Part shown: one piece after another, positions 1 through 64,000 of the stretch
How positions within the stretch are numbered: position 1 is the first letter of the stretch
How the letters are laid out: each line of letters opens with the position of its first letter
Origin: a candidate division TA06 bacterium
GTDB taxonomy: Bacteria; Hydrothermota; DG-26; E44-bin18
DNA: 64,000 nucleotides
NCBI GenBank assembly: GCA_004376575.1
Contig: SOJN01000142.1
Coordinates: 1-64,000 of the forward strand
Direction: 5' to 3'
Translations under genes and position numbers: made by a program
Notes under the pieces: model-generated
Told to the model about the DNA's origin: nothing
The model's database searches: none
The model's input: the letters and a program-made list of their open reading frames with translations, nothing else

Positions 1-30
1 CGAGGCCGAAATGGCCGCTTAACTTAACAC

Positions 31-130
31 TTATGCCGTGGAACGGGGCAGGCAGGATGAAAAATACCCTACCCTGTCTATCGACAGTATGGCTCTTTTT
101 CAACTGGGCCTATTTCGTTTTCGATTTTCG
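31..130. repeat. Dispersed intergenic repeat, first copy
   Basis: The stretch starts with TTATGCCGTGGAACGGGGCA and runs through a GATGAAAAATA-type sequence. Positions 68-130 recur as the reverse complement at 39962-40024 with one mismatch over 63 bases. Positions 53-104 recur in diverged form at 57019-57070. A reading frame at 38-229 can be opened across it, but it is made mostly of repeat and is not called as a gene. Bases 1-30 show nothing recognisable. Confidence 0.75.
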
Positions 131-157
131 CGATTTCGAGTTTGCTTGAGGGCACTG

Positions 158-190
158 CGAAAAAGTTTCGTGGGGCGCGAAGATTCTTCG
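158..190. promoter_or_regulatory. Tandem dyad pair, candidate enhancer (UAS) for a sigma-54 activator
   Basis: Two 13-bp inverted repeats lie in tandem: CGAAA-AAG-TTTCG at 158-170 and CGAAG-ATT-CTTCG at 178-190. Each is followed by TGGG. Their starts are exactly 20 bp apart, about two helical turns. They sit about 80-110 bp upstream of the sigma-54 type promoter at 268, where NtrC-family activators usually bind. The structure is seen directly; the activator-site role is inferred. Confidence 0.5.
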
Positions 191-267
191 TGGGTAAAGG
201 GGTGCGCTGGTGGGTTTCATGGCCTGTAAAGTAATGGAATGCAGATACTTACGTTTTTCCATCCGTC

Positions 268-283
268 AGGCACGCCTCTTGCG
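268..283 (+). promoter_or_regulatory. Sigma-54 (-24/-12) promoter of the FG-GAP gene
   Basis: AGGCACG-CCTC-TTGCG matches the sigma-54 consensus TGGCACG-N4-TTGCW at all but the outer positions, with the invariant GG and GC at correct spacing. It lies about 60 bases upstream of the start codon at 342. Transcription would begin around 294-296. Confidence 0.65.
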
Positions 284-341
284 AATATTTGTTCTTCAAA
301 GGAACAGCAATCAAGAAATATTTGTGGGAGAGGAGGTGAAC

Positions 342-2081
342 ATGTTAAGAGTTGCTCTTCTGCTAGCCGCTGCTATTTGTCTGCCGCTTTCGTCTGCGGC
401 AACAACAAGCATGTCATTTACCGACATAACAGACAGTACTACACTCGGTGATACGGCACATGCGTACGGCATATCTCTGGGCGACTACAATGATGATGAC
501 AAGCTCGATATATTTGTTGGGAATCTCATACTCCCTTCTAAGCTGTTCCGGAACGAGGGAGATATGGACTTCACCGACGTTACTGACTCTGCTGGATTTG
601 AAGGGGTTGTCGAGGCAAAAGGGTCTTCCATGGCCGACTATGATAACGATGGCGACCTGGATCTGGCACTCACAGGATGGGGAAGGGATTCATTCTACAG
701 AAACAATGGTGATGGAACTTTCATTGATTACACAGACTCTGCCAACTACGCAGTTGACGATTCCGTGCACGGGATGAGTGTTGTATGGGCAGACTATGAT
801 GGCGACGGTTACGTTGACCTCTTCGTTGCCAACCTTGATGGTCCGTCAATACTTTACCGGAATCAGGGCGACGGGACCTTCTCGGATGTGACTTCTGACG
901 CAGGGATCGACTCCGACTACGGGACCGGTGCGCTCTGGCTTGACTATGATGATGATGGAGACCCAGACCTGTTCGTTGGCAGGTATTCGGGGAAACCTGA
1001 CCACCTCTACAGGAACGATGGTGACAGCACGTTCACCGAAGTGGGTGATTCTGCTGGATTGGCACACGACGACAGCACCTTCGGATGTGTGGCGGGAGAT
1101 ATTGATGGAGACGGTGATCTGGATCTCTTTGTCGCAAGGTTTGGAGGTGCAAGTGCTCTGTATGAGAATGATGGGGATGGGACCTTCACCGACATCACCG
1201 ACTCTGCCGGGGTATCCATGTCTGGTGCCGGTACTGGCTGCGCGTTCGAAGACTTTGACTCAGATGGTGATCTGGATCTATATGTTGGCCGCTTCCTTGA
1301 TGAGAACTACATGTTTGAAAATGACGGAACGGGATCGTTCACTGACGTGACAGCTGATGCAGGTGTTGGGGACGCCGGTACCAACAGAACTGGCGTAGGC
1401 ATCACTGCCGGTGACCTTGATGGTGATGGAGACGTGGATATTTACTGCGGGAACCATAAGAGAAACACCCTGTTCAGAAACGATACAGAGACCAGTCTCC
1501 TTGCCGCCAACAACTGGATGGTACTCAGGTTACACGGAAGCCTATCCAATAGGAGTGCGATTGGCGCAAGGGTCTACCTCACCACTCCTGCTGGTACTCA
1601 GGTGAGAGAAGTGACTGGAGGCTCTGGAGTGTGCTCCATGAGCAGCCTTCAGCTCGAGTTTGGTCTAGGACCCCACGGCGGTGCTGACATTGTAATCAGA
1701 TGGCCCAGTGGTTATGTGGAGAATCGTGCAATTTTTGGCGGTGGGTATGTTGACATTGAAGAAGGGGTGACGGGTGTGGTCGAAGGTACAGCTCACAGAA
1801 GTATTCGTCAGGCTGTCCTTCTGCAGAACAGGCCGAATCCATTCTCCTCTCGTACATTGATCAGCTATCAGATAGCTGCCAGGGGTCCTGTCGCAATCGA
1901 CATTTATGACATAGCCGGCAGGCTTGTTTGCAATCTGGTCAATGGAGAGGTGAACGCCGGAACCCACACCGTACTCTGGGATGGCACAGTCTCAGGTAAG
2001 GCGGTTTCAGACGGCGTCTACATTTGCAGGCTGAGCGGCGAAGGTTTCGCCCTTGCCCAGAAAATTGTCTTGCTGAAATAG
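342..2081 (+). CDS. Secreted FG-GAP/VCBS repeat protein with ASPIC/UnbV and FlgD-like C-terminal domain
   Basis: This is a 579-residue exported protein. The ATG at 342 follows AGGAGGTGAAC and begins a clear signal peptide (MLRVALLLAAAICLPLSSA); an upstream in-frame extension to 210 lacks these signals. About seven FG-GAP/VCBS units follow, each with an acidic Ca-binding loop such as DYDNDGDLDL or DIDGDGDLDL. Next come an ASPIC/UnbV-type domain (around NNWMVLRLHG to DIVIRWPSGY) and a FlgD-like Ig module (IDIYDIAGRLV ... GVYICRLSGE), the C-terminal type of many secreted proteins in FCB-group bacteria. It probably forms a beta-propeller at the cell surface. The ligand is unknown. A sigma-54 type promoter precedes it and a strong terminator follows. 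Confidence 0.85.
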   Translation: MLRVALLLAAAICLPLSSAATTSMSFTDITDSTTLGDTAHAYGISLGDYNDDDKLDIFVGNLILPSKLFRNEGDMDFTDVTDSAGFEGVVEAKGSSMADYDNDGDLDLALTGWGRDSFYRNNGDGTFIDYTDSANYAVDDSVHGMSVVWADYDGDGYVDLFVANLDGPSILYRNQGDGTFSDVTSDAGIDSDYGTGALWLDYDDDGDPDLFVGRYSGKPDHLYRNDGDSTFTEVGDSAGLAHDDSTFGCVAGDIDGDGDLDLFVARFGGASALYENDGDGTFTDITDSAGVSMSGAGTGCAFEDFDSDGDLDLYVGRFLDENYMFENDGTGSFTDVTADAGVGDAGTNRTGVGITAGDLDGDGDVDIYCGNHKRNTLFRNDTETSLLAANNWMVLRLHGSLSNRSAIGARVYLTTPAGTQVREVTGGSGVCSMSSLQLEFGLGPHGGADIVIRWPSGYVENRAIFGGGYVDIEEGVTGVVEGTAHRSIRQAVLLQNRPNPFSSRTLISYQIAARGPVAIDIYDIAGRLVCNLVNGEVNAGTHTVLWDGTVSGKAVSDGVYICRLSGEGFALAQKIVLLK

Positions 2082-2103
2082 CAGCATAAGCCGCGGGTAC
2101 GAT

Positions 2104-2137
2104 AAATCTGCCGCCTGTGAGGGCGGCAGATTTTCGC
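2104..2137 (+). terminator. Rho-independent terminator after the FG-GAP gene
   Basis: A perfect 12-bp stem (AAATCTGCCGCC with GGCGGCAGATTT) around a 6-base loop is followed by a short T run. It starts 22 bases after the stop codon at 2081. Confidence 0.8.
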
Positions 2138-2360
2138 TAACGGCTGGTTCACCGGCTGCGACGTCAAATCTGCAAATCTGCGTGCTAGGCACCATGCTAT
2201 TTCAAGTAGGATGTACGAATTGCTAAGTACGAGGCACTAAACACCTCGTACACGGTTTCTTGCACTTTGTACTTTGCTCTTTGTCCCTTGTACTTCCGTG
2301 CGTACAGCGTATAGCGTATAGCCGTCTTATAGCCTATATCTTACAGCTTACAGCTTTCAG
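2138..2360. repeat. Repeat-rich spacer before rpsO
   Basis: No gene is seen in the rest of the 2082-2437 gap. It holds an 8-bp hairpin GTACGAGG/CCTCGTAC (2227-2251) and a GCGTACAGCGTATAGCG tract (about 2291-2320) with degenerate TACAGCTTACAGC copies. The same tract recurs near 40215, 57265 and 59765. Confidence 0.6.
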
Positions 2361-2376
2361 AAGGGTTTGATTTTCA

Positions 2377-2405
2377 TTGACATAGAGCAAATGGGATAGT
2401 AATAT
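2377..2405 (+). promoter_or_regulatory. Sigma-70 type promoter of rpsO-pnp
   Basis: TTGACA (2377-2382), a 17-base spacer and TAATAT (2400-2405). The start codon of rpsO is about 30 bases downstream, leaving a short leader with AGGAGGTGA. Confidence 0.65.
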
Positions 2406-2437
2406 CCTAAGATTATCTGGAGAGAGGAGGTGATACG

Positions 2438-2707
2438 TTGGCTCTTGCAAAGGAAAAGAAGGAAGAGCTGGTTTCTCAGTTCAGGATACACGAGAACGAC
2501 TCGGGTTCGCCTGAAGTACAGATAGCCATTCTGACCGAAAGAATCAAGGAGATAACCGAGCACCTGAAGAAGTTCAAGAAAGACCTTCATTCCAGGGCAG
2601 GTCTGCTCAGGCTTGTGGGAAGACGGAGAAGGCTTCTTAACTATCTGATGAAGAAAGACATGAAGAAATACAAGGCAATGGTGGAGAAGCTTGGCCTCAG
2701 AAAGTAG
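2438..2707 (+). CDS. rpsO: 30S ribosomal protein S15
   Basis: The 89-residue protein has the full family length and carries the S15 signature region around [16 protein letters not shown]15 binds 16S rRNA early in assembly of the small-subunit platform. The start is TTG at 2438, after the strong site AGGAGGTGATACG; no ATG lies nearby. A sigma-70 type promoter precedes it. Polynucleotide phosphorylase follows 12 bases downstream, the rpsO-pnp order found in many bacteria, so the two are probably co-transcribed. Confidence 0.97.
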
Positions 2708-2719
2708 TCGGGAGGACTA

Positions 2720-4858
2720 ATGATACATAAGGTTGAAACGGATCTGGGAGGAAGACCGCTCATTATTGAGTGTGGGAAGATGGCCAAGCAGGCAGATGGT
2801 GCTGTCACGGTAAGATACGGTGACACGATTGTCCTGATAACTGTCTGTGCGTCTGAGGAACCGAGAGAGGGGATCGATTATTTGCCTCTTATGGTTGATT
2901 ACAGAGAGAAGACCTACGCTGCGGGTAAAATACCGGGCGGTTTTTTCAAAAGAGAGGGGAGGCCGACCGAGAAAGAGATTCTGAGCGCTCGACTTATTGA
3001 TAGGCCTATCAGGCCGCTCTTCCAGAAGGGTGTTATTGACGACATTCAGATAGTGGCGACGGTTCTTTCTTCAGACAGAGAAAATGATTCAGATATTCTT
3101 GGCTCGATAGGGGCGAGCTCAGCGCTGGCCGTCTCGGATGTACCTTTCGACGGGCCGATTGGAATAGTGCGCGTTGGGATGGTTGACGGGTCTTTTGTGA
3201 TAAATCCAACCTTTCCAGAATTAGAGAATGCCTCCTTGAATCTCGTGGTCGCGGGGAATGAGCAGAGGATAACTACAATAGAGGTTCACGGACAGGCAGT
3301 CAAGGAGAAAGAGATTGTCAACGCTCTGGAACTCGCCCTTGGAGAGATAGGGAAGCTTGTTGAGCTGCAGAAGGAACTGCGCTCTCTGTACGGTAGGCCC
3401 AAAAGGGAGTTGCACAAGATTGAAGTCTCCCCGGAATTGAGGGAGACGGTTGTAGATCTGGCCGTAGGTCGGGTCGTCATTGCCAATTCGCTACAGGACA
3501 TAGATGAGCGGTTTGTCGCTATCGAAAAGATAAAGAAGGAGCTTGTGGAACAGCTGAGTGAGAAGTATCCGGACTCAGAGGCCAAGATTGGTTTCGTCCT
3601 CGAGGAACTCATATCCAGAGACATGAGGAGAAGAGTAATAGAAGAAGGGAAGAGACTCGATAACAGGCAGATGGATGGTTTGCGTTCCATAAGTTGCGAG
3701 GTGGGTATCTTGCCGCGAGCACACGGTTCTGCCCTGTTTACCCGAGGCCAGACTCAGAGCCTTTGCGCTGCGACTCTTGGAACGACAGTGGATGAACAGA
3801 AGATTGAAAATCTTGCTGGCGAATCTTTCAAAAGCTTCATGCTTCATTACAATTTTCCCCCCTTCAGTGTTGGAGAAGTGATTCCCATAAGAGGACCTCG
3901 GAGAAGGGAAGTGGGACATGGAGCCTTAGCGGAGAAGGCTCTCCAGTCTGTGATACCCAGTGAAGATGTATTCCCTTACACAATCAGAATAGTCTCAGAT
4001 ATTCTGGAGTCGAATGGTTCATCTTCGATGGCCGCGGTGTGCGGTGGCTCTCTTTGTCTTATGGATGCGGGAGTACCCATAAAGTCTGCGGTGGCCGGTG
4101 TAGCTATGGGGTTGGTGGTTGAGGGTGAGAAGCAGGTGATACTCACAGATATTGCTGGCGCAGAGGACCATTATGGAGACATGGATTTCAAAGTGGCTGG
4201 GACAGCCGAGGGTATTACAGCAATTCAACTTGACACCAAAGTGGAAGGGATAACTCTAGACACCGTGGAGAAGGCGCTGGAGCAGGCACGAGAGAACAGA
4301 CTGCAAATTCTGGAGGTTATGAGCAAGACCATAGAGAAACCCAGGGGTAGTATCTCTTCCTACGCTCCGGTGGTCCTGAGGATGGAAATACCGAAGAGCA
4401 AGATTGGCGAGGTGATTGGTCCTGGTGGGAGAGTGATAAGATCTTTGATTGAAGAAACTGGAGCGGAGATAGAAATCAAAGATGATGGCAAAGTCACGGT
4501 CGTGTCGCATGGTGAGGGATCAGCGGAACTGGCCATGAAGAAGATAGAGGCAATAGTTGAGGAAGTAGAGGTTGGGAAGACCTATGTTGGCAAGGTCACC
4601 AGGATTATGAATTTTGGGGCTTTCGTTGAGATTCTTCCCGGCAAAGAAGGCTTGGTTCATATCTCCCAACTGGCTCCACACAGAGTGGGGAAGGTTACCG
4701 ACGAAGTGAGTGAAGGTGAAGAGGTTACAGTCAAAGTCGTTGGCGTAGATGAACAGGGAAGAATAAATCTTTCTAGAAAGGTTTTGATGGCCGGAGGGGA
4801 CCAGGAAAGACATAGACCCAGGGATCAAAATACTCGACGGTACGGGAAGAAGAGATAG
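2720..4858 (+). CDS. pnp: Polyribonucleotide nucleotidyltransferase (PNPase)
   Basis: This 712-residue PNPase degrades RNA 3' to 5' using phosphate and releases nucleoside diphosphates. It has the usual two RNase PH-like cores separated by a helical linker. The second core contains FTRGQTQSLCAATLGT and the phosphate-binding region around SNGSSSMAAVCGG. A KH domain (KIGEVIGPGGRVIRSLIEE) and an S1 domain (GKVTRIMNFGAFVEILPG) follow. The ATG at 2720 follows GGGAGGAC. Length and domain order are normal. It follows rpsO, and an M16 peptidase begins 3 bases after its stop. Confidence 0.97.
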   Translation: MIHKVETDLGGRPLIIECGKMAKQADGAVTVRYGDTIVLITVCASEEPREGIDYLPLMVDYREKTYAAGKIPGGFFKREGRPTEKEILSARLIDRPIRPLFQKGVIDDIQIVATVLSSDRENDSDILGSIGASSALAVSDVPFDGPIGIVRVGMVDGSFVINPTFPELENASLNLVVAGNEQRITTIEVHGQAVKEKEIVNALELALGEIGKLVELQKELRSLYGRPKRELHKIEVSPELRETVVDLAVGRVVIANSLQDIDERFVAIEKIKKELVEQLSEKYPDSEAKIGFVLEELISRDMRRRVIEEGKRLDNRQMDGLRSISCEVGILPRAHGSALFTRGQTQSLCAATLGTTVDEQKIENLAGESFKSFMLHYNFPPFSVGEVIPIRGPRRREVGHGALAEKALQSVIPSEDVFPYTIRIVSDILESNGSSSMAAVCGGSLCLMDAGVPIKSAVAGVAMGLVVEGEKQVILTDIAGAEDHYGDMDFKVAGTAEGITAIQLDTKVEGITLDTVEKALEQARENRLQILEVMSKTIEKPRGSISSYAPVVLRMEIPKSKIGEVIGPGGRVIRSLIEETGAEIEIKDDGKVTVVSHGEGSAELAMKKIEAIVEEVEVGKTYVGKVTRIMNFGAFVEILPGKEGLVHISQLAPHRVGKVTDEVSEGEEVTVKVVGVDEQGRINLSRKVLMAGGDQERHRPRDQNTRRYGKKR

Positions 4859-4861
4859 GCA

Positions 4862-6127
4862 GTGGCCAGAGAGACTTGCAGAAAGACTGTTCTACCAAAC
4901 CATATGAGGATACTGACTGAGCGCATCGGCAACGTGCGCTCAGTCTCTCTGGGAGTATGGTTTCTTACCGGCTCTCGAGACGAGTCCTCGGATGAGAGGG
5001 GTATAAGTCACCTTATTGAACACATGGTGTTCAAGGGCACAAAGACGAGAACCGCCAGACAGCTTGCCGTCGACATGCAGACTCTCGGCGGGAACTTCAA
5101 CGCGTACACACTCAAGGAGTTGACGTGCTACTCAGCTAGAGTCTTAGATACTGACCTGGACCGTGCGGTGCACATTGTTGCCGACATGCTCCACAACTCG
5201 ACATTTAATGATGCCGACCTTAGAACGGAGAAGCGCATAATTGCGGAGGAGATCAAGGGATATCTGGACTCTCCGGATGAAGTTGCGTTTGACCTTATGG
5301 CAAAGGCGGCTCTTGGCTCGCATCCTCTTTCCAACTCAATTCTGGGCACATCTAACTCTCTAGCAGGACTGGGTCGTAAGGAAATAAGAAGGACCTTGAG
5401 GAAGCACTACACCAGTGGACGCACATTGGTTGCCGCAGCGGGCGGTGTAAGACACGATCAGTTAGTTTCGTTGGTGAAGAAGGCTTTCGATTTTCCCAGA
5501 TCCAACAAGTATCTTCCCAAACCTGCGCTGGTCGATAGCAGCTCGAGAGTCAGGTCAAAGAGGAAAATGGGTATTAGCCAGGTTCACCTCTGCGTAGGAT
5601 GCAAGTGCGAACCGTACTCGGGGTCCAAGAGATATGTCCTTAAGGTCTTCAACACTCTCTTCGGGGACGGGATGGGCTCACGCTTATTTCAGAAGCTGAG
5701 GGAGGAAATGGGGTTGGCGTACAGCGTATTCACGTTCGTGCTGCCCTACCGTGACGTTGGGTTATTCGGTGGATATCTGGCGGTGCACCCCAAGAATGCG
5801 TCCAGGGCAATGGATGCTTTTTACGGTGAAAGTGAGAAAATGCTGAAAGAAGGAGTGACAAGAAAGGAACTTGAGAACGCCAAGTCAGAATCGAAGAGCG
5901 CATTAGTCATATCTCTTGAGAATACCTCAAACAGGATGTCAAGGCTTGCCAACATAGAGATTTATCTCGGGCGTCGCGTGTCTGTGGATCATACTCTAAA
6001 CCAGTTCGATTCTGTCAGAGAGTCGGATGTAATGGAAATGGCGTCGAAACTGCTGCAACCCTCGAAGATGTCTCTGGGTGTGGTCGGACCGATCTCCAGA
6101 TCAGAAGTGAAGTCTCTGGTTCGATAA
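4862..6127 (+). CDS. M16-family zinc metallopeptidase (processing-peptidase-like)
   Basis: This 421-residue protein is related to the mitochondrial processing peptidase beta/PqqL-like group. The inverted zinc motif HxxEH is present as HLIEH (residues 50-54), and the downstream metal-ligand glutamate region reads EEIKGYLDSPDE. The second half (SRLFQKLREEMGLAYSV) is the inactive M16 domain that closes the chamber. No signal peptide is seen, so it should be cytoplasmic. The start is GTG at 4862. A pnp-peptidase neighbourhood is common across bacteria. The natural substrate is not predictable. Confidence 0.9.
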   Translation: MARETCRKTVLPNHMRILTERIGNVRSVSLGVWFLTGSRDESSDERGISHLIEHMVFKGTKTRTARQLAVDMQTLGGNFNAYTLKELTCYSARVLDTDLDRAVHIVADMLHNSTFNDADLRTEKRIIAEEIKGYLDSPDEVAFDLMAKAALGSHPLSNSILGTSNSLAGLGRKEIRRTLRKHYTSGRTLVAAAGGVRHDQLVSLVKKAFDFPRSNKYLPKPALVDSSSRVRSKRKMGISQVHLCVGCKCEPYSGSKRYVLKVFNTLFGDGMGSRLFQKLREEMGLAYSVFTFVLPYRDVGLFGGYLAVHPKNASRAMDAFYGESEKMLKEGVTRKELENAKSESKSALVISLENTSNRMSRLANIEIYLGRRVSVDHTLNQFDSVRESDVMEMASKLLQPSKMSLGVVGPISRSEVKSLVR

Positions 6128-6147
6128 CGATTACACAGAGGTCCCCA

Positions 6148-7347
6148 TTGATCAGTAGAAGAGCAAGAAACGTTCAGGCATCACCCATCAGAAAGCTCTT
6201 TCCCTATTCTGATAGGGCCAAGAAGAGAGGGATCAAGGTCTACCACTTGAACATCGGGCAACCGGATATCGAGACACCCCACTATTTCTGGGATGCTATC
6301 CATAGCTATTCAGAGAACGTGCTCGCGTATGGCCCATCTGGAGGTACTGCGGACCTCAGGTTCGCCATTGCTGACTATCTTGTGGCAGCCGGAATAGAAG
6401 TGAGCGCCGATGAAATCTGGATAACCACCGGCGGAAGCGAAGCAATCCTCTTCACCCTGGCGGCCATCTGTGATTACGACGATGAGATTTTGATTCCGGA
6501 GCCTTTCTATACCAACTACAATGGTTTTGCAAGTATGGCCGGTGTCAGGGTAATTCCTCTGGCGACGAGGGTGGAAACGGGTTTCAGGCCTCCCGGTGCG
6601 GGAGATGTGAAGAACAAGATAACGTCAAAGACGAGGGGTCTCGTAGTTTGCTCGCCAAATAATCCTACTGGCACAGTGTATACCAGGGAAGAACTAGAGG
6701 CTCTCGCAGATGTAGTCCTGGAGCACGACATCTATCTGATTGCAGATGAGGTTTACCGGGAATTTGTCTTCGATGGCAAAAAACATACATCTGTATTTCA
6801 AATCGAAAAACTCGGCGAGCAGGCGATAATTGTGGACAGCATATCGAAGAGATTCAGTGCCTGCGGTGCCAGAGTGGGGTTTGTGGTTTCACGGAACAGA
6901 GAGTTGATGGAGTCCATACTCAAGTTCGGTCAGGCCAGGCTCTGTCCACCTACATTGGAACAGGTGGGTGCTGCCGAATGTTTCAGAAACATGAAGCACT
7001 TCATCAAAGAGATGATAGCCGAATACCAACGCAGAAGGGATGTGGTCTACGAGAGACTTCTTGCTCTGGACGGGGCGGTCTATCAAAAACCAGAGGGAGC
7101 CTTCTATGTCGTTGCCAAACTTCCCGTGGATTCATCAGAAGAGTTTGCCAAATGGATGCTCAGCGATTTCGATGTTGACGGGAAAACAACTATGGTCGCA
7201 CCGGCTGAAGGGTTCTATGCAACTCCTGGCAAAGGGGTGGATGAGGTGAGAATAGCATATGTGCTCAACGAGGAAGATCTCAAAGTAGCAATGGACATTT
7301 TGCTTGAGGGTGTACAGGAGTACAACAAGAAGAACCAAGATAAGTGA
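6148..7347 (+). CDS. PLP-dependent class I/II aminotransferase (aspartate-aminotransferase-like)
   Basis: This 399-residue fold-type I aminotransferase has the landmarks of the family: SPNNPTG (Asn172), the cofactor-contacting Asp200 and Tyr203 in LIADEVYREF, and the Schiff-base lysine Lys234 in SISKRFSACG. It is closest to the aspartate/aromatic aminotransferase group; substrate specificity cannot be read from sequence. The start is TTG at 6148 with an ACAGAGG-type site upstream. The last bases overlap the GTG of the next gene (GTGA), which suggests translational coupling. Confidence 0.88.
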   Translation: MISRRARNVQASPIRKLFPYSDRAKKRGIKVYHLNIGQPDIETPHYFWDAIHSYSENVLAYGPSGGTADLRFAIADYLVAAGIEVSADEIWITTGGSEAILFTLAAICDYDDEILIPEPFYTNYNGFASMAGVRVIPLATRVETGFRPPGAGDVKNKITSKTRGLVVCSPNNPTGTVYTREELEALADVVLEHDIYLIADEVYREFVFDGKKHTSVFQIEKLGEQAIIVDSISKRFSACGARVGFVVSRNRELMESILKFGQARLCPPTLEQVGAAECFRNMKHFIKEMIAEYQRRRDVVYERLLALDGAVYQKPEGAFYVVAKLPVDSSEEFAKWMLSDFDVDGKTTMVAPAEGFYATPGKGVDEVRIAYVLNEEDLKVAMDILLEGVQEYNKKNQDK

Positions 7348-8435
7348 GGCCGCGCCGAGGGATGGTATCACCTGACAACGCAGAAAAGAAGGAAAAGATA
7401 CTGGTGTCACTCTGGCCGGGACTGGGCGACATCATGTTTGCGACCCCTGCCTTGAGAGCCCTCAGGCACAAGTTCCCTGAAGCCAACATTACAGCCATGA
7501 GCCTCTGGGGAAAGGTGGGAAGGCCACTTCTGGCGCACAACCCCTATGTGGATCGACTCATCTTCATGAATCCGAGGGAATTTCTTTCCCCGATCAGGTG
7601 CTACGCTTTCTGGAAAAAGCTCAGATCTGAGAAATACGACCTGGCGGTTCAACTCTCCTTCCCGATTCATTGGTTGTTTTATCTGCTGGGCATAAGAAAG
7701 AGAGTGGGCTTTGGCCCTGGACCTTTCTGGTGGTTGGTTCCCAACCGTGAAGGGAAGGATCGGAACACGCATGCAACGGATCATTTTATCAGAGCCATAG
7801 ACCGAATCGACGGGGTTCCCTACCGGGACGGTAAAGGCTACGATCTCAAATTGACCAAGGGTGAACTTGGGACGGCGCAGAGAATACTTGCTGAGTGGGA
7901 GCACACGGATAGTCCAATTGCTGTTGTACACCCTGGTGCTCGCTGCAACAAGAACAAAAGATGGGGCATGGAGAAATTAGTGGCGCTCATGAATAAGTTG
8001 CATCGTCAGTTCTCGGTTCGATTCATTCTTGTTGGCGGTGAGGATGATTCTCATATGAGTCAGTCAATTGCGAAACAGACTGAGGCGCGGACCCTCGACC
8101 TCGCGGCCAAGCTCTCGCTCACTGAGACAGCAGCTGTCGTTTCGAAGTGCGATCTCTATATAGGAAACGATACAGGGCCGACACACATTGTTGGCGCCAC
8201 AGGTACGCCAATTGTGGCCATTTTTGGCTCCTCGAACCCGAGTGCTTTCAGGCCCCTGACCGACAAGGCAATTGTTATAACACCTGAGATGGAGTGTGCC
8301 CCTTGCTTCCATCCGGTCGGTCATATGTGGCTTTTGTGGGGGCTTCGTCTGAGGTATTACAATCAGTGCAGGGCTATGGATTCTATCAGTGTTGATGACG
8401 TCTTCAGAGCTTGTGAGAGCTTTCTTGCGAAATGA
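7344..8435 (+). CDS. Glycosyltransferase family 9 (LPS heptosyltransferase-like)
   Basis: This 363-residue GT9 protein carries the N-terminal pattern WPGLGDIMFATPALRALR and the C-terminal donor-site motif IGNDTGPTHIVGATGTP, as in ADP-heptose:LPS heptosyltransferases. It would add a sugar to the LPS core at the inner face of the cytoplasmic membrane. The GTG at 7344 overlaps the previous stop; an in-frame ATG at 7362 is an alternative and neither has a strong ribosome site. It overlaps the acyltransferase gene by 4 bases and belongs to an envelope glycolipid block (7344-10424). Confidence 0.87.
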   Translation: MRPRRGMVSPDNAEKKEKILVSLWPGLGDIMFATPALRALRHKFPEANITAMSLWGKVGRPLLAHNPYVDRLIFMNPREFLSPIRCYAFWKKLRSEKYDLAVQLSFPIHWLFYLLGIRKRVGFGPGPFWWLVPNREGKDRNTHATDHFIRAIDRIDGVPYRDGKGYDLKLTKGELGTAQRILAEWEHTDSPIAVVHPGARCNKNKRWGMEKLVALMNKLHRQFSVRFILVGGEDDSHMSQSIAKQTEARTLDLAAKLSLTETAAVVSKCDLYIGNDTGPTHIVGATGTPIVAIFGSSNPSAFRPLTDKAIVITPEMECAPCFHPVGHMWLLWGLRLRYYNQCRAMDSISVDDVFRACESFLAK

Positions 8436-9325
8436 AAATCTGGTTGATCAAATTCGGGACGTTAGTGGCGTTGGTTTTTCCCAGGTTCTTGTCCTATCTC
8501 ATCGCTGGCCTTTTGGCGCATTTTGCTTATTTTCTTCTTGGCAAGAGGAAAAAGGCTCTGTTCACTAATCTGCATCACATCTGCCGTGGAGAAACTGACA
8601 GGCGTACGTTTCTCGCGAGAAAGACATTGCAGAATTTCGCAAGAGCTACTGTAGATTTCCTGAGTATACCCTCTATGAAAAGAGATGAGCTCCCAGGCAT
8701 GGTGCGTGACGAAGGGATGGAAAATCTGGATCGGGCTCATGCGAAAGGAAGAGGTGTGATCGTGGTAACGGCTCATCTGGGAAACTGGGAATTAGCTGGT
8801 TGCTATCTGGCCTCTTTTTCTTACCCTATTACTGCTGTGGCAGAGTCAAAGGGACCAGGTGAGAAGATCTTCGAATTCTATCTTCACTATCGCCAACATA
8901 TGGGGATGAAGATCGTCGCCCTGGAGGAGAAGGGGTTGGTTCATAGGCTGCTGGGCGTTCTTGACCAGAAAGGAATTGTCGTTTTGGTGGGCGACAGAGA
9001 CCTATCGGAATCAGGTATCAGGGTCCGTTTCTTTGACAGCACCGTTTCTTTTCCGCAGGGGCCTGCCGTGTTGGCTTTGAGGAGTGGTGCACCCATCATA
9101 TGCGGTTATCTGCTCAGGGGTGAGAGAGGAGAAAAACCCTATCGGGTCGTTGTTGATCCTATGATAGAATTCAAAAGGAGTGGCCGTCTGTCTGAGGATG
9201 TGCGGTCGCTCACGCAGATGATTGCCGATAGGATTGCAAACCAGGTAATGAGATTTCCCGATCAGTGGTATGTCTTTCAGCCACCATGGGAGGAACACCA
9301 TGCGCATCCTGATGGTGTCAGATAA
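8432..9325 (+). CDS. Lipid A biosynthesis acyltransferase (LpxL/HtrB family)
   Basis: This 297-residue lysophospholipid/lipid A acyltransferase has the catalytic HxxxxE pattern as HLGNWE (His115, Glu120), preceded by a hydrophobic N-terminal anchor (about residues 5-35). A second family motif appears as VVLVGDRDLSESG. It transfers an acyl chain to a Kdo-lipid A or related acceptor at the inner membrane. The ATG at 8432 overlaps the heptosyltransferase stop (ATGA). The 3' end overlaps the next glycosyltransferase by 26 bases. Together with the GT9 gene this supports an LPS-type outer membrane. Confidence 0.88.
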   Translation: MKIWLIKFGTLVALVFPRFLSYLIAGLLAHFAYFLLGKRKKALFTNLHHICRGETDRRTFLARKTLQNFARATVDFLSIPSMKRDELPGMVRDEGMENLDRAHAKGRGVIVVTAHLGNWELAGCYLASFSYPITAVAESKGPGEKIFEFYLHYRQHMGMKIVALEEKGLVHRLLGVLDQKGIVVLVGDRDLSESGIRVRFFDSTVSFPQGPAVLALRSGAPIICGYLLRGERGEKPYRVVVDPMIEFKRSGRLSEDVRSLTQMIADRIANQVMRFPDQWYVFQPPWEEHHAHPDGVR

Positions 9326-10424
9326 CTACTATCCCTATCCTGGTGGGATAGCCGAGCACATCCATCACGCGTCTTTGGAGTTGAGAGAGCTCGGTCACGA
9401 AGTCAAGATTCTGACAGCTTCCTATGGCGACAACCGCAGTTTCGGGAGCCCTCAGGTTATTCGTGTGGGACGGGGTGTTGTCATTCCAGTCAATAGATCT
9501 TTCTGTCTTGTTCCAGTGGGCTGGCGGCTCTCAGAAAGGGTAAGACAGGTACTTCGTGAGGGTGATTTTGACATTGTTCACACCCACGGACCTCTGGCAC
9601 CAGTCTTGCCGATGTTGGCTATCAAGCATTCTAAGGCTGTCAACATTGCCACTTTCCATGCTGCCCATTCTAGCTCCCTGGGGTATAAGATTTTCTCTCC
9701 CATTCTGCGTCACTACTTCGATAAGCTGAGTGGCCTCATCGCTGTTTCCGAAGTGGCCAAAGAGTCTATGGACAGGTACTTCCCCGGGGACTATAGGATT
9801 ATTCCAAATGGTATAGACATAAAGAGGTTCAATCCTGATCTTGAGCCAATTGAGACATATGCCGACGGAAGGCCTAACATACTTTTCGTGGGAAGATTTG
9901 ACCCGAGGAAGGGGTTGAAGTATCTTTTGATGGCAATGCCCAGGATACTGAAATCGGTTCCAGAGGCAAGGCTGCTCGTCGTGGGCAAGGGGTTTTTGGA
10001 AAGCTATTACAGGAGGTTTCTTGACGCAGAATTCAGAGAATCGGTGGTGTTTGTTGGCTACGTCGAACCCGAGCTTCTACCTAGATACTATACTACCTGT
10101 GATGTTTTCTGTTCACCTGCAACCGGAGCGGAAAGCTTCGGTATCATACTTCTGGAAGCGATGGCCGCAGGCACACCCCTGGTAGCGTCTGGCATTGACG
10201 GATACAGACGCGTGATCAGCCACATGGATGATGGGATTCTGGTTCCACCGACGGATTCTGAAGCCTTGGCAGATGGTATAGTCAAACTTCTGAGTGACAG
10301 ATCCCTGAGGATGAAGTTCAGGGAGAATGGTCTTAAGAAGGCGGAGTTCTATTCATGGGAAAGAGTCACCAAGACCATTGAGCAGTACTATGTCGAAGTT
10401 ATAGAAAGGGTGTCCCGCAAGTGA
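9300..10424 (+). CDS. Glycosyltransferase family 4 (PimA-like)
   Basis: This 374-residue GT-B glycosyltransferase has the acceptor-domain start MRILMVSDNYYPYPGGIAEH and the donor-domain landmarks VGRFDPRKGLKYLL and ESFGIILLEAMAAGTP (the E-x7-E nucleotide-sugar motif). The ATG at 9300, with GGGAGGAA upstream, is preferred over 9270; it lies inside the end of the acyltransferase gene. Such enzymes mannosylate or glucosylate lipid acceptors. The location fits envelope glycolipid or surface polysaccharide synthesis. Exact donor and acceptor are unknown. Confidence 0.88.
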   Translation: MRILMVSDNYYPYPGGIAEHIHHASLELRELGHEVKILTASYGDNRSFGSPQVIRVGRGVVIPVNRSFCLVPVGWRLSERVRQVLREGDFDIVHTHGPLAPVLPMLAIKHSKAVNIATFHAAHSSSLGYKIFSPILRHYFDKLSGLIAVSEVAKESMDRYFPGDYRIIPNGIDIKRFNPDLEPIETYADGRPNILFVGRFDPRKGLKYLLMAMPRILKSVPEARLLVVGKGFLESYYRRFLDAEFRESVVFVGYVEPELLPRYYTTCDVFCSPATGAESFGIILLEAMAAGTPLVASGIDGYRRVISHMDDGILVPPTDSEALADGIVKLLSDRSLRMKFRENGLKKAEFYSWERVTKTIEQYYVEVIERVSRK

Positions 10425-11701
10425 AGAGGACGGGTCTTTTCTCAATCTTCCGCAATCGGAACTTCCGGGTCTTTTCTCTGTCCCAGGCAGTATCACAGTT
10501 TGGTGACAAACTCGACCACGTCGCCTTGATAGCTGTGATTGGTGTCATGGCCGGAAGTTCCTCTACTGCCCTGGCAGAGCTGGCAGTTTTCTTCACTCTA
10601 CCAGTTCTCATTTTTGGACCAGTATCAGGTGCGCTGGTCGATAGATGGAGCAGAAAGAAAGTGATGGTTACTTGTGACGCATTCAGGGGACTGCTGGTCA
10701 TATTGATACCCCCGGTAGTATTTCTGAGTGGCAGTCTGTGGTCTATGTATCTGATAGTCTTTGCTGTCTTTTTTATGGGACTCTTTTTCAATAATGCAAA
10801 AATGTCAATAATCCCCAACATGGTTGGACAAGATCAGCTTCTCGCTGCAAATTCTGCCGCCACTCTTATAGGGAGGATAGCCACGGTTGCCGCTTTCTTT
10901 CTTGGCGACCTAATAGTCCACTGGAAGGGTTGGAACAGGCTCCGAATTGAAGGCTGGCAGGCAGGTTTTTACCTTGATGGCCTGACTTTCTTCATTTCAG
11001 CAGTTGCCCTCACCATGATAACTGTCGTGTTCAGGAGATCCACAGACGCTGACAAGCCGGGCTTGAAGAATCAGACTTTCGTGAGGATGTTCCGGAGGAC
11101 GCTTGTCGATGTGAGAGAGGGGTTCAAGCTCATAATGGCGAAAAGAGAGATAACGTTCGTCATGGCTTCCGTGGTGGTTTTGACATTCGTGGGTGGCTCC
11201 GTTTATGTGCTGGCGGTTCCTATCATACAATCCGAACTCGAGAGGGGTGCATTCAGTTATGGAACACTTGGGGCGATTATGGCAGTGGGTATGGTCATAG
11301 GTTCATTCTTGTATGGCAACTTCGGTCATAGGATGAGAAAGAGTACCGTGATAATTGCAGGTTTTGGGATTATCGGTACCTTCATGATTGTCTTTTCGAT
11401 GCTCAGATCTTTCCTGGTAACAAGCGGTCTGCTCATCATATCGGGAATGATTCTTGCGCCCATTGTGATCACCCAGGACACACTACTGCACGAGATCGTT
11501 CCGGAGGAGATAAGAGGGAGGATATTCGGTACCAGAGAGTGGACTCTCAACGGTTTATTCATGCTTTCGGCTGTGGTGATGAGTTTGATTGCCAACTTCA
11601 GCTCGGTGAGAATTACGCTTAGAGGTGTGGGCATTCTCGTTTTCCTCCTGGCAGTAATGGGCCTGGCAAACAGACGCTCATTCATTGGTAATAGAGTATG
11701 A
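10421..11701 (+). CDS. Major facilitator superfamily transporter
   Basis: The 426-residue protein has about 12 hydrophobic segments and an MFS loop signature after segment 2 (GALVDRWSRKKVMV). It resembles the EntS-like or multidrug exporter branch. The start is GTG at 10421, overlapping the previous stop by 4 bases, and the recG start overlaps its own stop (ATGA). The position in an envelope operon could mean export of a glycolipid intermediate, but sequence alone does not give a substrate. Confidence 0.85.
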   Translation: MKRTGLFSIFRNRNFRVFSLSQAVSQFGDKLDHVALIAVIGVMAGSSSTALAELAVFFTLPVLIFGPVSGALVDRWSRKKVMVTCDAFRGLLVILIPPVVFLSGSLWSMYLIVFAVFFMGLFFNNAKMSIIPNMVGQDQLLAANSAATLIGRIATVAAFFLGDLIVHWKGWNRLRIEGWQAGFYLDGLTFFISAVALTMITVVFRRSTDADKPGLKNQTFVRMFRRTLVDVREGFKLIMAKREITFVMASVVVLTFVGGSVYVLAVPIIQSELERGAFSYGTLGAIMAVGMVIGSFLYGNFGHRMRKSTVIIAGFGIIGTFMIVFSMLRSFLVTSGLLIISGMILAPIVITQDTLLHEIVPEEIRGRIFGTREWTLNGLFMLSAVVMSLIANFSSVRITLRGVGILVFLLAVMGLANRRSFIGNRV

Positions 11702-13788
11702 GTTCAGTCAAGAGAAGCCGCTCGCCGCTAGAGACGCCTGTTCAATATGTTAAGGGTGTGGGCCCCAGAAGAGCTACCATTCTGGCTCGACTGGGGATAG
11801 AAAATGTTGAAGACCTTCTATATCATGTTCCCAGGCGCTACGTGGATAGAAGCACGATAAGAAAGATTCGGGACTTGAGGATAGGTGAGCATGAAACCTT
11901 TCTTGGAAAGGTCGTGACCAAAGGCCTGCGTAGAACCAAATCAGGCGAGCCCGTCTTCAGTCTGGCCCTGACAGATGGCACGGAGATAATAACCTGCAAG
12001 TGGTTCAACCAGCCCTATCTTACAAACACTTTCAAGGTGGGCGATGAGTTCATTGTCAGTGGTGACATAAATTACTACAGGGGACTCCAGACCATACATC
12101 CTGAATATGAAAGGGCATCCGATGCTGAACAGCTACTTCACACAGGGAGGGTGGTTCCTATCTATCCGCTGTCTGAAGGTATCGGCCAGAAACAGATGAG
12201 GAAAATCGTCAGAAATGCACTGGATCTGGGTCTTCCGTGCGTGGAAGAAACTCTCCCGGAAGATATGGTGAGAAGAAAAGGATTGCTCGCCCGCAAGGAA
12301 GCGGTATCGCAGGTCCACTTTCCTGAGATACCGGAACAGGGAGAGGAGGCCAGAAGAAGGATGGCCTTCGATGAGCTTTTCTATCTCCAGCTTCTGCTTG
12401 CTATCAGGAAAAAAAGGATGCTGACGCCACGGACAGGGATAAGGTTTGACAAAGGAGAACGTCTCTGTCGCATGCTTCTAGAAGGACTGAAATTCGAACT
12501 TACGAAAGCGCAGAAGAAAGTTCTCTCTGAGATAAAGGAGGATATGCGTGGAGGACGGGTAATGAACCGTCTGCTGCAGGGAGATGTGGGAAGCGGAAAG
12601 ACGATTGTAGCCGTTATGGCATTGCTGATAGCAGTAGAATCTGGATACCAGTCGGCTATCATGGCTCCCACAGAGATACTTGCTGAACAGCACTATCTGG
12701 TGATGAAAGAGCTTCTGCAGGGAATCGACTTGGAGGTTATCCTGTTGCTCGGAAAGATGTCAAAGAAAGAGAAGGAAGAGGCTTACTGCCTGATGGAGTC
12801 CGGTGAAGCCTCAATTGTAATTGGAACTCACGCTCTTATTGAAGAAGGGGTACATTTCAAATCACTCGGTCTGGTCGTGGTGGATGAACAGCACAGGTTC
12901 GGTGTGGTGCAGAGGGCGAAGTTCAGAAGAAAAGGTTTCTGCCCTGACTTCCTGGTGATGACTGCCACTCCCATTCCGAGGACCCTGTCTTTGACACTGT
13001 ATGGAGATCTGGACATCTCCATCATAGATGAACTTCCGCCTGGAAGGAAGAAGGTCACAACCAGGGTGGTGGGTGAGAATAAGAGGGAGAAGGTTCATGG
13101 TTTTGTTAGAGATGAGATGGCGAAGGGAAGACAGTGCTATGTTGTCTGCCCGTTAATAGAGGAGTCGGAGAAACTCGATTTGAAAGCTGCCCAGGAGGTT
13201 CACAAGCGGCTGAAAAATGACATTTTTGAGGACCTGAATGTTGGGCTGTTGCACGGTAGGATGAAGCCGGACGAGAAAGAGAAGACGATGCGGGAATTCA
13301 GGGCGGGGAAAACCCATATTCTGGTTTCCACGACAGTAATAGAAGTGGGTGTTGATGTGCCAAATGCTACAGTGATGATAGTTGAGCATGCAGAGAGGTT
13401 CGGGTTGGCTCAGCTGCATCAGCTCAGAGGTCGGATTGGAAGAGGAGCTGAAAGATCGGTTTGCGTGCTCATGTGCGGGAGACAGCTCTCCCGAGAGGCA
13501 AGAGAAAGGTTGAATGCAATGGCAAAGACGACTGACGGATTCGAGATTGCGGAGATGGACCTTCGATTGAGGGGACCTGGAGAATTCTTTGGCACGAGAC
13601 AGCATGGTTTGCCAGAGATGAAGGTCGCGGATTTGGTTGCTGATTCAAAGCTTCTGGTAGGCGCAAGGGATGAGGCATTCAGAATTGTGAATGAAGACAC
13701 GGACCTTCTCATGGAGAAGAACAGAGTCATAAGAAAAGTGTTCATGTCCAAGTACAAAGAAAGTCTGGAACTCGCGAGGGTAGGATGA
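11698..13788 (+). CDS. recG: ATP-dependent DNA helicase RecG
   Basis: This 696-residue superfamily 2 helicase remodels stalled forks and Holliday junctions. An N-terminal wedge/OB domain (about 1-240) precedes Walker A GDVGSGKT (about residues 295-302), the DEQH box in VVDEQHRFGV (about 396) and the TATPIPRT motif. Further helicase motifs include VSTTVIEVGVDVPNA and QLRGRIGRG. The RecG C-terminal hairpin region (LRLRGPGEFFGTRQHG) is present. Length and motifs are normal. ATGA overlap with the MFS gene and GATGAG overlap with the lipoprotein gene indicate one operon. Confidence 0.97.
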   Translation: MSSVKRSRSPLETPVQYVKGVGPRRATILARLGIENVEDLLYHVPRRYVDRSTIRKIRDLRIGEHETFLGKVVTKGLRRTKSGEPVFSLALTDGTEIITCKWFNQPYLTNTFKVGDEFIVSGDINYYRGLQTIHPEYERASDAEQLLHTGRVVPIYPLSEGIGQKQMRKIVRNALDLGLPCVEETLPEDMVRRKGLLARKEAVSQVHFPEIPEQGEEARRRMAFDELFYLQLLLAIRKKRMLTPRTGIRFDKGERLCRMLLEGLKFELTKAQKKVLSEIKEDMRGGRVMNRLLQGDVGSGKTIVAVMALLIAVESGYQSAIMAPTEILAEQHYLVMKELLQGIDLEVILLLGKMSKKEKEEAYCLMESGEASIVIGTHALIEEGVHFKSLGLVVVDEQHRFGVVQRAKFRRKGFCPDFLVMTATPIPRTLSLTLYGDLDISIIDELPPGRKKVTTRVVGENKREKVHGFVRDEMAKGRQCYVVCPLIEESEKLDLKAAQEVHKRLKNDIFEDLNVGLLHGRMKPDEKEKTMREFRAGKTHILVSTTVIEVGVDVPNATVMIVEHAERFGLAQLHQLRGRIGRGAERSVCVLMCGRQLSREARERLNAMAKTTDGFEIAEMDLRLRGPGEFFGTRQHGLPEMKVADLVADSKLLVGARDEAFRIVNEDTDLLMEKNRVIRKVFMSKYKESLELARVG

Positions 13789-14765
13789 GAGTAGCAATTA
13801 CTTTGGCGACCATCTTCTTCCTGTGCATGGTCATCTCCGGATGCAGGATACAGGAAGAGGCGGGCGGGAAGGAGACAATGGTTGTTGTTGTTTGCAGTGA
13901 TGATGACTGGAGTGACGCGGGTCCTGCTCTGGAGAAAGCCTTCTCGGTGAAGGAGAAGACTCTTGAAGGACAGAGGATTTTCGAGTTGAAGCGTGTGCCT
14001 GCAAAAGATATGGATATGTATCGATACCGTAAGAACCTTCTATTAATGGGGAGTATCCACTCAGACCTGATGAAAGGAGTTCTTAGCGAGGATGCAAAGG
14101 TGATGGTCAGCTCCGGGGAATCTTACATGTTCGGGAGCCTTGATGCTTGGGCGAATAACCAGATACTGGTTATGACGGTTTCGTCGGAGGATAAATCCCT
14201 TGGCGAGATTACTAGGTCCACCGCTCGATCAGCCTTCAAGTATTTCAGGGAGGAGTGCCGGGAGAGGATAAGAAGAAGGATATACAGCAGCGGAATCGAA
14301 GAAGGACTGAAAGCTCAAATGAAGGAAAGACATGGGTGGAGTATTGACCTGCCCAAGGCTTACATTCCTGCAGCCGAGGACTCAATTGGCCACCTGGTTT
14401 CGTTCATCAAACATGTCCCTGAAAGAGTCATATCAGTCTACTGGGGTTTTGACAAGGAGAGGAAATCCTGGGTCGATATCAGAGACGAGATGGGGGCCAG
14501 GTATCTGCAGGGGGACATAGTTCATAGAGATAGATACAGAGAAATATCGACCACCTTCAGAGGACATAAGGCTGTTAAGCTTACAGGACACTGGGAGAAC
14601 AAGAAGAAGATTATGGGAGGGCCGTTTGTGGCGTACTGTTTTCAAGATACCATCTCAGGAACATACTACATGGTTGACTACAATATTTTTGCTCCCGCTG
14701 AAAAGAAGTGGCCGATCGTGGCTCAGATGGAGTGGATAGCGCAGACGTTTAAGATATACCGTTAA
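13785..14765 (+). CDS. Lipoprotein, probable DUF4837 family
   Basis: This is a 326-residue lipoprotein. The N-terminus has a hydrophobic signal ending in a lipobox (MVISGC, Cys at about 20). The body is predicted soluble. Its arrangement, with an early acidic segment, a long helical middle (SEECRERIRRRI-like) and aromatic C-terminal blocks such as YCFQDTISGTYYMVDYN, resembles the DUF4837 lipoproteins of Bacteroidota-related lineages; that match is from memory and tentative. Function is unknown. It overlaps recG by 4 bases and is the last gene of the long plus-strand run. Confidence 0.7.
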   Translation: MRVAITLATIFFLCMVISGCRIQEEAGGKETMVVVVCSDDDWSDAGPALEKAFSVKEKTLEGQRIFELKRVPAKDMDMYRYRKNLLLMGSIHSDLMKGVLSEDAKVMVSSGESYMFGSLDAWANNQILVMTVSSEDKSLGEITRSTARSAFKYFREECRERIRRRIYSSGIEEGLKAQMKERHGWSIDLPKAYIPAAEDSIGHLVSFIKHVPERVISVYWGFDKERKSWVDIRDEMGARYLQGDIVHRDRYREISTTFRGHKAVKLTGHWENKKKIMGGPFVAYCFQDTISGTYYMVDYNIFAPAEKKWPIVAQMEWIAQTFKIYR

Positions 14766-15359
14766 GAAGGACAGAGTACAAAGGAGAATTACAGATTACG
14801 AATTACCGATTACGACCCGCCCTTCCTTGTCTCTTCGTGTTCATGGTCTCTATCATCGATTTTATATTTTCGTAGGAGTGGGAGGCTAGGTTACAGAAGG
14901 ACAAAGGGCGACGGGCGACGGAACGAAATAGGGCGACGCCATCGAAGAGGGCGTGAGGGATATTTCGTCCTTCGTCGGCATAGGCCGACGGAGGAGAATC
15001 TGCTGCTCACACGACTTTTGTCAAATGTCAAGTTGAAAATCCTTCGACTGGTCGGAGGGTCGTAGATCCTTCGCGCTCGGCTTCGCCAAGCATAAACTCC
15101 GTCGGAGGGCACCGTCCCCAAGCATGACGCATAAGTCATTACGTTACAAGGGGAAAGAAAGGTAGGAGAAACAGGGAAGAAGGCAAAATGTCAAATGTCA
15201 AGTTGAAAATCCTTCGACTGATCGGAGGGCACCGTCCCCAAGGCCAGCGGCTGACAGCTATCTTACAACCTATGTCCTAATTCTTACATCTGGTTCTTGT
15301 GATTACCTGTGTTAATCTCGTGGTTATTGGTTTTCTTTTCTATTTTCCCTTCGACAAGC
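14766..15359. repeat. Repeat-rich gap with 39-bp direct repeats
   Basis: No gene is supported here. A 39-base unit starting TCAAATGTCAAGTTGAAAAT occurs at 15021-15059 and 15191-15229 with one mismatch. CGGAGGGCACCGTCCCCAAG occurs at 15103-15122 and 15223-15242. Further elements are a run of ATTACAGATTACGAATTACC near 14790 and, at about 15290-15330, the reverse complement of a CACGAGATTAACACAG element found again near 38970. Confidence 0.7.
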
Positions 15360-16559
15360 TCAGGATCTCCGACGATTTTCTATTTTCGTTTTTCGTGGTC
15401 TTACATCTTGCGTAATGTTGAATCCGCGCTTTTTGGCTTCTTCGACCATGGTGGGGCCAGGGACTGCGAGTTCGACTGGAATGGCGCCGCGCTCTATTTT
15501 CCCCTGTGCGGCAAGTATGGCGACAATGGAGGTATGCCAGCCTGTCAGCCTCTGCATCGCTGTGAAGCCAGTTTTGTAATCAAAATAGTCGATAAGCTCA
15601 ACGAGAGCTTCAGCTTGTTTGCCGTCCTTTTCTCCGATACACTCGACGCGTATCACACCCACGTCACGGATTTCAGGCTGTACTATCTTCGGCTCGAGCA
15701 GCGCGTGAAGCACGTCGCGTGGAACAACCTTGTCCCCGCCTACTTGGATCGGTTCGAGTCCAAGTAGACCTAGCTGCGCAAAAGCCTTGAACTGTGCCCA
15801 ATGGCCGGGATATCTGAGAGTCTTGTTTTCCAGGCGTTCAAGTCTTCCCTCAAAAGTCCATGGTGCTGTTGAAAGTCCACCCGATGTTACTGCCGCTTCT
15901 AGCCGGCCAAGTGGTTGTGGAAAGTCGAGTTCCTCGAAGCCCTCGAAGCAAGGCACTTCTGTTATTTTGCCATCGCGAAGGAAATATGCGCTGCCGTAGT
16001 ATTCATTGGTGAGCCCGCCGATGTTGAATGTCAGGAGGTAATTCCACGGCGGCTCTGGATTTTGGGGCAGCCCACCATCCCAGATGTACACCTCGCGTGG
16101 CTCATCAAGAAGGGACATCGCGTACACGGCCAGGGATATGTTCATTCCCGGTCCCATGCCACAATCAGGAACTATGGTTACGCCCGCGTCCCTGGCCCTG
16201 GCATCAAATTGCAGTTGCTTGCGAACGATATCTGTATTACCTCCCATGTCACACATGTTCGCGCGAACTCGAATTGCGATCTCCGTGATCGCCGGATTCA
16301 GCGGGTAATGCATGCTGCTTATGAGGGTGGTCATGCCGTCCAGAACCGGAATCAGTTGAGCGGCGTTGCGGGCATCCTCCTGAATCGGTCTTACGACTTC
16401 TCGGTCCAGAAGCTTGTTGATATGCTGAGCCCCGGCTGTAGCAGCCTTGGAGTTAATATCAAGGAGAACGACTTCTTGAGCGTTTCCAAATCTGGCAAGA
16501 TCGTATGCTGCTGCCACACCCTGTCTTCCAGCTCCCAGTACAGCGTATCTGTAATTCAT
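15360..16559 (-). CDS. Saccharopine dehydrogenase / lysine 6-dehydrogenase-like oxidoreductase
   Basis: This 399-residue NAD(P)-dependent enzyme starts with a Rossmann motif (YAVLGAGRQGVAAAYDLARF) and contains VPDCGMGPGMNISLAVYA, typical of the saccharopine dehydrogenase/L-lysine 6-dehydrogenase group. The ATG at 16559 follows GGAAGGAGCGAG and begins exactly at the Rossmann strand; the frame stays open to 16679 but that extension is unsupported. It is a single minus-strand gene with no operon partner. The last dozen residues (RPRKTKIENRRRS) are encoded by A/G-rich repeat-like DNA and may not be part of the original fold. Lysine or a related amino acid is the likely substrate. Confidence 0.8.
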   Translation of the reverse strand: MNYRYAVLGAGRQGVAAAYDLARFGNAQEVVLLDINSKAATAGAQHINKLLDREVVRPIQEDARNAAQLIPVLDGMTTLISSMHYPLNPAITEIAIRVRANMCDMGGNTDIVRKQLQFDARARDAGVTIVPDCGMGPGMNISLAVYAMSLLDEPREVYIWDGGLPQNPEPPWNYLLTFNIGGLTNEYYGSAYFLRDGKITEVPCFEGFEELDFPQPLGRLEAAVTSGGLSTAPWTFEGRLERLENKTLRYPGHWAQFKAFAQLGLLGLEPIQVGGDKVVPRDVLHALLEPKIVQPEIRDVGVIRVECIGEKDGKQAEALVELIDYFDYKTGFTAMQRLTGWHTSIVAILAAQGKIERGAIPVELAVPGPTMVEEAKKRGFNITQDVRPRKTKIENRRRS

Positions 16560-16950
16560 CTCGCTCCTTCCAGACTCTTCGCGTGCATCTGTCATTGACC
16601 ATTCTCTTTGTCCATCTGATTCAGGCGGTTCCTGAACTTTGGTCTTTGGAGTTTGCCATAAAATCCATGTATGTTTCAAGCGAAACTTGCCTTGCTTCGC
16701 TCACTCACGAACACGAAGATCGCTTCACCCTCTCCTTAATCTCCCTCGACTTCTCCCTCCGTGGCTCCGTGGGACTTCGCGTCGGGCTACGCGCAGGGCA
16801 AGCAGGACAGGCCCCGTGTATCTCGCTTCGCGAGAAACGGGGGACCGTGAAACGCCCCGGGCAGGCAGAATCCTCGGCAGCTTGCAGTTTATGCTTCGTC
16901 CTTCTCAGTGTTTTTGTTGAAATGCCTCATTTGCTGGCCGCTTAGCTCCT
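16560..16950. repeat. Repeat spacer with CCCCGT hairpin
   Basis: No gene is seen. After GGGCAAGCAGG comes a 31-base hairpin (16812-16842): outer arms CCCCGT/ACGGGG and inner arms TCTCGC/GCGAGA. A second copy with a compensatory pair change lies at 56593-56623. Flanking sequence belongs to the GTGGAACG...GGGCAGGCAG repeat family. Confidence 0.65.
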
Positions 16951-16959
16951 GTTTTGGAC

Positions 16960-16988
16960 TTGACATTTGTGGTAAGGGTCATTAAAAT
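16960..16988 (+). promoter_or_regulatory. Sigma-70 type promoter of the TPR gene cluster
   Basis: TTGACA (16960-16965), 17-base spacer, TAAAAT (16983-16988). It lies 64 bases before the start at 17052. Confidence 0.65.
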
Positions 16989-17051
16989 ATGAATTTGGCG
17001 GAAGAGGATTCCGATACAGTGGAGGTGCTTTCCAAAGGGGGTTTCTAAGAA

Positions 17052-18401
17052 ATGGCCGACCCAGATTTTCTGGACCCGGAGATAGAACGGCTGACGGAGA
17101 AACTGTCCAAAGATCCCAATTCGATGGTCTTTGCTCCCCTTGCTGACTCTTACAGAAGGAGCGGCCTGATTGAGGAAGCGATAGACATTGTGAAGAAAGG
17201 TCTGGACAAGCATCCTGGCTATGCGAGTGCATATATTGTTCTGGGAAGATGCTATCAGGACCAGAAGATGTATGAACTTGCTCGTGCTGAGTTTGAAAAG
17301 GCTCTTGAAGTTGCGCCTGAGAACTTTGTTGCTGCAAAGCTATACGCGAGCATGCTTGTTTCGCTTGGGCAGAAAGAGGAAGCTATCAAAAGGTTCAAAC
17401 AGCTTCTGGAGACTGACCCCGGCAATGCAGACGTAGAAAGATCGCTCGAAGAGTTGGGAGCGGGGGACGCAGAGCCGGTGCCGGAAGAACTGAGCAGCAA
17501 TGCCGATCCCAGCGTGTTCGATATCGGAAGTATAGAGGAGAAGAAGCAGGCTGCGGGTGCGCCAGACGCAAGCGGTATCTCCCCTGAAGCCGGTCGCGAG
17601 ACGAAACCGGATTTGGAGGCAGTGTTTGGTGGAGAATCCTCAACGCCAGTGGCTGGAGGCGCGGAGGAAAGTCGTAGAAGTCCGTTTGATTTTGGGACTA
17701 TACCTGACGCTGCTGCCAGGGAGCCTGACAAAATCGAGAGGACCGAGGATGTGCCTCCCGCATTCCTTGAGCCAACAGTTGTTGGTGAAAGAGGCACTGT
17801 GAGAAAACCGCTGGACCTCGGAGGTATAGCAGAGCCTGACGTGGAGGGCGAGCAGCTGCCTGATGGCGAGGAAGGGTCTGGCGCAGCGGACACATATGCG
17901 GAACTGCCGAGTGAAGAGAGTCGTCAGATTCCTGAGGCCGACAAGGGACTTGCTGAACTCTATGCTGCGCAGGGAGCAATAGATAAAGCAATCGAGACCT
18001 ATGAAAGGCTCCTTGAAACGGAACCCTCTAACGAGGAGTACAAGAGGAGGTTGGCGGAACTGAGAGAAGGCCTTGAGCCTATCGTCAGAGAGGAAAGTGT
18101 CTTCCCCAGCGAAATCCTCGAGCCTATATCTGAATCTTCAGCCCCTATTGCTCAACCCGAGCCAACTCCAGAGGTGCAGCCACCAGATGACTCAGAACTT
18201 GAGAAACCTTCGGCTACCGAAACTATTTCTCTGAACGAACTTTTCAAAGATGAAGAAGTGACCTCAGAACCCGTCAGGCCGAAAGAAACTGTGCATCCTT
18301 CTATGATGGAGGGGAAAGAAAAGGCTAAACCAAAAGAAGGCGAGGAGTCCAGGGAAGGGTTTGAATCCTTCCAGAATTGGCTGGATGGTCTGGAAAAATA
18401 A
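17052..18401 (+). CDS. Tetratricopeptide (TPR) repeat protein
   Basis: This 449-residue protein lacks a signal peptide. About residues 1-140 hold TPR helices (FAPLADSYRRSGLIEEAIDI, ASAYIVLGRCYQDQKMYELA, RAEFEKALEVAPENFVAAKL). A long acidic, Pro/Glu-rich linker (about 150-295) follows. A further TPR pair (GLAELYAAQGAIDKAIETYE) precedes another acidic tail that ends in FESFQNWLDGLEK. This is a protein-interaction scaffold; the partner is unknown. The ATG follows AAGGGGG and a sigma-70 type promoter. It heads a run that continues into the peptidase and efp. Confidence 0.82.
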   Translation: MADPDFLDPEIERLTEKLSKDPNSMVFAPLADSYRRSGLIEEAIDIVKKGLDKHPGYASAYIVLGRCYQDQKMYELARAEFEKALEVAPENFVAAKLYASMLVSLGQKEEAIKRFKQLLETDPGNADVERSLEELGAGDAEPVPEELSSNADPSVFDIGSIEEKKQAAGAPDASGISPEAGRETKPDLEAVFGGESSTPVAGGAEESRRSPFDFGTIPDAAAREPDKIERTEDVPPAFLEPTVVGERGTVRKPLDLGGIAEPDVEGEQLPDGEEGSGAADTYAELPSEESRQIPEADKGLAELYAAQGAIDKAIETYERLLETEPSNEEYKRRLAELREGLEPIVREESVFPSEILEPISESSAPIAQPEPTPEVQPPDDSELEKPSATETISLNELFKDEEVTSEPVRPKETVHPSMMEGKEKAKPKEGEESREGFESFQNWLDGLEK

Positions 18402-18410
18402 GGGTTTTCT

Positions 18411-19475
18411 ATGCATCCAAGGCTTGTTCGTCTAAGAAAGCAAATGAAAGCAAACGGTGTCGATCGTTTTCTCGTTGTCGATCCAAAGAACCTCAGGTAT
18501 ATAACCGGATTTACTGGGTCGTGGGGGGCGCTCCTGGTTGATTCGGCCGATGCGATTTTGATCACAGATTTCAGATACGCAGAGCAGGTGGAGGAGGAGA
18601 CCTCCGGGTTCGATATTCGGATAACAAAGGAACTCCCTTTTCTTGAGGCTGCCAAAGTGCGGAATGGCTTTAAGGGGAGATTTGGTTTTGAGGCGAAGTC
18701 CGTGAGCTGTTTTGATTTCGGAAAGTTGAAAGAGGCCCTGCCCGGTACAGATCTTGTACCATGCGAGAATCTTGTTCAGGAACTGCGGGTTGTGAAAGAT
18801 TCCTTTGAAATAGGAAAGATCAGACACGCGTGTGAGATAGGTGATGAGGTCTTTTCTGAGATCTTGAAGCAGGTTAAGCCGGGGGTGTGCGAAGCGGACC
18901 TTGCAGCTGAGATTGACTACCAGTTCAGGAAAAGAGGTTCGTCCGGTCCGGCTTTTGATACAATCGTGGCCTCCGGGCCGAGATCTTCCATGCCACATGC
19001 CAGAGCGGGGAGCCGGGAGCTGGAGAAAGGAGACATGGTCACTTTTGACATGGGGGCAGTGTTTGAAGGTTACTGTTCTGATATGACTCGAACGGTGGTT
19101 GTGGGAAAAGCAGACGATTCCCAGAGAAACATATACCATCTGGTTCTTGATGCGCAGCAGAAGGCGGTGGACCTGATAAAATCTGGTGTCAAGTGCTCGG
19201 ATCTTGATAAGGCCGCAAGAGGAAAGATAGAGCAGGCCGGCTATGGCGAAAACTTCGGACACAGGCTGGGGCACGGTGTTGGGCTCGACGTTCATGAAGA
19301 ACCAAGCCTGTCGTCTCAGAATGACAGTCCAGTGGAAACAAACACGGTGTTTACAGTGGAACCAGGCGTATATCTGGCCAAAAGGTGGGGAGTGAGGATT
19401 GAGGATACGGTTGTCGTGCGAAAAGAAGGGTGTGAGATACTCACGGGATCTCCCAAGGATCTGCTGGAACTCTGA
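18411..19475 (+). CDS. M24-family Xaa-Pro aminopeptidase
   Basis: This 354-residue creatinase/prolidase-fold peptidase removes N-terminal residues preceding proline using two metal ions. Ligand motifs appear in order: FDMGAVFEGYCSDMTRT (two Asp), GHRLGHGVGLDVHEEP (His), TVEPGVY (Glu) and RIEDT (Glu). The N-terminal creatinase domain begins MHPRLVRLRKQMKANGVDRF. It lies 9 bases after the TPR gene and 9 bases before efp; a pepP/pepQ-efp-accB-accC order is widespread in bacteria. Confidence 0.93.
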   Translation: MHPRLVRLRKQMKANGVDRFLVVDPKNLRYITGFTGSWGALLVDSADAILITDFRYAEQVEEETSGFDIRITKELPFLEAAKVRNGFKGRFGFEAKSVSCFDFGKLKEALPGTDLVPCENLVQELRVVKDSFEIGKIRHACEIGDEVFSEILKQVKPGVCEADLAAEIDYQFRKRGSSGPAFDTIVASGPRSSMPHARAGSRELEKGDMVTFDMGAVFEGYCSDMTRTVVVGKADDSQRNIYHLVLDAQQKAVDLIKSGVKCSDLDKAARGKIEQAGYGENFGHRLGHGVGLDVHEEPSLSSQNDSPVETNTVFTVEPGVYLAKRWGVRIEDTVVVRKEGCEILTGSPKDLLEL

Positions 19476-19484
19476 AAGGCACTG

Positions 19485-20063
19485 ATGGCCACAACTGCTG
19501 ATTTCAGAAATGGGATGACATTGAGAGTGGATGGAGATATCCTTGAAATAGTAGAATTTCTTCATGTAAAGCCGGGTAAAGGTGGCGCATTTGTGAGGAG
19601 CAAGCTGAAGAACGTGAGAACTGGTGCTGTGACAGAAAAGACCTATAGGGCAGGTGAGAAGGTCACTGAGGTGAGACTGGAGAGGCGGTCGATGGAGTAC
19701 ATATATAAGGATGGTGATTCATACGTGTTCATGGACAAGGGGACCTTCGAACAGATACTTGTCCCAGAAGACTACCTCAAGGACAAACTTTCTTTTCTTA
19801 AAGAAGGTACTCTGACAACCGTGCTGTATGCAGGTGAAGAACTTGTGGGAGTGATACTCCCCACCTTCTGCGATCTGGTGGTGACAACCACTGACCCTGG
19901 TCTCAAAGGTGATACAGCAAGCGGGGGGAGCAAGCCGGCAACTCTTGAAACAGGTCCTGTCATTGCAGTACCACTTTTTGTGAACGAGGGTGATGTGGTC
20001 AGGGTTGACACGAGAACCAAGGAATATGTAGAACGGGTGGGAAAACAAGAGAAAGGGAAGTGA
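19485..20063 (+). CDS. efp: Translation elongation factor P
   Basis: This 192-residue EF-P has three beta domains and relieves ribosome stalling at polyproline. The domain I loop tip carries HVKPGKGGAFVRSK, with Lys32 at the position modified in many species. The window shows no adjacent modifying enzyme (EpmA or EarP types), so the modification is unknown. Length is slightly above the usual 185-190 because of a charged C-terminal tail. It sits in the classical peptidase-efp-accB order. Confidence 0.95.
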   Translation: MATTADFRNGMTLRVDGDILEIVEFLHVKPGKGGAFVRSKLKNVRTGAVTEKTYRAGEKVTEVRLERRSMEYIYKDGDSYVFMDKGTFEQILVPEDYLKDKLSFLKEGTLTTVLYAGEELVGVILPTFCDLVVTTTDPGLKGDTASGGSKPATLETGPVIAVPLFVNEGDVVRVDTRTKEYVERVGKQEKGK

Positions 20064-20085
20064 AAGGGATGGAGGGTTGGCCAGC

Positions 20086-20523
20086 ATGAGAATGTCTACA
20101 ATAAAGAAGCTTATCAAGCTTGTGGAGGAAAGCAGGATCTCAGAACTCGAGGTGGGAAGATTTGGTACCAGAGTGAGAATAAGCAAGAACAGTGGTTCGG
20201 CTAAGGGTCCGGCCGTTGTCGAGGCGGTCAGTCCCGCACCGACTCAAGAGGTGGGAAGGCCGAGCAAGCAGCGCAAAGAGGGGCTTGTCGCAGCGGTTGC
20301 TCCAATGGTGGGGACCTTTTTCAGGGCTCCGGCACCGGACGCTCCTTCCTACATCGAAGTGGGAGACTATGTGAAGAAAAACCAGGTTCTCTGCATCATT
20401 GAGGCGATGAAGCTCATGAACGAAATAGAATCTGAATTCGAGGGTCGGGTCGTGGAGGTTCTTGTCAAGAATGAGCAACCTGTGGGATACGGGGAAGAAC
20501 TCTTCCTTATTGAGCCGACTTGA
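20086..20523 (+). CDS. accB: Biotin carboxyl carrier protein of acetyl-CoA carboxylase
   Basis: This 145-residue carrier has an N-terminal interaction segment (MSTIKKLIKLVEESRISELE), a short Pro/Ala linker and a biotinyl domain with EAMKLMNEIE, where the Lys carries biotin. It presents carboxybiotin in the first step of fatty acid synthesis. The ATG at 20086 is preferred because GGAGGG lies 9 bases upstream; a TTG at 20077 would overlap that site. Its partner accC follows after an intervening pilT. Confidence 0.95.
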   Translation: MRMSTIKKLIKLVEESRISELEVGRFGTRVRISKNSGSAKGPAVVEAVSPAPTQEVGRPSKQRKEGLVAAVAPMVGTFFRAPAPDAPSYIEVGDYVKKNQVLCIIEAMKLMNEIESEFEGRVVEVLVKNEQPVGYGEELFLIEPT

Positions 20524-20544
20524 TAATATTTGCGGAGGTGAAAC

Positions 20545-21651
20545 ATGGATCTAAAGCCTCTACTTGAACAGATGGTCAAAGATGATGCGTCTGATTTGCA
20601 TTTGAAGGCAGGGGCACGGCCCATACTGAGGATAGATGGCAAACTGGTTCCTGCCAACGAAAAGATACTGAGCCCGGACCACCTGCGGAAGATTGCGATT
20701 CAGTTGATGACTGAGGACCAGCAGCGTAGGTTTCAAAGGGACAAAGAGCTGGACTTCTCAATAGGTATTCAGGATCTTTGCCGTTTCAGGGTAAACGCCT
20801 ATATGCAGAGGGGCTCTATTGCCATTGCGATGAGGACAGTCCCCCTGTCGGTGAAGCACCTGGATCAACTGAACCTCCCGCCGGTACTGAAAGATCTCTG
20901 TATGAAACCCAGAGGGCTCATACTCTGTACGGGAACGACAGGAAGCGGCAAGTCAACCACGCTGGCTGCAATGATTGAACACATAAATATGACCATTGCC
21001 AAGAATATCATCACAATAGAAGATCCCATCGAATTTGTCTTTAGAGATGATAAAAGCGTGATTAATCAAAGGGAGCTCGGAACAGATACACATTCCTTCG
21101 CGTCTGCACTCAAGCATGTGATGAGACAGGATCCAGATGTTATCCTGATTGGAGAGATCAGAGATAAGGCTACAATTGATACGGGCATCAAGGCTGCAGA
21201 CACTGGTCATCTTGTTATGGCCACGCTGCACACCATGAATGCCACAGAAACGATAAATAGAATCATATCGTTCTATCCCACTCACCAGCAGCAGCATATC
21301 AGGGTCTTGCTGGCAACCACCCTTTCAGGTGTGGTCTGTCTAAGGCTAATGCCAAGAGCAGATGGGAAGGGAAGAATTCCTGCTGTGGAGATAATGATTT
21401 CTACGGCTACGATAAGGGAGTATCTTCTGGACCCGGTTAAAACTATGCTCATTCCGTCAGCGATTGAAGAAGGCATGGCCCAATACAGCATGCAATCCTT
21501 CGACCAGTCAGTTATGCGTCTGTACGTGGATGGTATGATCACCTATGATGCAGCCATAGAAAATGTGACCAATCCGGATGAGTTCAATCTGCGCCTGAGA
21601 GGTATTGAAGCCACTGCCGACCGTGGATGGGGTTCTTTCGAGAACAAATAG
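20545..21651 (+). CDS. pilT: Type IV pilus retraction ATPase PilT
   Basis: This 368-residue secretion ATPase depolymerises the pilus at the inner membrane. Motifs are Walker A CTGTTGSGKSTTLAAMI, Asp box TIEDPIEFV, Walker B region DPDVILIGEIRD and His box TGHLVMATLHTMNA. PilT-type features (a short N-terminal domain, and a family-like tail segment ending near RGIEA) separate it from PilB. The ATG follows GGAGGTGAAAC. It is oddly placed between accB and accC, far from the pilM-Q operon at 33-37.7 kb. No pilB, pilC or pilD is in the window. Confidence 0.95.
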   Translation: MDLKPLLEQMVKDDASDLHLKAGARPILRIDGKLVPANEKILSPDHLRKIAIQLMTEDQQRRFQRDKELDFSIGIQDLCRFRVNAYMQRGSIAIAMRTVPLSVKHLDQLNLPPVLKDLCMKPRGLILCTGTTGSGKSTTLAAMIEHINMTIAKNIITIEDPIEFVFRDDKSVINQRELGTDTHSFASALKHVMRQDPDVILIGEIRDKATIDTGIKAADTGHLVMATLHTMNATETINRIISFYPTHQQQHIRVLLATTLSGVVCLRLMPRADGKGRIPAVEIMISTATIREYLLDPVKTMLIPSAIEEGMAQYSMQSFDQSVMRLYVDGMITYDAAIENVTNPDEFNLRLRGIEATADRGWGSFENK

Positions 21652-21684
21652 GTCCCCGCGGTCTTTTCCTCCCCAAGCCGGAAT

Positions 21685-23034
21685 ATGTTCAAGAAAATGC
21701 TCATAGCAAACAGGGGCGAAATCGCCCTTAGAATCATTCGCGCCTGCAGGGAACTGGGGATAGCCACAGTAGCAGTCTTTTCCGAAGCAGACAAGGATTC
21801 ACTCCATGTGAGATTTGCTGACGAAGCCCTATGCATAGGCCCTCCCGAGAGTGCCAAGAGTTATCTGAACATTCCGAGAATAATCAGTTCGGCCGAGGTC
21901 ACCAACGCCGATGCCATACATCCCGGGTATGGCTTCCTTGCTGAGAATCCAGAGTTTGCCGATGTTTGCGAAAGCTGCGGAATACGGCTTGTAGGCCCAT
22001 CTTCTTCAGTGTTGTCGGCTATGGGAGACAAAATAGCAGCCAGGAGTGCGATGCGCAAGTTGGGAATTCCTGTGGTTCCCGGAAGCGAAGATGCCGTCGT
22101 TTCCATTGAGGAAGCCGCGGCAATTGCTGAGAAGATAGGTTATTCAGTTATTCTCAAAGCTGCAGCGGGTGGCGGCGGAAAGGGGATGAGACTGGCTTCT
22201 GACAGAAAGGGGTTGGAAAGCGGTTTCAGGATCGCCCAGGCTGAGGCGATGGCAGCCTTCGGTGATCGGAGGCTCTATCTCGAGAAATACCTGAGCAAAC
22301 CACGTCACATCGAGTTTCAGATTCTCGCAGACGGAGATGGGAACGTTCTTCACTTCGGAGAGAGGGAGTGCTCGATTCAGCGGAGGCACCAGAAACTTGT
22401 TGAGGAAGCGCCTTCTGTCGCAGTAGATGAAAAGTGCAGGAAAAAGATGGGAGAACTGGTAGTAGAAGGTGCGAAGTCTGTTGGATATGACAGTGCAGGA
22501 ACTATGGAGTTTCTCATGGAGTCCAAATCGAAAATGTACTTCATGGAAACGAACGCGAGAATTCAGGTCGAACACCCGGTCACAGAGCTGGTAACCGGGG
22601 TAGACCTGATAAAAGAGCAGATCAGGGTCGCGTCAGGCGAGAAATTGTCATTGAAGCAGGAAAACATCAAATTGGCTGGCCACGCAATCGAGTGCAGGAT
22701 AAACGCGGAAGACCCTGAGAGAGGGTTCATCCCGAGTCCGGGCAAGGTTCTGGGATTCCACGTCCCAGGGGGGCCAGGAATCAGGGTTGATACGCATGTG
22801 TATGCTGGGTATGAAATCCCTCCATTCTACGACTCAATGCTGGCAAAGTTGATAGCCTTTGGCAATACCAGGACAGAAGCGATTGCCAGGCTGAGCAGAG
22901 GACTTTCTGAATTTGTGATTGAGGGAGTCAAGACAACAATCCCCTTTCATCAGAGAATAATCGAGAACGAAGAGTTCCTGCAGGGGAACATACACACGTC
23001 GTTTGTCGATATTCTCCTTTCGGAGCAGAGTTGA
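21685..23034 (+). CDS. accC: Biotin carboxylase subunit of acetyl-CoA carboxylase
   Basis: This 449-residue ATP-grasp enzyme carboxylates the biotin on AccB using bicarbonate and ATP. Landmarks are the start MFKKMLIANRGEIALRIIRA, the glycine-rich ATP loop AAAGGGGKGMR, and the catalytic region around MEFLMESKSKMYFMETNARI and QVEHPVTELVTG. Length is standard. No clear ribosome site is seen, perhaps reflecting coupling to pilT 33 bases upstream. The stop overlaps a TTGA start of the Fe-S gene. Confidence 0.96.
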   Translation: MFKKMLIANRGEIALRIIRACRELGIATVAVFSEADKDSLHVRFADEALCIGPPESAKSYLNIPRIISSAEVTNADAIHPGYGFLAENPEFADVCESCGIRLVGPSSSVLSAMGDKIAARSAMRKLGIPVVPGSEDAVVSIEEAAAIAEKIGYSVILKAAAGGGGKGMRLASDRKGLESGFRIAQAEAMAAFGDRRLYLEKYLSKPRHIEFQILADGDGNVLHFGERECSIQRRHQKLVEEAPSVAVDEKCRKKMGELVVEGAKSVGYDSAGTMEFLMESKSKMYFMETNARIQVEHPVTELVTGVDLIKEQIRVASGEKLSLKQENIKLAGHAIECRINAEDPERGFIPSPGKVLGFHVPGGPGIRVDTHVYAGYEIPPFYDSMLAKLIAFGNTRTEAIARLSRGLSEFVIEGVKTTIPFHQRIIENEEFLQGNIHTSFVDILLSEQS

Positions 23035-23729
23035 CTGAAGCGATGTCACTGACTGAGTTTGATGATTGGACGAGGAGGCTCGCTAAGCTTGCTGCGGATT
23101 CCGGGGTGGATATTATTGGGTTTGCCAGCGTGAATGGGATGGAAAGTCTGGTGCACGAGTCGCTCAAGGGGTCTGTTTCCAGTCTGCAGTACGGGATCTC
23201 GTTGGGGTACAGGCTCTCAGACTCCGTAGTCGAAAACATAAAAGACAGCCCGACGCTCTTGTACAAACAGCACTATAAGACGGTCAACTGGATACTCGAT
23301 CAGTGCGCAGCCAGGGTAGCCCGCTTGATCGAATCGTCAGGGAGGAGGGCTCTGGCAATTCCTGCTTCTCAGACTGTTGACTGGGAGAGACAGGTCGGGC
23401 ACATGTCGCACAAGGCGGTTGCTGTTGCCTCGGGTCTGGGCTGGATAGGCAAGTCAGGGCTGGTGGTGAACAAGAAGCACGGCGCGAGGATCAGGTTCGC
23501 TTCGATTCTAACAGACCTGCCAGTAGAGATAGGAGGTCTGATAGAGAATGGATGCGGGAAGTGCGCGCGATGCATTGAGCTATGCCCGGCAGGTGCAATA
23601 AGCGAATCCGGCTACGACATGAGCAAATGCCTTTCCCAGTTGAAGACATTCGCCAGAAGGCCGGGCATAGGGGTGTACATCTGTGGGATCTGTGTCAAGG
23701 CCTGCCCTGTCAGGAAGGCGGAAGAATGA
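23031..23729 (+). CDS. QueG-like 4Fe-4S double-cluster protein
   Basis: This 232-residue protein ends in two ferredoxin-type clusters: CGKCARCIELCPAGAI and CGICVKACP, with an extra Cys in MSKCLSQL. The upstream part (HKAVAVASGLGWIGKSGLVV) matches the family of epoxyqueuosine reductase, a cobalamin/Fe-S enzyme. It is clearly shorter than full QueG (over 300 residues), and no HEAT-repeat tail is present. It may be a family member with another reductive role. The start is TTG at 23031, overlapping accC, or ATG at 23043. It overlaps the kinase start by 4 bases. Confidence 0.75.
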   Translation: MTEAMSLTEFDDWTRRLAKLAADSGVDIIGFASVNGMESLVHESLKGSVSSLQYGISLGYRLSDSVVENIKDSPTLLYKQHYKTVNWILDQCAARVARLIESSGRRALAIPASQTVDWERQVGHMSHKAVAVASGLGWIGKSGLVVNKKHGARIRFASILTDLPVEIGGLIENGCGKCARCIELCPAGAISESGYDMSKCLSQLKTFARRPGIGVYICGICVKACPVRKAEE

Positions 23730-25564
23730 GGAGACCTGGTAGTGTAGGGATAGGATTTGAAGCCAGCACGAGGCTTTTTGTCCTGTTGCTCGTAGTTTTT
23801 CTTCTGCTGGTGGACGTCGGTCTCTACTATGCGCTTTCCAGACTTGAAAATGTTATGGTCGATGAGTTCGACAGAAGGCTTCTAGTTTCATCTGTAATGG
23901 TCAAAGAAAGGCTTGAGATCAGTTCTCTGAGAGCTCTTCTGCAAGGCAAGGGTGGCGAGGAACCCGCGAGGCTTCTCAGAAAGAGCCTGAGAAGTGCGGC
24001 GCTCAGGAGCAGACTACTAAGAGCTACGATAATCGACAAAGAATACCGGGTTCTCCTCGACTCACGCATTATTGAACACCCCGCAACTGTGAAACTGGTT
24101 GAAGAGGACTTTCCGGATCTGGATCCCGTCTGGTCAGGCGAAGATCTTTTCGCGAACGTGAAAAGCGAAGGCCCCCTCTGGACAAGGTATCTGTTTTCCC
24201 CTCTTTCAGATGGTCAAAAGGTGTATGCCGTGCTGGCAATAGGCTCGGACTTCTCGCTTCACAGGCGTCTTCTGAGAATGGCTAGAAGCTACATGGTGGT
24301 AAGAATTCTGGGCATGGTCTCTGTGGTAGGAGTCGCCCTCTTTTTCGTCGTCTCTGTGTTGAGACCCTTCAGGAGGTTGAAGGAGACCGCTGAGGTGATC
24401 AGACATGAGGCCGACGGAGAAGAGGACAGCGAATTCATAATATCGACCTTTCAGAGGGTGATTGAAGATCTGAGGAAGAAGGAGGCTGAACTGGGAAGGC
24501 TCTACGCCGAACAGAAAAGCAAGGCAGAGAGTCTTGAAGAATATAATAGGTATATTCTGTCCAGCATGTCTGGAGGGGTGATCAGCGCAGACTCAGGCGG
24601 CAGTCTGGTGACATTCAATAGAGCAGCCGGCGAGATGCTGGGCATAGAGACTGAGGGAGCTGTTGGGCGTCCATACCTGAAAGTGTTGCTCCATCGGACC
24701 TTGACGGAGATGCTAAAGGGCGCATTGAACAGTGGCAGAATCCGCAAGGATGTCGAAATCGAAGTGGCCAGGGGGAACGTTCAGTCCACGTTGAGGCTTA
24801 GCTCCTCTGTGCTGAGGGGAGCCAGAGGAGAAATACTGGGCGCAGCGTTGCTCTTGACCGATATCACTGAGTTGAAAAGGCTTCAGGAGAATATTCTATT
24901 GAAGGAGAAACTTGCCTCTCTGGGCGAGATGTCCGCAGGAATCGCTCACCAGTTCAAGAACTCGGTCGGATCCATAATCGGTTTTGCCAATCTGTTGAAG
25001 AAGAAAGGATCATCTATTCAGACCATTGACAAGATTATAAAAGAGTCTATGATGTTGAATGATGTGGTAGAGTCTTTCTTGAGTTTTGCGAGGCCTGCAG
25101 AGGTTAATCCGTCCGTAGTGGACCTCGGAGCTCTTATTGAGGAGATTCTCGAACCTTTGCACGAGGAGATGAGGAACAGAGGCATAGACAGGAATGTTTC
25201 CTTCGGTGTAAGTTCACTGAATATAGTAGGTGACGCTGTACTCCTCAAGCAGGCCTTTGCAAATCTTCTCAGGAATGGTATTGACGCAATGCCTGACGGC
25301 GGCAGTCTTAGCATCGACTCTGTCCAGAACGGGCAGATGGCAGTGGTTAAGATAAGGGATACCGGTCGTGGAATTCCAAAGGAGAAGATTTCACAGGTAT
25401 TTACACCTTTCTTCAGTCTGACCCAGGGGGGAGTTGGGCTTGGATTACCCATAGCCCACAAGATAATTACTTCACACCGTGGAAGTATTGAGATTGAAAG
25501 CGAAGAAGGGGTGGGTACAACTGTGACCGTCCATCTTCCCAAAGAAGAGGGAGCAAATGGATAG
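23726..25564 (+). CDS. Membrane sensor histidine kinase with PAS domain (NtrB/PilS type)
   Basis: The 612-residue kinase has transmembrane segments at about 16-36 and 189-212 flanking an extracytoplasmic sensor of about 150 residues. A short coiled coil (240-275) and a PAS domain (about 277-385) follow. The HisKA box is GEMSAGIAHQFKNSVGSIIG with His408, followed by an HATPase domain (LLRNGIDAMPDGGS, DTGRGIP, GGVGLGLPIAHKI). The ATG at 23726 overlaps the previous stop (ATGA); the frame is open further upstream but inside that gene. Its response regulator overlaps by 8 bases. Placement before a pilin cluster suggests a PilS-like role. Confidence 0.9.
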   Translation: MRRPGSVGIGFEASTRLFVLLLVVFLLLVDVGLYYALSRLENVMVDEFDRRLLVSSVMVKERLEISSLRALLQGKGGEEPARLLRKSLRSAALRSRLLRATIIDKEYRVLLDSRIIEHPATVKLVEEDFPDLDPVWSGEDLFANVKSEGPLWTRYLFSPLSDGQKVYAVLAIGSDFSLHRRLLRMARSYMVVRILGMVSVVGVALFFVVSVLRPFRRLKETAEVIRHEADGEEDSEFIISTFQRVIEDLRKKEAELGRLYAEQKSKAESLEEYNRYILSSMSGGVISADSGGSLVTFNRAAGEMLGIETEGAVGRPYLKVLLHRTLTEMLKGALNSGRIRKDVEIEVARGNVQSTLRLSSSVLRGARGEILGAALLLTDITELKRLQENILLKEKLASLGEMSAGIAHQFKNSVGSIIGFANLLKKKGSSIQTIDKIIKESMMLNDVVESFLSFARPAEVNPSVVDLGALIEEILEPLHEEMRNRGIDRNVSFGVSSLNIVGDAVLLKQAFANLLRNGIDAMPDGGSLSIDSVQNGQMAVVKIRDTGRGIPKEKISQVFTPFFSLTQGGVGLGLPIAHKIITSHRGSIEIESEEGVGTTVTVHLPKEEGANG

Positions 25565-26924
25565 GGTTTTGATAGTCGATGACAAAGAGAGCTTCAGGGA
25601 CATGCTGAAGGAGACGCTGGTTGGCGAAGAGTTTGAAGTTGTGGCCGTGGGCGATGGAAAATCTGCAAAGGTAGAGACAGGTGCTTCAAGGTTTGACGTA
25701 GCGCTGGTTGATTTGAGGCTTCCAGGGAAAGATGGAATACATGTCTTGAGGGATTTGAAGAAAGAGGATGCCACTCTTCCTGTCATAATGATGACCGCCT
25801 ACGGCAGTGTGGAGACGGCAGTGAAGGCGATGAAGGAGGGCGCATACGATTTCATTGCAAAGCCCTTTGATACTGATCACCTGATAATACTGATCAAGAG
25901 GGCGATTGAGGAGGGCAAGCTGGTCAAGGAGAACATATATCTGAAAAGTGAGGTAAGAAGAAAGTACTCCTACAGAAACCTTGTTGGTGCTTCTGAGCAG
26001 ATGCTGAAACTCTACGAACTGATAGAGAGAATCTCCAAGTCGGATTCGAACATCCTCGTTGAGGGTGAGACCGGTACCGGTAAGGAACTGGTGGCCAGGT
26101 CAATACACTATGCCAGCAACAGGCATTCCAGGAAGTTCATTGCAGTCGTTTGCAGCGCACTTCCTGAACCGCTCCTCGAGTCCGAACTCTTCGGTCACAA
26201 AAGGGGTTCTTTTACGGGAGCGATCAGGGACGAAAGAGGTCTGATTGAAGAAGCTGACGGCGGAACCATCTTTCTGGATGAGATTGGAGACGCTCCCCTT
26301 TCTGTCCAGGCGAAGTTGCTTAGAGTCCTTGAAGAGGGCGAGATAAGAAGAGTTGGTGATACTCAGTACAGAAGTGTTGATGTGAGGGTGCTCTGCGCTA
26401 CCAACAAGAGACTGGCCGATGAGGTTAAGGCTGGAAGGTTCAGGGAAGACCTCTTCTACAGGCTGAACGTAATTGCCATATCCGTACCGCCCCTGCGGGA
26501 GCGGAGAAAAGACATTCCGCTTCTGGCAGAACATTTTCTCAAGCTGTACTCCGCAAAAATGAAAAAGAGGGTACTGGGGTTTGAAAAAGAAGCTATGGAG
26601 TTTCTGGTCAGGAGCGACTGGCCTGGGAATGTGAGGCAACTGGAGAACGTAATTGAAAGGTCTGTCGCCCTCGGAGATACAGATAAGATTTTGCTCAAAC
26701 ACTTAGAAGGGGGGATGAGTGAACCTGAACTGCTCAGCTCTCTTGCTGGTATGCCGCAAGAAAACCTTAAAGCTGCAGGGGCGTGGGGCAGGAGGATGGC
26801 CGAAAAGGAACTGATTAGCAAGGCTCTCCAGGAAGCTGGGGGGAACAAGAGCCAGGTGGCCAGAAGACTAGAAGTGAGCTACAAAACCCTACTGGCAAAG
26901 GTGAGGGAGTATGGGTTAGGATAA
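25557..26924 (+). CDS. Sigma-54-dependent response regulator (NtrC/PilR type)
   Basis: This 455-residue activator has a receiver domain with Asp52 (VALVDLRLPGKDG), an AAA+ domain with Walker A GETGTGKE and Walker B GGTIFLDEIGD, and a Fis-type HTH (SQVARRLEVSYKTLLAKVRE). The sigma-54 contact loop reads GSFTGA rather than GAFTGA, a tolerated variant in some activators. A near-perfect sigma-54 promoter lies 144 bases downstream, before the pilin genes, so that cluster is the obvious target. The start overlaps the kinase gene. Confidence 0.92.
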   Translation: MDRVLIVDDKESFRDMLKETLVGEEFEVVAVGDGKSAKVETGASRFDVALVDLRLPGKDGIHVLRDLKKEDATLPVIMMTAYGSVETAVKAMKEGAYDFIAKPFDTDHLIILIKRAIEEGKLVKENIYLKSEVRRKYSYRNLVGASEQMLKLYELIERISKSDSNILVEGETGTGKELVARSIHYASNRHSRKFIAVVCSALPEPLLESELFGHKRGSFTGAIRDERGLIEEADGGTIFLDEIGDAPLSVQAKLLRVLEEGEIRRVGDTQYRSVDVRVLCATNKRLADEVKAGRFREDLFYRLNVIAISVPPLRERRKDIPLLAEHFLKLYSAKMKKRVLGFEKEAMEFLVRSDWPGNVRQLENVIERSVALGDTDKILLKHLEGGMSEPELLSSLAGMPQENLKAAGAWGRRMAEKELISKALQEAGGNKSQVARRLEVSYKTLLAKVREYGLG

Positions 26925-26942
26925 GGATTGTGTATTTAGCTT

Positions 26943-26969
26943 CATAGTGACTATGTAATGAAATACATA
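26943..26969. promoter_or_regulatory. Overlapping dyads, candidate UAS for the pilin promoter
   Basis: CATAGT-G-ACTATG (26943-26955) overlaps TATGTA-ATGAAA-TACATA (26952-26969). The arms are perfect. They lie 100-125 bp upstream of the sigma-54 promoter at 27068, a normal distance for an NtrC-type site. The role is inferred. Confidence 0.4.
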
Positions 26970-26970
26970 A

Positions 26971-26998
26971 TGGAGAGCGAGAAATCCTGCCCTCTCCA
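26971..26998. promoter_or_regulatory. TGGAGAG/CTCTCCA inverted repeat, terminator or UAS
   Basis: A 7-bp stem TGGAGAG...CTCTCCA has a 14-base spacer and no T run after it, so a terminator for the regulator gene is doubtful. The same half sites occur in the palindrome at 45241-45261 upstream of another sigma-54 type promoter, which favours a protein-binding role. Confidence 0.35.
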
Positions 26999-27067
26999 GA
27001 GAGTTCTTGGATGCATGTTTTTGTTGTATAAAGACTTAGACAGTTCTGACATGACGCCGTGATTCGA

Positions 27068-27083
27068 TGGCACGCTTCTTGCG
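27068..27083 (+). promoter_or_regulatory. Sigma-54 promoter of the pilin cluster
   Basis: TGGCACG-CTTC-TTGCG matches the TGGCACG-N4-TTGC core exactly. The first pilin start codon is at 27111, giving a short leader with AAGGAGGGAAGG. Confidence 0.85.
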
Positions 27084-27110
27084 TAGTGTCTCAACAAGGA
27101 GGGAAGGTCG

Positions 27111-27542
27111 ATGGTTAGAGGTTCGCGAGGCTTCACAATGATTGAACTCATGGTGGTCATTGGCATAATAGGAGTGATGACGGCCATAAGTATACCTTTC
27201 TATATTGGATACAGACCAAAACTCTTACTCAACCAGGCAAGCAACAAAGTCCTTGCATCGGTGAGATTGGCCAGGGCGGCCGCAGTAGCCGAAGCCAGGC
27301 CACGCACCATCTATTTCTCCTGGGATAATGAGGCTTACAAGATAGACGATGGACCATGGATTCCTCTCGGCCTTCGGGTAGACATGGCCAAGGGGGAAGG
27401 CTGGACTGAAGATTTTCTCTCTTTCAGCCCCGATGGAAAGGCGAGTACCAGCGGCAGAATAGTGTTTAGCAGTACTGCGATACAAGAGGAGTTTGAGCTT
27501 TACGTGTCTATTGCGGGATTCACAAGGCTTCGGCTGAAGTGA
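27111..27542 (+). CDS. Type IV pilin-like protein (GspH/FimT type)
   Basis: This 143-residue pseudopilin has a class III leader MVRGSRG followed by FTMIELMVVIGIIGVMTAIS, the prepilin peptidase/methylation site with Glu+5 and the hydrophobic helix. The C-terminal domain is small and beta-rich, like GspH/FimT. Such minor pilins prime pilus assembly at the inner membrane. It is the first gene behind the sigma-54 promoter; the PilV-like gene begins 13 bases later. Confidence 0.87.
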   Translation: MVRGSRGFTMIELMVVIGIIGVMTAISIPFYIGYRPKLLLNQASNKVLASVRLARAAAVAEARPRTIYFSWDNEAYKIDDGPWIPLGLRVDMAKGEGWTEDFLSFSPDGKASTSGRIVFSSTAIQEEFELYVSIAGFTRLRLK

Positions 27543-27555
27543 GGTAGGCAAGAAG

Positions 27556-27951
27556 ATGGGTCTGAGAAACGAAAGTGGATTTAGCATGATCGAGCTCCTG
27601 GTGGCCATGGTTGTCATAGCCCTGGGGCTTCTCTCAATCTCTGCGCTTTTCCCCTTGGGGTCCAGAGCCAGAATGAGGGGAGAGGGGATCACCAAAGCGA
27701 TTGAGCTGGCACAGCAGAGGATGGAACAGCTTGTAGAGCTGGGCTATGACAATCTTGAAGATGGATGTGATTCCACAGTTATACGAGCGTACAGAGTCAA
27801 GTGGTGTATAAGTACGCTCAAGTGGGGTCCTGGTACGTACGATGCGCTCAAAATAGTTACAGACACTGTAACGTATATTACGCCGGGCGGAGGATACAGG
27901 AAGGTGGGACTGACGACTTATGTATCACCCAAGATCTCCGGAGGGAGGTAG
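27556..27951 (+). CDS. Minor pilin PilV-like protein
   Basis: This 131-residue protein has the leader MGLRNESG followed by FSMIELLVAMVVIALGLLSI, a PilV/GspI-type prepilin helix (AMVVIALGLL is characteristic). A short C-terminal domain has two Cys (EDGCDST, VKWCIST), perhaps a disulfide. The next gene starts directly after its stop codon, so the two are one transcriptional unit. Confidence 0.83.
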   Translation: MGLRNESGFSMIELLVAMVVIALGLLSISALFPLGSRARMRGEGITKAIELAQQRMEQLVELGYDNLEDGCDSTVIRAYRVKWCISTLKWGPGTYDALKIVTDTVTYITPGGGYRKVGLTTYVSPKISGGR

Positions 27952-30528
27952 ATGACCAAGATGAGGAGAACAAGCGGTTTTACCCTTGTCGAAGTGATTA
28001 TTTCTCTGGCCATATTCACAATTATAGCCGCTGTTCTTTTTACGATTCTGATAAGAAACCAACAGAGTGCGCGAGTTACCGCTAACCTGATTGAAGCTCA
28101 GCAAAACGCGAGAGTGGCTGTTGATGTTCTCTCCCGTGATGTGAGGATGGCTGGATATGGAGTTGACGTGCTTAATTACCAGCCAGTAGTGCAGTATGCT
28201 GGCCCCTTTGAAATTATGTACAACTCAAACATGCAACCCTATCCTGATACTTCTGACCCCAGGGGAGACCCGCAGGCTCTCGATTGGGGGGGTGCCAACT
28301 TGCCGCCCCATTCGCTCAGGTCCGCCACAGGCCCTAATGACACCACAGGCGCGGAAACAATAGTATACACCCTGGATGCCGACGAGGACGGGGACATAGA
28401 TCAGGATGATGTTGCAGCAAATCGTCCGACAGCAGAGACCTACAATCCTTACGACATGATGCTGATACGCCGGGTTTATGGCTATAACAGCGCCCTGGGA
28501 CAGAACACCGTCACTTTTGACGAGCTCGCCCTGGTTCGCGGGCCTATACCCGCAGGCGTGGTTGTTGAGCCCCTCTTCCTTTACTGGCTCGATACGGACA
28601 GGGACGGTATTGCTGATTCGCTTTATGGTGACACCGAAGCTCCTGAAGGTGAATTGAATGAGAGCGAGATAGCAGCGCTAACACCTTTGATTTGGCCGGA
28701 TGATGCTGCTACATTGAGGCAGATTGCGAGGATAACCGTTACTGCCATAGGAGAGATGCCTGAAAAGGACAAGAACTACACGGACAACAACGGCTACAGA
28801 CAGATCAGGGTGACCTCTGATGTGACCATACCCAAGACCTTTGTAATTGAACGCAGGGAGATAGCGGGCACGGTTTTCCGTGACTGCGGCGGAACTCAGA
28901 CAGGAATTCAGGGTTGGAGAGTGGAGTTGAGTCCGGCCATTTATGATATAAGCGCCACTGACGGCAGTTACTCTTTTGAAGTTGCTCCAGGAGCTTACCA
29001 GGTCGAATTGAAAGACGTGGTGGACCCGTGGCATTTTACCATTGGCGGCGCAATACAGACTGTCGATGTTACCGAATCCAGTGTGACTGACGTCGATTAT
29101 TTCATTGACTCACCGTATGGAACGGTCCATGGTTCTGTTTTTTGGGATAAAGATAAAGACAGTCTCTGGTCGGAAGATGACGTTCTCATTGATACTGTGT
29201 ATGGAGACACTGCACGCCTTGGATGGGGTATTTGGGTGGTAGAAGGGGGTAGTCTCAGTACAGACACTTTCAAAATTGTGCCCCCGGATTCTGAATACGC
29301 TTTTTATGAGTTCTTCAAGCGGGACTATGATTATTCTTGGTACTGTACGACGTATACGAGTGGTAGCCGCCCGAATCCTTTCATCTTCATAGCCGGCCAT
29401 GATGCTGGAATGCCTGATGAGTGCGATTTTGATTTTCGATACGATGTTCCTTTGATCAGGGTGTCCTTAATGCCGAGCTGCTCCCTGCCGGAGCTGGCAG
29501 CGTATCAGCTGGGTGGGAACCTCATCCGCATTGAGTGGGTAGTGTATGATCCAGACACCCCGTGGGACTCATTGACCAGTACCCTGGAGTATTCCCTGGA
29601 CCTGGGAGCACCGGGGACGTGGGAGACTCTCAGGTATACCGAAGGTCCCGATACTGTCATGCCCGATACTACGGGTCTCGACAGCACAGGTTTGGCCAGT
29701 TTTATGTGGTTTGTACCTCAAATGATGATGACGGAACCCAAGCTTCTTCTTAGGTTAAAAGTGGACGACCCTGATACGCTCAATAAGACCTGTGTAACGG
29801 TGTCGGATCCGATGAAGATAAATATCCCATGGCTCGGCCGGGAAGGGGTGTTCGCGGTCCGCGATAGGGTTCCTGGTACTCGATGGGCTGACAGACAGCC
29901 ACCGAATTTCGACACCCTTCATGTTGAGGGTCTTCAGGTGATGCCTATGAGGAACACTCAAGGCGACTCGCTGTACCTGCCCAGTGGGGTGGTGTGGTAT
30001 ACTGATACTCTTGAAGAAGATACGGCAATGGCGGTTGCGGATAGTATGGGCATATATGACCTGATAATCTACTGGCAGCAGGATACGGTGGAGGTTGAGG
30101 GGGAAACGGGTGACTCGAGTAAGGTCTATGCTGATAGCGCTCGCTGGATAACCGAATACGATATCCCCGAAGGTAATATGGTCGAATCGGGTCTGTGGAG
30201 ATTCTATTTCTGGGGTAACTATGAGTCAGATGTGGACTGCGATATCAAGTTTGTCCCGGAGATCTATTGCTGCGATAATGACGGTAGTAACGACTCTCTC
30301 GTTTTCAGCGCCGATTCACTGGCCATAACTACCAACCTTGTCAAGGCACCTGGTCGGTCCCTTGTTAAAATCGAGTATACTACCTACGATGACGTTGTTG
30401 ACTGTGAAAAGTTGATGTTGAGGGTTAAGACAAAAAGGATGGACGACGAGGCGTCTGAAGCTACTATCTATTTCTATTATAGTGGACCAAGTATTTCGTA
30501 TCTCATAACGCCAGCGTATGTCGAGTAG
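27952..30528 (+). CDS. Giant PilW-like pilin with extended extracellular region
   Basis: The 858-residue protein starts with a prepilin leader and helix (MTKMRRTSG / FTLVEVIISLAIFTIIAAVL), then a PilW-like segment (QQNARVAVDVLSRDVRMAGYG). Classical PilW proteins are about 300-400 residues. Here roughly 500 more residues follow: a Cna-B/SdrD-like beta unit (about 303-380, AGTVFRDCGGTQ ... GSYSFEVAPGAYQV), a related DKDKDSLWSEDD unit, and Asp/Thr-rich segments. That region should lie outside the cell and could be a tip adhesin. It ends overlapping the start region of the PilX-like gene. Confidence 0.82.
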   Translation: MTKMRRTSGFTLVEVIISLAIFTIIAAVLFTILIRNQQSARVTANLIEAQQNARVAVDVLSRDVRMAGYGVDVLNYQPVVQYAGPFEIMYNSNMQPYPDTSDPRGDPQALDWGGANLPPHSLRSATGPNDTTGAETIVYTLDADEDGDIDQDDVAANRPTAETYNPYDMMLIRRVYGYNSALGQNTVTFDELALVRGPIPAGVVVEPLFLYWLDTDRDGIADSLYGDTEAPEGELNESEIAALTPLIWPDDAATLRQIARITVTAIGEMPEKDKNYTDNNGYRQIRVTSDVTIPKTFVIERREIAGTVFRDCGGTQTGIQGWRVELSPAIYDISATDGSYSFEVAPGAYQVELKDVVDPWHFTIGGAIQTVDVTESSVTDVDYFIDSPYGTVHGSVFWDKDKDSLWSEDDVLIDTVYGDTARLGWGIWVVEGGSLSTDTFKIVPPDSEYAFYEFFKRDYDYSWYCTTYTSGSRPNPFIFIAGHDAGMPDECDFDFRYDVPLIRVSLMPSCSLPELAAYQLGGNLIRIEWVVYDPDTPWDSLTSTLEYSLDLGAPGTWETLRYTEGPDTVMPDTTGLDSTGLASFMWFVPQMMMTEPKLLLRLKVDDPDTLNKTCVTVSDPMKINIPWLGREGVFAVRDRVPGTRWADRQPPNFDTLHVEGLQVMPMRNTQGDSLYLPSGVVWYTDTLEEDTAMAVADSMGIYDLIIYWQQDTVEVEGETGDSSKVYADSARWITEYDIPEGNMVESGLWRFYFWGNYESDVDCDIKFVPEIYCCDNDGSNDSLVFSADSLAITTNLVKAPGRSLVKIEYTTYDDVVDCEKLMLRVKTKRMDDEASEATIYFYYSGPSISYLITPAYVE

Positions 30529-30583
30529 TAAGCTTCTGAGGGGACTGCCCGTTTTGTTTTCTAAAGAAGGAGTTGCAGGAGGG

Positions 30584-32164
30584 ATGACACGCCGCGATGA
30601 AAAAGGAATGGCCCTTGTCCTCGCCATAATGCTTCTGCTTGTGCTGTTCGTGATGGGTTCCACCCTTCTCATGCTGGCGACCACTGACGTAAAGATTGCC
30701 AGCCATCAGATGAGGGACAACAAGGCCCTTTTTGTCGCTGATGCCGGCATTCAGGAAGTTCTCACCAGGATTACCTCAGACGCTAGCTATGTTGGAGACC
30801 CTGCGGACTTTGTCAATCCGGACTGGCAGTCGGAGATTTACGCCTCAGGTCCGCCTGCGGGCGCTGGCGATACACTGCGCTTCCTGACGCTCCCTGGATG
30901 CGGCGTACTGAATTATGCAGATCCGACTGCGCCCGTCACAGTCCACTACTTGAAAAACAGAGACGGCGATGTCATCTACTATGATCCCGACACCAAGGAA
31001 CGCGTGACAGACATGCCTCCGCCTCTGGGCGCCGTCCCCATACATGTGGCCGAAGCAACGGGCACAGCGCATGGAGGGGTCTATCCGGTAAGGAGAAAAG
31101 CTATCACTGAGTTCATAGTAAGCACACTCGACTATGAGGATTTTTATTACGCGCTTCATACAGGAGGAGATATCTATTTCAGAGCGATATCTTCGTCAAA
31201 AGCAGGGAGATTGTCCACGTTTTCCGCATACAGCGATGAGATATCGATTCTGAGACACAATGACGGGGATACGATATACATAGATATGGACGGTAGTGAG
31301 TCGTACGACATGGATACGGAAGTGAACTTCTTCGGCGGGGAATGGAACCCCTCTTCTTCCTACGATCTTATGCAGATGAGAAACGTGTTTACAGGGTATC
31401 CTCCACCTCATACACCCCCTCCGAACCCTGACCTGGGCCATCTTGACAGTACCGGTTTGATCTTCGCTAATGGAGATATTAGGTTAGATACGATTGACAC
31501 CTTCATTCCCAAGTTTGGTCAGACTTGGCTTACGGGCACATTGGTCAACTACGATCCATCTGACACAACATATATTCACGGAGGATACAGTGAAGGCGAG
31601 GATCCTTTTCCCGTCCCTCTCATAAACATGTCTCATGATTACTGGAAGTACCACGGCGCCGAGATAATAGACAGACTGCACCCGAGCAGTGTTCCAGCAA
31701 ACTGGGAGCTGGACACTCTGGGGTACCACTGGAAGGGTGGGGCTACAGCGCAGATGGACTCTGGAACTTATTTCTTTTCTGACGACAATGTAATTATCGA
31801 CAGCATCTTTGATCCACTTGGTGATGTGAAAATCATTACCCCTTTCAGCATCTATATCAGCAACGACGTAACCTATGAGGACGACGATGCGAAGGCAATA
31901 GCTTTTCTGGCCGGGGAGGATATTGGCGTAGGTGGGGATATGGCCAATGTGATAGTCAAGGCACTACTTTATGCAAAAAAAGGAGATCTTACCATCTCCA
32001 AGCAGGCTGTGATTCTGGGCGCGGTCATAATCCGCGGCGATGCTGAGATCAGTGGTGAGTGTGCTATAATCCTGGACAAGAGGCTCAACGGTGTGTTCGA
32101 GTTTGTTGAGCCTGAAAAGAAATATGTGAGTACGGTGCTCTCTTGGCGTGAGGTGAGACCGTAG
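30584..32164 (+). CDS. PilX-like pilus assembly protein
   Basis: This protein has 526 residues from ATG 30584, which follows AAGGAG and places the start just before a PilX-type N-terminus (EKGMALVLAIMLLLVLFVMG ... ALFVADAGIQEVL). An in-frame ATG at 30518, overlapping the previous gene, would add 22 atypical residues. Typical PilX is under 200 residues. The long remainder is beta-rich and Asp/Tyr-rich and ends in repeated short strands (ISKQAVILGAVIIRGDAEIS) resembling a bactofilin-like solenoid. It is the last gene of the cluster; a strong terminator follows. Confidence 0.78.
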   Translation: MTRRDEKGMALVLAIMLLLVLFVMGSTLLMLATTDVKIASHQMRDNKALFVADAGIQEVLTRITSDASYVGDPADFVNPDWQSEIYASGPPAGAGDTLRFLTLPGCGVLNYADPTAPVTVHYLKNRDGDVIYYDPDTKERVTDMPPPLGAVPIHVAEATGTAHGGVYPVRRKAITEFIVSTLDYEDFYYALHTGGDIYFRAISSSKAGRLSTFSAYSDEISILRHNDGDTIYIDMDGSESYDMDTEVNFFGGEWNPSSSYDLMQMRNVFTGYPPPHTPPPNPDLGHLDSTGLIFANGDIRLDTIDTFIPKFGQTWLTGTLVNYDPSDTTYIHGGYSEGEDPFPVPLINMSHDYWKYHGAEIIDRLHPSSVPANWELDTLGYHWKGGATAQMDSGTYFFSDDNVIIDSIFDPLGDVKIITPFSIYISNDVTYEDDDAKAIAFLAGEDIGVGGDMANVIVKALLYAKKGDLTISKQAVILGAVIIRGDAEISGECAIILDKRLNGVFEFVEPEKKYVSTVLSWREVRP

Positions 32165-32179
32165 TACGTGGCGGCGAGT

Positions 32180-32217
32180 GAAGAAGCCCTGTACCGGACC
32201 TCGTACAGGGCTTCTTC
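32180..32217. terminator. Bidirectional terminator between convergent genes
   Basis: A perfect 15-bp stem, GAAGAAGCCCTGTAC with its exact complement, closes an 8-base loop. T- and A-rich flanks lie on both sides. It sits between the PilX-like gene (+) and the small lipoprotein gene (-). Confidence 0.85.
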
Positions 32218-32253
32218 AATTGTATAGCAGTGATCTAGCAGATTTCTACTCTT

Positions 32254-32736
32254 CTAAGGGTAATCCGTTCTCCAGATTCCCCAATCCATCTCAACATAGA
32301 ATTCCTTATTGAGTCCATAGGCGTCTTCACCATTAAAGCGCAATCTGGCAATAGCATAGTCATTACCATTGTAAATGTAGTCGACCAGGGTCTGGCTTAT
32401 CGGAACGGGAAGATGCAAGAGGTCGACGGTGGTAGTGTCTCCTGGAAGAACGAAATGCATGTTGATGGGTGGCAGCGCTGGCGCTATTTCACTATCTCCG
32501 TGTGAGTCGAAATATTTGATTTCAAGGTTGGTGACCACGGCGTCGACATAGTTGGCCACCTGAAACCTGATGGTGTCGGCGGCGATGGTGGTATCTCCAG
32601 ACGCCTGGTCTATCACACCTGTCAGCGGATTGACCCAAACTATAACCACCTCAGGCGTAGGCAGCATCTGGCTCACCTGGCCGCAGCCCATGGCCACAAT
32701 GGCAACAATAGCAAGAATTACTGGGACTATCTTCAT
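32254..32736 (-). CDS. Small lipoprotein of unknown function
   Basis: The 160-residue protein has a lipoprotein signal (MKIVPVILAIVAIVAMGC, lipobox at Cys18). The mature part is predicted mainly beta, like an Ig/LEA-type domain, and ends GIWRTDYP. I do not recognise the family. The ATG at 32736 follows AAAAGGAGGCTACG, and a sigma-70 type promoter lies upstream, so it is a single-gene unit facing the pilin cluster. Confidence 0.75.
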   Translation of the reverse strand: MKIVPVILAIVAIVAMGCGQVSQMLPTPEVVIVWVNPLTGVIDQASGDTTIAADTIRFQVANYVDAVVTNLEIKYFDSHGDSEIAPALPPINMHFVLPGDTTTVDLLHLPVPISQTLVDYIYNGNDYAIARLRFNGEDAYGLNKEFYVEMDWGIWRTDYP

Positions 32737-32762
32737 CGTAGCCTCCTTTTCCTCAATGGATT

Positions 32763-32791
32763 ATGATAGTCCAATTAAAGGAAAATGTCAA
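32763..32791 (-). promoter_or_regulatory. Sigma-70 type promoter of the small lipoprotein
   Basis: On the minus strand: TTGACA (32791-32786), 17-base spacer, TATCAT (32768-32763), 27 bases before the start codon. Confidence 0.6.
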
Positions 32792-32916
32792 GGGCCGGAT
32801 TCCCTTGATACACCTATTTTCCAACGAACGCCATCTTGTTTTCTCTACCATGCAGAGATACTACTACTTAAGTATAGTTATGTCAAGTAAAAAATAACAA
32901 AAGTTAATTTTTTCGC

Positions 32917-32945
32917 TTGACAAATAGTTGGCATCACACTATAAT
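32917..32945 (+). promoter_or_regulatory. Consensus sigma-70 promoter of the HTH-pilM-Q operon
   Basis: TTGACA (32917-32922), 17-base spacer, TATAAT (32940-32945): a full consensus match, the strongest promoter in the window. The HTH start codon is 40 bases downstream. Confidence 0.85.
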
Positions 32946-32984
32946 CGTTACCTATAGCAGAAATAGATGCTTTCGGAGGCAACA

Positions 32985-33170
32985 ATGCCACTGGCACCAA
33001 AGGAAATAGATCCAAACAAACTTTATACAGTCGAGGAGACTGCCACCTTTCTTTCAGTGAGCGGGCAAACTGTCAGAAAACATCTCAGGGACAGGAAACT
33101 GACCGGCAGGAAGATCGGCAGAAAGTGGCACATTAGGGGATCAATGATTCGAAGATTCATCGAGATATAG
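32985..33170 (+). CDS. Excisionase-type helix-turn-helix DNA-binding protein
   Basis: This 61-residue protein is almost entirely one HTH_17/MerR-like winged helix: YTVEETATFLSVSGQTVRKH then LTGRKIGRKWHIRGSMIRRF. ATG 32985, after GGAGGCAAC, is preferred over 32967. It is the first gene behind a consensus promoter, 30 bases before pilM, so it may autoregulate the pilus operon. No integrase or phage gene is nearby, which argues against a true excisionase. Confidence 0.8.
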   Translation: MPLAPKEIDPNKLYTVEETATFLSVSGQTVRKHLRDRKLTGRKIGRKWHIRGSMIRRFIEI

Positions 33171-33200
33171 GCCAAGTGCTGTCTAGGCAAGGGGTAGAAG

Positions 33201-34235
33201 ATGCTGGGTAAGAAAAAGTCTGCAGTTGGGCTCGACATTGGTAGCTGCCTGGTTAAGTTTGTAGAAATCCAGGGGCTACCAAAAGCTCCCAGTCTGGCAA
33301 ACTATGGAATTTGCAGACTCCTTCCTGACGCTATCGTTGACGGCGAGGTTATGGATAGGGAAGTTGTCATCGACACTGTCAAGACCCTTTTTGATACAAG
33401 GGGAGAAAAGAACAAGGATGTTGTTGTCGCCGTCTCCGGCCGCGGAGTCATAGTGAAGAAGATAACTATGGCGAAAATGAAAGAGTCTGAAGCCCAGGAG
33501 CAGATAAGATGGGAGGCGGAGCAGCACATTCCATTTGACATAAACGACGTGTCGCTCGACTTCGAAATAGTAAACCCTGATGCAGAAGGCGGGCAAATGG
33601 AGGTCCTCCTTGTGGCGGCGAAATCTGAGGTCGTTAGTTCCCGCATCACCCTGCTCAGAGAGGCAGGCTTGAATCCAGTCGCCGTGGATGTGGCCTGTTT
33701 CGCTGTCCAGAATGCTTTCGTGGCAAACTATGAAGCCAAGCCTGGCGAGCTCATTGCCATCGTCAACATTGGGTCTGAGGTCACCAACATCAACTTCGTT
33801 CAAGATAACACAAGCCATTTCACGAGAGACATAACACAGGCTGGCAACGATTGCTCTCAGAGAATTCAGAAAAACCTCGGCCTGAGCACTGACCAGGCCA
33901 TGGATGTACTCAAGGGAGAGAGGCCGAAGGACATTGACGATGATGTTCTTCAGTCTGTTTTTCAGTCCTTCAGCGAGGACCTCTCCGTGGGGATAGAGAG
34001 AGTCCTTCCTTATCTCCCGGGAGGAACTGAGAAGATGGATAGAATTGTGCTTGCCGGCGGTGGCGCAACGATCCCCGGCCTAGCATCATTTCTCTCGGAG
34101 AAATTCGGTGTCCCGGTGGAGATTCTTAATCCTATAAAGAAGATATCATATGACCCGGCCCTTTTCGGCGCTGATGACGTCGAAAAGGTGGCCCCCGCGT
34201 TGAGTCAGGCTGTTGGTCTGGCGCTGCGGGGATGA
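33201..34235 (+). CDS. pilM: Type IV pilus assembly protein PilM
   Basis: This 344-residue actin-like ATPase has phosphate-binding loops SAVGLDIGSCLVKFVEI and AIVNIGSEVTNINFV, and the adenosine loop IVLAGGGATIPGLASFL. PilM is a cytoplasmic ring protein that binds the PilN tail and links the alignment subcomplex to the assembly ATPase. Length is close to the family norm (about 350). It begins the pilMNOPQ order, 30 bases after the HTH gene. Confidence 0.94.
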   Translation: MLGKKKSAVGLDIGSCLVKFVEIQGLPKAPSLANYGICRLLPDAIVDGEVMDREVVIDTVKTLFDTRGEKNKDVVVAVSGRGVIVKKITMAKMKESEAQEQIRWEAEQHIPFDINDVSLDFEIVNPDAEGGQMEVLLVAAKSEVVSSRITLLREAGLNPVAVDVACFAVQNAFVANYEAKPGELIAIVNIGSEVTNINFVQDNTSHFTRDITQAGNDCSQRIQKNLGLSTDQAMDVLKGERPKDIDDDVLQSVFQSFSEDLSVGIERVLPYLPGGTEKMDRIVLAGGGATIPGLASFLSEKFGVPVEILNPIKKISYDPALFGADDVEKVAPALSQAVGLALRG

Positions 34236-34250
34236 AGATAGGTGCTTGAG

Positions 34251-34877
34251 ATGATTAGGATTGATTTACTTCCAAAAGAAGAAAGGAAGAGAAAACCCAC
34301 ACTGGCGCCGAGGGCTCGTGCACCGAGAGCAGCCAGGGCGCCCGTCAAAATAAGAATCCCCGTGGGTGCAGATACTGCCATTGTGGTGGTAATCTTTGTG
34401 GTCATTCTGGGATTGATGTATTTCATGTTTGCCGCGCAGAAAAGAGAAATCGCCCGGCTTGACGATGAGATAGCTTCAATGCAGGCTGAACTGAAAAGGC
34501 TGAAAGAGGCCGTACGACTGGTAAAGGACCTGGAGGAGAAAGAGCGTGCGATCAAGGTTAAGCTTGAGATCATAGGCAAGCTGAACAAGGATAGGTTCTT
34601 GATTGCACACATGTTGGATGAACTGAGTAGACTCGTGCCTGAAAATTGTTGGATACTATCTGTTGTTGAGAAAAAGCTATCTGTGGCCATAGAGGGAATG
34701 TCGTTCTCTAATTTCATAGTCGCAGATTTTATGAAGAAGCTTGAGGCTTCCCAGTATTTCCAGAATGTTAATCTCTCGGTTGTAAGCAGGGACAAGGTTG
34801 GTGGCTACGAGCTGATGAAGTTTAAGCTTACGACAAACCTCACCTCCCCGAAGCCGTTGCGGACGACTGGGGGGTAG
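34251..34877 (+). CDS. pilN: Type IV pilus assembly protein PilN
   Basis: The 208-residue inner-membrane protein begins MIRIDLLPKEERKRKP, the conserved cytoplasmic tail that binds PilM. A basic Ala/Pro linker, one transmembrane helix (about 44-63) and a periplasmic coiled coil (about 66-112) follow, then a ferredoxin-like domain. ATG 34251 is chosen so that the family tail starts the protein; a GTG at 34242 is also in frame. It partners PilO. Confidence 0.9.
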   Translation: MIRIDLLPKEERKRKPTLAPRARAPRAARAPVKIRIPVGADTAIVVVIFVVILGLMYFMFAAQKREIARLDDEIASMQAELKRLKEAVRLVKDLEEKERAIKVKLEIIGKLNKDRFLIAHMLDELSRLVPENCWILSVVEKKLSVAIEGMSFSNFIVADFMKKLEASQYFQNVNLSVVSRDKVGGYELMKFKLTTNLTSPKPLRTTGG

Positions 34878-34926
34878 AGCGAGAAGAAGCGAGAGTTAGT
34901 TGGCAGTTAAGGCTTGAGGAGAGTAC

Positions 34927-35550
34927 ATGCGCAAAAGACTTTTGGTGATAATTATTGCGGTCCTGGGAATCGCAGCAAGCGGGCTGTTCTATAAATACGG
35001 CCTGGCAGAGAACAAGATTAAGATACACGATCTTGAAGAGAAGCATGCGGCCTATATCGATTCGGTCAACAAAGCGAGGACTGTCGCAGAACGGCTGGAT
35101 GAAATGAAAAGAAGGCTCCGCATCGCGGAGCTCCAGTGGGAGAAGGCCACTGAGATGCTTCCCAGGGAGAAAGAGATCCCCGATCTGTTGACTTCGATAA
35201 CTCGGGTCGGAGCAAAGAACAACGTTTCTTTCCGGCTCTTTCAGCCAAATCCGATGAAACCGGAAGACATATACGTGTCCGTTCCCGTAAGAGTCGCCGT
35301 CTCGGCTACTTACCACGATTTGGGTGGGTTTTTGAGTGCCATCGGCAACCTACCCAGAATCGTGAGGGTGAGCGGCCTGAAACTGGTTGGGAGTAAAGGA
35401 GAAAATGTAAGTGTGACAGCGGATTTCCTGCTCACGACCTATGTACTTTCAGAAGCCAAGACAAGGGTAGCGACCAGAAGGAAGCCCAGAGCGACACCCG
35501 GGCAGAGCAGAAGGCGCGAACCTTCACCCACAGAACTTGGAGAGGACTAG
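34927..35550 (+). CDS. pilO: Type IV pilus assembly protein PilO
   Basis: This 207-residue protein has a transmembrane helix at about 3-20, a coiled coil (about 27-70) and a periplasmic domain with the PilO pattern LTSITRVGAKNNVSFRLFQP and TYHDLGGFLSAIGNLPRIVR. The basic Arg/Pro-rich C-terminal tail (about 180-200) is unusual. It forms heterodimers with PilN in the periplasm. Its position between pilN and pilP supports the call. Confidence 0.9.
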   Translation: MRKRLLVIIIAVLGIAASGLFYKYGLAENKIKIHDLEEKHAAYIDSVNKARTVAERLDEMKRRLRIAELQWEKATEMLPREKEIPDLLTSITRVGAKNNVSFRLFQPNPMKPEDIYVSVPVRVAVSATYHDLGGFLSAIGNLPRIVRVSGLKLVGSKGENVSVTADFLLTTYVLSEAKTRVATRRKPRATPGQSRRREPSPTELGED

Positions 35551-35577
35551 CATCTGACCTATGTTCTGGGAGGCACG

Positions 35578-36027
35578 ATGAGACGAATCTTCATTCTAAT
35601 TGCTGTTCTTATTTTTGGTTCTGGATCAGCACTTCTGTGTCAGGAGTCCGGCGAAGAGACGCCGTCGGAATCCACGTTGTCGACTGCTTTGGATGAATCG
35701 CTCGAGGTTGAACTTCCCTTTGAAAGAGAGTTCTATCACTACGACAAGATTGGAAGAAGAGATCCTTTTCTACCCTTGGTCCCCAAGGAAGACGTGACGG
35801 TCCCGAGCATCAACAATCTTGTGCTTATGGGTATCATCTGGGGGTATGCCGGCAAAGTGGCTGTGATCAAGGAGAGGGGAGGCGTGGGCTACGTGATGAG
35901 AGAAAGAGATGAGGTTGCCGGCGGCAGTGTAGGGCGTATCACCACGGATTCAATAACGTTTGTCCTGGAAGAATTTGGAGTTGTGTCTGAGTATACACTT
36001 ACCCTTAAGGGTCAAGGCCGGAGGTGA
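35578..36027 (+). CDS. pilP: Type IV pilus assembly protein PilP
   Basis: This 149-residue protein has an N-terminal signal (MRRIFILIAVLIFGSGSALLC); the Cys at about 21 may serve as a lipobox. After an acidic linker comes the PilP-type beta domain, starting YDKIGRRDPFLPLVPK (the R-DPF motif of PilP) and NNLVLMGIIW. It links PilN/O to the secretin. The stop is 10 bases before the pilQ start. Confidence 0.87.
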   Translation: MRRIFILIAVLIFGSGSALLCQESGEETPSESTLSTALDESLEVELPFEREFYHYDKIGRRDPFLPLVPKEDVTVPSINNLVLMGIIWGYAGKVAVIKERGGVGYVMRERDEVAGGSVGRITTDSITFVLEEFGVVSEYTLTLKGQGRR

Positions 36028-36037
36028 GGAGGTCGAG

Positions 36038-37723
36038 ATGATTAAGAGTGCAAGTAAGGTGCCACTGATGATTCCACCCCTGTTAATTCTCTTGTTTTCT
36101 GTTGCACTGGGTGCGGGCCTGAACGACATTGTAGTCACCAGGTCTTCACAGGGCACGCAGGTGATTCTGGTCTGCGATTCTCCCACTTCGTTCAGACACT
36201 ACAGGCTTGCCGGCCCTTCTCGGATAGTTCTGGAGTGTGCCGGCCTGCAAAACAACATCAAGGGTCAGAATTACTCTGGCATCAACAGGGGCGGAGTTTC
36301 AAGTATATCCATCTCACGATTTGAACAGGCGGATTTCGGGAGAGTCATCATCCAGACGGCGCTCCCAGTCGATTACGCTGTTGTAGGCTCCGCCAACACC
36401 GTCATAGTAACGCTGGAAACAGGCACTGGTGTTCCCGGTTTTTCCGAATGGCGTGCCAGCAGATCAGAGGCGGTTGTTTACAAACCTCCCAGGGAGCAGG
36501 TCAAGCCAGCGACCGTATCTCCACCGACGACAAAGACTGTTTCGACCAAGAAGGTGGCCCAGCCTCAAACAAGGCGTTTGGGAAAGCTGGTTTCGATGGA
36601 CCTTGAGGGGGCTGATCTCTTGACTGTGTTGAGGGCTCTGGCAGAATACAGCGGCAGGAACATGGTTGCTGGAAAGGGCGTCAAGGGTACGGTAACAGTG
36701 TCTCTGCGCGACGTCCCCTGGCAGCAAGCCCTCAAAATCATTCTCAAGGCTACTGGTTATGCCTATGTTGAGGAAGGCGGAATAATAAGGATTGCCACTC
36801 CCAGTAGTCTGGGAAGGGAGAGGGACGAACGGGAAAAAGCGGCTCCGTTGGTTGACAGGGTCTATAAGATAGAGTTTGCCGAAGTAAGGGAAATTTCCAC
36901 GGTCGTGTCGAGGTCCCTCTCGAAGAGGGGACGTGTGGAATCGGATGTCAGGACAAACTCCCTTGTCGTCAGTGACATCGCTGAGAGCCAGCGGAAGGTC
37001 GCGAAACTGATAGGAATTCTCGATTCTCCCACGCCGCAGGTTGAGATTGCTGTGAAGGTCGTGGAGATGAATTATGATTTCTCGAGAGACCTCGGCCTTC
37101 AGTGGACTACGGAAAATCTGACGAGCAAGAAGTACAACATAACCGGCGACCTTACAATTGGTGAGCCCATTGAAGAGGGCCACCAAGTTCACATCGCCAC
37201 CCTCAGAAATTTTGCGCTGCTTGATGCTAAGCTTAGAATATTCGAAAAAGAAGACAAGCTGAAGACCATAGCTAGTCCGAGAGTGGTGGCTGTTAACAAT
37301 CGGGAGGCGATGATTCTCGAAGGCAAAAAGTTCACGATCATTGCACTCGACCAGAGAGGAAATCCAATAACTCAGCTTTATACCGTGGGAACGCTTCTGA
37401 GAACCACGCCCCACATAAACTCTCTTGATGAGATAACCTTAGATATCCATGCCGAGCTATCCAATGTAAGTGAGACTTCGGTCCTGCAGAGAGCACCCAT
37501 CATTACCACCAGTGAGGCAACCACCAGGCAGCTGGTCAAGGACGGCGAGACGGTCGTTCTTGGTGGGTTCATACGGGAGAGTGAGTCGACATCAGAGAGT
37601 GGGATTCCAATCCTGAGAAGCATCCCTCTCCTAGGTAATCTTTTCAAATCCACCAGCAAAGCTGTAACTCGGAGAGAGATAATTTTCTTCATCACTCCAC
37701 ACATACTGAGGAGAATAGAGTAA
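36038..37723 (+). CDS. pilQ: Type IV pilus secretin PilQ
   Basis: This 561-residue outer-membrane secretin begins at ATG 36038, after GGAGGTCGAG, with a signal sequence (about 8-27). An AMIN domain follows (about 30-130, DIVVTRSSQGTQVILV), then an STN/N0 domain (LLTVLRALAEYSGRNMV), an N1 domain (VYKIEFAEVREISTVV) and the secretin core (VEIAVKVVEMNYDFSRDLGL ... IPILRSIPLLGNLFKS). It forms the pore through which the pilus exits. It closes the pil operon. Confidence 0.95.
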   Translation: MIKSASKVPLMIPPLLILLFSVALGAGLNDIVVTRSSQGTQVILVCDSPTSFRHYRLAGPSRIVLECAGLQNNIKGQNYSGINRGGVSSISISRFEQADFGRVIIQTALPVDYAVVGSANTVIVTLETGTGVPGFSEWRASRSEAVVYKPPREQVKPATVSPPTTKTVSTKKVAQPQTRRLGKLVSMDLEGADLLTVLRALAEYSGRNMVAGKGVKGTVTVSLRDVPWQQALKIILKATGYAYVEEGGIIRIATPSSLGRERDEREKAAPLVDRVYKIEFAEVREISTVVSRSLSKRGRVESDVRTNSLVVSDIAESQRKVAKLIGILDSPTPQVEIAVKVVEMNYDFSRDLGLQWTTENLTSKKYNITGDLTIGEPIEEGHQVHIATLRNFALLDAKLRIFEKEDKLKTIASPRVVAVNNREAMILEGKKFTIIALDQRGNPITQLYTVGTLLRTTPHINSLDEITLDIHAELSNVSETSVLQRAPIITTSEATTRQLVKDGETVVLGGFIRESESTSESGIPILRSIPLLGNLFKSTSKAVTRREIIFFITPHILRRIE

Positions 37724-37755
37724 TCGGACTGGTGAATAATTCTTGATACCTGACG

Positions 37756-37781
37756 GGCCGCCTTCTGAGTTCTTGGCGGCC
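37756..37781 (+). terminator. Candidate terminator of the pil operon
   Basis: GGCCGCC and GGCGGCC pair over a 12-base loop, followed by a weak T-rich stretch (TTGTCTCTC), 32 bases after pilQ. Confidence 0.5.
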
Positions 37782-37800
37782 TTGTCTCTCAAGCTTGACG

Positions 37801-37829
37801 TTGACGTTCTTTGATTTTGGCTGTATTAT
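37801..37829 (+). promoter_or_regulatory. Sigma-70 type promoter of tmRNA
   Basis: TTGACG (37801-37806), 17-base spacer, TATTAT (37824-37829). The mature tmRNA 5' end at 37837 is 7 bases beyond the -10 box. Confidence 0.7.
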
Positions 37830-37836
37830 CGTCACG

Positions 37837-38187
37837 GGGGGCGATCCGGTCTCGACGGGGGCAAGGAGACTGAGACTGCGTGCCGAGGTTCCGTCGTCTC
37901 GTAAAATGGCGGAAAAACAATAGTTGCCAATAGCAACTACGCTCTGGCCGCTTAATGCGGTCACGTCCTCCTCTGGCTCTTCCTGCGAGGCCATTGGAAG
38001 GGCGACGTCAATCGTAGGATAGCCATCCTTCTCCGCCCGGAGGGGGTGGTGAAAGCTGTCAGGGCTGGTTCTATAGATATCCCGCCTCATGGAGATCTGT
38101 AGAACGAGACTAGTTATGAGGATACGCGCGTAGTGGTCTCTTTCAATCTGCTTTTGGACGCGGGTTCGATTCCCGCCGCCTCCACCA
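37837..38187 (+). ncRNA. ssrA: Transfer-messenger RNA (tmRNA, SsrA)
   Basis: This 351-nt RNA rescues stalled ribosomes. The 5' end GGGGGCG pairs with CGCCTCC before an encoded CCA, closing the tRNA-like acceptor stem. The T-arm is GCGGGTTCGATTCCCGC, and the 5' part carries the tRNA-like GATCCGGTCTCGACGGGG block. The tag frame reads GGKTIVANSNYALAA and ends at TAA 37953-37955. Whether translation resumes at GGC (37908) or GGA (37911) is not certain. One-piece, not permuted. Confidence 0.95.
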
Positions 38188-38246
38188 CAATCTTCAGTCC
38201 CGGGGTTGGTCTGGTGAATAGACAACTTTGAGTTACGAAAATCGCC

Positions 38247-38936
38247 TTGAGTACGGTCACTGATAATGTAAGGCTGGTAAAAGAAAGGATAGCAGAAGCA
38301 GCAATTAGATCTGGCAGGAAGCCGGAATCGGTTGTACTTGTAGCCGCAGCTAAGGGAATTGAGGCGGAGAGGGTGGAGGAGGCTATAGCCTGCGGCGTTA
38401 GTATTGTGGGAGAGAACAGAGTTCAAGAAGCTCTGACGAAATTCAGCAAAGTCTCACTGAAGGCAGACTGGCATATGATTGGTCATCTCCAGACTAATAA
38501 GGTGAAGAAGGCCTTGGATATATTCAGCACAATACAGTCTGTCGATTCATTGCGCCTGGCAAGGGAGATCAGCCGACGAGCAGAACAGTTGGGAAAAGAG
38601 ACGGAAGTGCTGATAGAGGTGAACACGTCTGGCGAGCCGACGAAGTTTGGGGTTGAACCCGAGAATCTCATCGAGGTTCTGGGGGAAGCCATGAGCATTC
38701 CTTACTTGAAGATTGTAGGGCTGATGACGATTGGTGTTTTTTCAAATGACCCTGAGCGTGTTCAACCATGTTTTCGGGTATTGAGAGAATTGAAAATGCG
38801 TTGTATCGATCAGTTCAGAGAAACTGCCCGAATGAAACTTCTGTCCATGGGTATGAGTAACGATTTTGAAACTGCCATAGAAGAGGGGTCCAACATGGTG
38901 AGAATAGGGACCGCCATCTTCGGACCACGAACTTGA
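38247..38936 (+). CDS. yggS: YggS-family PLP homeostasis protein
   Basis: This 229-residue alanine-racemase-fold protein binds pyridoxal phosphate and buffers the vitamin B6 pool. The PLP-lysine motif, usually VAVSK, reads VLVAAAKG here with the Lys kept. Other family motifs are VSIVGENRVQEAL, WHMIGHLQTNK and LSMGMSNDFETAIEEGSNMV. The start is TTG at 38247, with no good ribosome site. It stands with divIVA and DUF167 downstream, like the ylmE-divIVA region of Gram-positive bacteria. Confidence 0.92.
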   Translation: MSTVTDNVRLVKERIAEAAIRSGRKPESVVLVAAAKGIEAERVEEAIACGVSIVGENRVQEALTKFSKVSLKADWHMIGHLQTNKVKKALDIFSTIQSVDSLRLAREISRRAEQLGKETEVLIEVNTSGEPTKFGVEPENLIEVLGEAMSIPYLKIVGLMTIGVFSNDPERVQPCFRVLRELKMRCIDQFRETARMKLLSMGMSNDFETAIEEGSNMVRIGTAIFGPRT

Positions 38937-39100
38937 ACCCGAAGGTCGAACCTGAAACCACAAGATTACACGAGATTAACACAGAAGAACCAATGAACTA
39001 TGAACAAAACCATAAATGAAGAATCTTGTGAAAATCTGTGATAATCTGTGGTTAGGAGGTTCGAACTTAGTACAGCTAGTTTAGAGCAGGGAGGTATGAG

Positions 39101-39712
39101 GTGAAGATAACGCCGCTGGACTTGAGAAAACAGGAGTTCAAGAGGGCGATGCGTGGTTACGATGTCCATGAAGTTGACGCATTTCTAGAGATGGTGGCCA
39201 AGGAAATGGAGGAACTCCTGAGAGAGAATAGCGTATTGACTGAACGGCTGAGAGAGCTGGACCTTAAGATTGATGACTACAGGAACATGGAGAAGACGCT
39301 CCAGGGGACTCTTACGAGTGCGCAGAGGACTGCTGACGACCTTAAGAAGAATGCTGGAAAAGAAGCTGAACTGATCGTAAGAAATGCAAAGATGAGAGCC
39401 ACCCGCCTTGTAGAGGAGGCGAGGGCGAAGGTTACAGACTTGCAGGCCGAGGTTTCTGCTCTGGAAGGGCAGAGGGAAGTGTTTGTGGCCAAGTTCAAGA
39501 GCATGATTGAAGTGCAGCAGAGGCTGCTCGAAGCCCACTCTCTGGGAAAAAGAAGGCCAGCAATAGTCAAACCGTCCCCTGTAATGACTTCTGGTGGTGC
39601 GGCACCAGACCCCGAGCCTCAAGGTGGGAGAACCAGCGACTACAGCAGTCTGGGCAATCTGTTCCTCGAAGCAGAGTCGGGTGATACTAGGAAAGCAGCA
39701 AATCCGGAGTAG
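39101..39712 (+). CDS. divIVA: DivIVA-domain protein
   Basis: This 203-residue protein starts with the DivIVA membrane-binding signature: ITPLDLRKQEFKRAMRGYDV then HEVDAFLEMVAKEMEELL. A long coiled coil follows (about 30-145), then a flexible Pro/Gly tail. DivIVA proteins sense negative membrane curvature at poles and septa. The start is GTG at 39101, after GGGAGGTATGAG. DivIVA in an LPS-bearing organism is less usual than in Gram-positives but occurs in several phyla. Confidence 0.9.
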   Translation: MKITPLDLRKQEFKRAMRGYDVHEVDAFLEMVAKEMEELLRENSVLTERLRELDLKIDDYRNMEKTLQGTLTSAQRTADDLKKNAGKEAELIVRNAKMRATRLVEEARAKVTDLQAEVSALEGQREVFVAKFKSMIEVQQRLLEAHSLGKRRPAIVKPSPVMTSGGAAPDPEPQGGRTSDYSSLGNLFLEAESGDTRKAANPE

Positions 39713-39718
39713 TAAGGT

Positions 39719-39982
39719 TTGAAGAAAATCAGGGTCAGGATAAAGCCAAGGGCCCTGAAAGATGAAATCGTCGGCTATGACAGCGACGGAGTGCTGGTGG
39801 TGAGAGTATCCGCACCACCAGCTAACGGGAAAGCGAACAGGCGTTTAATCGAGCTTCTTGCCAAAGCATCAGGCGTTCCCAAGAAAAGCATAAAAATCAT
39901 TAGAGGAGCAAGCTCCAGGCAGAAACTGCTTACCGTCCCTGATGACGCTTGCCTACCCAGTCGAAAATCGAAAACGAAATAG
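39719..39982 (+). CDS. DUF167 (YggU) family protein
   Basis: This 87-residue protein has the DUF167 core: VRIKPRALKDEIVGY, VRVSAPPANGKANRRLIELL and KSIKIIRGASSRQKLLTV. The start is TTG at 39719, six bases after the divIVA stop. Function is unknown; it often travels with yggS/ylmG/divIVA genes. The last seven codons and the stop (SRKSKTK) lie inside the dispersed repeat copy at 39962-40024, so the natural end may have been replaced by repeat DNA. Confidence 0.85.
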   Translation: MKKIRVRIKPRALKDEIVGYDSDGVLVVRVSAPPANGKANRRLIELLAKASGVPKKSIKIIRGASSRQKLLTVPDDACLPSRKSKTK

Positions 39983-40260
39983 GTCCAGTTGAAAAAGAGC
40001 CATACTGTCGATAGACAGGGTAGGATAAACTCCGGATCTGCTTGTGTCAGATTGCTTCGCCCGCCTTCGCTCTTCCTGACTCCGCTATCTCTCTAGCTCC
40101 GTCGGGCTTCGCGTCAGGCTGACGCATGGCTGCGTCGGGATCGCAATGACACCACCTCCTGTCATTGTCTGGAAAGTGTTTTGAAGTTGGTAGCTAAGAG
40201 CTGACAGCTTGTTTAGTGCGTACAGCGTATAGCGTACAGCTGATTCAAGCTGTTTTTCCC
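39962..40260. repeat. Inverted copy of the 68-130 repeat and associated spacer
   Basis: Positions 39962-40024 are the reverse complement of 68-130 with one mismatch. Downstream are GTCGGGCTTCGCGTCAGGCT-type sequence, an 8-bp hairpin CAATGACA/TGTCATTG (40144-40167) and a GCGTACAGCGTATAGCGTAC tract (about 40216-40240). No further gene is seen before 40288. Confidence 0.75.
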
Positions 40261-40287
40261 TTGCAAAGGCCATAAGGTGGGGATAGT

Positions 40288-41550
40288 ATGCTGATGGGGG
40301 TAATACGGGTGAGAAAAGCAATCCATAAACGCTCGAGCACGTGGTTGGCGGCCATTCTGCTCATCAATCTCCTTGTCCTATTCTCTGTCTGGGTTTTCCC
40401 GCAGGCGGAAGAGAAGAGGAAAGGAGAAATCGCATTCAAAGTGCGTGGTTCTTCGTTCTATGAGGGGAAACCAAAGACCAAATTCGTCATATACTATGAT
40501 TTTCGGTATGACCAGCTCAGTTTTCTAAAAAGGGACAGCATCTACGCGGCCTCTTTCGACATCAGTGTGGTCTTCTATGACACTGCTGGGGAGCAGGTGG
40601 GCGGGGACATATGGCGCGATCAGGTAACTGCAGCGAACTTCGAAGAAACCAAGTCTTCCAGCATGCGTTTTGCCTCCTACGTAGAGTTCCGGATACTCTC
40701 TGGACTATACAGGATGGAAGTTAAACTTGAAGACCTTTCGTCTGCAAGATCTGGCCAGATACAGAAAGACGTCCTGGTGCGATCATTTGGCGAGAGCGAC
40801 CTGGAGGTGAGTGATCCCATATTCCTGCACTTCTTTTCTGACACTCTCAGAATTCCCAACCCCTCGGCCGAATATTATGGAGCCACGAGGATTGGAGTCC
40901 GGTTCGAGATATACAGTTCTTCCGGTGTCGATTCCTTTCCATTGGAGACATCACTGGTCGATTCCAGAGGAAAGGTTTGGAACAGCGGTGTGGTCATGTT
41001 GAAGGACAGACCCAAACAGACGAAGACGGTTGTATTCTCAGTGGATACCTTACCAGCAGATAGTTACTTATTTGTGATCACCCTTGCCGACACCACCCGC
41101 GCCAGGTGGCCCCTTTTGGTCCGGGTGCCCTTCTTCTTGGATGCTGAGGAATATCTTGAACGGGTAGATGCAATGCAATACATCGCCAGCAAGGATGAGT
41201 TGAGAAAACTGAAGGAAGCAGCTTCAAAAGAGAGGATAACAGCCTACAGAGAGTTCTGGAAGAAAAAGGACCCTACCCCCTCGACAGAGAGGAACGAGGC
41301 TGAGGAGGAGTACCTCGGCCGAGTCAACTATGCGAATCAGCATTTCGGAGGTCTTACTCCAGGTTGGAAGACAGATAGAGGGATGGTATACATACTCTAT
41401 GGGAGGCCAGACGATATTGAAAAACATCCGTTTGAGATCGATCAACCTTCATCTGAGGTTTGGTACTACTACTCCTCAGGACTTGAGTTCTTGTTTGTTG
41501 ATGAGCACAACCTGGGAAAGTATGAATTGAAACGGTGGGGGAGAAGATAG
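40288..41550 (+). CDS. GWxTD domain-containing protein, first copy
   Basis: The 420-residue protein has an N-terminal hydrophobic segment (about 18-37) that is a signal or anchor. A beta-rich middle (about 45-290) follows, then the GWxTD domain: LTPGWKTDRGMVYILYGRPD, then a VWYYYSSGLEFLFVD segment. GWxTD proteins of about 400 residues are known from Acidobacteria, Gemmatimonadota and candidate phyla of the FCB region; function is unknown. The start could be ATG 40288 or 40294. It is followed at once by a paralogue. Confidence 0.85.
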   Translation: MLMGVIRVRKAIHKRSSTWLAAILLINLLVLFSVWVFPQAEEKRKGEIAFKVRGSSFYEGKPKTKFVIYYDFRYDQLSFLKRDSIYAASFDISVVFYDTAGEQVGGDIWRDQVTAANFEETKSSSMRFASYVEFRILSGLYRMEVKLEDLSSARSGQIQKDVLVRSFGESDLEVSDPIFLHFFSDTLRIPNPSAEYYGATRIGVRFEIYSSSGVDSFPLETSLVDSRGKVWNSGVVMLKDRPKQTKTVVFSVDTLPADSYLFVITLADTTRARWPLLVRVPFFLDAEEYLERVDAMQYIASKDELRKLKEAASKERITAYREFWKKKDPTPSTERNEAEEEYLGRVNYANQHFGGLTPGWKTDRGMVYILYGRPDDIEKHPFEIDQPSSEVWYYYSSGLEFLFVDEHNLGKYELKRWGRR

Positions 41551-41552
41551 AT

Positions 41553-42929
41553 ATGAAAACTATTACACTGGTTCTTGTTCTTTGGTTAATTCTACTGTTC
41601 TCTTTCTGTGCCTATGCTTCGCAGCCGCCTCAGCATTTTCCGGCAGAGAGCAAGGGAGACCTGGATTTTGTCGTGGACGCGGTGCGATTCAGGAATCCCG
41701 CTGGCATTAATCTTCTGCAGGTTTTCTACGACCTGCCCTATGGTCAGCTTTCACTTGGCGAGAAGAAAGAGAGTGGATACGCCGTGGAATTCCAGATTGA
41801 TGTTGAGGTGAAAAGCACGTCCACAGGAAATGTACAGAAAAGCTCCTGGACATCATCAAGTCAGGTGAGAAGCAAGGAAGAAGCCTTGAGGAAGAAACTG
41901 TCAGGCGTTGACCAGTTCGAAATTGAACTGAAGGGTGGAGTCTATGAATTGAGCCTGACGATTAAAGATCTTAATTCGAAGAGGAGCGGATCGGCTGTTG
42001 GAAGAATTGAATTCCCGGAGCTCGGAAGTGTCCTCGCCCTCAGCGATGTACAACTTGCCACGTCCATAACAGTTGACACTATTGGTTCAAACTTCACCCG
42101 GGGAAACATAAAAGTGATTCCGAACCCGAAGCGTGTATTCGGTGATAACCTCCGATTCCTCTACCCGCATTTTGAGATATACAATATGAAGTTCGACGCT
42201 GCAAATCCGGGCACGTATTCCACGACCTACTCAATTCTGAATGAGCAGGGCGAGGTCGTCACCACCCTTCCGCCTACACAGAGTGAGAAGCTAGGGCATA
42301 CAGGTGTGGGGGCGAGTGCAGTTAATGTTCTGGGTCTGTTACCAGGGAGATACCTGCTGCAGGTTGAGATAAAGGATTCATCCACCGGTCAGAGTGCGAA
42401 GGCCACTTCTTCGTTTGAGGTGGCACGGCTGAAGCCCAGAAGACCCCTGATGGGTGGCTGGGCAGAGGAGTACTTTGACAGGATAGACCTGCTGGCGGGC
42501 CAGGACACCTTCAGATTCATGAGAAGCCTGAGTCCCAATGGTCAGGAGCAGTTTCTGATTGACTTCTGGCTCAGGAGAGATCCTACGCCAGGAACTCCTC
42601 AGAATGAATTCTTTGACGCCTTCGCTGCAAGAGTGAAAGAAGCTGACGAGATGTTCCGCTCAGGTCTTGAGAGGGGAATTGCCTCAGATCGGGGCAAGAT
42701 ATACATCAAATACGGGAAGCCCGATGATACAGAATCATATCCAACAGACCCGGATTATCCGGCACACGAGGATTGGTTCTACTACAGGGAAGGTGGCATA
42801 CAGTTCATCTTCTCCGACATCTCTGGAATAGGCAAGTACGAGCTGGTTTACTCGAGTACAGAAGATGAGTTTTTCGATCCGAACTGGCGCCAGTATATCG
42901 ACGAGGCGTTTATTAAGAAACAGAGATAA
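41553..42929 (+). CDS. GWxTD domain-containing protein, second copy
   Basis: The 458-residue paralogue starts at ATG 41553 with a signal peptide (MKTITLVLVLWLILLFSFCAYA). The same layout follows: a beta-rich middle with VYELSLTIKDLNSKRSG, matching VLVRSF-type strands of copy one, then the C-terminal domain. The motif itself has decayed to GIASDRGKIYIKYGKPDD, so the Trp is lost. The DW-FYY and GIGKYELVY parts remain. Only 2 bases separate it from copy one; the pair is probably co-exported and may form a complex. Confidence 0.82.
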   Translation: MKTITLVLVLWLILLFSFCAYASQPPQHFPAESKGDLDFVVDAVRFRNPAGINLLQVFYDLPYGQLSLGEKKESGYAVEFQIDVEVKSTSTGNVQKSSWTSSSQVRSKEEALRKKLSGVDQFEIELKGGVYELSLTIKDLNSKRSGSAVGRIEFPELGSVLALSDVQLATSITVDTIGSNFTRGNIKVIPNPKRVFGDNLRFLYPHFEIYNMKFDAANPGTYSTTYSILNEQGEVVTTLPPTQSEKLGHTGVGASAVNVLGLLPGRYLLQVEIKDSSTGQSAKATSSFEVARLKPRRPLMGGWAEEYFDRIDLLAGQDTFRFMRSLSPNGQEQFLIDFWLRRDPTPGTPQNEFFDAFAARVKEADEMFRSGLERGIASDRGKIYIKYGKPDDTESYPTDPDYPAHEDWFYYREGGIQFIFSDISGIGKYELVYSSTEDEFFDPNWRQYIDEAFIKKQR

Positions 42930-43334
42930 CTGATAGCTATACGCTGTACGAAAACAAGAGCCATCAGTTTTTGAGTTGTAGGGGCGCGGCGTGTCCTCCG
43001 AAGCCACGAAGGGCGAAGGAGGGTTTCCGCGCCCATTTCTGTGCTGTCAGAAGACCAAAAATCCATATGTATCCTGCCTGTCCCGAGCGAGGTGCCGGGC
43101 ATCGTCGAAGCACGAAGTCGAGGGGAGCATTACCGAAGGGACTGTCCGCAGTGCCAAGAGTAAGAAAAGCTGTAAGCTCTAAGCTAAGAACATGAAAGCC
43201 AAGAACTTACAGCTAGATACCAATTTCGTCTTTCGTCCTTGATTGTGTAGCGTACAGCTTTAAGTTACACCCACCCGCGTAGCTTCATCGCTTCTGCCAC
43301 TCATTTCAGGTCTGCAACCGGATCTCTGACAACA
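42930..43334. repeat. Repeat spacer after the GWxTD genes
   Basis: No gene is seen. A TGTAGGGGCGCGG...CCGCGCCC element spans 42977-43034, related to the complete copies at 56793 and 59653. AGCTATACGCTGTACG (42936) and GTAGCGTACAGC (43246) belong to the GCGTACAGCGTATAGC family. Confidence 0.6.
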
Positions 43335-45002
43335 TCATGGGAAAATCCCCCGTCTCATGTACGCGGTCTCCAGACGAGAGAGTGCAACGATGTAGGCAGC
43401 AGTGCGCCAATCTACACTGAATTGCTTGGCTGTATCGCGAACCTTTCTATAGGCGGAGACCATCTTTTTGTGGAGCTTGGAATCCACCTCTTCGAGTTCC
43501 CAGAATTCGCTTCTCTTGTTCTGAAGCCACTCGAAGTAGCTGACGATGACACCGCCAGCGTTGCACAATATGTCTGGGAGCATGTCAATGCCTTTTTCTT
43601 CCAGGATTCTGTCGCCGTCAGGGTTTGTCGGTCCATTGGCTCCCTCAGCAACAAGCATCACTTTCAGCCATGGAGCAGTCTCAGCCGTAATCTGGTTCTC
43701 GAGGGCCGCAGGTATGAATATGTCTGCTTCTGTTTTGAGGAAGGCTTTGTGGCCAAGCGGTTTCGCTTTCGGATACCCTGCTATTACTTCATGATTGCTA
43801 TTGACATATTCCAGGAGGTTGTCGGGGTCGATCCCCCTTGTATTGATAATGGCTCCGCTCACATCTTCTACGGCAGTAAGTCTGGCACCGTGTGACTTCA
43901 GCAGACGGGAAGCCCAAGAACCTACATTACCGAATCCCTGTACGATATACGTCGCGCCGTCCAGGTCGAACCTCCGGTCCTTCGCCCACTCTTCTATAAG
44001 ATATACAACGCCCTGACCCGTTGCCTTGTCTCTGCCCAGGCTGCCGCCTGATTCAATTGGCTTCCCGGTGACCACGTGAATGCACCGATTCCGTTCGTGC
44101 GCGGGCATAGTTGAAAGGTATGTATCTAAAATCCACGCCATGATCTGTGAATTCGTGTTCACGTCGGGTGCAGGTATGTCGTATTCGGGTCCGATGGTGT
44201 TTCCCAATGAGTACGTGAAACGTCTGGTGATCCTTTGGAGTTCACCGATTGAATGTTTTGATGGATCGAACTTGATTCCCCCTTTGGCTCCACCGAATGG
44301 TATGTCCACAATCGCCGACTTCCAACTCATCCACGCGGCTAGGGATCTAACCTCATCGACGTCAACTCCTGGGTGAAAGCGGAGTCCGCCCTTAAATGGG
44401 CCGAGTATATCGTTATGCTGCACTCTGTAGCCTGTGAAAATCTTGATCCGGCCGTTGTCCATCACTACCGGAAAGTGAACCGTTATTTCATTCATCGTAT
44501 TTGCCAGAATCTCGCGAACGTTTGGCTCTAGATTCATAATGTCCGCAGCCTTGTTGAACTGCTCGAGCACACCTGCATACACGCTCTTCTTCAGTCCTTC
44601 AGTTACAACCCTCGTTTTCGTCCCCGGCTTTTGCTCATAATCCGAGCAGTGCCATACTCCACCCTCAGGCCGCGGAAGGTTACAGATTTCGTCCTGTGCA
44701 CAATTGGCACAGAGACCTCGGACCCTATCAGCAGCCATCTTCTCAGTTTCCGGTTCGGGCTTTAGAGCCAGCGGTGTGCTTATTAGCATGTCGCCGCTAA
44801 AGGGGTATGGTTGGTACAACAGTTTCCATTCCTTTGTCTTTGAGAGCGGACGTATCTCTTCAACCTTGGGTTCGACATGCTTCGCGACCGGTTTTCTTCG
44901 CTGCCTCATCCTCGGCGGGCTGACGGGGAGCGAGGTCTTACTCGCCTTCTTTGCTTGTCTGCCAGCCCCTGCCCTCTTCTTTGTTTTCACGGTCTTAGCC
45001 AT
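43335..45002 (-). CDS. gdhA: Glutamate dehydrogenase with Cys-rich N-terminal extension
   Basis: The 555-residue protein is about 135 residues longer than usual. The GDH core starts near residue 143 and has the catalytic lysine region PFGGAKGGIKFDPS, the dinucleotide loop VQGFGNVGSWASRLL, and ends RGIFP. The extension is Lys/Arg-rich (1-60) and then has a C-x2-C-x5-C-x11-C motif (Cys98, 101, 107, 119; GGVWHCSDY), likely a metal or Fe-S site. The ATG at 45002 follows AAAGGAGGTAGGTATC. The enzyme interconverts glutamate and 2-oxoglutarate plus ammonia. A sigma-54 type promoter lies upstream. Confidence 0.9.
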   Translation of the reverse strand: MAKTVKTKKRAGAGRQAKKASKTSLPVSPPRMRQRRKPVAKHVEPKVEEIRPLSKTKEWKLLYQPYPFSGDMLISTPLALKPEPETEKMAADRVRGLCANCAQDEICNLPRPEGGVWHCSDYEQKPGTKTRVVTEGLKKSVYAGVLEQFNKAADIMNLEPNVREILANTMNEITVHFPVVMDNGRIKIFTGYRVQHNDILGPFKGGLRFHPGVDVDEVRSLAAWMSWKSAIVDIPFGGAKGGIKFDPSKHSIGELQRITRRFTYSLGNTIGPEYDIPAPDVNTNSQIMAWILDTYLSTMPAHERNRCIHVVTGKPIESGGSLGRDKATGQGVVYLIEEWAKDRRFDLDGATYIVQGFGNVGSWASRLLKSHGARLTAVEDVSGAIINTRGIDPDNLLEYVNSNHEVIAGYPKAKPLGHKAFLKTEADIFIPAALENQITAETAPWLKVMLVAEGANGPTNPDGDRILEEKGIDMLPDILCNAGGVIVSYFEWLQNKRSEFWELEEVDSKLHKKMVSAYRKVRDTAKQFSVDWRTAAYIVALSRLETAYMRRGIFP

Positions 45003-45054
45003 GATACCTACCTCCTTTCGGTTTACCCTGGAGAACATACCCACTCCGACGTTA

Positions 45055-45070
45055 TGCGAATTCCGTGCCA
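45055..45070 (-). promoter_or_regulatory. Sigma-54 type promoter of the long glutamate dehydrogenase
   Basis: On the minus strand TGGCACG-GAAT-TCGCA (45070 to 45055) matches TGGCACG-N4-TTGC with one change (TC for TT); GG and GC are kept at correct spacing. It is about 53 bases upstream of the start codon, and the sigma-54 activator gene lies directly upstream. Confidence 0.6.
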
Positions 45071-45240
45071 ACCCGATGGGGATGGTTCTACTATCCGTCG
45101 GAAGACACAATGATGAGTAGAGGCTCCATCTTAAACCAATGGAGTGTAAGGTCTTATTGAAAGGGGGTCTTTCCTATGATTTGGTCCGGCACTTAGATGA
45201 TGCGTGCCAAGCATGTAGTCTTGCTGGGGAAATCTGAACC

Positions 45241-45261
45241 ACTGGAGAGAATCTCTCCAGT
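45241..45261. promoter_or_regulatory. Perfect 21-bp palindrome, candidate UAS
   Basis: Ten-base arms ACTGGAGAGA and TCTCTCCAGT are separated by one base. It lies just after the regulator's stop codon and about 170 bp upstream of the sigma-54 promoter at 45070. No T run follows on the minus strand, so an activator site is favoured over a terminator. Confidence 0.5.
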
Positions 45262-45271
45262 TGGAGACAGC

Positions 45272-46624
45272 TCAATCCAATGAATTCTTCGGGGCTTTCA
45301 ATTTCTCACGCAGTGTCTTTCGATCGATTCCGAGGATTTCTGCAGCCCGAGTCTTGTTTCCTTCGACGCTCGCCAACACGTTCTGAATGTGCTCAGCTTC
45401 TACCTCAGTTAAGGTCCTGTCAAGCCCGGAACCGCGCAGAGCCGAAAAGCGCATAAGAGAGGGTAGGTCAGGAACTTCTATCAAATCCCCCTCCGTCATA
45501 ACTACAAGACGTTGGATGACGTTCTGCAATTCTCTCACATTTCCCGGCCACTGGTAGTTCCTCAGTACTACCAGGGCATTGTCAGAAAACTCGGGTGCGG
45601 GCTTACCCGATTCGGCGGCGAACTTGCCCGTGAAATACTTGATCAACTGCAGAATGTCGTCACCCCTCTTACGGAGCGGAGGCATGGCGATTGTTATCAC
45701 ATTTAGACGGTAGAAGAGATCTTCTCGGAATACTCCCTTGTCTACGAGGCCCAACAGATCCTTGTTTGTTGCTGCCACTATCCTCACGTCCGCGAATCTC
45801 AGCTTGCTTGAACCTACCATGCAGACTTCTTTGTCTTCGAGCACCCTGAGAAGTTTCACCTGCATTGAAGGACTGGTGTCGCTGATCTCATCCAAAAAGA
45901 TGGTGCCACCGTCGGCGGTCTGAAAGAAACCCGCGCGAGTTTCGGTTGCGCCTGTGAATGCGCCTTTAACATGACCAAAAAGCTCGCTCTCCAGCAAACC
46001 CTCAGGAATGCCGCCGCAGTTGACAGGCACGAACGGAGCGGATGCCCTTGAACTGCCATAGTGTATGGCTCTGGCAATAAGCTCCTTGCCTGTGCCGCTT
46101 TCGCCTGTTATGAGTACAGTGGCTATTGTTGATGCAGCTTTTTCAACAGCCTTGAGAACCTTAAGCATTACTTCTGACTCTCCAATCAGGCCGTGGCGGG
46201 CAGGCCGGGCCTGTCGCGCATCCTTCTCTCCGGCCATTCGGGCGTGCAGTTTGTCCAGCGCTCGGCGGACTGCTGAAAAAAGCTCTTCTTCTGTGAAAGG
46301 TTTGGGTAGATACTCTTCAGCTCCGGTTTTGACAGCCTCGACTGCCCCTTCCACTGTCGCATAACCCGTTATCATCATCACTTCGGTGTTTCTCAGGTTC
46401 TCCCTGACATGCCTTACCAGATCAAGACCACTTACCTTAGGCATCTTGAGGTCTGTGATGACCAGGTTGATATGCGTGCCTTCCAGGATCTTGAGTGCTT
46501 CAGCCACGCCCGGTGCAGTGAAGACCTGATAACCCTGTGATTCCAGGTTCCTTCTGAGTACTTCCAGGGTGTCCTTGGCGTCATCAACGACCAGCAAACG
46601 TTCTTTTTCAGCAGCGGTCGTCAT
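45272..46624 (-). CDS. Sigma-54-dependent response regulator (NtrC family)
   Basis: This 450-residue activator has receiver Asp58 (NLVITDLKMPKVSG), Walker A GESGTGKE, an intact GAFTGA loop, Walker B GGTIFLDEISD and a Fis-type HTH (NKTRAAEILGIDRKTLREKL). ATG 46624 has GGAG about 10 bases upstream; an upstream in-frame extension lies inside the kinase gene. It overlaps the kinase by 17 bases. With glutamate dehydrogenase genes on both sides and a sigma-54 type promoter ahead of one, it probably controls glutamate metabolism. Confidence 0.92.
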   Translation of the reverse strand: MTTAAEKERLLVVDDAKDTLEVLRRNLESQGYQVFTAPGVAEALKILEGTHINLVITDLKMPKVSGLDLVRHVRENLRNTEVMMITGYATVEGAVEAVKTGAEEYLPKPFTEEELFSAVRRALDKLHARMAGEKDARQARPARHGLIGESEVMLKVLKAVEKAASTIATVLITGESGTGKELIARAIHYGSSRASAPFVPVNCGGIPEGLLESELFGHVKGAFTGATETRAGFFQTADGGTIFLDEISDTSPSMQVKLLRVLEDKEVCMVGSSKLRFADVRIVAATNKDLLGLVDKGVFREDLFYRLNVITIAMPPLRKRGDDILQLIKYFTGKFAAESGKPAPEFSDNALVVLRNYQWPGNVRELQNVIQRLVVMTEGDLIEVPDLPSLMRFSALRGSGLDRTLTEVEAEHIQNVLASVEGNKTRAAEILGIDRKTLREKLKAPKNSLD

Positions 46625-48359
46625 TTTGGTCACTCTCCTCAGTGTCTTCCAGTTCAGCAACTGGCAGCTGAACCTCAAATCGTGCACCTTGGCCCGGCTT
46701 GCTTTCAACTTTGATAGAACCGCCATGCGAGGTTACAATGCCGTGGACTACAGGAAGGCCCAGACCCGTTCCCTGACCTACGTCTTTGGTCGTGAAGAAC
46801 GGGATGAATATCTGTTTGAGTACTTCTTTAGTCATGCCTGTGCCTGTGTCTTCTATTATGAGCGACACGTAATCCTCAGAACTTGCTGTCTGCACTATAA
46901 GCTTGCCACCATCCGGCATAGCATGTATTGCATTGACAGCAAGATTCACCAGAACCTGGTGCAGTTGCGCTGGGTCGACAGTCACGTCAGGGAGCCCGGG
47001 TGAAAGCACACGTACGAATTTAATTCCTTCCTTCACGCACCGCGACTCCAGAAAGTACAGGCCGTCCTCCACAAGACTGTTCAAATTCACCTTTGTTCTT
47101 TTCGATGGCATCTGTCGTGCAAACATCATCAGTTTTCTTATGACCTCCCGGGCGTGTAGAGAGGCCATCTCTATTCTTTCAATGTCCTGTCTGGTCTGTT
47201 CGGATAGTCCAGACGACTTCTTTGTGAGTTGAGCGAACCCAAGAATTGTCCCCAGTGGCTCGTTTAGTTCATGCGCAATACCGGCTGCGAGCTGTCCAAT
47301 TGTTGCCAGACGGTCAGCATGCCTGAGTTGATCCTGAAGATGTACTCTATCCTCCTCTGCCTTTTTGCGCTCGACGATCAACGCAACCTGCTTCGCCACG
47401 GCGTCGATGAGTCTCCGTTCCTCTCTGAGAAATGGTCCCTCATCTAGTTCGGGCTTCTTCTGCGAATAGACGATTTCCACCACACCCCTTTTTTCGCCTT
47501 GTACAATGATATCTGCTGTCTCTTTCTGAGGGTAATCCTTAAAACTAGATGTTGAGTACGAGCGGCCATGAACGGTTATCCTTGCGGAAGTGATTTCAGG
47601 ATATTGCCACGCAGGAGGAAGGAGCTGGACGATTCTCTCGAGAATCTCGTGGAGCGATATATCAGGCTGGGCAGACACCTGGGCGATACCATGAAGACAG
47701 GTCAGCTCCTTGACACGTTCGCGCAGTGCTGCCTGGGCACGCTGGTAGATGAGCGCTACTCCAAGGTTTCGCGCAACTCGCTCATAGGCTTCTATCTCAG
47801 ATTGTATGAAGTAGTTCGGCTTCTTGCTTTTCAATTGCAGAAGCCCGATATTTTCATCGGCCACCGAAAGGGGGATAATGGTGATCGAGCTGTAACTTCC
47901 ACCGAGTTCTGGTCCGTGGTTTCGACGAGAAGTCGAAGAAAGCCCGTTTTCGCCCGACCAGAAACTGCCCTTATCTGTGAAAAACGGGAGCGAGGGCTTA
48001 ACACGTCCACACATAATGTCTCCGCACAGACGCTCAGAGTCGTTTGACCCGCCCTCGACCGGGCAGGTGATTGTGCCATCTTCATGCTGTACGCAGCGCA
48101 TGATCTCGAAGTTGAACGACCGGTTTGTCCGCCGCATGAATTCAAAACGGATCGGATCTTCATTATCCTTCAGGCGGATCTCAACGGCATCACACCCGGA
48201 GAAGTCCTTAAGCATTTTTGAGACACCCTCGAGAAAGTTGATCCTGGGGACACCCCGGCTTGCATAGTGGAGTATCTGATGGGATAGAGCTCTGAAGTCC
48301 TCAGTGGTCTTATTGCCTGCGGGTTTTGTAGGAACCAACTTTGAGTGCTTTTTTCTCAT
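46608..48359 (-). CDS. Soluble sensor histidine kinase with two GAF-like domains
   Basis: This 583-residue kinase has no transmembrane segment, so it senses a cytoplasmic signal. The first GAF-like domain (about 25-210) carries four Cys (89, 99, 112, 117; in CPVEGG, LCGDIMCG) that could bind a cofactor. A second GAF-like region lies at about 220-330. HisKA is QLAAGIAHELNEPLGTILGF with His363; the HATPase has DTGTGMTKE and GQGTGLGLPVVHGI. It overlaps its response regulator gene. A weak -35-like TTGACT is seen upstream near 48470. Confidence 0.9.
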   Translation of the reverse strand: MRKKHSKLVPTKPAGNKTTEDFRALSHQILHYASRGVPRINFLEGVSKMLKDFSGCDAVEIRLKDNEDPIRFEFMRRTNRSFNFEIMRCVQHEDGTITCPVEGGSNDSERLCGDIMCGRVKPSLPFFTDKGSFWSGENGLSSTSRRNHGPELGGSYSSITIIPLSVADENIGLLQLKSKKPNYFIQSEIEAYERVARNLGVALIYQRAQAALRERVKELTCLHGIAQVSAQPDISLHEILERIVQLLPPAWQYPEITSARITVHGRSYSTSSFKDYPQKETADIIVQGEKRGVVEIVYSQKKPELDEGPFLREERRLIDAVAKQVALIVERKKAEEDRVHLQDQLRHADRLATIGQLAAGIAHELNEPLGTILGFAQLTKKSSGLSEQTRQDIERIEMASLHAREVIRKLMMFARQMPSKRTKVNLNSLVEDGLYFLESRCVKEGIKFVRVLSPGLPDVTVDPAQLHQVLVNLAVNAIHAMPDGGKLIVQTASSEDYVSLIIEDTGTGMTKEVLKQIFIPFFTTKDVGQGTGLGLPVVHGIVTSHGGSIKVESKPGQGARFEVQLPVAELEDTEESDQNDDRC

Positions 48360-48574
48360 TCCAGATCAAGATATTTCTGGTGACTCATCTCACTTCGCAC
48401 CAGTGGGTACTCAATCCCTTGGGAAACATCTTCCTGACAATAGGTTATCAGCCTGACTGTGACTAGTCAACGGCAAAAAGTAACATTCTCCCTGGTGCTC
48501 AACCGGGAGTGCCGGTCCCTCTGTTTGCTTCAGCATACGAAAACAAGGAGTCGATTGATTGCATCCGAACAGCA

Positions 48575-49840
48575 TCAGGGGAAGATCCCGCGCTTCTTGT
48601 AGGCAGTCTCCAGGCGCGAAAGGGCAACGACATAGGCGGCTGTACGCCAGTCAGTGTCGAGCTTCTCCGCCCTATCACGGACCCGTTCGTAGGCATTTAT
48701 GATTATTCTGTGCAGCTTACTATCTACGTCTCCCAACTCCCAGAATTCACTACGCTTGTTCTGCAACCACTCGAAGTAGCTGACGATAACGCCTCCAGAG
48801 TTGCAGAGGATGTCTGGTATCAACGCTATTCCCTTGTCCTGCAGTACCCTGTCACCATCTGGATCAGTCGGACCGTTGGCTCCTTCAGCGACCAGTTTGA
48901 CGTTTAATAGTGGTGCTGTTTCAGATGTAATCTGATTCTCCAGCGCAGCAGGTATGAAGATATCGGCTTTCGTGCTGATGAAAGTCTTGTGGTCTAAAGG
49001 TTCAACCTCAGGGCAGCCTGCGACAAGTTGGTTACTCCTGCAGGCATATTCAAAGAGCCTGTCAGGGTCAATCCCATCCGCATTGGATATCGCACCACTG
49101 GAGTCTTCGACAGCAACGAGCTTTGAGCCGTGTGGCTTCATGAGCCGGGCTACCCATGAGCCCACGTTTCCGAAACCCTGAAGTATGTAGGTAGTACCAT
49201 CCAGCTTCAGTCCGTGGTCTTCTGCCCACTGCTCTATTAGAAACACGATGCCTTGGCCGGTCGCCTTGTCACGACCGAGACTTCCACCCGATTCAACTGG
49301 CTTGCCGGTGACCACGTGGGCAGAACGGTTCCGCTCAAGCGGAGGCATTGTCGATAGATATGTGTCCAGTATCCAGGCCATGATCTGGGCATTCGTGTTG
49401 ACGTCCGGTGCTGGAATATCGTACTCTGGGCCGATATTGCTACCCAAGGCGAAGGTAAACCGCCGGGTTATCCGCTCAAGTTCTGTTTGTGAGCACTTCG
49501 ATGGGTCAAACTGGATGCCACCTTTTGCTCCGCCGAACGGTATGTTGGTCAGCGCTCCTTTCCACGTCATCCACGTGGCCAGGGCCCTCACCTCATCTAT
49601 GTTGACGGAAGGATGGTACCGCAGGCCGCCCTTGAAGGGACCGAGTGCGGCATTGTGCTGTACCCTGTAGCCTGTGAACATGTCGATACGACCATCGTCC
49701 ATTCTCACCGGGAAGTTGACGGTTATCTCATTGGTGGTCTTTGAGAGGATCTTGCAGATATCTCTATCAAGTCCCATCAAGTCCGCGGCTTTATTGAATT
49801 GCTGTACTACATTTTCATAAAGGCTACTCTTCTTTTCCAT
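48575..49840 (-). CDS. gdhA: Glutamate dehydrogenase, standard length
   Basis: The 421-residue hexameric-type GDH has IPFGGAKGGIQFDPS (catalytic Lys region), LQGFGNVGSWVARLM (dinucleotide loop) and the same C-terminus as the longer copy (YKKRGIFP). The two cores are obvious paralogues with long identical blocks such as IGPEYDIPAPDVNTNAQIMA-type sequence. ATG 49840 follows CAGGAGGAGATT. Cofactor preference cannot be read safely. A separate promoter-like sequence lies upstream, so this copy may be expressed differently from the sigma-54 linked one. Confidence 0.93.
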   Translation of the reverse strand: MEKKSSLYENVVQQFNKAADLMGLDRDICKILSKTTNEITVNFPVRMDDGRIDMFTGYRVQHNAALGPFKGGLRYHPSVNIDEVRALATWMTWKGALTNIPFGGAKGGIQFDPSKCSQTELERITRRFTFALGSNIGPEYDIPAPDVNTNAQIMAWILDTYLSTMPPLERNRSAHVVTGKPVESGGSLGRDKATGQGIVFLIEQWAEDHGLKLDGTTYILQGFGNVGSWVARLMKPHGSKLVAVEDSSGAISNADGIDPDRLFEYACRSNQLVAGCPEVEPLDHKTFISTKADIFIPAALENQITSETAPLLNVKLVAEGANGPTDPDGDRVLQDKGIALIPDILCNSGGVIVSYFEWLQNKRSEFWELGDVDSKLHRIIINAYERVRDRAEKLDTDWRTAAYVVALSRLETAYKKRGIFP

Positions 49841-49878
49841 AATCTCCTCCTGTGAGAGTATACCCTCCAAGCATGTAC

Positions 49879-49907
49879 ATATTCACCAATCATCTTGATT
49901 ATGTCAA
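49879..49907 (-). promoter_or_regulatory. Possible sigma-70 promoter of the standard glutamate dehydrogenase
   Basis: On the minus strand TTGACA (49907-49902), 17-base spacer, GAATAT (49884-49879). The -35 is perfect and the -10 weak. Confidence 0.4.
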
Positions 49908-50039
49908 GTACCGGGTACTTGAGCCCATTCGCTCCACGGGAAGCTACGAAAATAGCACGGTGCCGTAGATGGCAACACTATAGAGTTTGTGGGGCCTGCC
50001 TGTTCACTGTGTAGTATCAGGAAGGGCTATGAGAAAAAG

Positions 50040-51623
50040 CTACTTGCCAAGTATCTTCTCGACTTCCCCTTTGTCGAGGTCCATGACGTATGGGATACCG
50101 CTTATCTCAGAAGCTTCCCGGGTCAGCGCCGCAATATCATCGCGCGATATGTGCTCCAGGGCGAATTTTCTGCTGCCACACATAAGCTGGCGGAGTCCTT
50201 GAGCCAGACGTTCGTAGTATGTGTACAGGCCGAGTGCACCCGTAGGAATCTTCTCGAACTCTTTATCTCCCAGTTCCTTGCGCAGGGAACTGGCGGTAAC
50301 GAAAATCTCATCCTTGGTGTTGCCAAAACGTTCTATGTAGACTGGAACCAGATTCTGCTCGATGGTTTGCCCAATTGTCTTGCCTACCATTGCCGCTGCA
50401 ATGGGGGAACGAGCCATGCCAACGAGTTTCACAAACGGTGCACCCATGGCCAGCCCCTTGAAGATCAGGTCCTCAAAGGTGAATCCACCGGCCACTGCCA
50501 GTGCGGGCACGTACTCACCCTTATCAGCGAGCTTCTTGGTATACTGGTACACGAGCGAATGTATCTCGACTGGCGGCACTCCCCACTCATTCATCATCCG
50601 CCACGGGCTCATACCTGTGCCGCCGCCTGCACCATCAACGGTCAAGAGGTCGATCTTGTACTTGGATGCGAACTTGACAGCCCTTGCCAGGTCAGCCGGT
50701 CGATAAGCGCCAGTCTTCAGGAAGATATACTTTGCTCCTGCCTCGCGAAGTTCTTCCACCCTTTTTGCGAAGGACTCTTCGGAGACCATGCCCACGCGTG
50801 AATGCCGCTCGAACTCTTTGAACGCTCCGCGCTCGAATGCCTTGATCACATCCGGGTCAGTGGGATTAGGCAGGACCACGTAGCCCCGTTCATAGAGCAT
50901 CTGAGCTTTTTCCAGGTTGGTTATCTTTACCTCGCCACCGATATCTTTGGCGCCCTGACCCCACTTCAGTTCTATGCACTCAACCTTGAGCTTCTGGATG
51001 CCATATTCCTGCACGCCAAGTCGTGTATCCTCGACATTGGCCTGCAAGATGATTGCTCCGTAGCCATCGCGCTGATGGTCCTTGTAGAGCTTCACACGGT
51101 ACTTCAGATCGACCGTATCCACAACACGGCCCTTCTTAATCACTGACTCGGGGTCCATACCCACCACGTTTTCACCTATGGTTAGCCCTGTGCCTGCAAG
51201 CGCTGACCCAATTGCCAATCCATCCCAGTTGCTCTTTGCGATATTGGTGGAGCCGAGACCGGGGATGACCCATGGGAGACGGAACTTAATCCCCTTGTCG
51301 TGACCGAATGCTACCTCGAGATTGACTGCCGGGAAGATTGCCTTGTCACTGTCAGCTTCAATACCGTGTGCTCCAACAGCAGTGCCCATTATGTTGAAAT
51401 GGGAGTAGTCAACTGGATACACCTTCTCCGAGGCTGTAGTAATCACGCCAAACGGCTGCGGATAGATTACCTCGTGGCCCCTGTATGCGGATTTACCTAT
51501 CTCGCACATGCCTATACAGCCATCCACGCAGGTTACGCACATCCCGGATATGGGCGTTATTGAATCCTCTGTCCTGTTCTTTGTGAGAGTTGCGGCCGAA
51601 GAGTTTATCCTGGACAGTGACAT
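50040..51623 (-). CDS. GltB-like FMN-binding glutamate synthase domain protein
   Basis: The 527-residue protein matches the central/FMN part of the glutamate synthase large subunit (LLTVDGAGGGTGMSPWRMMN, ALAVAGGFTFEDLIFKGLAM). The N-terminal glutaminase domain is absent, and the usual CxxxxxC-type [3Fe-4S] loop after the barrel is not visible. Instead there is an N-terminal C-x2-C-x3-C-x3-C motif (CVTCVDGCIGMC, about residues 29-40). ATG 51623 follows AAAGGAG. It is the last gene of the bifurcation-type operon. It may take electrons from the GltD module to make glutamate from a separately supplied amide or ammonia; this is inferred. Confidence 0.82.
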   Translation of the reverse strand: MSLSRINSSAATLTKNRTEDSITPISGMCVTCVDGCIGMCEIGKSAYRGHEVIYPQPFGVITTASEKVYPVDYSHFNIMGTAVGAHGIEADSDKAIFPAVNLEVAFGHDKGIKFRLPWVIPGLGSTNIAKSNWDGLAIGSALAGTGLTIGENVVGMDPESVIKKGRVVDTVDLKYRVKLYKDHQRDGYGAIILQANVEDTRLGVQEYGIQKLKVECIELKWGQGAKDIGGEVKITNLEKAQMLYERGYVVLPNPTDPDVIKAFERGAFKEFERHSRVGMVSEESFAKRVEELREAGAKYIFLKTGAYRPADLARAVKFASKYKIDLLTVDGAGGGTGMSPWRMMNEWGVPPVEIHSLVYQYTKKLADKGEYVPALAVAGGFTFEDLIFKGLAMGAPFVKLVGMARSPIAAAMVGKTIGQTIEQNLVPVYIERFGNTKDEIFVTASSLRKELGDKEFEKIPTGALGLYTYYERLAQGLRQLMCGSRKFALEHISRDDIAALTREASEISGIPYVMDLDKGEVEKILGK

Positions 51624-51628
51624 GGTGG

Positions 51629-52324
51629 TCAACTCCTTTCCTTTGATTCAGTTTTCTTTATCTCGCAGGCTACACATGGGTCCATGTAGCACATCATATC
51701 GTCGAACTGTTCCTTTTCCACGCATGGCGGGCTCAGATTGGCACAAGCCCCGCATATGGCTTTTTCTGGGTCCGTAAAGGTGCACCTGAGCTGGCAGGCT
51801 GGACAGACATACATACATCCACCGCAGAGTCGACATTCCTCTGACCGGACATCGAAAGGCGTACCTATGTCTCTGTTTTCACCACGCCCACGAAAGCCGA
51901 TGGCCTTCCCCATCATCTGTTCTTCGCACATCCTCACGCAAAGTCCGCAAAGGATGCAGTCTTCGTGCTCCTGCCTGAAGCGCTGCTGGCGCACGTTGTG
52001 GGCCGAAGCCAGGTCCTGTATTGTCTTCGACTGCGGGCACGATGCCAGAAGGAGTTCAAGGACCATCTTGCGAGCTTTCAGGACTCGTACCGAGGCAGTC
52101 CGAACCTTGAGCCCCTCCTCAGCCGGGTAAGTGCAAGACGACACGAGCTTAGCCTTAGGCCCTTCTCCAATCTCCACCACACAGAGGCGGCATGCACCGT
52201 AGGGTGAAAGCCCTTCCATGTAGCATAGAGTAGGTATGGGAAAACCCAGGAATTTAGCCGCTTCCAGGAGGGTTGCCCCTTTTTCGACTGAAACATCCAA
52301 TCCATTTATTTTTAGGGTGATCAA
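51629..52324 (-). CDS. HydC/NuoG-like 2Fe-2S and 4Fe-4S electron-transfer subunit
   Basis: This 231-residue protein has an N-terminal plant-type [2Fe-2S] ferredoxin domain (CYMEGLSPYGACRLCVVEIG ... SSC) and then a NuoG-like region (HEDCILCGLCVRMCEEQ). Further Cys groups are ECRLCGGCMYVCPACQLRC, CGACANLSPPC and CYMDPCVACEIKK, enough for about three more clusters. The start is TTG at 52324, overlapping the fusion gene's stop by 4 bases; this places ITLKINGLDVSVEKGATLL at the N-terminus as in the family. It probably wires NuoE/NuoF to ferredoxin or to the GltB-like subunit. Confidence 0.87.
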   Translation of the reverse strand: MITLKINGLDVSVEKGATLLEAAKFLGFPIPTLCYMEGLSPYGACRLCVVEIGEGPKAKLVSSCTYPAEEGLKVRTASVRVLKARKMVLELLLASCPQSKTIQDLASAHNVRQQRFRQEHEDCILCGLCVRMCEEQMMGKAIGFRGRGENRDIGTPFDVRSEECRLCGGCMYVCPACQLRCTFTDPEKAICGACANLSPPCVEKEQFDDMMCYMDPCVACEIKKTESKERS

Positions 52325-55300
52325 GCCTGTTCTTCTCCTCCTGTCAGGCCCTCTGTTTCCTCTTCTTGCTGTGTGAACTCCAGATCGCACCTGAGGCATC
52401 TTCTTGCCTCCTTGAGTCCATCTTCAATTGAAAGTGTTTTTTCTACTTCCTCGAAGCTCTGCCTCCGCGATTCTGCTGGGAGAGTGGAGGGCTTTGCCCT
52501 TCTGGCCTGAGCCAATTCGTCCTCGGTGATTGTGGCTGGCTCCAGGTAGAACTCCGGAAGGTGAACCTTCGGAGGTACCCTCAGCTCCTCACCCCGGAGG
52601 TATCTGTCAATCACTACAGCAGCCTTTTTTCCAGCGGCGATTGCATCAATGACAGTATTCGGCCCGGTAACCACGTCTCCGCCAGCGAATACCCCCGGCC
52701 GGCTCGTGGCGAGGGTCTCGGGATCGGCATGAAGCGTCCCCCGTTTGTTTATCTCAACACCCATGGCAGATATGAACTGAACATCAGGTTGTTCGCCGAT
52801 AGCTACGATAAGGGTATCTAAGTAAATGGTGTGTTCTGTTCCTGGCACAGGAACAGGTCTTCTTCTCCCGCTTGAATCGATCTTGCCCAGTTCATTCCTG
52901 ATGCATTCCATTCCGCTCAGATGGCCATTCTTGGTGCAAATCCTGGTGGGAGAGAGCAGGGTCTTTAATTCGATTCCTTCGTCCTGGGCAGCCTCGACCT
53001 CCTCTTCGAAGGCAGGCATTTCTTCAGGTGTTCGCCGGTAAATAACGGTGACACTTTCGACACCTTCCTGCCGGAGCGCCACCCTAGCCGCATCTATCGC
53101 GGAGTTGCCGCCTCCAATTACTCCCACGCGTCCCTTGGCCAGTTTCTTGCCGCGGAGGTTGAATGCTTTCAGGAACTGCATGGCTGGATAGACACCCTCG
53201 AGATCTTCGCCTTGGATATCCATCCGCCGGCTCTTATGTGCGCCCAGGGCCAGAAAGATTGCCTTGAAGCCGTCGTCGAAGAGGCTGTCAATAGTCATGT
53301 CGCGACCCAGGGCAGTACCAGCCTTCAGGGTCACGTTTTCGTCGATTAGTGAATCGATCTCCTTACGCAAGACTTCCCGGGGAAGACGGTACCCCGGGAT
53401 ACCGCTAAGCAGCATGCCGCCTGGCCGGTCCTCTGCCTCGAAGACAGTCACCTTGTATCCGCGGAGAGAAAGGTAGTGGGCGGTGCTGAGACCGGCTGGA
53501 CCTGAGCCCACTACGGCTACCTGCGGCATCTTCTGTTCAGTCTTGGTCAGCTTTTTTGGCTTGTACGTGGCAGGGTCAATCCGGTCAGTGACAAGGCGTT
53601 TCAGAGCACGAATCGCGATGGCCTGTCCTCCGCTGGTGCCCGCGCGGCACTTATCTTCGCAAGGATGGTGGCAGACCCGCGCACAGACAGAAGGGAAAGG
53701 ATTTGGCTCTCTGATAACCCGGTAGGCTTCTTCATATTCGCCACGCTGTATATGAGCAATGTAACGCCAGGCCTCAGTGCCCACGGGGCATGTGGACTGG
53801 CATGGGGCCCCCACCAGCTCTTTGCACACGGCCGCCGAGCAGCGCTTGTCTTTGATATGCTCAATGTATTCGTCCCGAAAGTAGTGGAGCGTTGACAACA
53901 CTGGATTGCAGGCTGATTGCCCCAGCCCGCACATGGATGTGTCCTTCACAGCCTGAGCAAGTTCCTCTAGAAGATCGAGTTTCTCAACGGTTGCATTTCC
54001 TTTTGATATGTCATCGAGAATCTCGTACATCCTCTGTGTCCCCTTGCGACAGGTGAAGCATTTGCCACATGATTCATCCTTCAGGAAGCTCATGAAGTAT
54101 TTCGTGACATCGACCATACACGTGTTCTCATCCATGGCAATCATGCCACCGGACCCCATGATCGACCCTGCCTCTGTAAGGCTGTCATAGTCTATTGGTA
54201 GGTCGAACCTGCTTGCCGGGATGCAGCCACCAGATGGGCCGCCTGTCTGGACCGCCTTGATTTTGGCTTTACCAGAGGGACCACCACCTATATCGTATAT
54301 GATCTCTCCGATGGTAATTCCCATTGGAACCTCGGCGAGACCGGTATTTCTGATCTTGCCGACCAGGCTGAAAATCTTGGTGCCCGTGTTGTTCTCAGTT
54401 CCTACCTTGGCGAACTGCTTTGCACCATTCGATATTATCAGTGGGATGTTGGCCCATGTTTCCACATTATTGATCACAGTGGGTTTGCTATCGATGCCTT
54501 TCTCGACGGGGTAGGGAGGTCTTTGCCGCGGCTCAGGCCTGACTCCTTCTATAGATCTCATCAAGGCAGTCTCTTCGCCGCAGACGAAGGCACCAGCTCC
54601 TTTGACAAGCCTTATGTTGAAAGAGAACTGTGTCCCAAGTATGTTCTCACCCAAAAGGCCCAGGTCACACGCTTGGCGGAGCGCGATTACGAGATGCTTG
54701 ATTGCCAGAGGATACTCGTTGCGGACGTATATCACGCCTTCCGTAGCACGGGTCCCGTATGCGCCTATCAACATTCCTTCTATCACGCTGTGCGGGTTGG
54801 CCTCAAGCACGCTCCTGTCCATATAGGCCCCGGGGTCACCCTCATCTGCGTTGCATACCAAGAACTTGCGCGCACCGTTTCGAGCTTGGGCCAGTAGCTC
54901 CCACTTCAAGCCGGTAGGAAAACCAGCACCACCTCGGCCCCGTAGTTTCGACACCTTGACTTGATTGAGCACCCATTCGGGGCTCCCTTTGGTAAGGGCT
55001 TTGCTCAGTGCAGAATAGCCCCCGTTCTCAAAATAGTTGTAGATGCGGATCGGGTCGACTTTCTCATTGCGAGAAAGTATGGTCCGCACCTGCCGCTTGT
55101 AAAAGGGGATGTCGTCCTGTTTCTCTACCGGATTGCCCGTCTCCGGGTCCTTGTACAACAGGTCCTCGATTACATCTCCGGCAGCGACAGCTTTGACAAT
55201 CCGCCCCATGTCATCGGAATCTATGTTCGGGTAGAAAGTCCTTCTCGGTTCGATGAGCGCCGAGGGTTCTGTTTCGCAGAAGCCGTGGCAGCCAGTGATT

Positions 55301-55491
55301 CGAAGATGGATTTTTTCGGTCAGCTTCTTCGCCAGAAGTTCCCTTTTTGCTATGCGGATTAGATCATTTGCACCGCTCGCCTGTCCACAGGTCCCAGCAG
55401 AAATGACTATGACGGGGATGCTCGGGTCTCGCCCGGCCACAAGAAGTGCTCTGAGCGCTTTGAGGTCATCGATAGAGCTGAGTCTTTCCAT
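52321..55491 (-). CDS. NuoF-GltD fusion: NADH-dehydrogenase flavoprotein fused to NADPH/FAD glutamate synthase small chain
   Basis: The protein has 1056 residues. Part one is HydB/NuoF-like: a thioredoxin-like 2Fe-2S region (Cys35, 68, 72), the FMN/NADH site (RGRGGAGFPTG 184-194; NADEGDPGAYMD 214-225; GAGAFVCGEETAL 298-310) and a 4Fe-4S site (Cys475, 478, 481, 521). Part two is GltD/NfnB-like: two Cys groups (551, 556, 564, 568; 603, 607, 611, 615), FAD loop VVGSGPAGLSTAHYL (about 650), NAD(P) loop VIGGGNSAIDAARVAL and FAD motif PGVFAGGDVV. It is one unbroken frame. The Stn-type electron-bifurcating transhydrogenase also joins these modules (from memory). It is the catalytic heart of the operon. 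Confidence 0.92.
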   Translation of the reverse strand: MERLSSIDDLKALRALLVAGRDPSIPVIVISAGTCGQASGANDLIRIAKRELLAKKLTEKIHLRITGCHGFCETEPSALIEPRRTFYPNIDSDDMGRIVKAVAAGDVIEDLLYKDPETGNPVEKQDDIPFYKRQVRTILSRNEKVDPIRIYNYFENGGYSALSKALTKGSPEWVLNQVKVSKLRGRGGAGFPTGLKWELLAQARNGARKFLVCNADEGDPGAYMDRSVLEANPHSVIEGMLIGAYGTRATEGVIYVRNEYPLAIKHLVIALRQACDLGLLGENILGTQFSFNIRLVKGAGAFVCGEETALMRSIEGVRPEPRQRPPYPVEKGIDSKPTVINNVETWANIPLIISNGAKQFAKVGTENNTGTKIFSLVGKIRNTGLAEVPMGITIGEIIYDIGGGPSGKAKIKAVQTGGPSGGCIPASRFDLPIDYDSLTEAGSIMGSGGMIAMDENTCMVDVTKYFMSFLKDESCGKCFTCRKGTQRMYEILDDISKGNATVEKLDLLEELAQAVKDTSMCGLGQSACNPVLSTLHYFRDEYIEHIKDKRCSAAVCKELVGAPCQSTCPVGTEAWRYIAHIQRGEYEEAYRVIREPNPFPSVCARVCHHPCEDKCRAGTSGGQAIAIRALKRLVTDRIDPATYKPKKLTKTEQKMPQVAVVGSGPAGLSTAHYLSLRGYKVTVFEAEDRPGGMLLSGIPGYRLPREVLRKEIDSLIDENVTLKAGTALGRDMTIDSLFDDGFKAIFLALGAHKSRRMDIQGEDLEGVYPAMQFLKAFNLRGKKLAKGRVGVIGGGNSAIDAARVALRQEGVESVTVIYRRTPEEMPAFEEEVEAAQDEGIELKTLLSPTRICTKNGHLSGMECIRNELGKIDSSGRRRPVPVPGTEHTIYLDTLIVAIGEQPDVQFISAMGVEINKRGTLHADPETLATSRPGVFAGGDVVTGPNTVIDAIAAGKKAAVVIDRYLRGEELRVPPKVHLPEFYLEPATITEDELAQARRAKPSTLPAESRRQSFEEVEKTLSIEDGLKEARRCLRCDLEFTQQEEETEGLTGGEEQA

Positions 55492-55521
55492 AGACGGCCA
55501 GTTCCTTGTCTGTCTGATCAG

Positions 55522-56406
55522 CTATTTGTCCGAAGAAGTGGAGTCATCACCATAGGATTGCGAATCAGTTTCTGCTATGTCCAGCATGTGACTTTTGCAC
55601 CCACGCCGGGAGCAGACCTGTATCATACCGCCCCCTCGAACAATCATCGGTATCATGGGCGCACCACAATCCGGGCAGTTCCAAGCACCAACAAGCTCAG
55701 TATGGCAATGCGGACAGAAAAAGTTAAGCACCGTATCCATCGGGATTTCGTACTCGGATTCGATGGCGTAGCTGCCATACAGGGAAGACAGCCTGAGCCA
55801 GCCGTGTTTTTGTCCAAAAGAGACGGTGACTCTTATTGACGGGTGACCGTCGATAGGGTGAGTCGGATCCATCAGGCTGTGGTTGCATCTTGCGCAACTG
55901 ACTTCGATCGGGAAAACTCGTCGGTCAGTCGCTACCTGGACCTTGTCCAAGCCGACCCGAGCTTTCTTCAGTATTCGCTTAACCTTAGCCCTGCCAACAT
56001 TGGAGAAGTAGTGACCGTCGATGACAACGATAGGTCCGAGGGCACACGCGCCAAGACAGTTGACTGTCTCCAGTGTGAACTCCTTGTCTCTGGTGGTTTC
56101 GCCGGCAGAGATCCCCAACTGGCGTTGGAATTCTTCAGCTATCATGGGTCCGCCGCGGACATGGCAGGCGGTACCCAGACACACCGATATGATGTGTTTG
56201 CCCCTGGGTTGCAGACTGAAGGATCTGTAGAATGTGGCGACCCCATATATTTCCGTAAGGGAACGACCTGTTCTTTCGGACACTGCTCTCAATGCAGCTT
56301 CGGGAAGGTAGCCATATTTTTTCTGGATGTCTTCCAGAATTGAGATGAGCTCACCCCGCTTCCCTTCGTGTTTTTTCAGTATTGCTGTAACGTCCGCTGA
56401 GTTCAT
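55522..56406 (-). CDS. NuoE-like 2Fe-2S subunit with zinc-ribbon-like C-terminal extension
   Basis: The 294-residue protein has a NuoE/HydA-type thioredoxin fold with [2Fe-2S] ligands Cys76, 81, 117, 121 (CLGTACHVRGGP; NCLGACALGP). NuoE is normally about 160 residues. The extra 130 residues contain eight Cys in CxxC-type pairs (171/174, 231/234, 244/247, 265/270; FCPHCHTEL, NCPDCGAPM), likely zinc ribbons or an extra cluster. It is the first gene of the operon, 30 bases before the fusion gene. A good sigma-70 promoter lies upstream. Confidence 0.88.
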   Translation of the reverse strand: MNSADVTAILKKHEGKRGELISILEDIQKKYGYLPEAALRAVSERTGRSLTEIYGVATFYRSFSLQPRGKHIISVCLGTACHVRGGPMIAEEFQRQLGISAGETTRDKEFTLETVNCLGACALGPIVVIDGHYFSNVGRAKVKRILKKARVGLDKVQVATDRRVFPIEVSCARCNHSLMDPTHPIDGHPSIRVTVSFGQKHGWLRLSSLYGSYAIESEYEIPMDTVLNFFCPHCHTELVGAWNCPDCGAPMIPMIVRGGGMIQVCSRRGCKSHMLDIAETDSQSYGDDSTSSDK

Positions 56407-56500
56407 CTGTTTGCTTCCTGCGGTGAAAACACCCGGAACTGAATGTGTCCGGAGCTCTTCAGGAATCGATTCTTGTCAAATGATAAGATAGGGAAATACA

Positions 56501-56529
56501 TTTATACTCTAATCATATGGGCGTGTCAA
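56501..56529 (-). promoter_or_regulatory. Sigma-70 promoter of the NuoE/NuoF-GltD operon
   Basis: On the minus strand TTGACA (56529-56524), 17-base spacer, TATAAA (56506-56501). The leader to the ATG at 56406 is about 90 bases. Confidence 0.75.
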
Positions 56530-56559
56530 GTCTATTTGCCCAAAAAATCCAGCAATTGG

Positions 56560-57310
56560 TGATGCCCCCGTGGAACGGCCCGGGCAAGCAGGCCCCGTGT
56601 ATCTCACTCCGTGAGAAACGGGGCAGGCAGGGGCGACGAAGCAATCCACCTATTACGAAGGACGCCCCCCTCCTGTCATTGCGATGAGCCCGTCAGGGCG
56701 AAGAAGCAATCTCCCGATGGGTTTTCCTTTAGACTTTTTGATTTTTGCACTTTGCATTTTCATTTGAAGTATGTTAGTTGATAATCTGTTTTTGTAGGGG
56801 CGCGGTTGCCGCGCCCATCTTTCTGGGCAGGGGAACCCTTGCCCCTACACAGGTCGTTGTAAAGAGCCCTGAGGCCCGAGCGAGGTCGAAAGGCGAAAAT
56901 CTAGGGTTGTCCCCATGCACCCTTCTATGCAAGCAAGACGTGCTTGCCCTTCTTCGCCCAGTTTTCGCTCAATGTGGTTGTGTGGGACAGGCGTGGAGGG
57001 GATCCTTCGGGTTCCCTCAGGATGAAAAATATCCTGCCCTGTCTACCGACAGTGTGGATCTTTTTCAGCTACGACTGGCTTCGCCTTTTCTGACTTCGGC
57101 GCTGACGGACAGGTGGCCCATCTCCGCCCGGGTGGCTCCGATGGGCTCTGGCCCTGGCGGCCGAAGCTGGTTGTTGGGATTGGGTGGTCGAGAAGCGTAG
57201 GCGGCTTCGGAGGAGGCCGTGGAACGCCCCGGGCAGGCCGAGCCCCTATAGTGTCCCGGGTTTATGTTTTGCGTACAGCGTACGGCACGTGTAAGATCTG
57301 ACCCCGGAGT
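56560..57310. repeat. Long repeat-rich gap between divergent units
   Basis: No gene is supported in 56530-57520. It contains the CCCCGT hairpin (56593-56623) inside a GTGGAACG...GGGCAGGCAG element, TGTCATTGCGATGAG...GAAGCAATC-type repeat (about 56678-56712), a complete TGTAGGGGC double hairpin (56793-56849), a diverged copy of the position-53 repeat (57019-57070) and a GCGTACAGCGTACGGC tract (57264). Confidence 0.7.
56793..56849. repeat. TGTAGGGGC-ended double-hairpin repeat
   Basis: The 57-bp unit has perfect terminal inverted repeats TGTAGGGGC/GCCCCTACA. Inside are two hairpins, GGGCGCGG/CCGCGCCC and GGGCAGGGG/CCCTTGCCC (nearly perfect). A longer copy is at 59653-59741 and a partial one at 42977-43034. 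No transposase is present, so it is a MITE-like or structural repeat. Confidence 0.7.
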
Positions 57311-57325
57311 GAACAAACACCGGGA

Positions 57326-57374
57326 TTTTCACACTTTTAGTGCTCATCGATTGGACTTTTCACATCAATTGTGC
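57326..57374. promoter_or_regulatory. Twin TTTTCACA-N6-GTGC repeats, candidate UAS
   Basis: TTTTCACA-N6-GTGC occurs at 57326-57343 and 57357-57374, 31 bp apart (three helical turns). Each contains a CAC-N7-GTG dyad. They lie 77-125 bp upstream of the sigma-54-like promoter at 57451. Confidence 0.45.
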
Positions 57375-57450
57375 AGACAGCGTCAGTGTCGAGGACGGGT
57401 CATGGAGCTAACGTATTGCATAACAAACAGTTACTTCTAGCCCACCGGTC

Positions 57451-57466
57451 TGGCACGAAACTTGTT
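57451..57466 (+). promoter_or_regulatory. Sigma-54-like promoter of the FN3 lipoprotein
   Basis: TGGCACG-AAAC-TTGTT has a perfect -24 element and correct spacing, but GT in place of GC at -12. The start codon is 54 bases further on. Confidence 0.45.
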
Positions 57467-57520
57467 CTATCTGACGTTGGGAGGGGAGAAAGAGAACGGA
57501 TGGAGCACAAAGGAGGAAAA

Positions 57521-58282
57521 ATGAGAGTCTCAATCTTAATACTGACAATTGCTCTTCTTGTGGGCGGGTGCTGCTGGGAGGTCCATGAGCCTGACTACAC
57601 ACCACCTGCAGTACCTACTGGAGTGCACAGCATTACAGGTGACGAGAATGTTAGATTGTACTGGTACCCTAATCGCGAACGGGACTTCAAAGGGTACAAC
57701 ATCTACAGGTCCTACTACCCGGAAGGCCCATACTACACTATCGCATCCACTCCCACAGCCTATTTCACAGATTATGACGTGGAGAACGGCCAGACCTATT
57801 TCTATGCTGTATCAGCATACGATGTGCACGACAATGAGAGCGAACTTTCCTATGACATCGTGTTTGACACACCCAGGCCAGAGGGTTTCAACGTTGTGCT
57901 CTGGGATTTCATCAAATTTCCTCTGGATGCGGGCTTCAACTTCTCAGAAGAGATGGTCCAGCCATATAACTTGAGATCAACTGACATATACTTCGAAATT
58001 GAACCCAGAACGCTCATAGCCTACATAAACATAGGTCACCCCGACACAGACATACAGGATTTCGGGTACGTCGACTGTCTGGACGACATTGACTGGGCTC
58101 CGGAGAGCGGATGGTCAAGCCTGGGATATGTGGAGGCGATCGAGGGACATGGGTATATAGTATGGACATGGGACAACCATTTTGCCAAGTTTAGAATAGA
58201 GCAGATCAGGGATGAGTACATGAGAATGGATTGGGCCTATCAGATTGACCCGGGAAATCCAGAACTTGTCGAACGGCCCTAG
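57521..58282 (+). CDS. Fibronectin type III-like lipoprotein
   Basis: The 253-residue lipoprotein starts at ATG 57521 after AAAGGAGGAAAA, with a lipobox signal MRVSILILTIALLVGGC. An FN3 domain follows (about 30-115): PPAVPTGVHSITGDENVRLY, FKGYNIYRS, GQTYFYAVSAYDVHDNESEL. The remaining 130 residues are aromatic and acidic and I do not recognise them. It is probably an outer-membrane surface protein. The longer frame back to 57371 is not supported. Confidence 0.78.
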   Translation: MRVSILILTIALLVGGCCWEVHEPDYTPPAVPTGVHSITGDENVRLYWYPNRERDFKGYNIYRSYYPEGPYYTIASTPTAYFTDYDVENGQTYFYAVSAYDVHDNESELSYDIVFDTPRPEGFNVVLWDFIKFPLDAGFNFSEEMVQPYNLRSTDIYFEIEPRTLIAYINIGHPDTDIQDFGYVDCLDDIDWAPESGWSSLGYVEAIEGHGYIVWTWDNHFAKFRIEQIRDEYMRMDWAYQIDPGNPELVERP

Positions 58283-58327
58283 TTGACTGAGTAAAGCAAT
58301 TGTGGCATAATAAAGGAAGGATGGATT

Positions 58328-58729
58328 ATGATTAGAACCGCATACATTGTAATAGCGATTGCTTTCAGCCTGGCAGTAGCATTTTCTCCAGTTGTCTCGC
58401 AGGCAAGTGAGGAGGCCAAACAGGATGTTGAAAGCCGTGACACGAAAGAGGCGATTGAGGAGAAGAAAGGAGATTCGGAAGAGAACGATGATGAGGATCG
58501 CGGCGGGGACGACAATGGCTCATACGACTCTTTCATAGACGAAGATGGAGACAGAGTCGACGACCGTTGGGAGGGCTTCAGCCGGAAAAAGCCAGATGAG
58601 AAGAAAGAGAACAAGAGCGTTAAGAAGGAGAGAAAGAGACCCGAAGAGAAGAAGCCCGAGAAGGCCAGGCGACCTGAGCAATCCAGAATGAAGCGACCTC
58701 CTTCAAGATCAAAAAGCAAGAGAAGATAA
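58328..58729 (+). CDS. Secreted highly charged low-complexity protein
   Basis: This 133-residue protein has a signal peptide (about 1-26, ending SQA-S). The mature part is an acidic block (about 30-75, Glu/Asp/Lys-rich with DEDGDRVDDRW) followed by a strongly basic Lys/Arg/Pro tail ending SRSKSKRR. No known domain is visible. The start follows AAGGAAGGATGG, and it ends before a strong terminator, which supports real expression. Function is unknown. Confidence 0.6.
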   Translation: MIRTAYIVIAIAFSLAVAFSPVVSQASEEAKQDVESRDTKEAIEEKKGDSEENDDEDRGGDDNGSYDSFIDEDGDRVDDRWEGFSRKKPDEKKENKSVKKERKRPEEKKPEKARRPEQSRMKRPPSRSKSKRR

Positions 58730-58752
58730 TCGGGACAAGGGCGGCTGTTTGC

Positions 58753-58782
58753 GGCGGGGCTTTTCTCTGCCTCGCCTTTTTT
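58753..58782 (+). terminator. Rho-independent terminator
   Basis: GGCGGGGC pairs with GCCTCGCC (one G-U pair) over an 8-base loop, followed by six T, 23 bases after the charged protein gene. Confidence 0.85.
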
Positions 58783-58801
58783 CATTAGGGGGGGGTAGTA
58801 C

Positions 58802-59539
58802 ATGGCTCTGTCAACAGAGGACAGGAATGTTTACTATGAAAGGCAGGCGTGCTTTACAAAAGGCATTAGACAGCACGTGTACAGGATGATAAGTCTGGCC
58901 CAGAGCCGCAAAGTGATTGATATTGGTTCTGGGGCAGGTTCGATAGCGAAAGAGATTGCTGAAAGAGTTGACGGTCCTGTCGTGGCACTTGAGAAAGACT
59001 ACAGTCTTCTCAAGCGCGCTTCCTCATTGGATAAGGTCACATGTCTCTGTGGTGACGCGTTAAGACTTCCGTTCAAGGCTGGCTATTTTGACGCAGCCAC
59101 CTGCCACTTCCTGCTGATGTGGCTGGAGGACCCAAGCGGTGCTCTGGTGGAAATGAAGAGAGTAGTCAGACCAAGAGGATGGATTGTAGCTCTTGCCGAA
59201 CCAGACTATGGCGGGTGGGTAGGCTATCCGGAGGATATGGGAATAGGGAAAATGCTGTCCAGCGCGCTCATCAAGGAAGGCGCAGACCCCGAGGCCGGGA
59301 GGAAATTGAGGGCCATCTTTGGAAAAGCCGGGCTTGAGGCAGATGTGGGCGCCTCAGCCGGGATGTGGAATATAGAAACCCTCAGGTCCGAGTTCGAAGA
59401 GGAGTGGAAGTGGAGATTCAAAATCGTAGACAGGTCTCCGTCCCTTGAAAAGATGAAGGAGAAAGAAGCGAAAGCCATAGAAAAAGGTGAGAGGCTCCTC
59501 TTCATGCCGATATTTTATGCTTTCGCACAGAAGAAGTAG
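58802..59539 (+). CDS. Class I SAM-dependent methyltransferase
   Basis: This 245-residue Methyltransf_11-type enzyme has motif I VIDIGSGAGSIAKEIAERV, an acidic ribose contact ALEKDY, motif II/III region CLCGDALRLPFKAGYFDAAT and post-motif RVVRPRGWIVALAEPDYGG. The acceptor is unknown; the fold is like UbiE or small-molecule methyltransferases. The ATG at 58802 follows a G-rich stretch (AGGGGGGGG). It is a single gene between a terminator and a repeat spacer. Confidence 0.85.
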   Translation: MALSTEDRNVYYERQACFTKGIRQHVYRMISLAQSRKVIDIGSGAGSIAKEIAERVDGPVVALEKDYSLLKRASSLDKVTCLCGDALRLPFKAGYFDAATCHFLLMWLEDPSGALVEMKRVVRPRGWIVALAEPDYGGWVGYPEDMGIGKMLSSALIKEGADPEAGRKLRAIFGKAGLEADVGASAGMWNIETLRSEFEEEWKWRFKIVDRSPSLEKMKEKEAKAIEKGERLLFMPIFYAFAQKK

Positions 59540-59870
59540 CGAGCAACGGGCAATCAGTCTTCGGAGCCATCAGCTGTCAGCTGACGCAACACCGGGGACC
59601 CCGTGGAACGGGCCGTGCAGGCATGCACTTTTGCACTTTTGGAAACGGTTCCTGTAGGGGCAGGGTTTCCCTGCCCACGCTGCAGGCTCAGGACGCGCCT
59701 CACGGGGAAACAGAGGCGGGCGCGGAAACCGCGCCCCTACAATGCCCTGGGTTTGTGTTTTGTTTCAGCGTATAGCGTACAGCGATCTTGCATCTTATGT
59801 CTTACATCTTATATCTTGTGATTAGCTCACAGCCAGTGTCTTGTCACAGCGTATGGCGTACAGCGGAGTA
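59540..59870. repeat. Repeat spacer with large TGTAGGGGC element
   Basis: No gene is supported. The element at 59653-59741 (89 bp) has TGTAGGGGC/GCCCCTACA ends and internal GGCAGGG/CCCTGCC and GGGCGCGG/CCGCGCCC arms. GTGGAACGGGCCGTGCAGGC (59603) and GCGTATAGCGTACAGCG tracts (59767 and 59850) follow. Confidence 0.65.
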
Positions 59871-59881
59871 AGTAAATTCCC

Positions 59882-59909
59882 TTGACACACGGGCGAAAGT
59901 GGATATAAT
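59882..59909 (+). promoter_or_regulatory. Sigma-70 promoter of ileS
   Basis: TTGACA (59882-59887), 16-base spacer, TATAAT (59904-59909). Transcription should begin near 59916, giving a leader of about 100 bases. Confidence 0.8.
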
Positions 59910-59956
59910 CACACGACTTAGCAAACAAAAGGAGTCGATTCCTCTAGTCCTAAAGG

Positions 59957-59997
59957 ATCTCGCTGCCGCATCTGTAACATATGCTTAGCAGCGAGAT
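59957..59997 (+). promoter_or_regulatory. Leader hairpin upstream of ileS
   Basis: A perfect 10-bp stem, ATCTCGCTGC with GCAGCGAGAT, closes a 21-base loop. It lies in the ileS leader, 22 bases before the GTG start. No T run follows, and no T-box antiterminator sequence (TGGNACCGCG) is seen, so it is neither a simple terminator nor a classic T-box. Confidence 0.5.
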
Positions 59998-60019
59998 GTC
60001 GCTGATGAGGTGACTTGAA

Positions 60020-62815
60020 GTGAGTTACAAGAAGACGCTCAATCTTCCAAAGACCGATTTTCCTATGAAGGGAAATCTCCCTGAAAAGGAGAAGGAACTG
60101 CTCGCCATCTGGGAGAAGATGAATATATATGCCGCCATGAGGAAAGGGAAAGGCGAGAAGAAGTTTGTGCTTCACGATGGTCCTCCCTATGCCAACGGCA
60201 ACGTCCACATCGGCACCGTTCTGAACAAATACCTCAAAGATGTTGTGGTGAAATACTGGTCGATGTCAGGATACGACACTCCCTATGTGCCCGGTTGGGA
60301 CTGCCACGGCATGCCCATAGAGCACAATGTGGCAAGGGCAATGCGTGAGAAGAAACAAGACGTAGACGTGCTCGAGTTGAGAAAGGCGTGCCGGACATAC
60401 GCGGAGAAGTACGTGACCATACAAAGGGAAGAGTTCAAGAGAATGGGATATGTCGGAGACTGGGAACACCCCTATCTCACAATGGATTACCAATATGAGG
60501 CAAGGATACTGGAAACATTCAAGTCTCTTGTGGAGATGGGTTACATATACAGGGGCTTAAGGCCTATCCACTGGTGTCCGGTCTGCAAGACGGCTCTGGC
60601 GAACGTGGAGGTGGAGTACGCTCTCCACGAGTCACCCTCCATATACGTGAAATTCCCGCTGAGAAATGCTCTTGGTGGTGTTGACGTACCCACCTCGATT
60701 CTCATATGGACGACCACGCCCTGGACCCTGCCGGCCAACGTGGCGATCGCTCTGAAGAGTGACTATGACTATGTGGCATTTGCCGCAGACGGTGAAGCAT
60801 ACATAGTCGCAGAAGCACTTCTGTCCAGCGTCGCCAGCGCCCTGGGGATAAAAGAACCGCAGGTGCTCAAGAGGATAAAGGGGGCTGAACTTGACAGCCT
60901 GAAGTGCAAACCTCCCATGTCTGAGAGAGATTCAGTAGTCGTGATGGCAGATTTCGTGTCCCTGGAACAAGGGACGGGCTGCGTGCACATGGCACCAGGG
61001 CACGGCTACGACGATTACCAGATGGGAGTCAGGCACGGGCTGGACATAGTATCTCCAGTAGACGAAGAGGGCAAATTCACAGATGAGGTACCTGAATATG
61101 CGGGAAAGATCGTTTTTGATGCTAATCCTCTCATTGTCGAAAACCTCACAAAGAAGGGAATAATTCTTGCTTCGAGTAGGATAACCCACTCCTATCCCGA
61201 GTGCTGGAGATGCCAGAGCCCTCTCATATTCAGAGCGCAGGAACAGTGGTTCTTTGATGTGGGGAAGAAAGACTTGAGAAAGCGTTGTCTGGACAGCACA
61301 AGGGCCATAGCCTGGGTCCCCAATTGGAGCAGAGACAGGATGGTTGATGCTCTGGAAGCAAGGCCTGATTGGTGCCTTTCCAGGCAGAGGGCATGGGGTG
61401 TTCCAATTCCTGCTGTGTACTGCGCTGATTGCGGCGAGGCCCTGCTCGACACGGGTATCATCGATAGGGTCATCTCGCTCGTCAAGGAGAATGGCTGTGA
61501 CGTCTGGTTCACGGCTAGCCTGAAGGAGATAGTGCCTGACGGTACTGTCTGCACAAAATGTGGTGGCAGCCAGTTTGTGAAGGAAAAAGACATTCTGGAC
61601 GTGTGGTTTGATTCCTCAATCAGTAGTCTGAGAGTGGTGAAGGACGACGGAGAGCCCTGGCCCGTTGACCTTTTCCTGGAAGCTGTGGACCAGCACAGAG
61701 GTTGGTTTCAGCTTTCCCTCATAGTGGCCATGGCCACGGAAGAATCTTCTCCATACAAGACCTGCTTGACTCACGGTTTGGTGCTGGACCCACAGAGAAG
61801 AAAGATGTCCAAGAAACTTGGCAATGCCGTGGCTCCTGAAGAAGTATGGTCAAAGTATGGAGCAGACATCCTCAGGCTCTGGTTCTCTTCCGTTGACTAC
61901 ACTTCTGATATGGGTTTTGGGGATGAGATGCTGTCTCCCGTTGTCGATGTCTACAGAAAGATAAGAAACTCCTTCAGATTCATGCTTGGCAATATATACG
62001 ACTACGACGACAAGAAACATCGAGTGAGCTATGGAGAGCTTGGAGAGTTGGATAGGTATCTTATGCACAAGCTTCAGTTGCTCATACTCAAAGCAAGAGA
62101 GGCTTATGAGAGTTTCAAGTTCTTCAGAGTCTATCACATGATACACAATTTCTGCGTCAGTGCACTTTCGCAATTCTACTTCGACATCATGAAGGATGTG
62201 CTCTACACATTTGCGCCAGACTCAAAGGAGAGAAGAGGAGCCCAGACTGTTCTACACGATGTCCTGACCGTTCTTGTCAGACTGACAGCTCCGATTCTTT
62301 CCTTCACGTGTGAGGAGGCTTGGCTTTCATTCCCCCTGGGCAGACCGGAAAAGTCCGTATTTCTCTCTGAAATGCCGAGACCGGAACCTTCTCTTCAGGA
62401 TGAGGGACTGGCCAGTAGATGGGACAGGCTCGTGGAGGTCCGAGATGAGGTTCTTGTTGCTCTCGAGAGAGCTCGTGAAAAGAAGATGATAGGGAACGCG
62501 CTGGAATCAAGGCTTGTACTCTACAGCGAAGACGACAACGTGAAAAACCTTCTCAAGAAGCACGCTGATTTGCTGGATCAACTCTTCATAGTTTCAGGGG
62601 TAGAGCTTTCGAATTCGAAAGGAGATTTGGGCGAAGGATCTTATGCAGGAGAAAAAGTAGATCTGCTAGTTTCTGTCCAGAAGGCAAGGGGCGAGAAGTG
62701 CCAGAGGTGCTGGATGTACTCCACATCGGTCGGTCTGGCAGAGGAATTTCCACACATCTGTGAGAAATGCGTGCGCGCAATAAGAGAGACGCAAACGAAT
62801 ACAAATGGGAGGTGA
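60020..62815 (+). CDS. ileS: Isoleucyl-tRNA synthetase
   Basis: This 931-residue class Ia synthetase charges tRNA-Ile. HIGH is HIGT (63-66, in GPPYANGNVHIG), the KMSKS loop is KMSKK (about 595), and the editing domain carries the TTPWTLPANVAIAL motif. A C-terminal zinc site is present (CQRCWMYS ... CEKC). The length and the C-terminal zinc finger fit the bacterial IleS1 type. The start is GTG at 60020, after GATGAGGTGACTTGAA. It is followed at 5 bases by a DksA-family gene and then lspA; ileS-lspA linkage is common in bacteria. Confidence 0.97.
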   Translation: MSYKKTLNLPKTDFPMKGNLPEKEKELLAIWEKMNIYAAMRKGKGEKKFVLHDGPPYANGNVHIGTVLNKYLKDVVVKYWSMSGYDTPYVPGWDCHGMPIEHNVARAMREKKQDVDVLELRKACRTYAEKYVTIQREEFKRMGYVGDWEHPYLTMDYQYEARILETFKSLVEMGYIYRGLRPIHWCPVCKTALANVEVEYALHESPSIYVKFPLRNALGGVDVPTSILIWTTTPWTLPANVAIALKSDYDYVAFAADGEAYIVAEALLSSVASALGIKEPQVLKRIKGAELDSLKCKPPMSERDSVVVMADFVSLEQGTGCVHMAPGHGYDDYQMGVRHGLDIVSPVDEEGKFTDEVPEYAGKIVFDANPLIVENLTKKGIILASSRITHSYPECWRCQSPLIFRAQEQWFFDVGKKDLRKRCLDSTRAIAWVPNWSRDRMVDALEARPDWCLSRQRAWGVPIPAVYCADCGEALLDTGIIDRVISLVKENGCDVWFTASLKEIVPDGTVCTKCGGSQFVKEKDILDVWFDSSISSLRVVKDDGEPWPVDLFLEAVDQHRGWFQLSLIVAMATEESSPYKTCLTHGLVLDPQRRKMSKKLGNAVAPEEVWSKYGADILRLWFSSVDYTSDMGFGDEMLSPVVDVYRKIRNSFRFMLGNIYDYDDKKHRVSYGELGELDRYLMHKLQLLILKAREAYESFKFFRVYHMIHNFCVSALSQFYFDIMKDVLYTFAPDSKERRGAQTVLHDVLTVLVRLTAPILSFTCEEAWLSFPLGRPEKSVFLSEMPRPEPSLQDEGLASRWDRLVEVRDEVLVALERAREKKMIGNALESRLVLYSEDDNVKNLLKKHADLLDQLFIVSGVELSNSKGDLGEGSYAGEKVDLLVSVQKARGEKCQRCWMYSTSVGLAEEFPHICEKCVRAIRETQTNTNGR

Positions 62816-62820
62816 CATGC

Positions 62821-63207
62821 ATGGACGCCAGAAAACTTGACAAGTTTCGAAAGCTGCTACTGAAACTGAGGGAGAAACAGATGAAGACTCTGGGCATACT
62901 GGAGGAAGGTTTTGAGGCAACTCCAACTGAGGCGTCTGATGATCTTTCGGCCTACCCTTACCACCCTGCCGACTTGGCAACCGATGCCGCGGACAGGGAA
63001 ATGAACTCCATGCTGGCCACTAGTGAAGGCGAGGCTCTCTATGAGATCGACCAGGCCCTGAGAAGGATATACAGCAAGACATATGGGAAGTGCGGATCAT
63101 GCGGCAAGTCCATCAAGGAGGAGAGACTTAATGCCGTTCCATATGCAAGGCTGTGCGTCAAGTGCAAGGAGAAGGAGGAGAAGAGTTCGTGCCCCCCAGG
63201 AGGGTGA
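62821..63207 (+). CDS. DksA/TraR-family C4 zinc-finger protein
   Basis: This 128-residue protein has an N-terminal coiled coil (about 5-35), the DksA/TraR linker, and a C4 zinc finger CGSCGKSIKEERL ... ARLCVKC. The ALRRIYSKTYGKCGSCG block is typical of this family. Genuine DksA binds RNA polymerase with ppGpp; here the acidic coiled-coil tip residues are not obvious, so it may be a YteA/TraR-type member. ATG 62821 follows GGGAGGTGAC. It lies between ileS and lspA, a position seen in other bacteria. Confidence 0.87.
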   Translation: MDARKLDKFRKLLLKLREKQMKTLGILEEGFEATPTEASDDLSAYPYHPADLATDAADREMNSMLATSEGEALYEIDQALRRIYSKTYGKCGSCGKSIKEERLNAVPYARLCVKCKEKEEKSSCPPGG

Positions 63208-63704
63208 TGACCCTCGTCCTCATCTGCGCCATCGTTGTAGGCGTAGATCAGTTTTCCAAATACCTGGTGTCAAAGAATCTCGAACTGAATAGTTCGTTTA
63301 GTTTGGTGGGCAGTATTTTGAGGCTCACCTATATCAGGAACCCGAACGCAGCGTTCGGGCTTTCGTTTGGACGCGGGGTTCCACTGCTTCCGTTTGCCCT
63401 GCTTGCGATATGTGTTCTTCTTCTAGCCTTCTTCAGGACCGGCAGCAGAGGGGGAGTTGGTCTGGCTGGCCTGGGTCTGGTTCTTGGCGGGGCCCTGGGA
63501 AATCTCATTGACAGAATAAGATTCAATGAAGTAGTGGATTTCGTTGACGTCGGGATTGGCAAATTCAGGTGGCCGGTCTTTAATGTTGCAGATTCGTGTG
63601 TGACAGTTGGCGTGATCCTCCTCATATTGGGTTCTCTCCTCTTCAGGGGTAGGGAAGTCTCTGTTCTGGAGCGTGAGCAGTCTGACCTAACAGCAGGCAG
63701 TTAG
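63189..63704 (+). CDS. lspA: Lipoprotein signal peptidase (signal peptidase II)
   Basis: This 171-residue inner-membrane aspartic protease cleaves signal peptides of lipoproteins, several of which are encoded in this window. Family blocks are VVGVDQFSKYLVSKNL, RNPNAAFGL, GGALGNLIDRIRFNEVVDFVDV (first catalytic Asp region) and FNVADSCVTVGV (second). Four hydrophobic segments fit the fold. GTG 63189, with AAGGAGGAG upstream, is preferred; ATG 63207 overlaps the previous stop. Confidence 0.94.
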   Translation: MPPRRVMTLVLICAIVVGVDQFSKYLVSKNLELNSSFSLVGSILRLTYIRNPNAAFGLSFGRGVPLLPFALLAICVLLLAFFRTGSRGGVGLAGLGLVLGGALGNLIDRIRFNEVVDFVDVGIGKFRWPVFNVADSCVTVGVILLILGSLLFRGREVSVLEREQSDLTAGS

Positions 63705-63708
63705 TCAG

Positions 63709-64000
63709 ATGTGTTGCAGAGTTCTACTGTTCCTCTTCTTCATTGGCATCAGTTCCATGGCGTCTTCTCAGCCGATCTCCACACAAAAAGACGAACCGAT
63801 TGAGGAGACGAATTCAGCCGTGACTCCAGGTGTGGATGCTGAGGGAGAGAAAGACAAGGTCATCTATTCCTCTGAACAGATCAAGTATCTCGTCGACGAG
63901 CAAAAGGTCCTTCTGTATGGCGGTGCTCGCGCCGTGTATGGCACCGTGAGCATAGAAGCAGAGACTCTGATCTTTGACTTACGAAAGAAGGAGATAATAG
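63709..64000 (+). CDS. LptD/OstA-like outer-membrane protein, 5' part only
   Basis: The frame is open from ATG 63709 to the window edge (97 codons) and the gene continues beyond. It begins with a signal peptide (MCCRVLLFLFFIGISSMASS) and an acidic linker. An OstA-type segment follows: VIYSSEQIKYLVDEQKVLLY, GGARAVYGTVSIEAETLIFD. This repeat is typical of LptA/LptD proteins that carry LPS to the outer membrane. LptD is the likelier choice, given linkage with envelope genes, but the C-terminal barrel is out of view. Confidence 0.7.
   Translation, partial: MCCRVLLFLFFIGISSMASSQPISTQKDEPIEETNSAVTPGVDAEGEKDKVIYSSEQIKYLVDEQKVLLYGGARAVYGTVSIEAETLIFDLRKKEII

Follow-up and report, generated by a model that had tools for sequence, protein, structure and literature searches.

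The window, a 64,000-nucleotide stretch from a candidate division TA06 bacterium, contains what by its gene content is a type IVa pilus (T4aP) locus, with an oversized pilW between pilV and pilX. The minor-pilin genes, all on the forward strand, are a fimT/gspH-like gene (27111..27542, 143 aa; N_methyl and GspH PF12019), pilV (27556..27951, 131 aa; TIGR02523 E 7.1e-8, below the model's cut-off), the extended pilW (27952..30528, 858 aa; N_methyl E 2.2e-7; other families of the phylum have full-length homologues) and an enlarged pilX (30584..32164). On the same strand follow pilM, pilN, pilO, pilP and pilQ (33201..37723), with model matches for pilM (E 4e-69) and pilQ (E 1.5e-83) and with pilN, pilO and pilP assigned by order and size only; the retraction ATPase gene pilT lies upstream (20545..21651, +; TIGR01420 E 8e-135). 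Between pilX and pilMNOPQ are a lipoprotein-like gene on the opposite strand (32254-32736), without an NCBIfam match, and, immediately 5' of pilM, a short ORF (32985-33170, +; 61 aa) with the look of an excisionase/MerR-type helix-turn-helix.

An AtoS-type histidine kinase gene (~23729-25564; NCBIfam model E 2.8e-87) stands directly upstream of a gene for a PilR/NtrC-type sigma54 response regulator (25557..26924, +; NCBIfam AtoC/NtrC models E 1e-137 to 1e-128). An exact match to the sigma54 (-24/-12) promoter pattern, TGGCACGCTTCTTGC (27068..27082, +), is located 28 bases 5' of fimT, with 0.14 matches expected by chance per whole window; two further matches, at 9595 and 36050, are both intragenic and were set aside. 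Because this site precedes fimT, genome G001 has a sigma54-type site with one mismatch at the same place and rpoN was found in the source genome, the adjacent PilR-like regulator is probably the switch for the minor-pilin operon.

The pilW ATG abuts the pilV stop codon, and the stretch GGAGGGAGG lies just 5' of it. The oversized 858-residue prepilin reported by the initial annotation at 27952-30528 is borne out by an open frame, a prepilin N-terminus and homologues to which it aligns end to end at 25–30% identity, C-terminal domain included. The leader ends at G9, the Gly at the cleavage point of a type III signal peptide, and the mature protein starts with FTLVEV, including Glu5 (TSG/FTLVEV). 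A mature core (residues 10-298; 27979..28845, +), with an N-terminal helix, Glu5 and a length like that of ordinary PilW of the phylum, gives a layout of ~300 residues followed by an extension of ~560. No PilW-specific model exceeded its cut-off when the window protein was scanned, the best being gspJ TIGR01711 of the PilW/J class (E 9e-4, 19.1 bits versus 64.85), over the helix region only, and the name PilW is therefore based on the slot between pilV and pilX and on the homologues. A chance or low-complexity ORF is ruled out by the full-length homologues and misassembly by independent MAGs that share the architecture; a PDB search with the full protein returned chance matches only (magnesium chelatase, E 0.01).

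Modular pilins, which join a pilin module to domains that are not pilus-specific, are a described class of more than 1,200 proteins in 264 architectures, one of them 860 residues long (PMC8179133). The window protein combines the signal peptide and Glu5, a gene position between pilV and pilX in a locus that also carries pilM-Q and pilT, and SdrD_B domains recognized through homologues and a profile. We infer that it is a PilW-class minor pilin of a type IVa pilus that has turned modular, with predicted incorporation into pili. Its size, which had been presented as exceptional, is not so by itself given the 860-residue example, but it is not that of a routine PilW in its phylum.

Our comparison set comprised 147 genomes (MAGs) of phylum WOR-3, the Caldifarciminota of NCBI. 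Long matches to a six-row profile identified extended PilW in nine of these genomes, plus one interrupted by a contig end, while PilW has about 190–340 residues in the ordinary minor-pilin operons that were read. The protein is thus not the routine PilW domain of this phylum that the initial annotation had allowed for, and other large PilW fusions, for which candidate phyla had been suggested as a place to look, do occur within WOR-3/Caldifarciminota. Lengths are 858 (G000), 851 (G013), 856 (G019), 903 (G022), 859 (G030) and 1051 aa (G140); contig ends limit G025 to at least 678 and G001 to at least 560 aa, the G031 protein is divided between two contigs, and pilW of G002 runs off its contig after about 70 residues, which are 56% identical to the window protein. 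The G022 protein (L076:5998-8706, +) has a long Gly/Pro-rich insertion (PPGGGG repeats) in its C-terminal domain that is absent from the other homologues.

The extension begins with a SdrD_B-like B domain 1 (residues 303-388; 28858..29115, +), for which the family profile matches the staphylococcal SdrD (10ps, E 2.2e-9) and UafA (3irp, E 4.4e-4). B-like domain 2 (residues 389-500; 29116..29451, +) was delimited by alignment to homologues and by a second SdrD_B stretch in L078. SdrD_B PF17210 is matched by three homologues (best E 2.2e-13, in domain 1), with L078 and L077 matching in two stretches. The B domains of the window PilW fall below Pfam thresholds and have no match on their own; these copies are worn, and domain 1 lacks its Ca2+ loop. 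The Cna-B-like units of the initial annotation accordingly hold up as B-type (Cna-B-superfamily-like) domains, through the PF17210 matches of the homologues and the SdrD match of the profile. An Ig-like domain with an Asp-box follows (residues 503-626; 29458..29829, +), placed by the homologue profile and by weak sialidase/Reelin Asp-box matches; we regard it as a shared module because the Ig-like section of the profile also picks up many other large proteins from this phylum, among them one of 1197 aa in the source genome. The C-terminal beta-rich domain (residues 636-858; 29857..30525, +) is conserved in five homologues and belongs to no known family, and its profile found no relative in the PDB. 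In G140 (L077:1234-4389, +), FG-GAP repeats after the B domains replace the Ig-like and C-terminal domains, so the end module of the arm appears exchangeable. The PF05567 beta-propeller of PilY1 had no match in the window PilW. AlphaFold models of the complete protein, computed with an alignment to four homologues (pLDDT 35.5), and of residues 503-858 (pLDDT 39.4) were both unusable.

The Asp/Thr-rich DKDKD stretches described initially are in part confirmed: DKDKD is present once, in B-like domain 2 (residues 399-403), at a site that in relatives is occupied by a Ca-type loop (DLNGDG), whereas by motif scan the Asp-rich stretches are mainly EF-hand-like Ca2+ loops. One such loop in the core, DADEDGDIDQDD (residues 142-153; 28375..28410, +), recurs at the same position in each of the eight extended PilW that span this site, the window protein included; a shuffled version of the window PilW would be expected to contain about 0.003 loops of this kind. 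The scan found a second Asp-rich loop, DTDRDGIAD, at residues 214-222 (28591..28617, +). Three of 15 small PilW have one EF-hand-like loop, at residues 92, 255 and 262, positions unaligned to the large core.

FimT and PilV are of normal size, enlargement being limited to PilW and PilX. The pilX ORF extends over 548 aa from 30518, and we chose the ATG at 30584, giving 526 aa, because AGGAGGG precedes it. That the following PilX-like protein is large, as first noted, is correct (PilX_N PF14341 E 1e-9); its mature N-terminus, MALVLAIM, is without Glu5, and its C-terminal end, initially described as solenoid-like, has a weak DUF7305 match (E 0.01). Where PilX_N matches were measurable, PilX has 431–551 aa beside large PilW versus about 130–210 aa in most other genomes. 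The exceptions, near 450 aa, are in G012 and G024, without PilW beside them, and in G057, with a PilW of 187 aa.

Most pili of this type use a separate tip protein, PilY1, regarded as the standard tip protein of diderm T4aP; its mode of priming assembly and of attaching to surfaces is a matter of continuing debate. Two operon types occur in the phylum, one with the order fimT-pilV-small pilW-small pilX-pilY1 and the other, that of the window, with large pilW and large pilX and without pilY1. In the former, small pilW (190-324), small pilX (149-173) and pilY1 (936-1235) are clustered (G006, G009, G011, G046, G066, G067, G080, G088, G028, G005 and G131), and pilY1 was not found in or adjoining the large-type operons that were read. 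PF05567 detected PilY1 in 70 of the 147 genomes but gave no match in any of the ten with large PilW (Fisher p 0.001 by genome, 0.003 by family and 0.019 with the window's three families counted once). A second search, using a profile built from nine PilY1 of the phylum, likewise gave 0/10 for the large-PilW genomes and 6/6 for the controls (E 8e-76 or better); the PF05567 blank in the source genome was accepted as absence only after positive controls had matched. Neither PilY1 nor extended PilW was detected in 67 of the other 137 genomes. Families f13, f31, f5 and f17 have a clear PilM, mostly as a ~540-aa frame, together with neither PilY1 nor extended PilW.

An RpoB tree of 30 genomes rejected a single clade of large-PilW genomes (p-AU 0.0002). 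G022 groups with the PilY1 genomes G135, G005 and G131 (100/100) and G140 with G020, G003, G026 and G143 (100/100), both being placed among PilY1 lineages. Since the large PilWs are homologous over the core and B domains yet do not form one clade, either the large type would be old and replaced by the pilY1 type several times, or the large-type operon would have moved sideways; under both histories the two tip types swapped places.

In M. xanthus, PilY1 forms a priming and tip complex with FimU, PilV, PilW and PilX, in which PilX stabilises PilY1 and PilX and PilW are its partners (PMC7541494). Modelling places PilX directly beneath PilY1, with strand complementation (PMC13190605). The absence of PilY1 from all large-PilW relatives suggests that the tip may have been rebuilt as one covalent arm. 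The idea that the extended PilW is a tip adhesin, put forward in the initial annotation, is plausible, and the absence of PilY1 wherever extended PilW occurs is further evidence for it. Our preferred reading, which we rate about as probable as not, is that, in this modular minor pilin of a T4aP, the covalent arm and the enlarged PilX together took over the tip role of PilY1. With slightly less confidence, we suggest that these are diderm T4aP tips free of PilY1, in which the function resides on PilW, together with PilX, as a covalent exchangeable arm, and that operons with and without pilY1 interchanged several times.

In the proposed mechanism, prepilin peptidase would cut PilW after G9, and PilW would assemble with FimT, PilV and the Glu5-less PilX into a priming complex that exits via PilQ and remains at the pilus tip. 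The two B domains would serve as the stalk of the arm, and its end would be formed by the Ig-like and C-terminal domains. The enlarged PilX would cap the complex and the PilW arm stand in for the body of PilY1, the two together doing its job of capping, priming and binding a surface or polymer. We speculate that linked narrow beta-sandwiches may get through PilQ where a rigid barrel cannot.

Replacement of PilY1 by the arm is favoured by the occurrence of both operon types in one phylum, by the 0/10 count in genomes that are not one clade, and by the enlargement of just those two minor pilins that are PilY1 partners in M. xanthus (PMC7541494). The EF-hand-like loops of the core also recall the Ca2+ dependence of PilY1, which acts via an EF-hand-like Dx[DN]xDGxxD motif (PMC8833165), and the B domains match those of SdrD. 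Against it, about half of the other genomes are also without detectable PilY1, so that its absence is not peculiar to the large-PilW group; the statistics are carried by only a few independent events; and in G024 an operon with a large PilX coexists with a PilY1 encoded elsewhere. Nor is passage of a 60-kDa arm through PilQ self-evident, given that sfGFP on PilW3 of M. xanthus jams the machine, probably at the secretin (PMC7541494), and the source genome has other minor-pilin sets able to supply a tip.

One alternative is an ordinary modular pilin, in which the arm would be an adhesin or a module for substrate binding added to PilW, the absence of PilY1 a coincidence of lineage, and capping the work of the minor pilins alone or of an unrelated protein. 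This is a possibility to be taken seriously, though we doubt it: the class is common and diverse (PMC8179133), the 67 genomes with neither protein accord with it and the Ig-like domain is widespread among large proteins of the phylum, but it leaves aside that PilX is enlarged too and that, in separate lineages, these are the very operons without pilY1. A structural or secretory role could instead be read from weak matches to gspJ and GspK: extended PilW and PilX would tip a short pseudopilus pushing out proteins for export, like GspI-J-K in type II secretion, and the two minor-subunit sets are interchangeable for piliation (PMC10191384); pilM-pilQ and the retraction ATPase pilT in the locus are the mark of a T4aP, however, and make this quite improbable. 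The sub-threshold B domains and the lost Ca loop of domain 1 might also indicate that the arm is a leftover of domain shuffling, decaying or neutral, with no selected function in the source genome. That account is very unlikely in view of a single open frame of 858 codons and of the identity retained along the whole protein.

Modular pilins are already known; new here would be the PilW-class version, its pairing with a large PilX and the absence of PilY1, and the literature searched, subscription papers being outside it, yielded no report of a PilW version or of PilY1 being excluded by one. PilB and PilC of S. sanguinis likewise consist of a pilin module bearing large adhesive-type domains (PMC8179133, PMC9934059), and modular pilins there substitute for the conserved set of minor pilins (PMC10191384). 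They carry vWA and lectin modules in a monoderm host, whereas the window has a canonical FimT-PilV-PilW-PilX set and PilQ, B-type and Ig-like modules, and a PilX that is also enlarged. PilY1/PilC of diderm T4aP is similar in its presumed seat on the minor-pilin complex, its Ca2+-type loops and its modularity (PMC7541494, PMC8833165), but is a separate non-pilin with a PF05567 propeller; in the window the propeller is absent and the modules are built into the pilin. CofB, ComZ and GspK are pilin subunits with large extra domains as well, and CofB and GspK have been proposed at the tip (PMC8179133); their extra folds and systems (T4bP, competence, T2SS) differ. The B domains of the surface adhesins SdrD and UafA (10ps, 3irp) share the profile match and tandem stalk arrangement but belong to LPXTG-anchored proteins, while the window stalk is borne by a pilin without LPXTG.

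One operon slot with two fillings, small PilW and PilX plus PilY1 or large PilW plus large PilX without PilY1, separates the tasks of the tip, namely capping, priming and binding, from its mode of attachment, and this natural pair of operon types offers a direct comparative test of the tip-complex model. It suggests that adhesive modules are exchangeable on PilW itself.

The source genome has three minor-pilin sets (window, C46 and C80), with PilX of 459–526 aa in all three and PilY1 in none. The number of sets is the same in M. xanthus, but there every set includes a PilY1 (PMC7541494). A natural reading of these gene sets is that they would provide alternative tips without PilY1. On contig C46 (L032:5783-8434, -), a second oversized PilW of 885 aa lies beside a 492-aa PilX-like protein and consists of a pilin, three Invasin_D3/Big_1 repeats (E 8e-26) and five FG-GAP repeats (E 2e-25). 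The third set, on contig C80 (L041:7745-10205, +), follows sensor-type genes and pairs a small PilW (223 aa) with a large PilX-like protein (459 aa). Contig C75 (L042:2765-7359, -) carries tandem near-identical genes of major-pilin type (168 and 171 aa) near a likely prepilin peptidase gene.

Follow-up and report, generated by a model that had tools for sequence, protein, structure and literature searches.

A new analysis of a 64,000-nucleotide stretch of DNA (the window) was conducted around four open reading frames on the minus strand. These are found in the ORF list, in the order E, F, H and G, where an earlier note had placed a candidate redox operon. The features of the locus and of the genes that follow it are:

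56501..56529, minus strand: sigma-70-like promoter, TTGACA-17 nt-TATAAA, upstream of E, read from the sequence
55522..56406, minus strand: E, NuoE/BfuC-like thioredoxin-fold [2Fe-2S] subunit (Pfam 2Fe-2S_thioredx, 167.7 bits, residues 7-149)
52321-55491, minus strand: F as a whole, NuoF fused to GltD in a single frame (Pfam Complex1_51K, NADH_4Fe-4S, Fer4_20, Pyr_redox_2)
53824..55491, minus strand: F residues 1-556, NuoF/BfuB part with the FMN/NADH domain and the B1 and B2 sites (Pfam, ligand columns)
52321..53823, minus strand: F residues 557-1056, GltD/NfnB-type module (Pfam Fer4_20 and Pyr_redox_2; NCBIfam GltD-type models)
51629..52324 (51629-52399 by the ORF tool), minus strand: H, HydC/HoxU/BfuA-like (Pfam Fer2_4 and 4Fe-4S dicluster)
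50040..51632, minus strand: G, GltB2-like FMN TIM-barrel protein (Pfam Glu_synthase, 56 bits, residues 282-403)
48575..49870, minus strand: glutamate dehydrogenase (GDH) 1, the next gene after G, on the same strand (Pfam ELFV_dehydrog, 230.8 bits)
46608..48359, minus strand: histidine kinase with a GAF-like region (Pfam HisKA, HATPase_c)
45272..46726, minus strand: sigma-54 response regulator of the NtrC type (Pfam Sigma54_activat, Response_reg, HTH_8)
43335..45110, minus strand: GDH 2 with an N-terminal Cys-rich domain (ORF and sequence; GDH by PF00208)

Organisation and conservation of the operon

The identities given to the four genes in the earlier note, NuoE, NuoF-GltD, HydC/NuoG-like and GltB-like, are borne out by the Pfam domains. 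The likely start of H is the TTG at 52324, which overlaps the stop of F, and G is likely to begin at the ATG at 51623, since the same MSL or MSF opens four of five homologues. The promoter that had been claimed upstream of E is present on reading (TTGACA-17-TATAAA at 56529-56501); it is absent from the output of a consensus scan, which demands a T at position 6, and the element ends TATAAA. The borders of the operon, 50040-56529, had been drawn too narrowly, since GDH 1, the histidine kinase, the sigma-54 regulator and the second GDH continue on the same strand to 43335.

Homologous loci were taken as the best 80 of at least 556 confirmed G relatives, and relatives outside the best 80 need not have this operon. 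The 80 closest loci span 16 named phyla, mostly of uncultured bacteria, with a G identity of 75-88% across phyla, and the distance from the end of H to G is 163 bases or fewer in all of them. In every one of the 62 that have more than 5 kb upstream of G, the genes E, F and H are present there and the gene order recurs. The arrangement is thus not a chance one, and a single minus-strand operon is upheld. It had been proposed that the coupling idea would fail if relatives did not keep the GltB-like gene next to the NuoF gene; among these closest loci they do so in 62 of 62. In three genomes (G088, G093 and G102) the operon is interrupted by contig ends only. In genome G105 the NuoF-GltD gene is shortened and lies approximately 460 kb from H and G, with a GltD end adjoining H and G. 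This split arrangement may be an assembly fault.

The E, F and H subunits

E has the [2Fe-2S] domain of a BfuC subunit, and F has the FMN/NADH domain and the B1 site of a BfuB subunit. A C-terminal zinc-ribbon-like domain is found in E in 61 of the 65 loci holding E among the 80 closest; in locus L018 this domain is a separate gene, with weak zinc-ribbon matches there. The B1 ligands of F are C475, C478, C481 and C521. The B2 ligands are C458, S496, H545, C551 and C556, aligned with C438, C476, H525, C531 and C536 of 7t2r_B, and they have the B2 pattern of the Bfu family (C, C/T/S, H, C, C). The four B1 cysteines and C458, H545, C551 and C556 of B2 are kept in all 57 GltD-type and all 26 ferredoxin-type rows of the F alignment (83/83), one row of each type not being from a G locus. 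The B2 histidine is reported to be absent from non-bifurcating homologues (PMC9304861). The resemblance to the HydABC/Stn core that had been put forward is supported. At the B5 [2Fe-2S] site, in the N-terminus of F, three of the four cysteines are present in the window (C35, C68 and C72); C35 is variable (49/83 rows), and C68 and C72 are kept in 80 of the 83 rows, with gaps in the other three.

The C-terminal ferredoxin domain of BfuB, with B3 and B4, is missing from the F of the window, and GltD occupies that place. Eight cysteines of the GltD module are kept in at least 52 of the 57 GltD-type rows and, by its family, the module would hold two [4Fe-4S] clusters, FAD and an NADPH site. Across the 62 loci, the C-terminal domain of F is GltD in 42 and a ferredoxin domain in 20. 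The in-frame NuoF-GltD fusion of the earlier note is therefore real in the window and is not essential to the operon. On a quick tree of 79 G-linked rows, the exchange of ferredoxin domain and GltD at this one fixed position takes 10 changes, at least five of which are forced by the starred branches.

These features bear on whether such a complex would bifurcate. It has been considered, and seems unlikely, that the four subunits carry out glutamate chemistry with no bifurcation, as a reductase with several entry points where G is simply fed by NADH (through the FMN of F) or by NADPH (through GltD). The lack of the B3/B4 domain from the F of the window, a domain that known bifurcating members have, was counted against Bfu-type bifurcation and favours the reductase, as does a Syntrophomonas HydB that is without B3/B4 and is reported not to bifurcate (PMC11406978). 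Likewise, the GltD of NADPH-glutamate synthase feeds its FMN subunit via Fe-S clusters (PMC8097209). However, 57/57 GltD-type rows retain the B2 ligands, which PMC9304861 ties to bifurcation, and ferredoxin-type versions recur within the same operon family.

H has motifs for one [2Fe-2S] and two [4Fe-4S] clusters, plus a C-terminal tail of eight cysteines (C177-C220) that are kept in 79-81 of 81 rows. The alignments of H to the solved chains 9mqx_A and 8a6t_A end at residues 190 and 185. The AlphaFold2 model of H is poor (pLDDT 58.8, with most of residues 119-231 below 50) and uninformative on the tail which, judging from the sequence, could reach G. The H-cluster domain that marks the BfuA of a group A3 FeFe-hydrogenase (Fe_hyd_lg_C) was not found in H by Pfam. 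The operon does lack a hydrogenase subunit, as had been observed before, and a hydrogenase function was rejected. Some relatives have an Fe_hyd_lg_C-like neighbour; the P1 and P2 patterns are each absent from three of three and a P3-like pattern is present in two of the three.

The G protein, its relatives and its neighbours

By Pfam, Foldseek and profile alignment, G contains the glutamate synthase FMN barrel (Glu_synthase). Its AlphaFold2 model (pLDDT 84.6) has the glutamate synthases 7mfm_G and 1ofd_A as top Foldseek matches. In a second fold comparison, type-2 IPP isomerases and glycolate oxidases were ranked at Z near 25, and the predicted fold thus fits several FMN enzymes. The profile alignment with archaeal-type GltB2 covers 315 columns and pairs E154, K223, Q226 and K229 of G with identical residues, and the N-terminal CxxCxxxCxxxC of G with the ferredoxin-type cluster motif of GltB2. 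All four of these residues are present in 81/81 rows and are kept in relatives down to 41% identity; the N-terminal C32, C39 and C43 are in 81/81 rows and C35 is in 80. The four may correspond to residues of the 2-oxoglutarate site of glutamate synthase. R249 of G matches R992 of glutamate synthase by eye only, an arginine that the profile alignment pairs with Q244.

Other parts of glutamate synthase are missing. Neither a class II glutamine amidotransferase nor a GXGXG domain was found by Pfam in the seven proteins scanned (45272-56406). No [3Fe-4S] cysteines were found after the barrel of G; only C32, C35, C39 and C43 are conserved among the 81 rows, the next most frequent being C219 (39 rows) and C485 (23 rows). 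A conserved loop, SPWRMMNEWG, is unlike glutamate synthase. When the PDB was searched by sequence, G matched no glutamate synthase, the sole matches being designed TIM barrels that were taken as spurious, and there is no curated family for G in NCBIfam.

None of the 17 distant G relatives that were mapped has adjoining Bfu genes. Seven of them pair with haem-oxygenase-like iron proteins (Haem_oxygenas_2), which suggests other chemistry. Stand-alone relatives also adjoin MoxR-like genes, and some adjoin RidA-like and large GDH-like ORFs, which was counted in favour of the glutamate reading. A lone divergent G adjoins GltB and genes reading as GlnA, GlnB and Amt, and its surroundings read as an ammonium-assimilation cluster.

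It is conceivable, if rather unlikely, that the substrate of G in a Bfu-type complex is something else (another 2-oxo acid, an imine or an amine), the likeness of G to glutamate synthase being ancestral only. This is consistent with a fold common to IPP isomerase and glycolate oxidase, with a SPWRMMNEWG loop that departs from glutamate synthase, and with stand-alone relatives adjoining Haem_oxygenas_2 or MoxR-like genes. The retention of E154, K223, Q226 and K229 at such low identity argues against it, as do the GDH or nitrogen genes that recur around several branches of the G family.

G as a substitute for the normal glutamate synthase was also considered and rejected. The lack of a GXGXG match in 39 of 49 G-bearing genomes looks striking, but the control, in which 29 G-bearing genomes were compared with 217 others from the phylum to which G149 belongs (246 in all; the phylum is taken to be Planctomycetota), is not significant, either with GXGXG at E <1e-20 (6/29 against 75/217; Fisher p 0.15) or at any match (6/29 against 83/217; p 0.07). 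In the phylum of the window GXGXG is found in only 7 of 147 genomes, too few for a test of replacement; PF04898 (5/147) was set aside as a measure of GltB, as it matches archaeal-type GltB2 weakly. The genome of the window has an archaeal-type GltB1/2/3 set.

The window has two GDH genes together with the operon, and of 36 stretches from its phylum 21 have GDH with the operon. Among the 65 of the 80 closest loci that hold E, GDH is within 5 kb in only 11. In three genomes (G006, G011 and G023) GDH follows Stn-type operons that have no G, which weakens GDH adjacency as evidence; alone, it is no proof that glutamate is the substrate of G. The glutamate link of the earlier note stands in part: the GDH genes of the operon, the lone G in an ammonium-assimilation-like cluster and the retained active-site residues point to it, and the GDH genes beside G-less Stn-type operons count against it. 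These same three genomes would fit a Stn/Nfn-like transhydrogenase (NADH, NADPH, ferredoxin) serving GDH, with G as an accessory or redox-sensing flavoprotein, and so would a GltD module of an NADPH-using family and a dedicated histidine kinase and sigma-54 regulator. However, a G that is 75-88% identical across phyla, with invariant active-site-like residues, is as for an enzyme, and the transhydrogenase is considered very improbable.

Of the 53 homologous loci with at least 4 kb upstream of E, 30 have a histidine kinase and a response regulator in the nearest 5 kb on that side. A sigma-54-like site is present in 32 of 63 homologous loci at p <=0.05 against letter shuffles. Upstream of E in the window there is no such site above shuffles, and sigma-54 control of the window operon was rejected. 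The N-terminal Cys-rich domain of GDH 2 resembles, by eye, a small protein whose gene lies upstream of E elsewhere, in 19 of the 80 loci.

Possible mechanism and comparison with known systems

It is possible, and is tentatively proposed, that E, F, H and G form a Bfu-derived complex in which G is the third-substrate module and works on glutamate/2-oxoglutarate. We infer the formation of this complex, its cofactors, substrate and direction, and any bifurcation from sequence. The complex would be soluble, with four subunits, and derived from a Bfu (HydABC-type) electron-bifurcating core. NADH would be oxidised at the FMN of F, with electrons passing to B1, then H, then G. At the C-terminal module of F a second carrier would come in or out: in the window this would be NADP(H), by way of GltD, and in the sister form it would be ferredoxin. 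G would be a glutamate-synthase-type FMN/[4Fe-4S] enzyme without a glutaminase domain, interconverting 2-oxoglutarate and ammonia (2-iminoglutarate) with glutamate, alongside the GDHs of the operon. Most likely, glutamate formation would be the downhill branch, and NADH would then reduce NADP+ in the window or ferredoxin in the sister form. The fullest version, an energy-conserving ammonia-dependent glutamate synthase, in which the exergonic glutamate branch lets NADH reduce ferredoxin or, in the GltD form, NADP+, and in which the low-potential carrier has been switched by repeated domain replacement, is rather unlikely.

Should G prove to be a glutamate module, the known partners of the Bfu core (hydrogen, formate, CO, aldehydes, NADPH) would be joined by ammonium assimilation or glutamate oxidation, and some of the energy released in making glutamate could be conserved as reduced ferredoxin or NADPH. 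That a ferredoxin domain has repeatedly given way to GltD at one point is a natural experiment on the choice of low-potential partner by bifurcating enzymes. No published description of the four-gene operon was found in the literature searched. The operon, which spans no fewer than 16 named phyla whose bacteria are mostly uncultured, may be an undescribed route tying redox power to glutamate metabolism.

The operon shares with the Bfu family (PMC9304861) a NuoE/NuoF/HydA-N-type core, the B1 and B2 ligands, and a third substrate reached through a BfuA-like subunit. It differs in having a GltB2-like FMN protein as its third-substrate module, GltD in place of B3/B4 in the F of the window, and an eight-cysteine tail on H; the main text of PMC9304861 mentions neither glutamate nor GltB. 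Fusions of BfuB to a GltD-type module have already been published for FeFe-hydrogenases of Hydrogenedentota (PMC11406978). In these sub-type I BfuABC enzymes, B3/B4 of BfuB is likewise replaced by a DPD_II and FAD/NAD(P) module, but BfuA has an H-cluster, whereas the window operon has none and has G instead. The Stn/NfnABC enzymes (PMC7483475, PMC10482914) also link NADH and NADPH through NuoE, NuoF and GltD modules. Their GltD is fused to the NuoG-like subunit, their NuoF keeps its ferredoxin domain and they have no GltB-like subunit, whereas in the window GltD is fused to NuoF. With NADPH and archaeal-type glutamate synthase (GltBD; GltB1/2/3) the operon shares electron entry by GltD and an FMN barrel in which several active-site residues align; it is without the glutaminase, GXGXG and [3Fe-4S] cysteines, and an NADH-linked Bfu-type core has been added.

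The four-gene unit and its neighbours

The minus-strand operon had been read in the earlier note as encoding NuoE-like, NuoF-GltD, HydC/NuoG-like and GltB-like subunits, and domain searches concur. The four genes are called here E, F, H and G.

E: minus strand, 294 aa, NuoE-like
F: minus strand, 1056 aa, NuoF-GltD fusion
H: minus strand, 231 aa counted from TTG 52324, HydC/HoxU-like
G: minus strand, ORF of 530 aa, GltB-like FMN protein

The gap between E and F is 30 bases, and F/H and H/G overlap by a few bases. On the same strand, 3' of G, are a glutamate dehydrogenase (GDH), a histidine kinase, a sigma-54 response regulator and a second GDH (43335-45110), which has an N-terminal Cys-rich domain. 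The genome containing the window is 3.0 Mb in 150 contigs.

Searched with the G alignment, 84,980 species genomes yielded at least 556 confirmed relatives. The best 80 of these, closest by construction, have 75-88% identity and are almost full-length. In every one of the best 80, the end of H is no more than 163 bases upstream of G. E, F and H are present in all 62 of these loci with more than 5 kb upstream; the remaining 18 end too soon. The tree output gives sixteen phylum names (from NCBI, for mostly metagenome-assembled records), including Planctomycetota, Zixiibacteriota, Latescibacterota, Ignavibacteriota, Bacteroidota, Acidobacteriota, Myxococcota, Armatimonadota and Bacillota.

A second sample covered 246 genomes of the phylum of genome G149, taken as Planctomycetota, and 20 stretches around G were mapped. 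Seventeen carry a more distant G (41-64% identity) without adjoining E, F or H, the full set of four is present in two (L175 and L176), and one (L174) breaks off within H. The four-gene unit is therefore a trait of one large G subfamily. Among stand-alone relatives, one divergent G (42% identity) shares its cluster with a confirmed full-length GltB and, by eye, glutamine synthetase, PII and ammonium transporter genes. At seven loci (L162, L164, L165, L167, L169, L178, L179), G of 53-56% identity is beside one to three Haem_oxygenas_2-like genes, confirmed by Pfam at L162, L164 and L165. A histidine kinase and sigma-54 response regulator occur at five of the seven, a RidA-like ORF at L162, L169 and L178 (Pfam in L169), and a GDH-like ORF of 916-920 aa at L169 and L178 (Pfam in one). 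A second stand-alone branch (L160, L161, L163, L168, L170, L171, L177; 62-64% identity, 557-579 aa) adjoins a MoxR-like gene set (MoxR by Pfam in L160).

Within the window's phylum, G was found in 39 of 147 genomes, including two weak matches to other GltB2-like proteins and several fragments, and GDH in 141. GDH is on the same strand in 21 of 36 G stretches, the window included; these represent all matching genomes but G026, G031 and G102, and nine were chosen because GDH had been seen nearby. Several others of the 36 stop at contig ends. From the best 80 of the at least 556 relatives, GDH is within 5 kb in 11 of 65 loci holding E. In G006, G011 and G023, three genomes that lack G, GDH directly follows what reads as an Stn-type transhydrogenase operon (E, ferredoxin-type F, a GltD-matching protein, H). 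GDH thus accompanies complexes of the HydABC-type bifurcating (Bfu) type more broadly, perhaps through NADPH supply, which counts against taking nearby GDH as a sign of what G does. A normal glutamate synthase is missing from 39 of 49 G-bearing genomes, and also from many without G. In the window's own genome an archaeal-type split glutamate synthase is encoded at L140 (4320-7652), with Pfam matches for GltB1, GltB2 and GltB3; close by are an RnfC-like gene and, by reading, further Rnf genes.

Again from the best 80, 30 of 53 loci have a histidine kinase and response regulator in the 5 kb upstream of E; on the downstream side of G, a response regulator is found in 1 and a histidine kinase in 2 of 35. 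Sigma-54-like sites, by consensus with letter shuffles as control, are 5' of E in 32 of 63 loci. The Cys-rich domain of the window's second GDH (LCANC...C...GGVWHCSDY) resembles a small protein found at 19 of the best 80, mostly between the regulators and E.

Two forms of F

Of the 62 loci in the best 80 whose upstream flank exceeds 5 kb, 42 encode F as a fusion of NuoF and GltD, as in the window; in the other 20 the C-terminal end of F is the two-cluster ferredoxin domain known from canonical BfuB. Across an alignment of 57 fusion and 26 ferredoxin rows, of which 81 come from G loci and two from elsewhere in the window's genome, the ligands of cluster site B1 never vary, nor do C458, H545, C551 and C556 at B2; T, S, A and C all occur at position 496. 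In the NiFe-Bfu structure 7t2r the B2 positions correspond to C438, C476, H525, C531 and C536, described in PMC9304861 as ligands of a special [2Fe-2S] site.

On quick trees of the shared NuoF part, without bootstraps, the two forms require 10 changes among 79 G-linked rows, at least 5 of them forced by starred branches, and 11 (5 forced) with three more rows. The GltD module therefore seems to have taken over the ferredoxin-binding place, or the reverse, several times. The same replacement has been reported from Hydrogenedentota, in FeFe-hydrogenases of sub-type I (PMC11406978); a fusion of this kind was therefore already known.

A second fusion, of 1035 aa and without G, is in the window's genome (L015, 1641-9533), followed 3' by proteins of 588 aa and 1009 aa that are, by eye, BfuA-like and HdrA-like. 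In two families of the window's phylum, E does not adjoin F: between them come regulator-like genes and a protein resembling Fe_hyd_lg_C, by Pfam in L131 (L131 7890-9239, L132 11084-12358, L134 4507-5769); these proteins lack the P1 and P2 H-cluster patterns.

The putative active site of G and the tail of H

AlphaFold2 with 81 sequences predicts a confident barrel for G (pLDDT 84.6, pTM 0.87; residues 1-31 and 56-69 low). Foldseek places glutamate synthase (7mfm_G, 1ofd_A) first, then IMP dehydrogenases and glycolate oxidases; a second aligner gives IPP isomerase and glycolate oxidase at Z 25. A profile alignment with the archaeal-type GltB2 of the same genome (probability 73, E 3e-5) extends over 315 columns. 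In it the N-terminal CxxCxxxCxxxC lies opposite a ferredoxin-type cluster motif, E154 falls on the E of TGEG, and ELKWGQGAK matches QIKIGQGAK. With one full-length GltB, just the C-terminal half aligned (probability 13). The domain search found no glutaminase or GXGXG domain in G, and no [3Fe-4S] cysteines are conserved in the 81 rows.

By motif, E154, K223, Q226 and K229 correspond to E903, K966, Q969 and K972 of 1llw (numbers counted along the sequence), residues ascribed, with R992, to 2-oxoglutarate binding. All four are in 81 of 81 rows and always kept in more distant or extra sequences; R249 is in 80 of 81 and is L in three of the latter. R249 was matched to R992 by eye alone, at the same helix end, and in the profile alignment that Arg falls on Q244 instead, which slightly weakens the preferred explanation given below.

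H has motifs for one [2Fe-2S] and two [4Fe-4S] clusters and a tail of eight cysteines kept in 79-81 of 81 rows. The nearest solved chain, 9mqx_A, aligns up to residue 190 only, and the predicted structure is too poor to judge the tail, which may hold one or two extra metal sites toward G. A small ORF, as if inserted, separates H and G at L020 (11264-11620), L131 (15143-15574) and L133 (14156-14566), presumably encoding a four-helix-bundle (S23/IVS-type) protein.

Proposed reaction and relation to the Bfu family

The explanation tentatively preferred is a Bfu-derived four-subunit complex in which G acts on glutamate/2-oxoglutarate. From the anatomy, NADH would meet FMN in F, B1 would lead electrons to H and G, and B2 would lead to the exchangeable C-terminal module, either ferredoxin or GltD with NADPH. 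The potential of glutamate/2-oxoglutarate is about -120 mV, that of NADH -320 mV and that of ferredoxin below -420 mV; forming glutamate could thus drive electrons onto ferredoxin or into a reduced NADP pool, the boldest reading and a doubtful one. A plain multi-donor reductase, or a G that acts on another substrate, is less likely than the preferred explanation but plausible. In glutamate synthase, according to PMC8097209, FMN reduces 2-iminoglutarate and is fed by the GltD subunit via two [4Fe-4S] clusters and one [3Fe-4S] cluster.

The C-terminal ferredoxin domain B3/B4 of the Bfu family is present in the ferredoxin sister form and absent from the window complex, which therefore falls outside the family by strict definition. 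Seventeen BfuB clades are left without assigned function in PMC9304861, and the words 'glutamate' and 'GltB' are absent from its main text. The variation on the known Bfu design is a Bfu-derived core joined to a putative GltB2-type third-substrate module.
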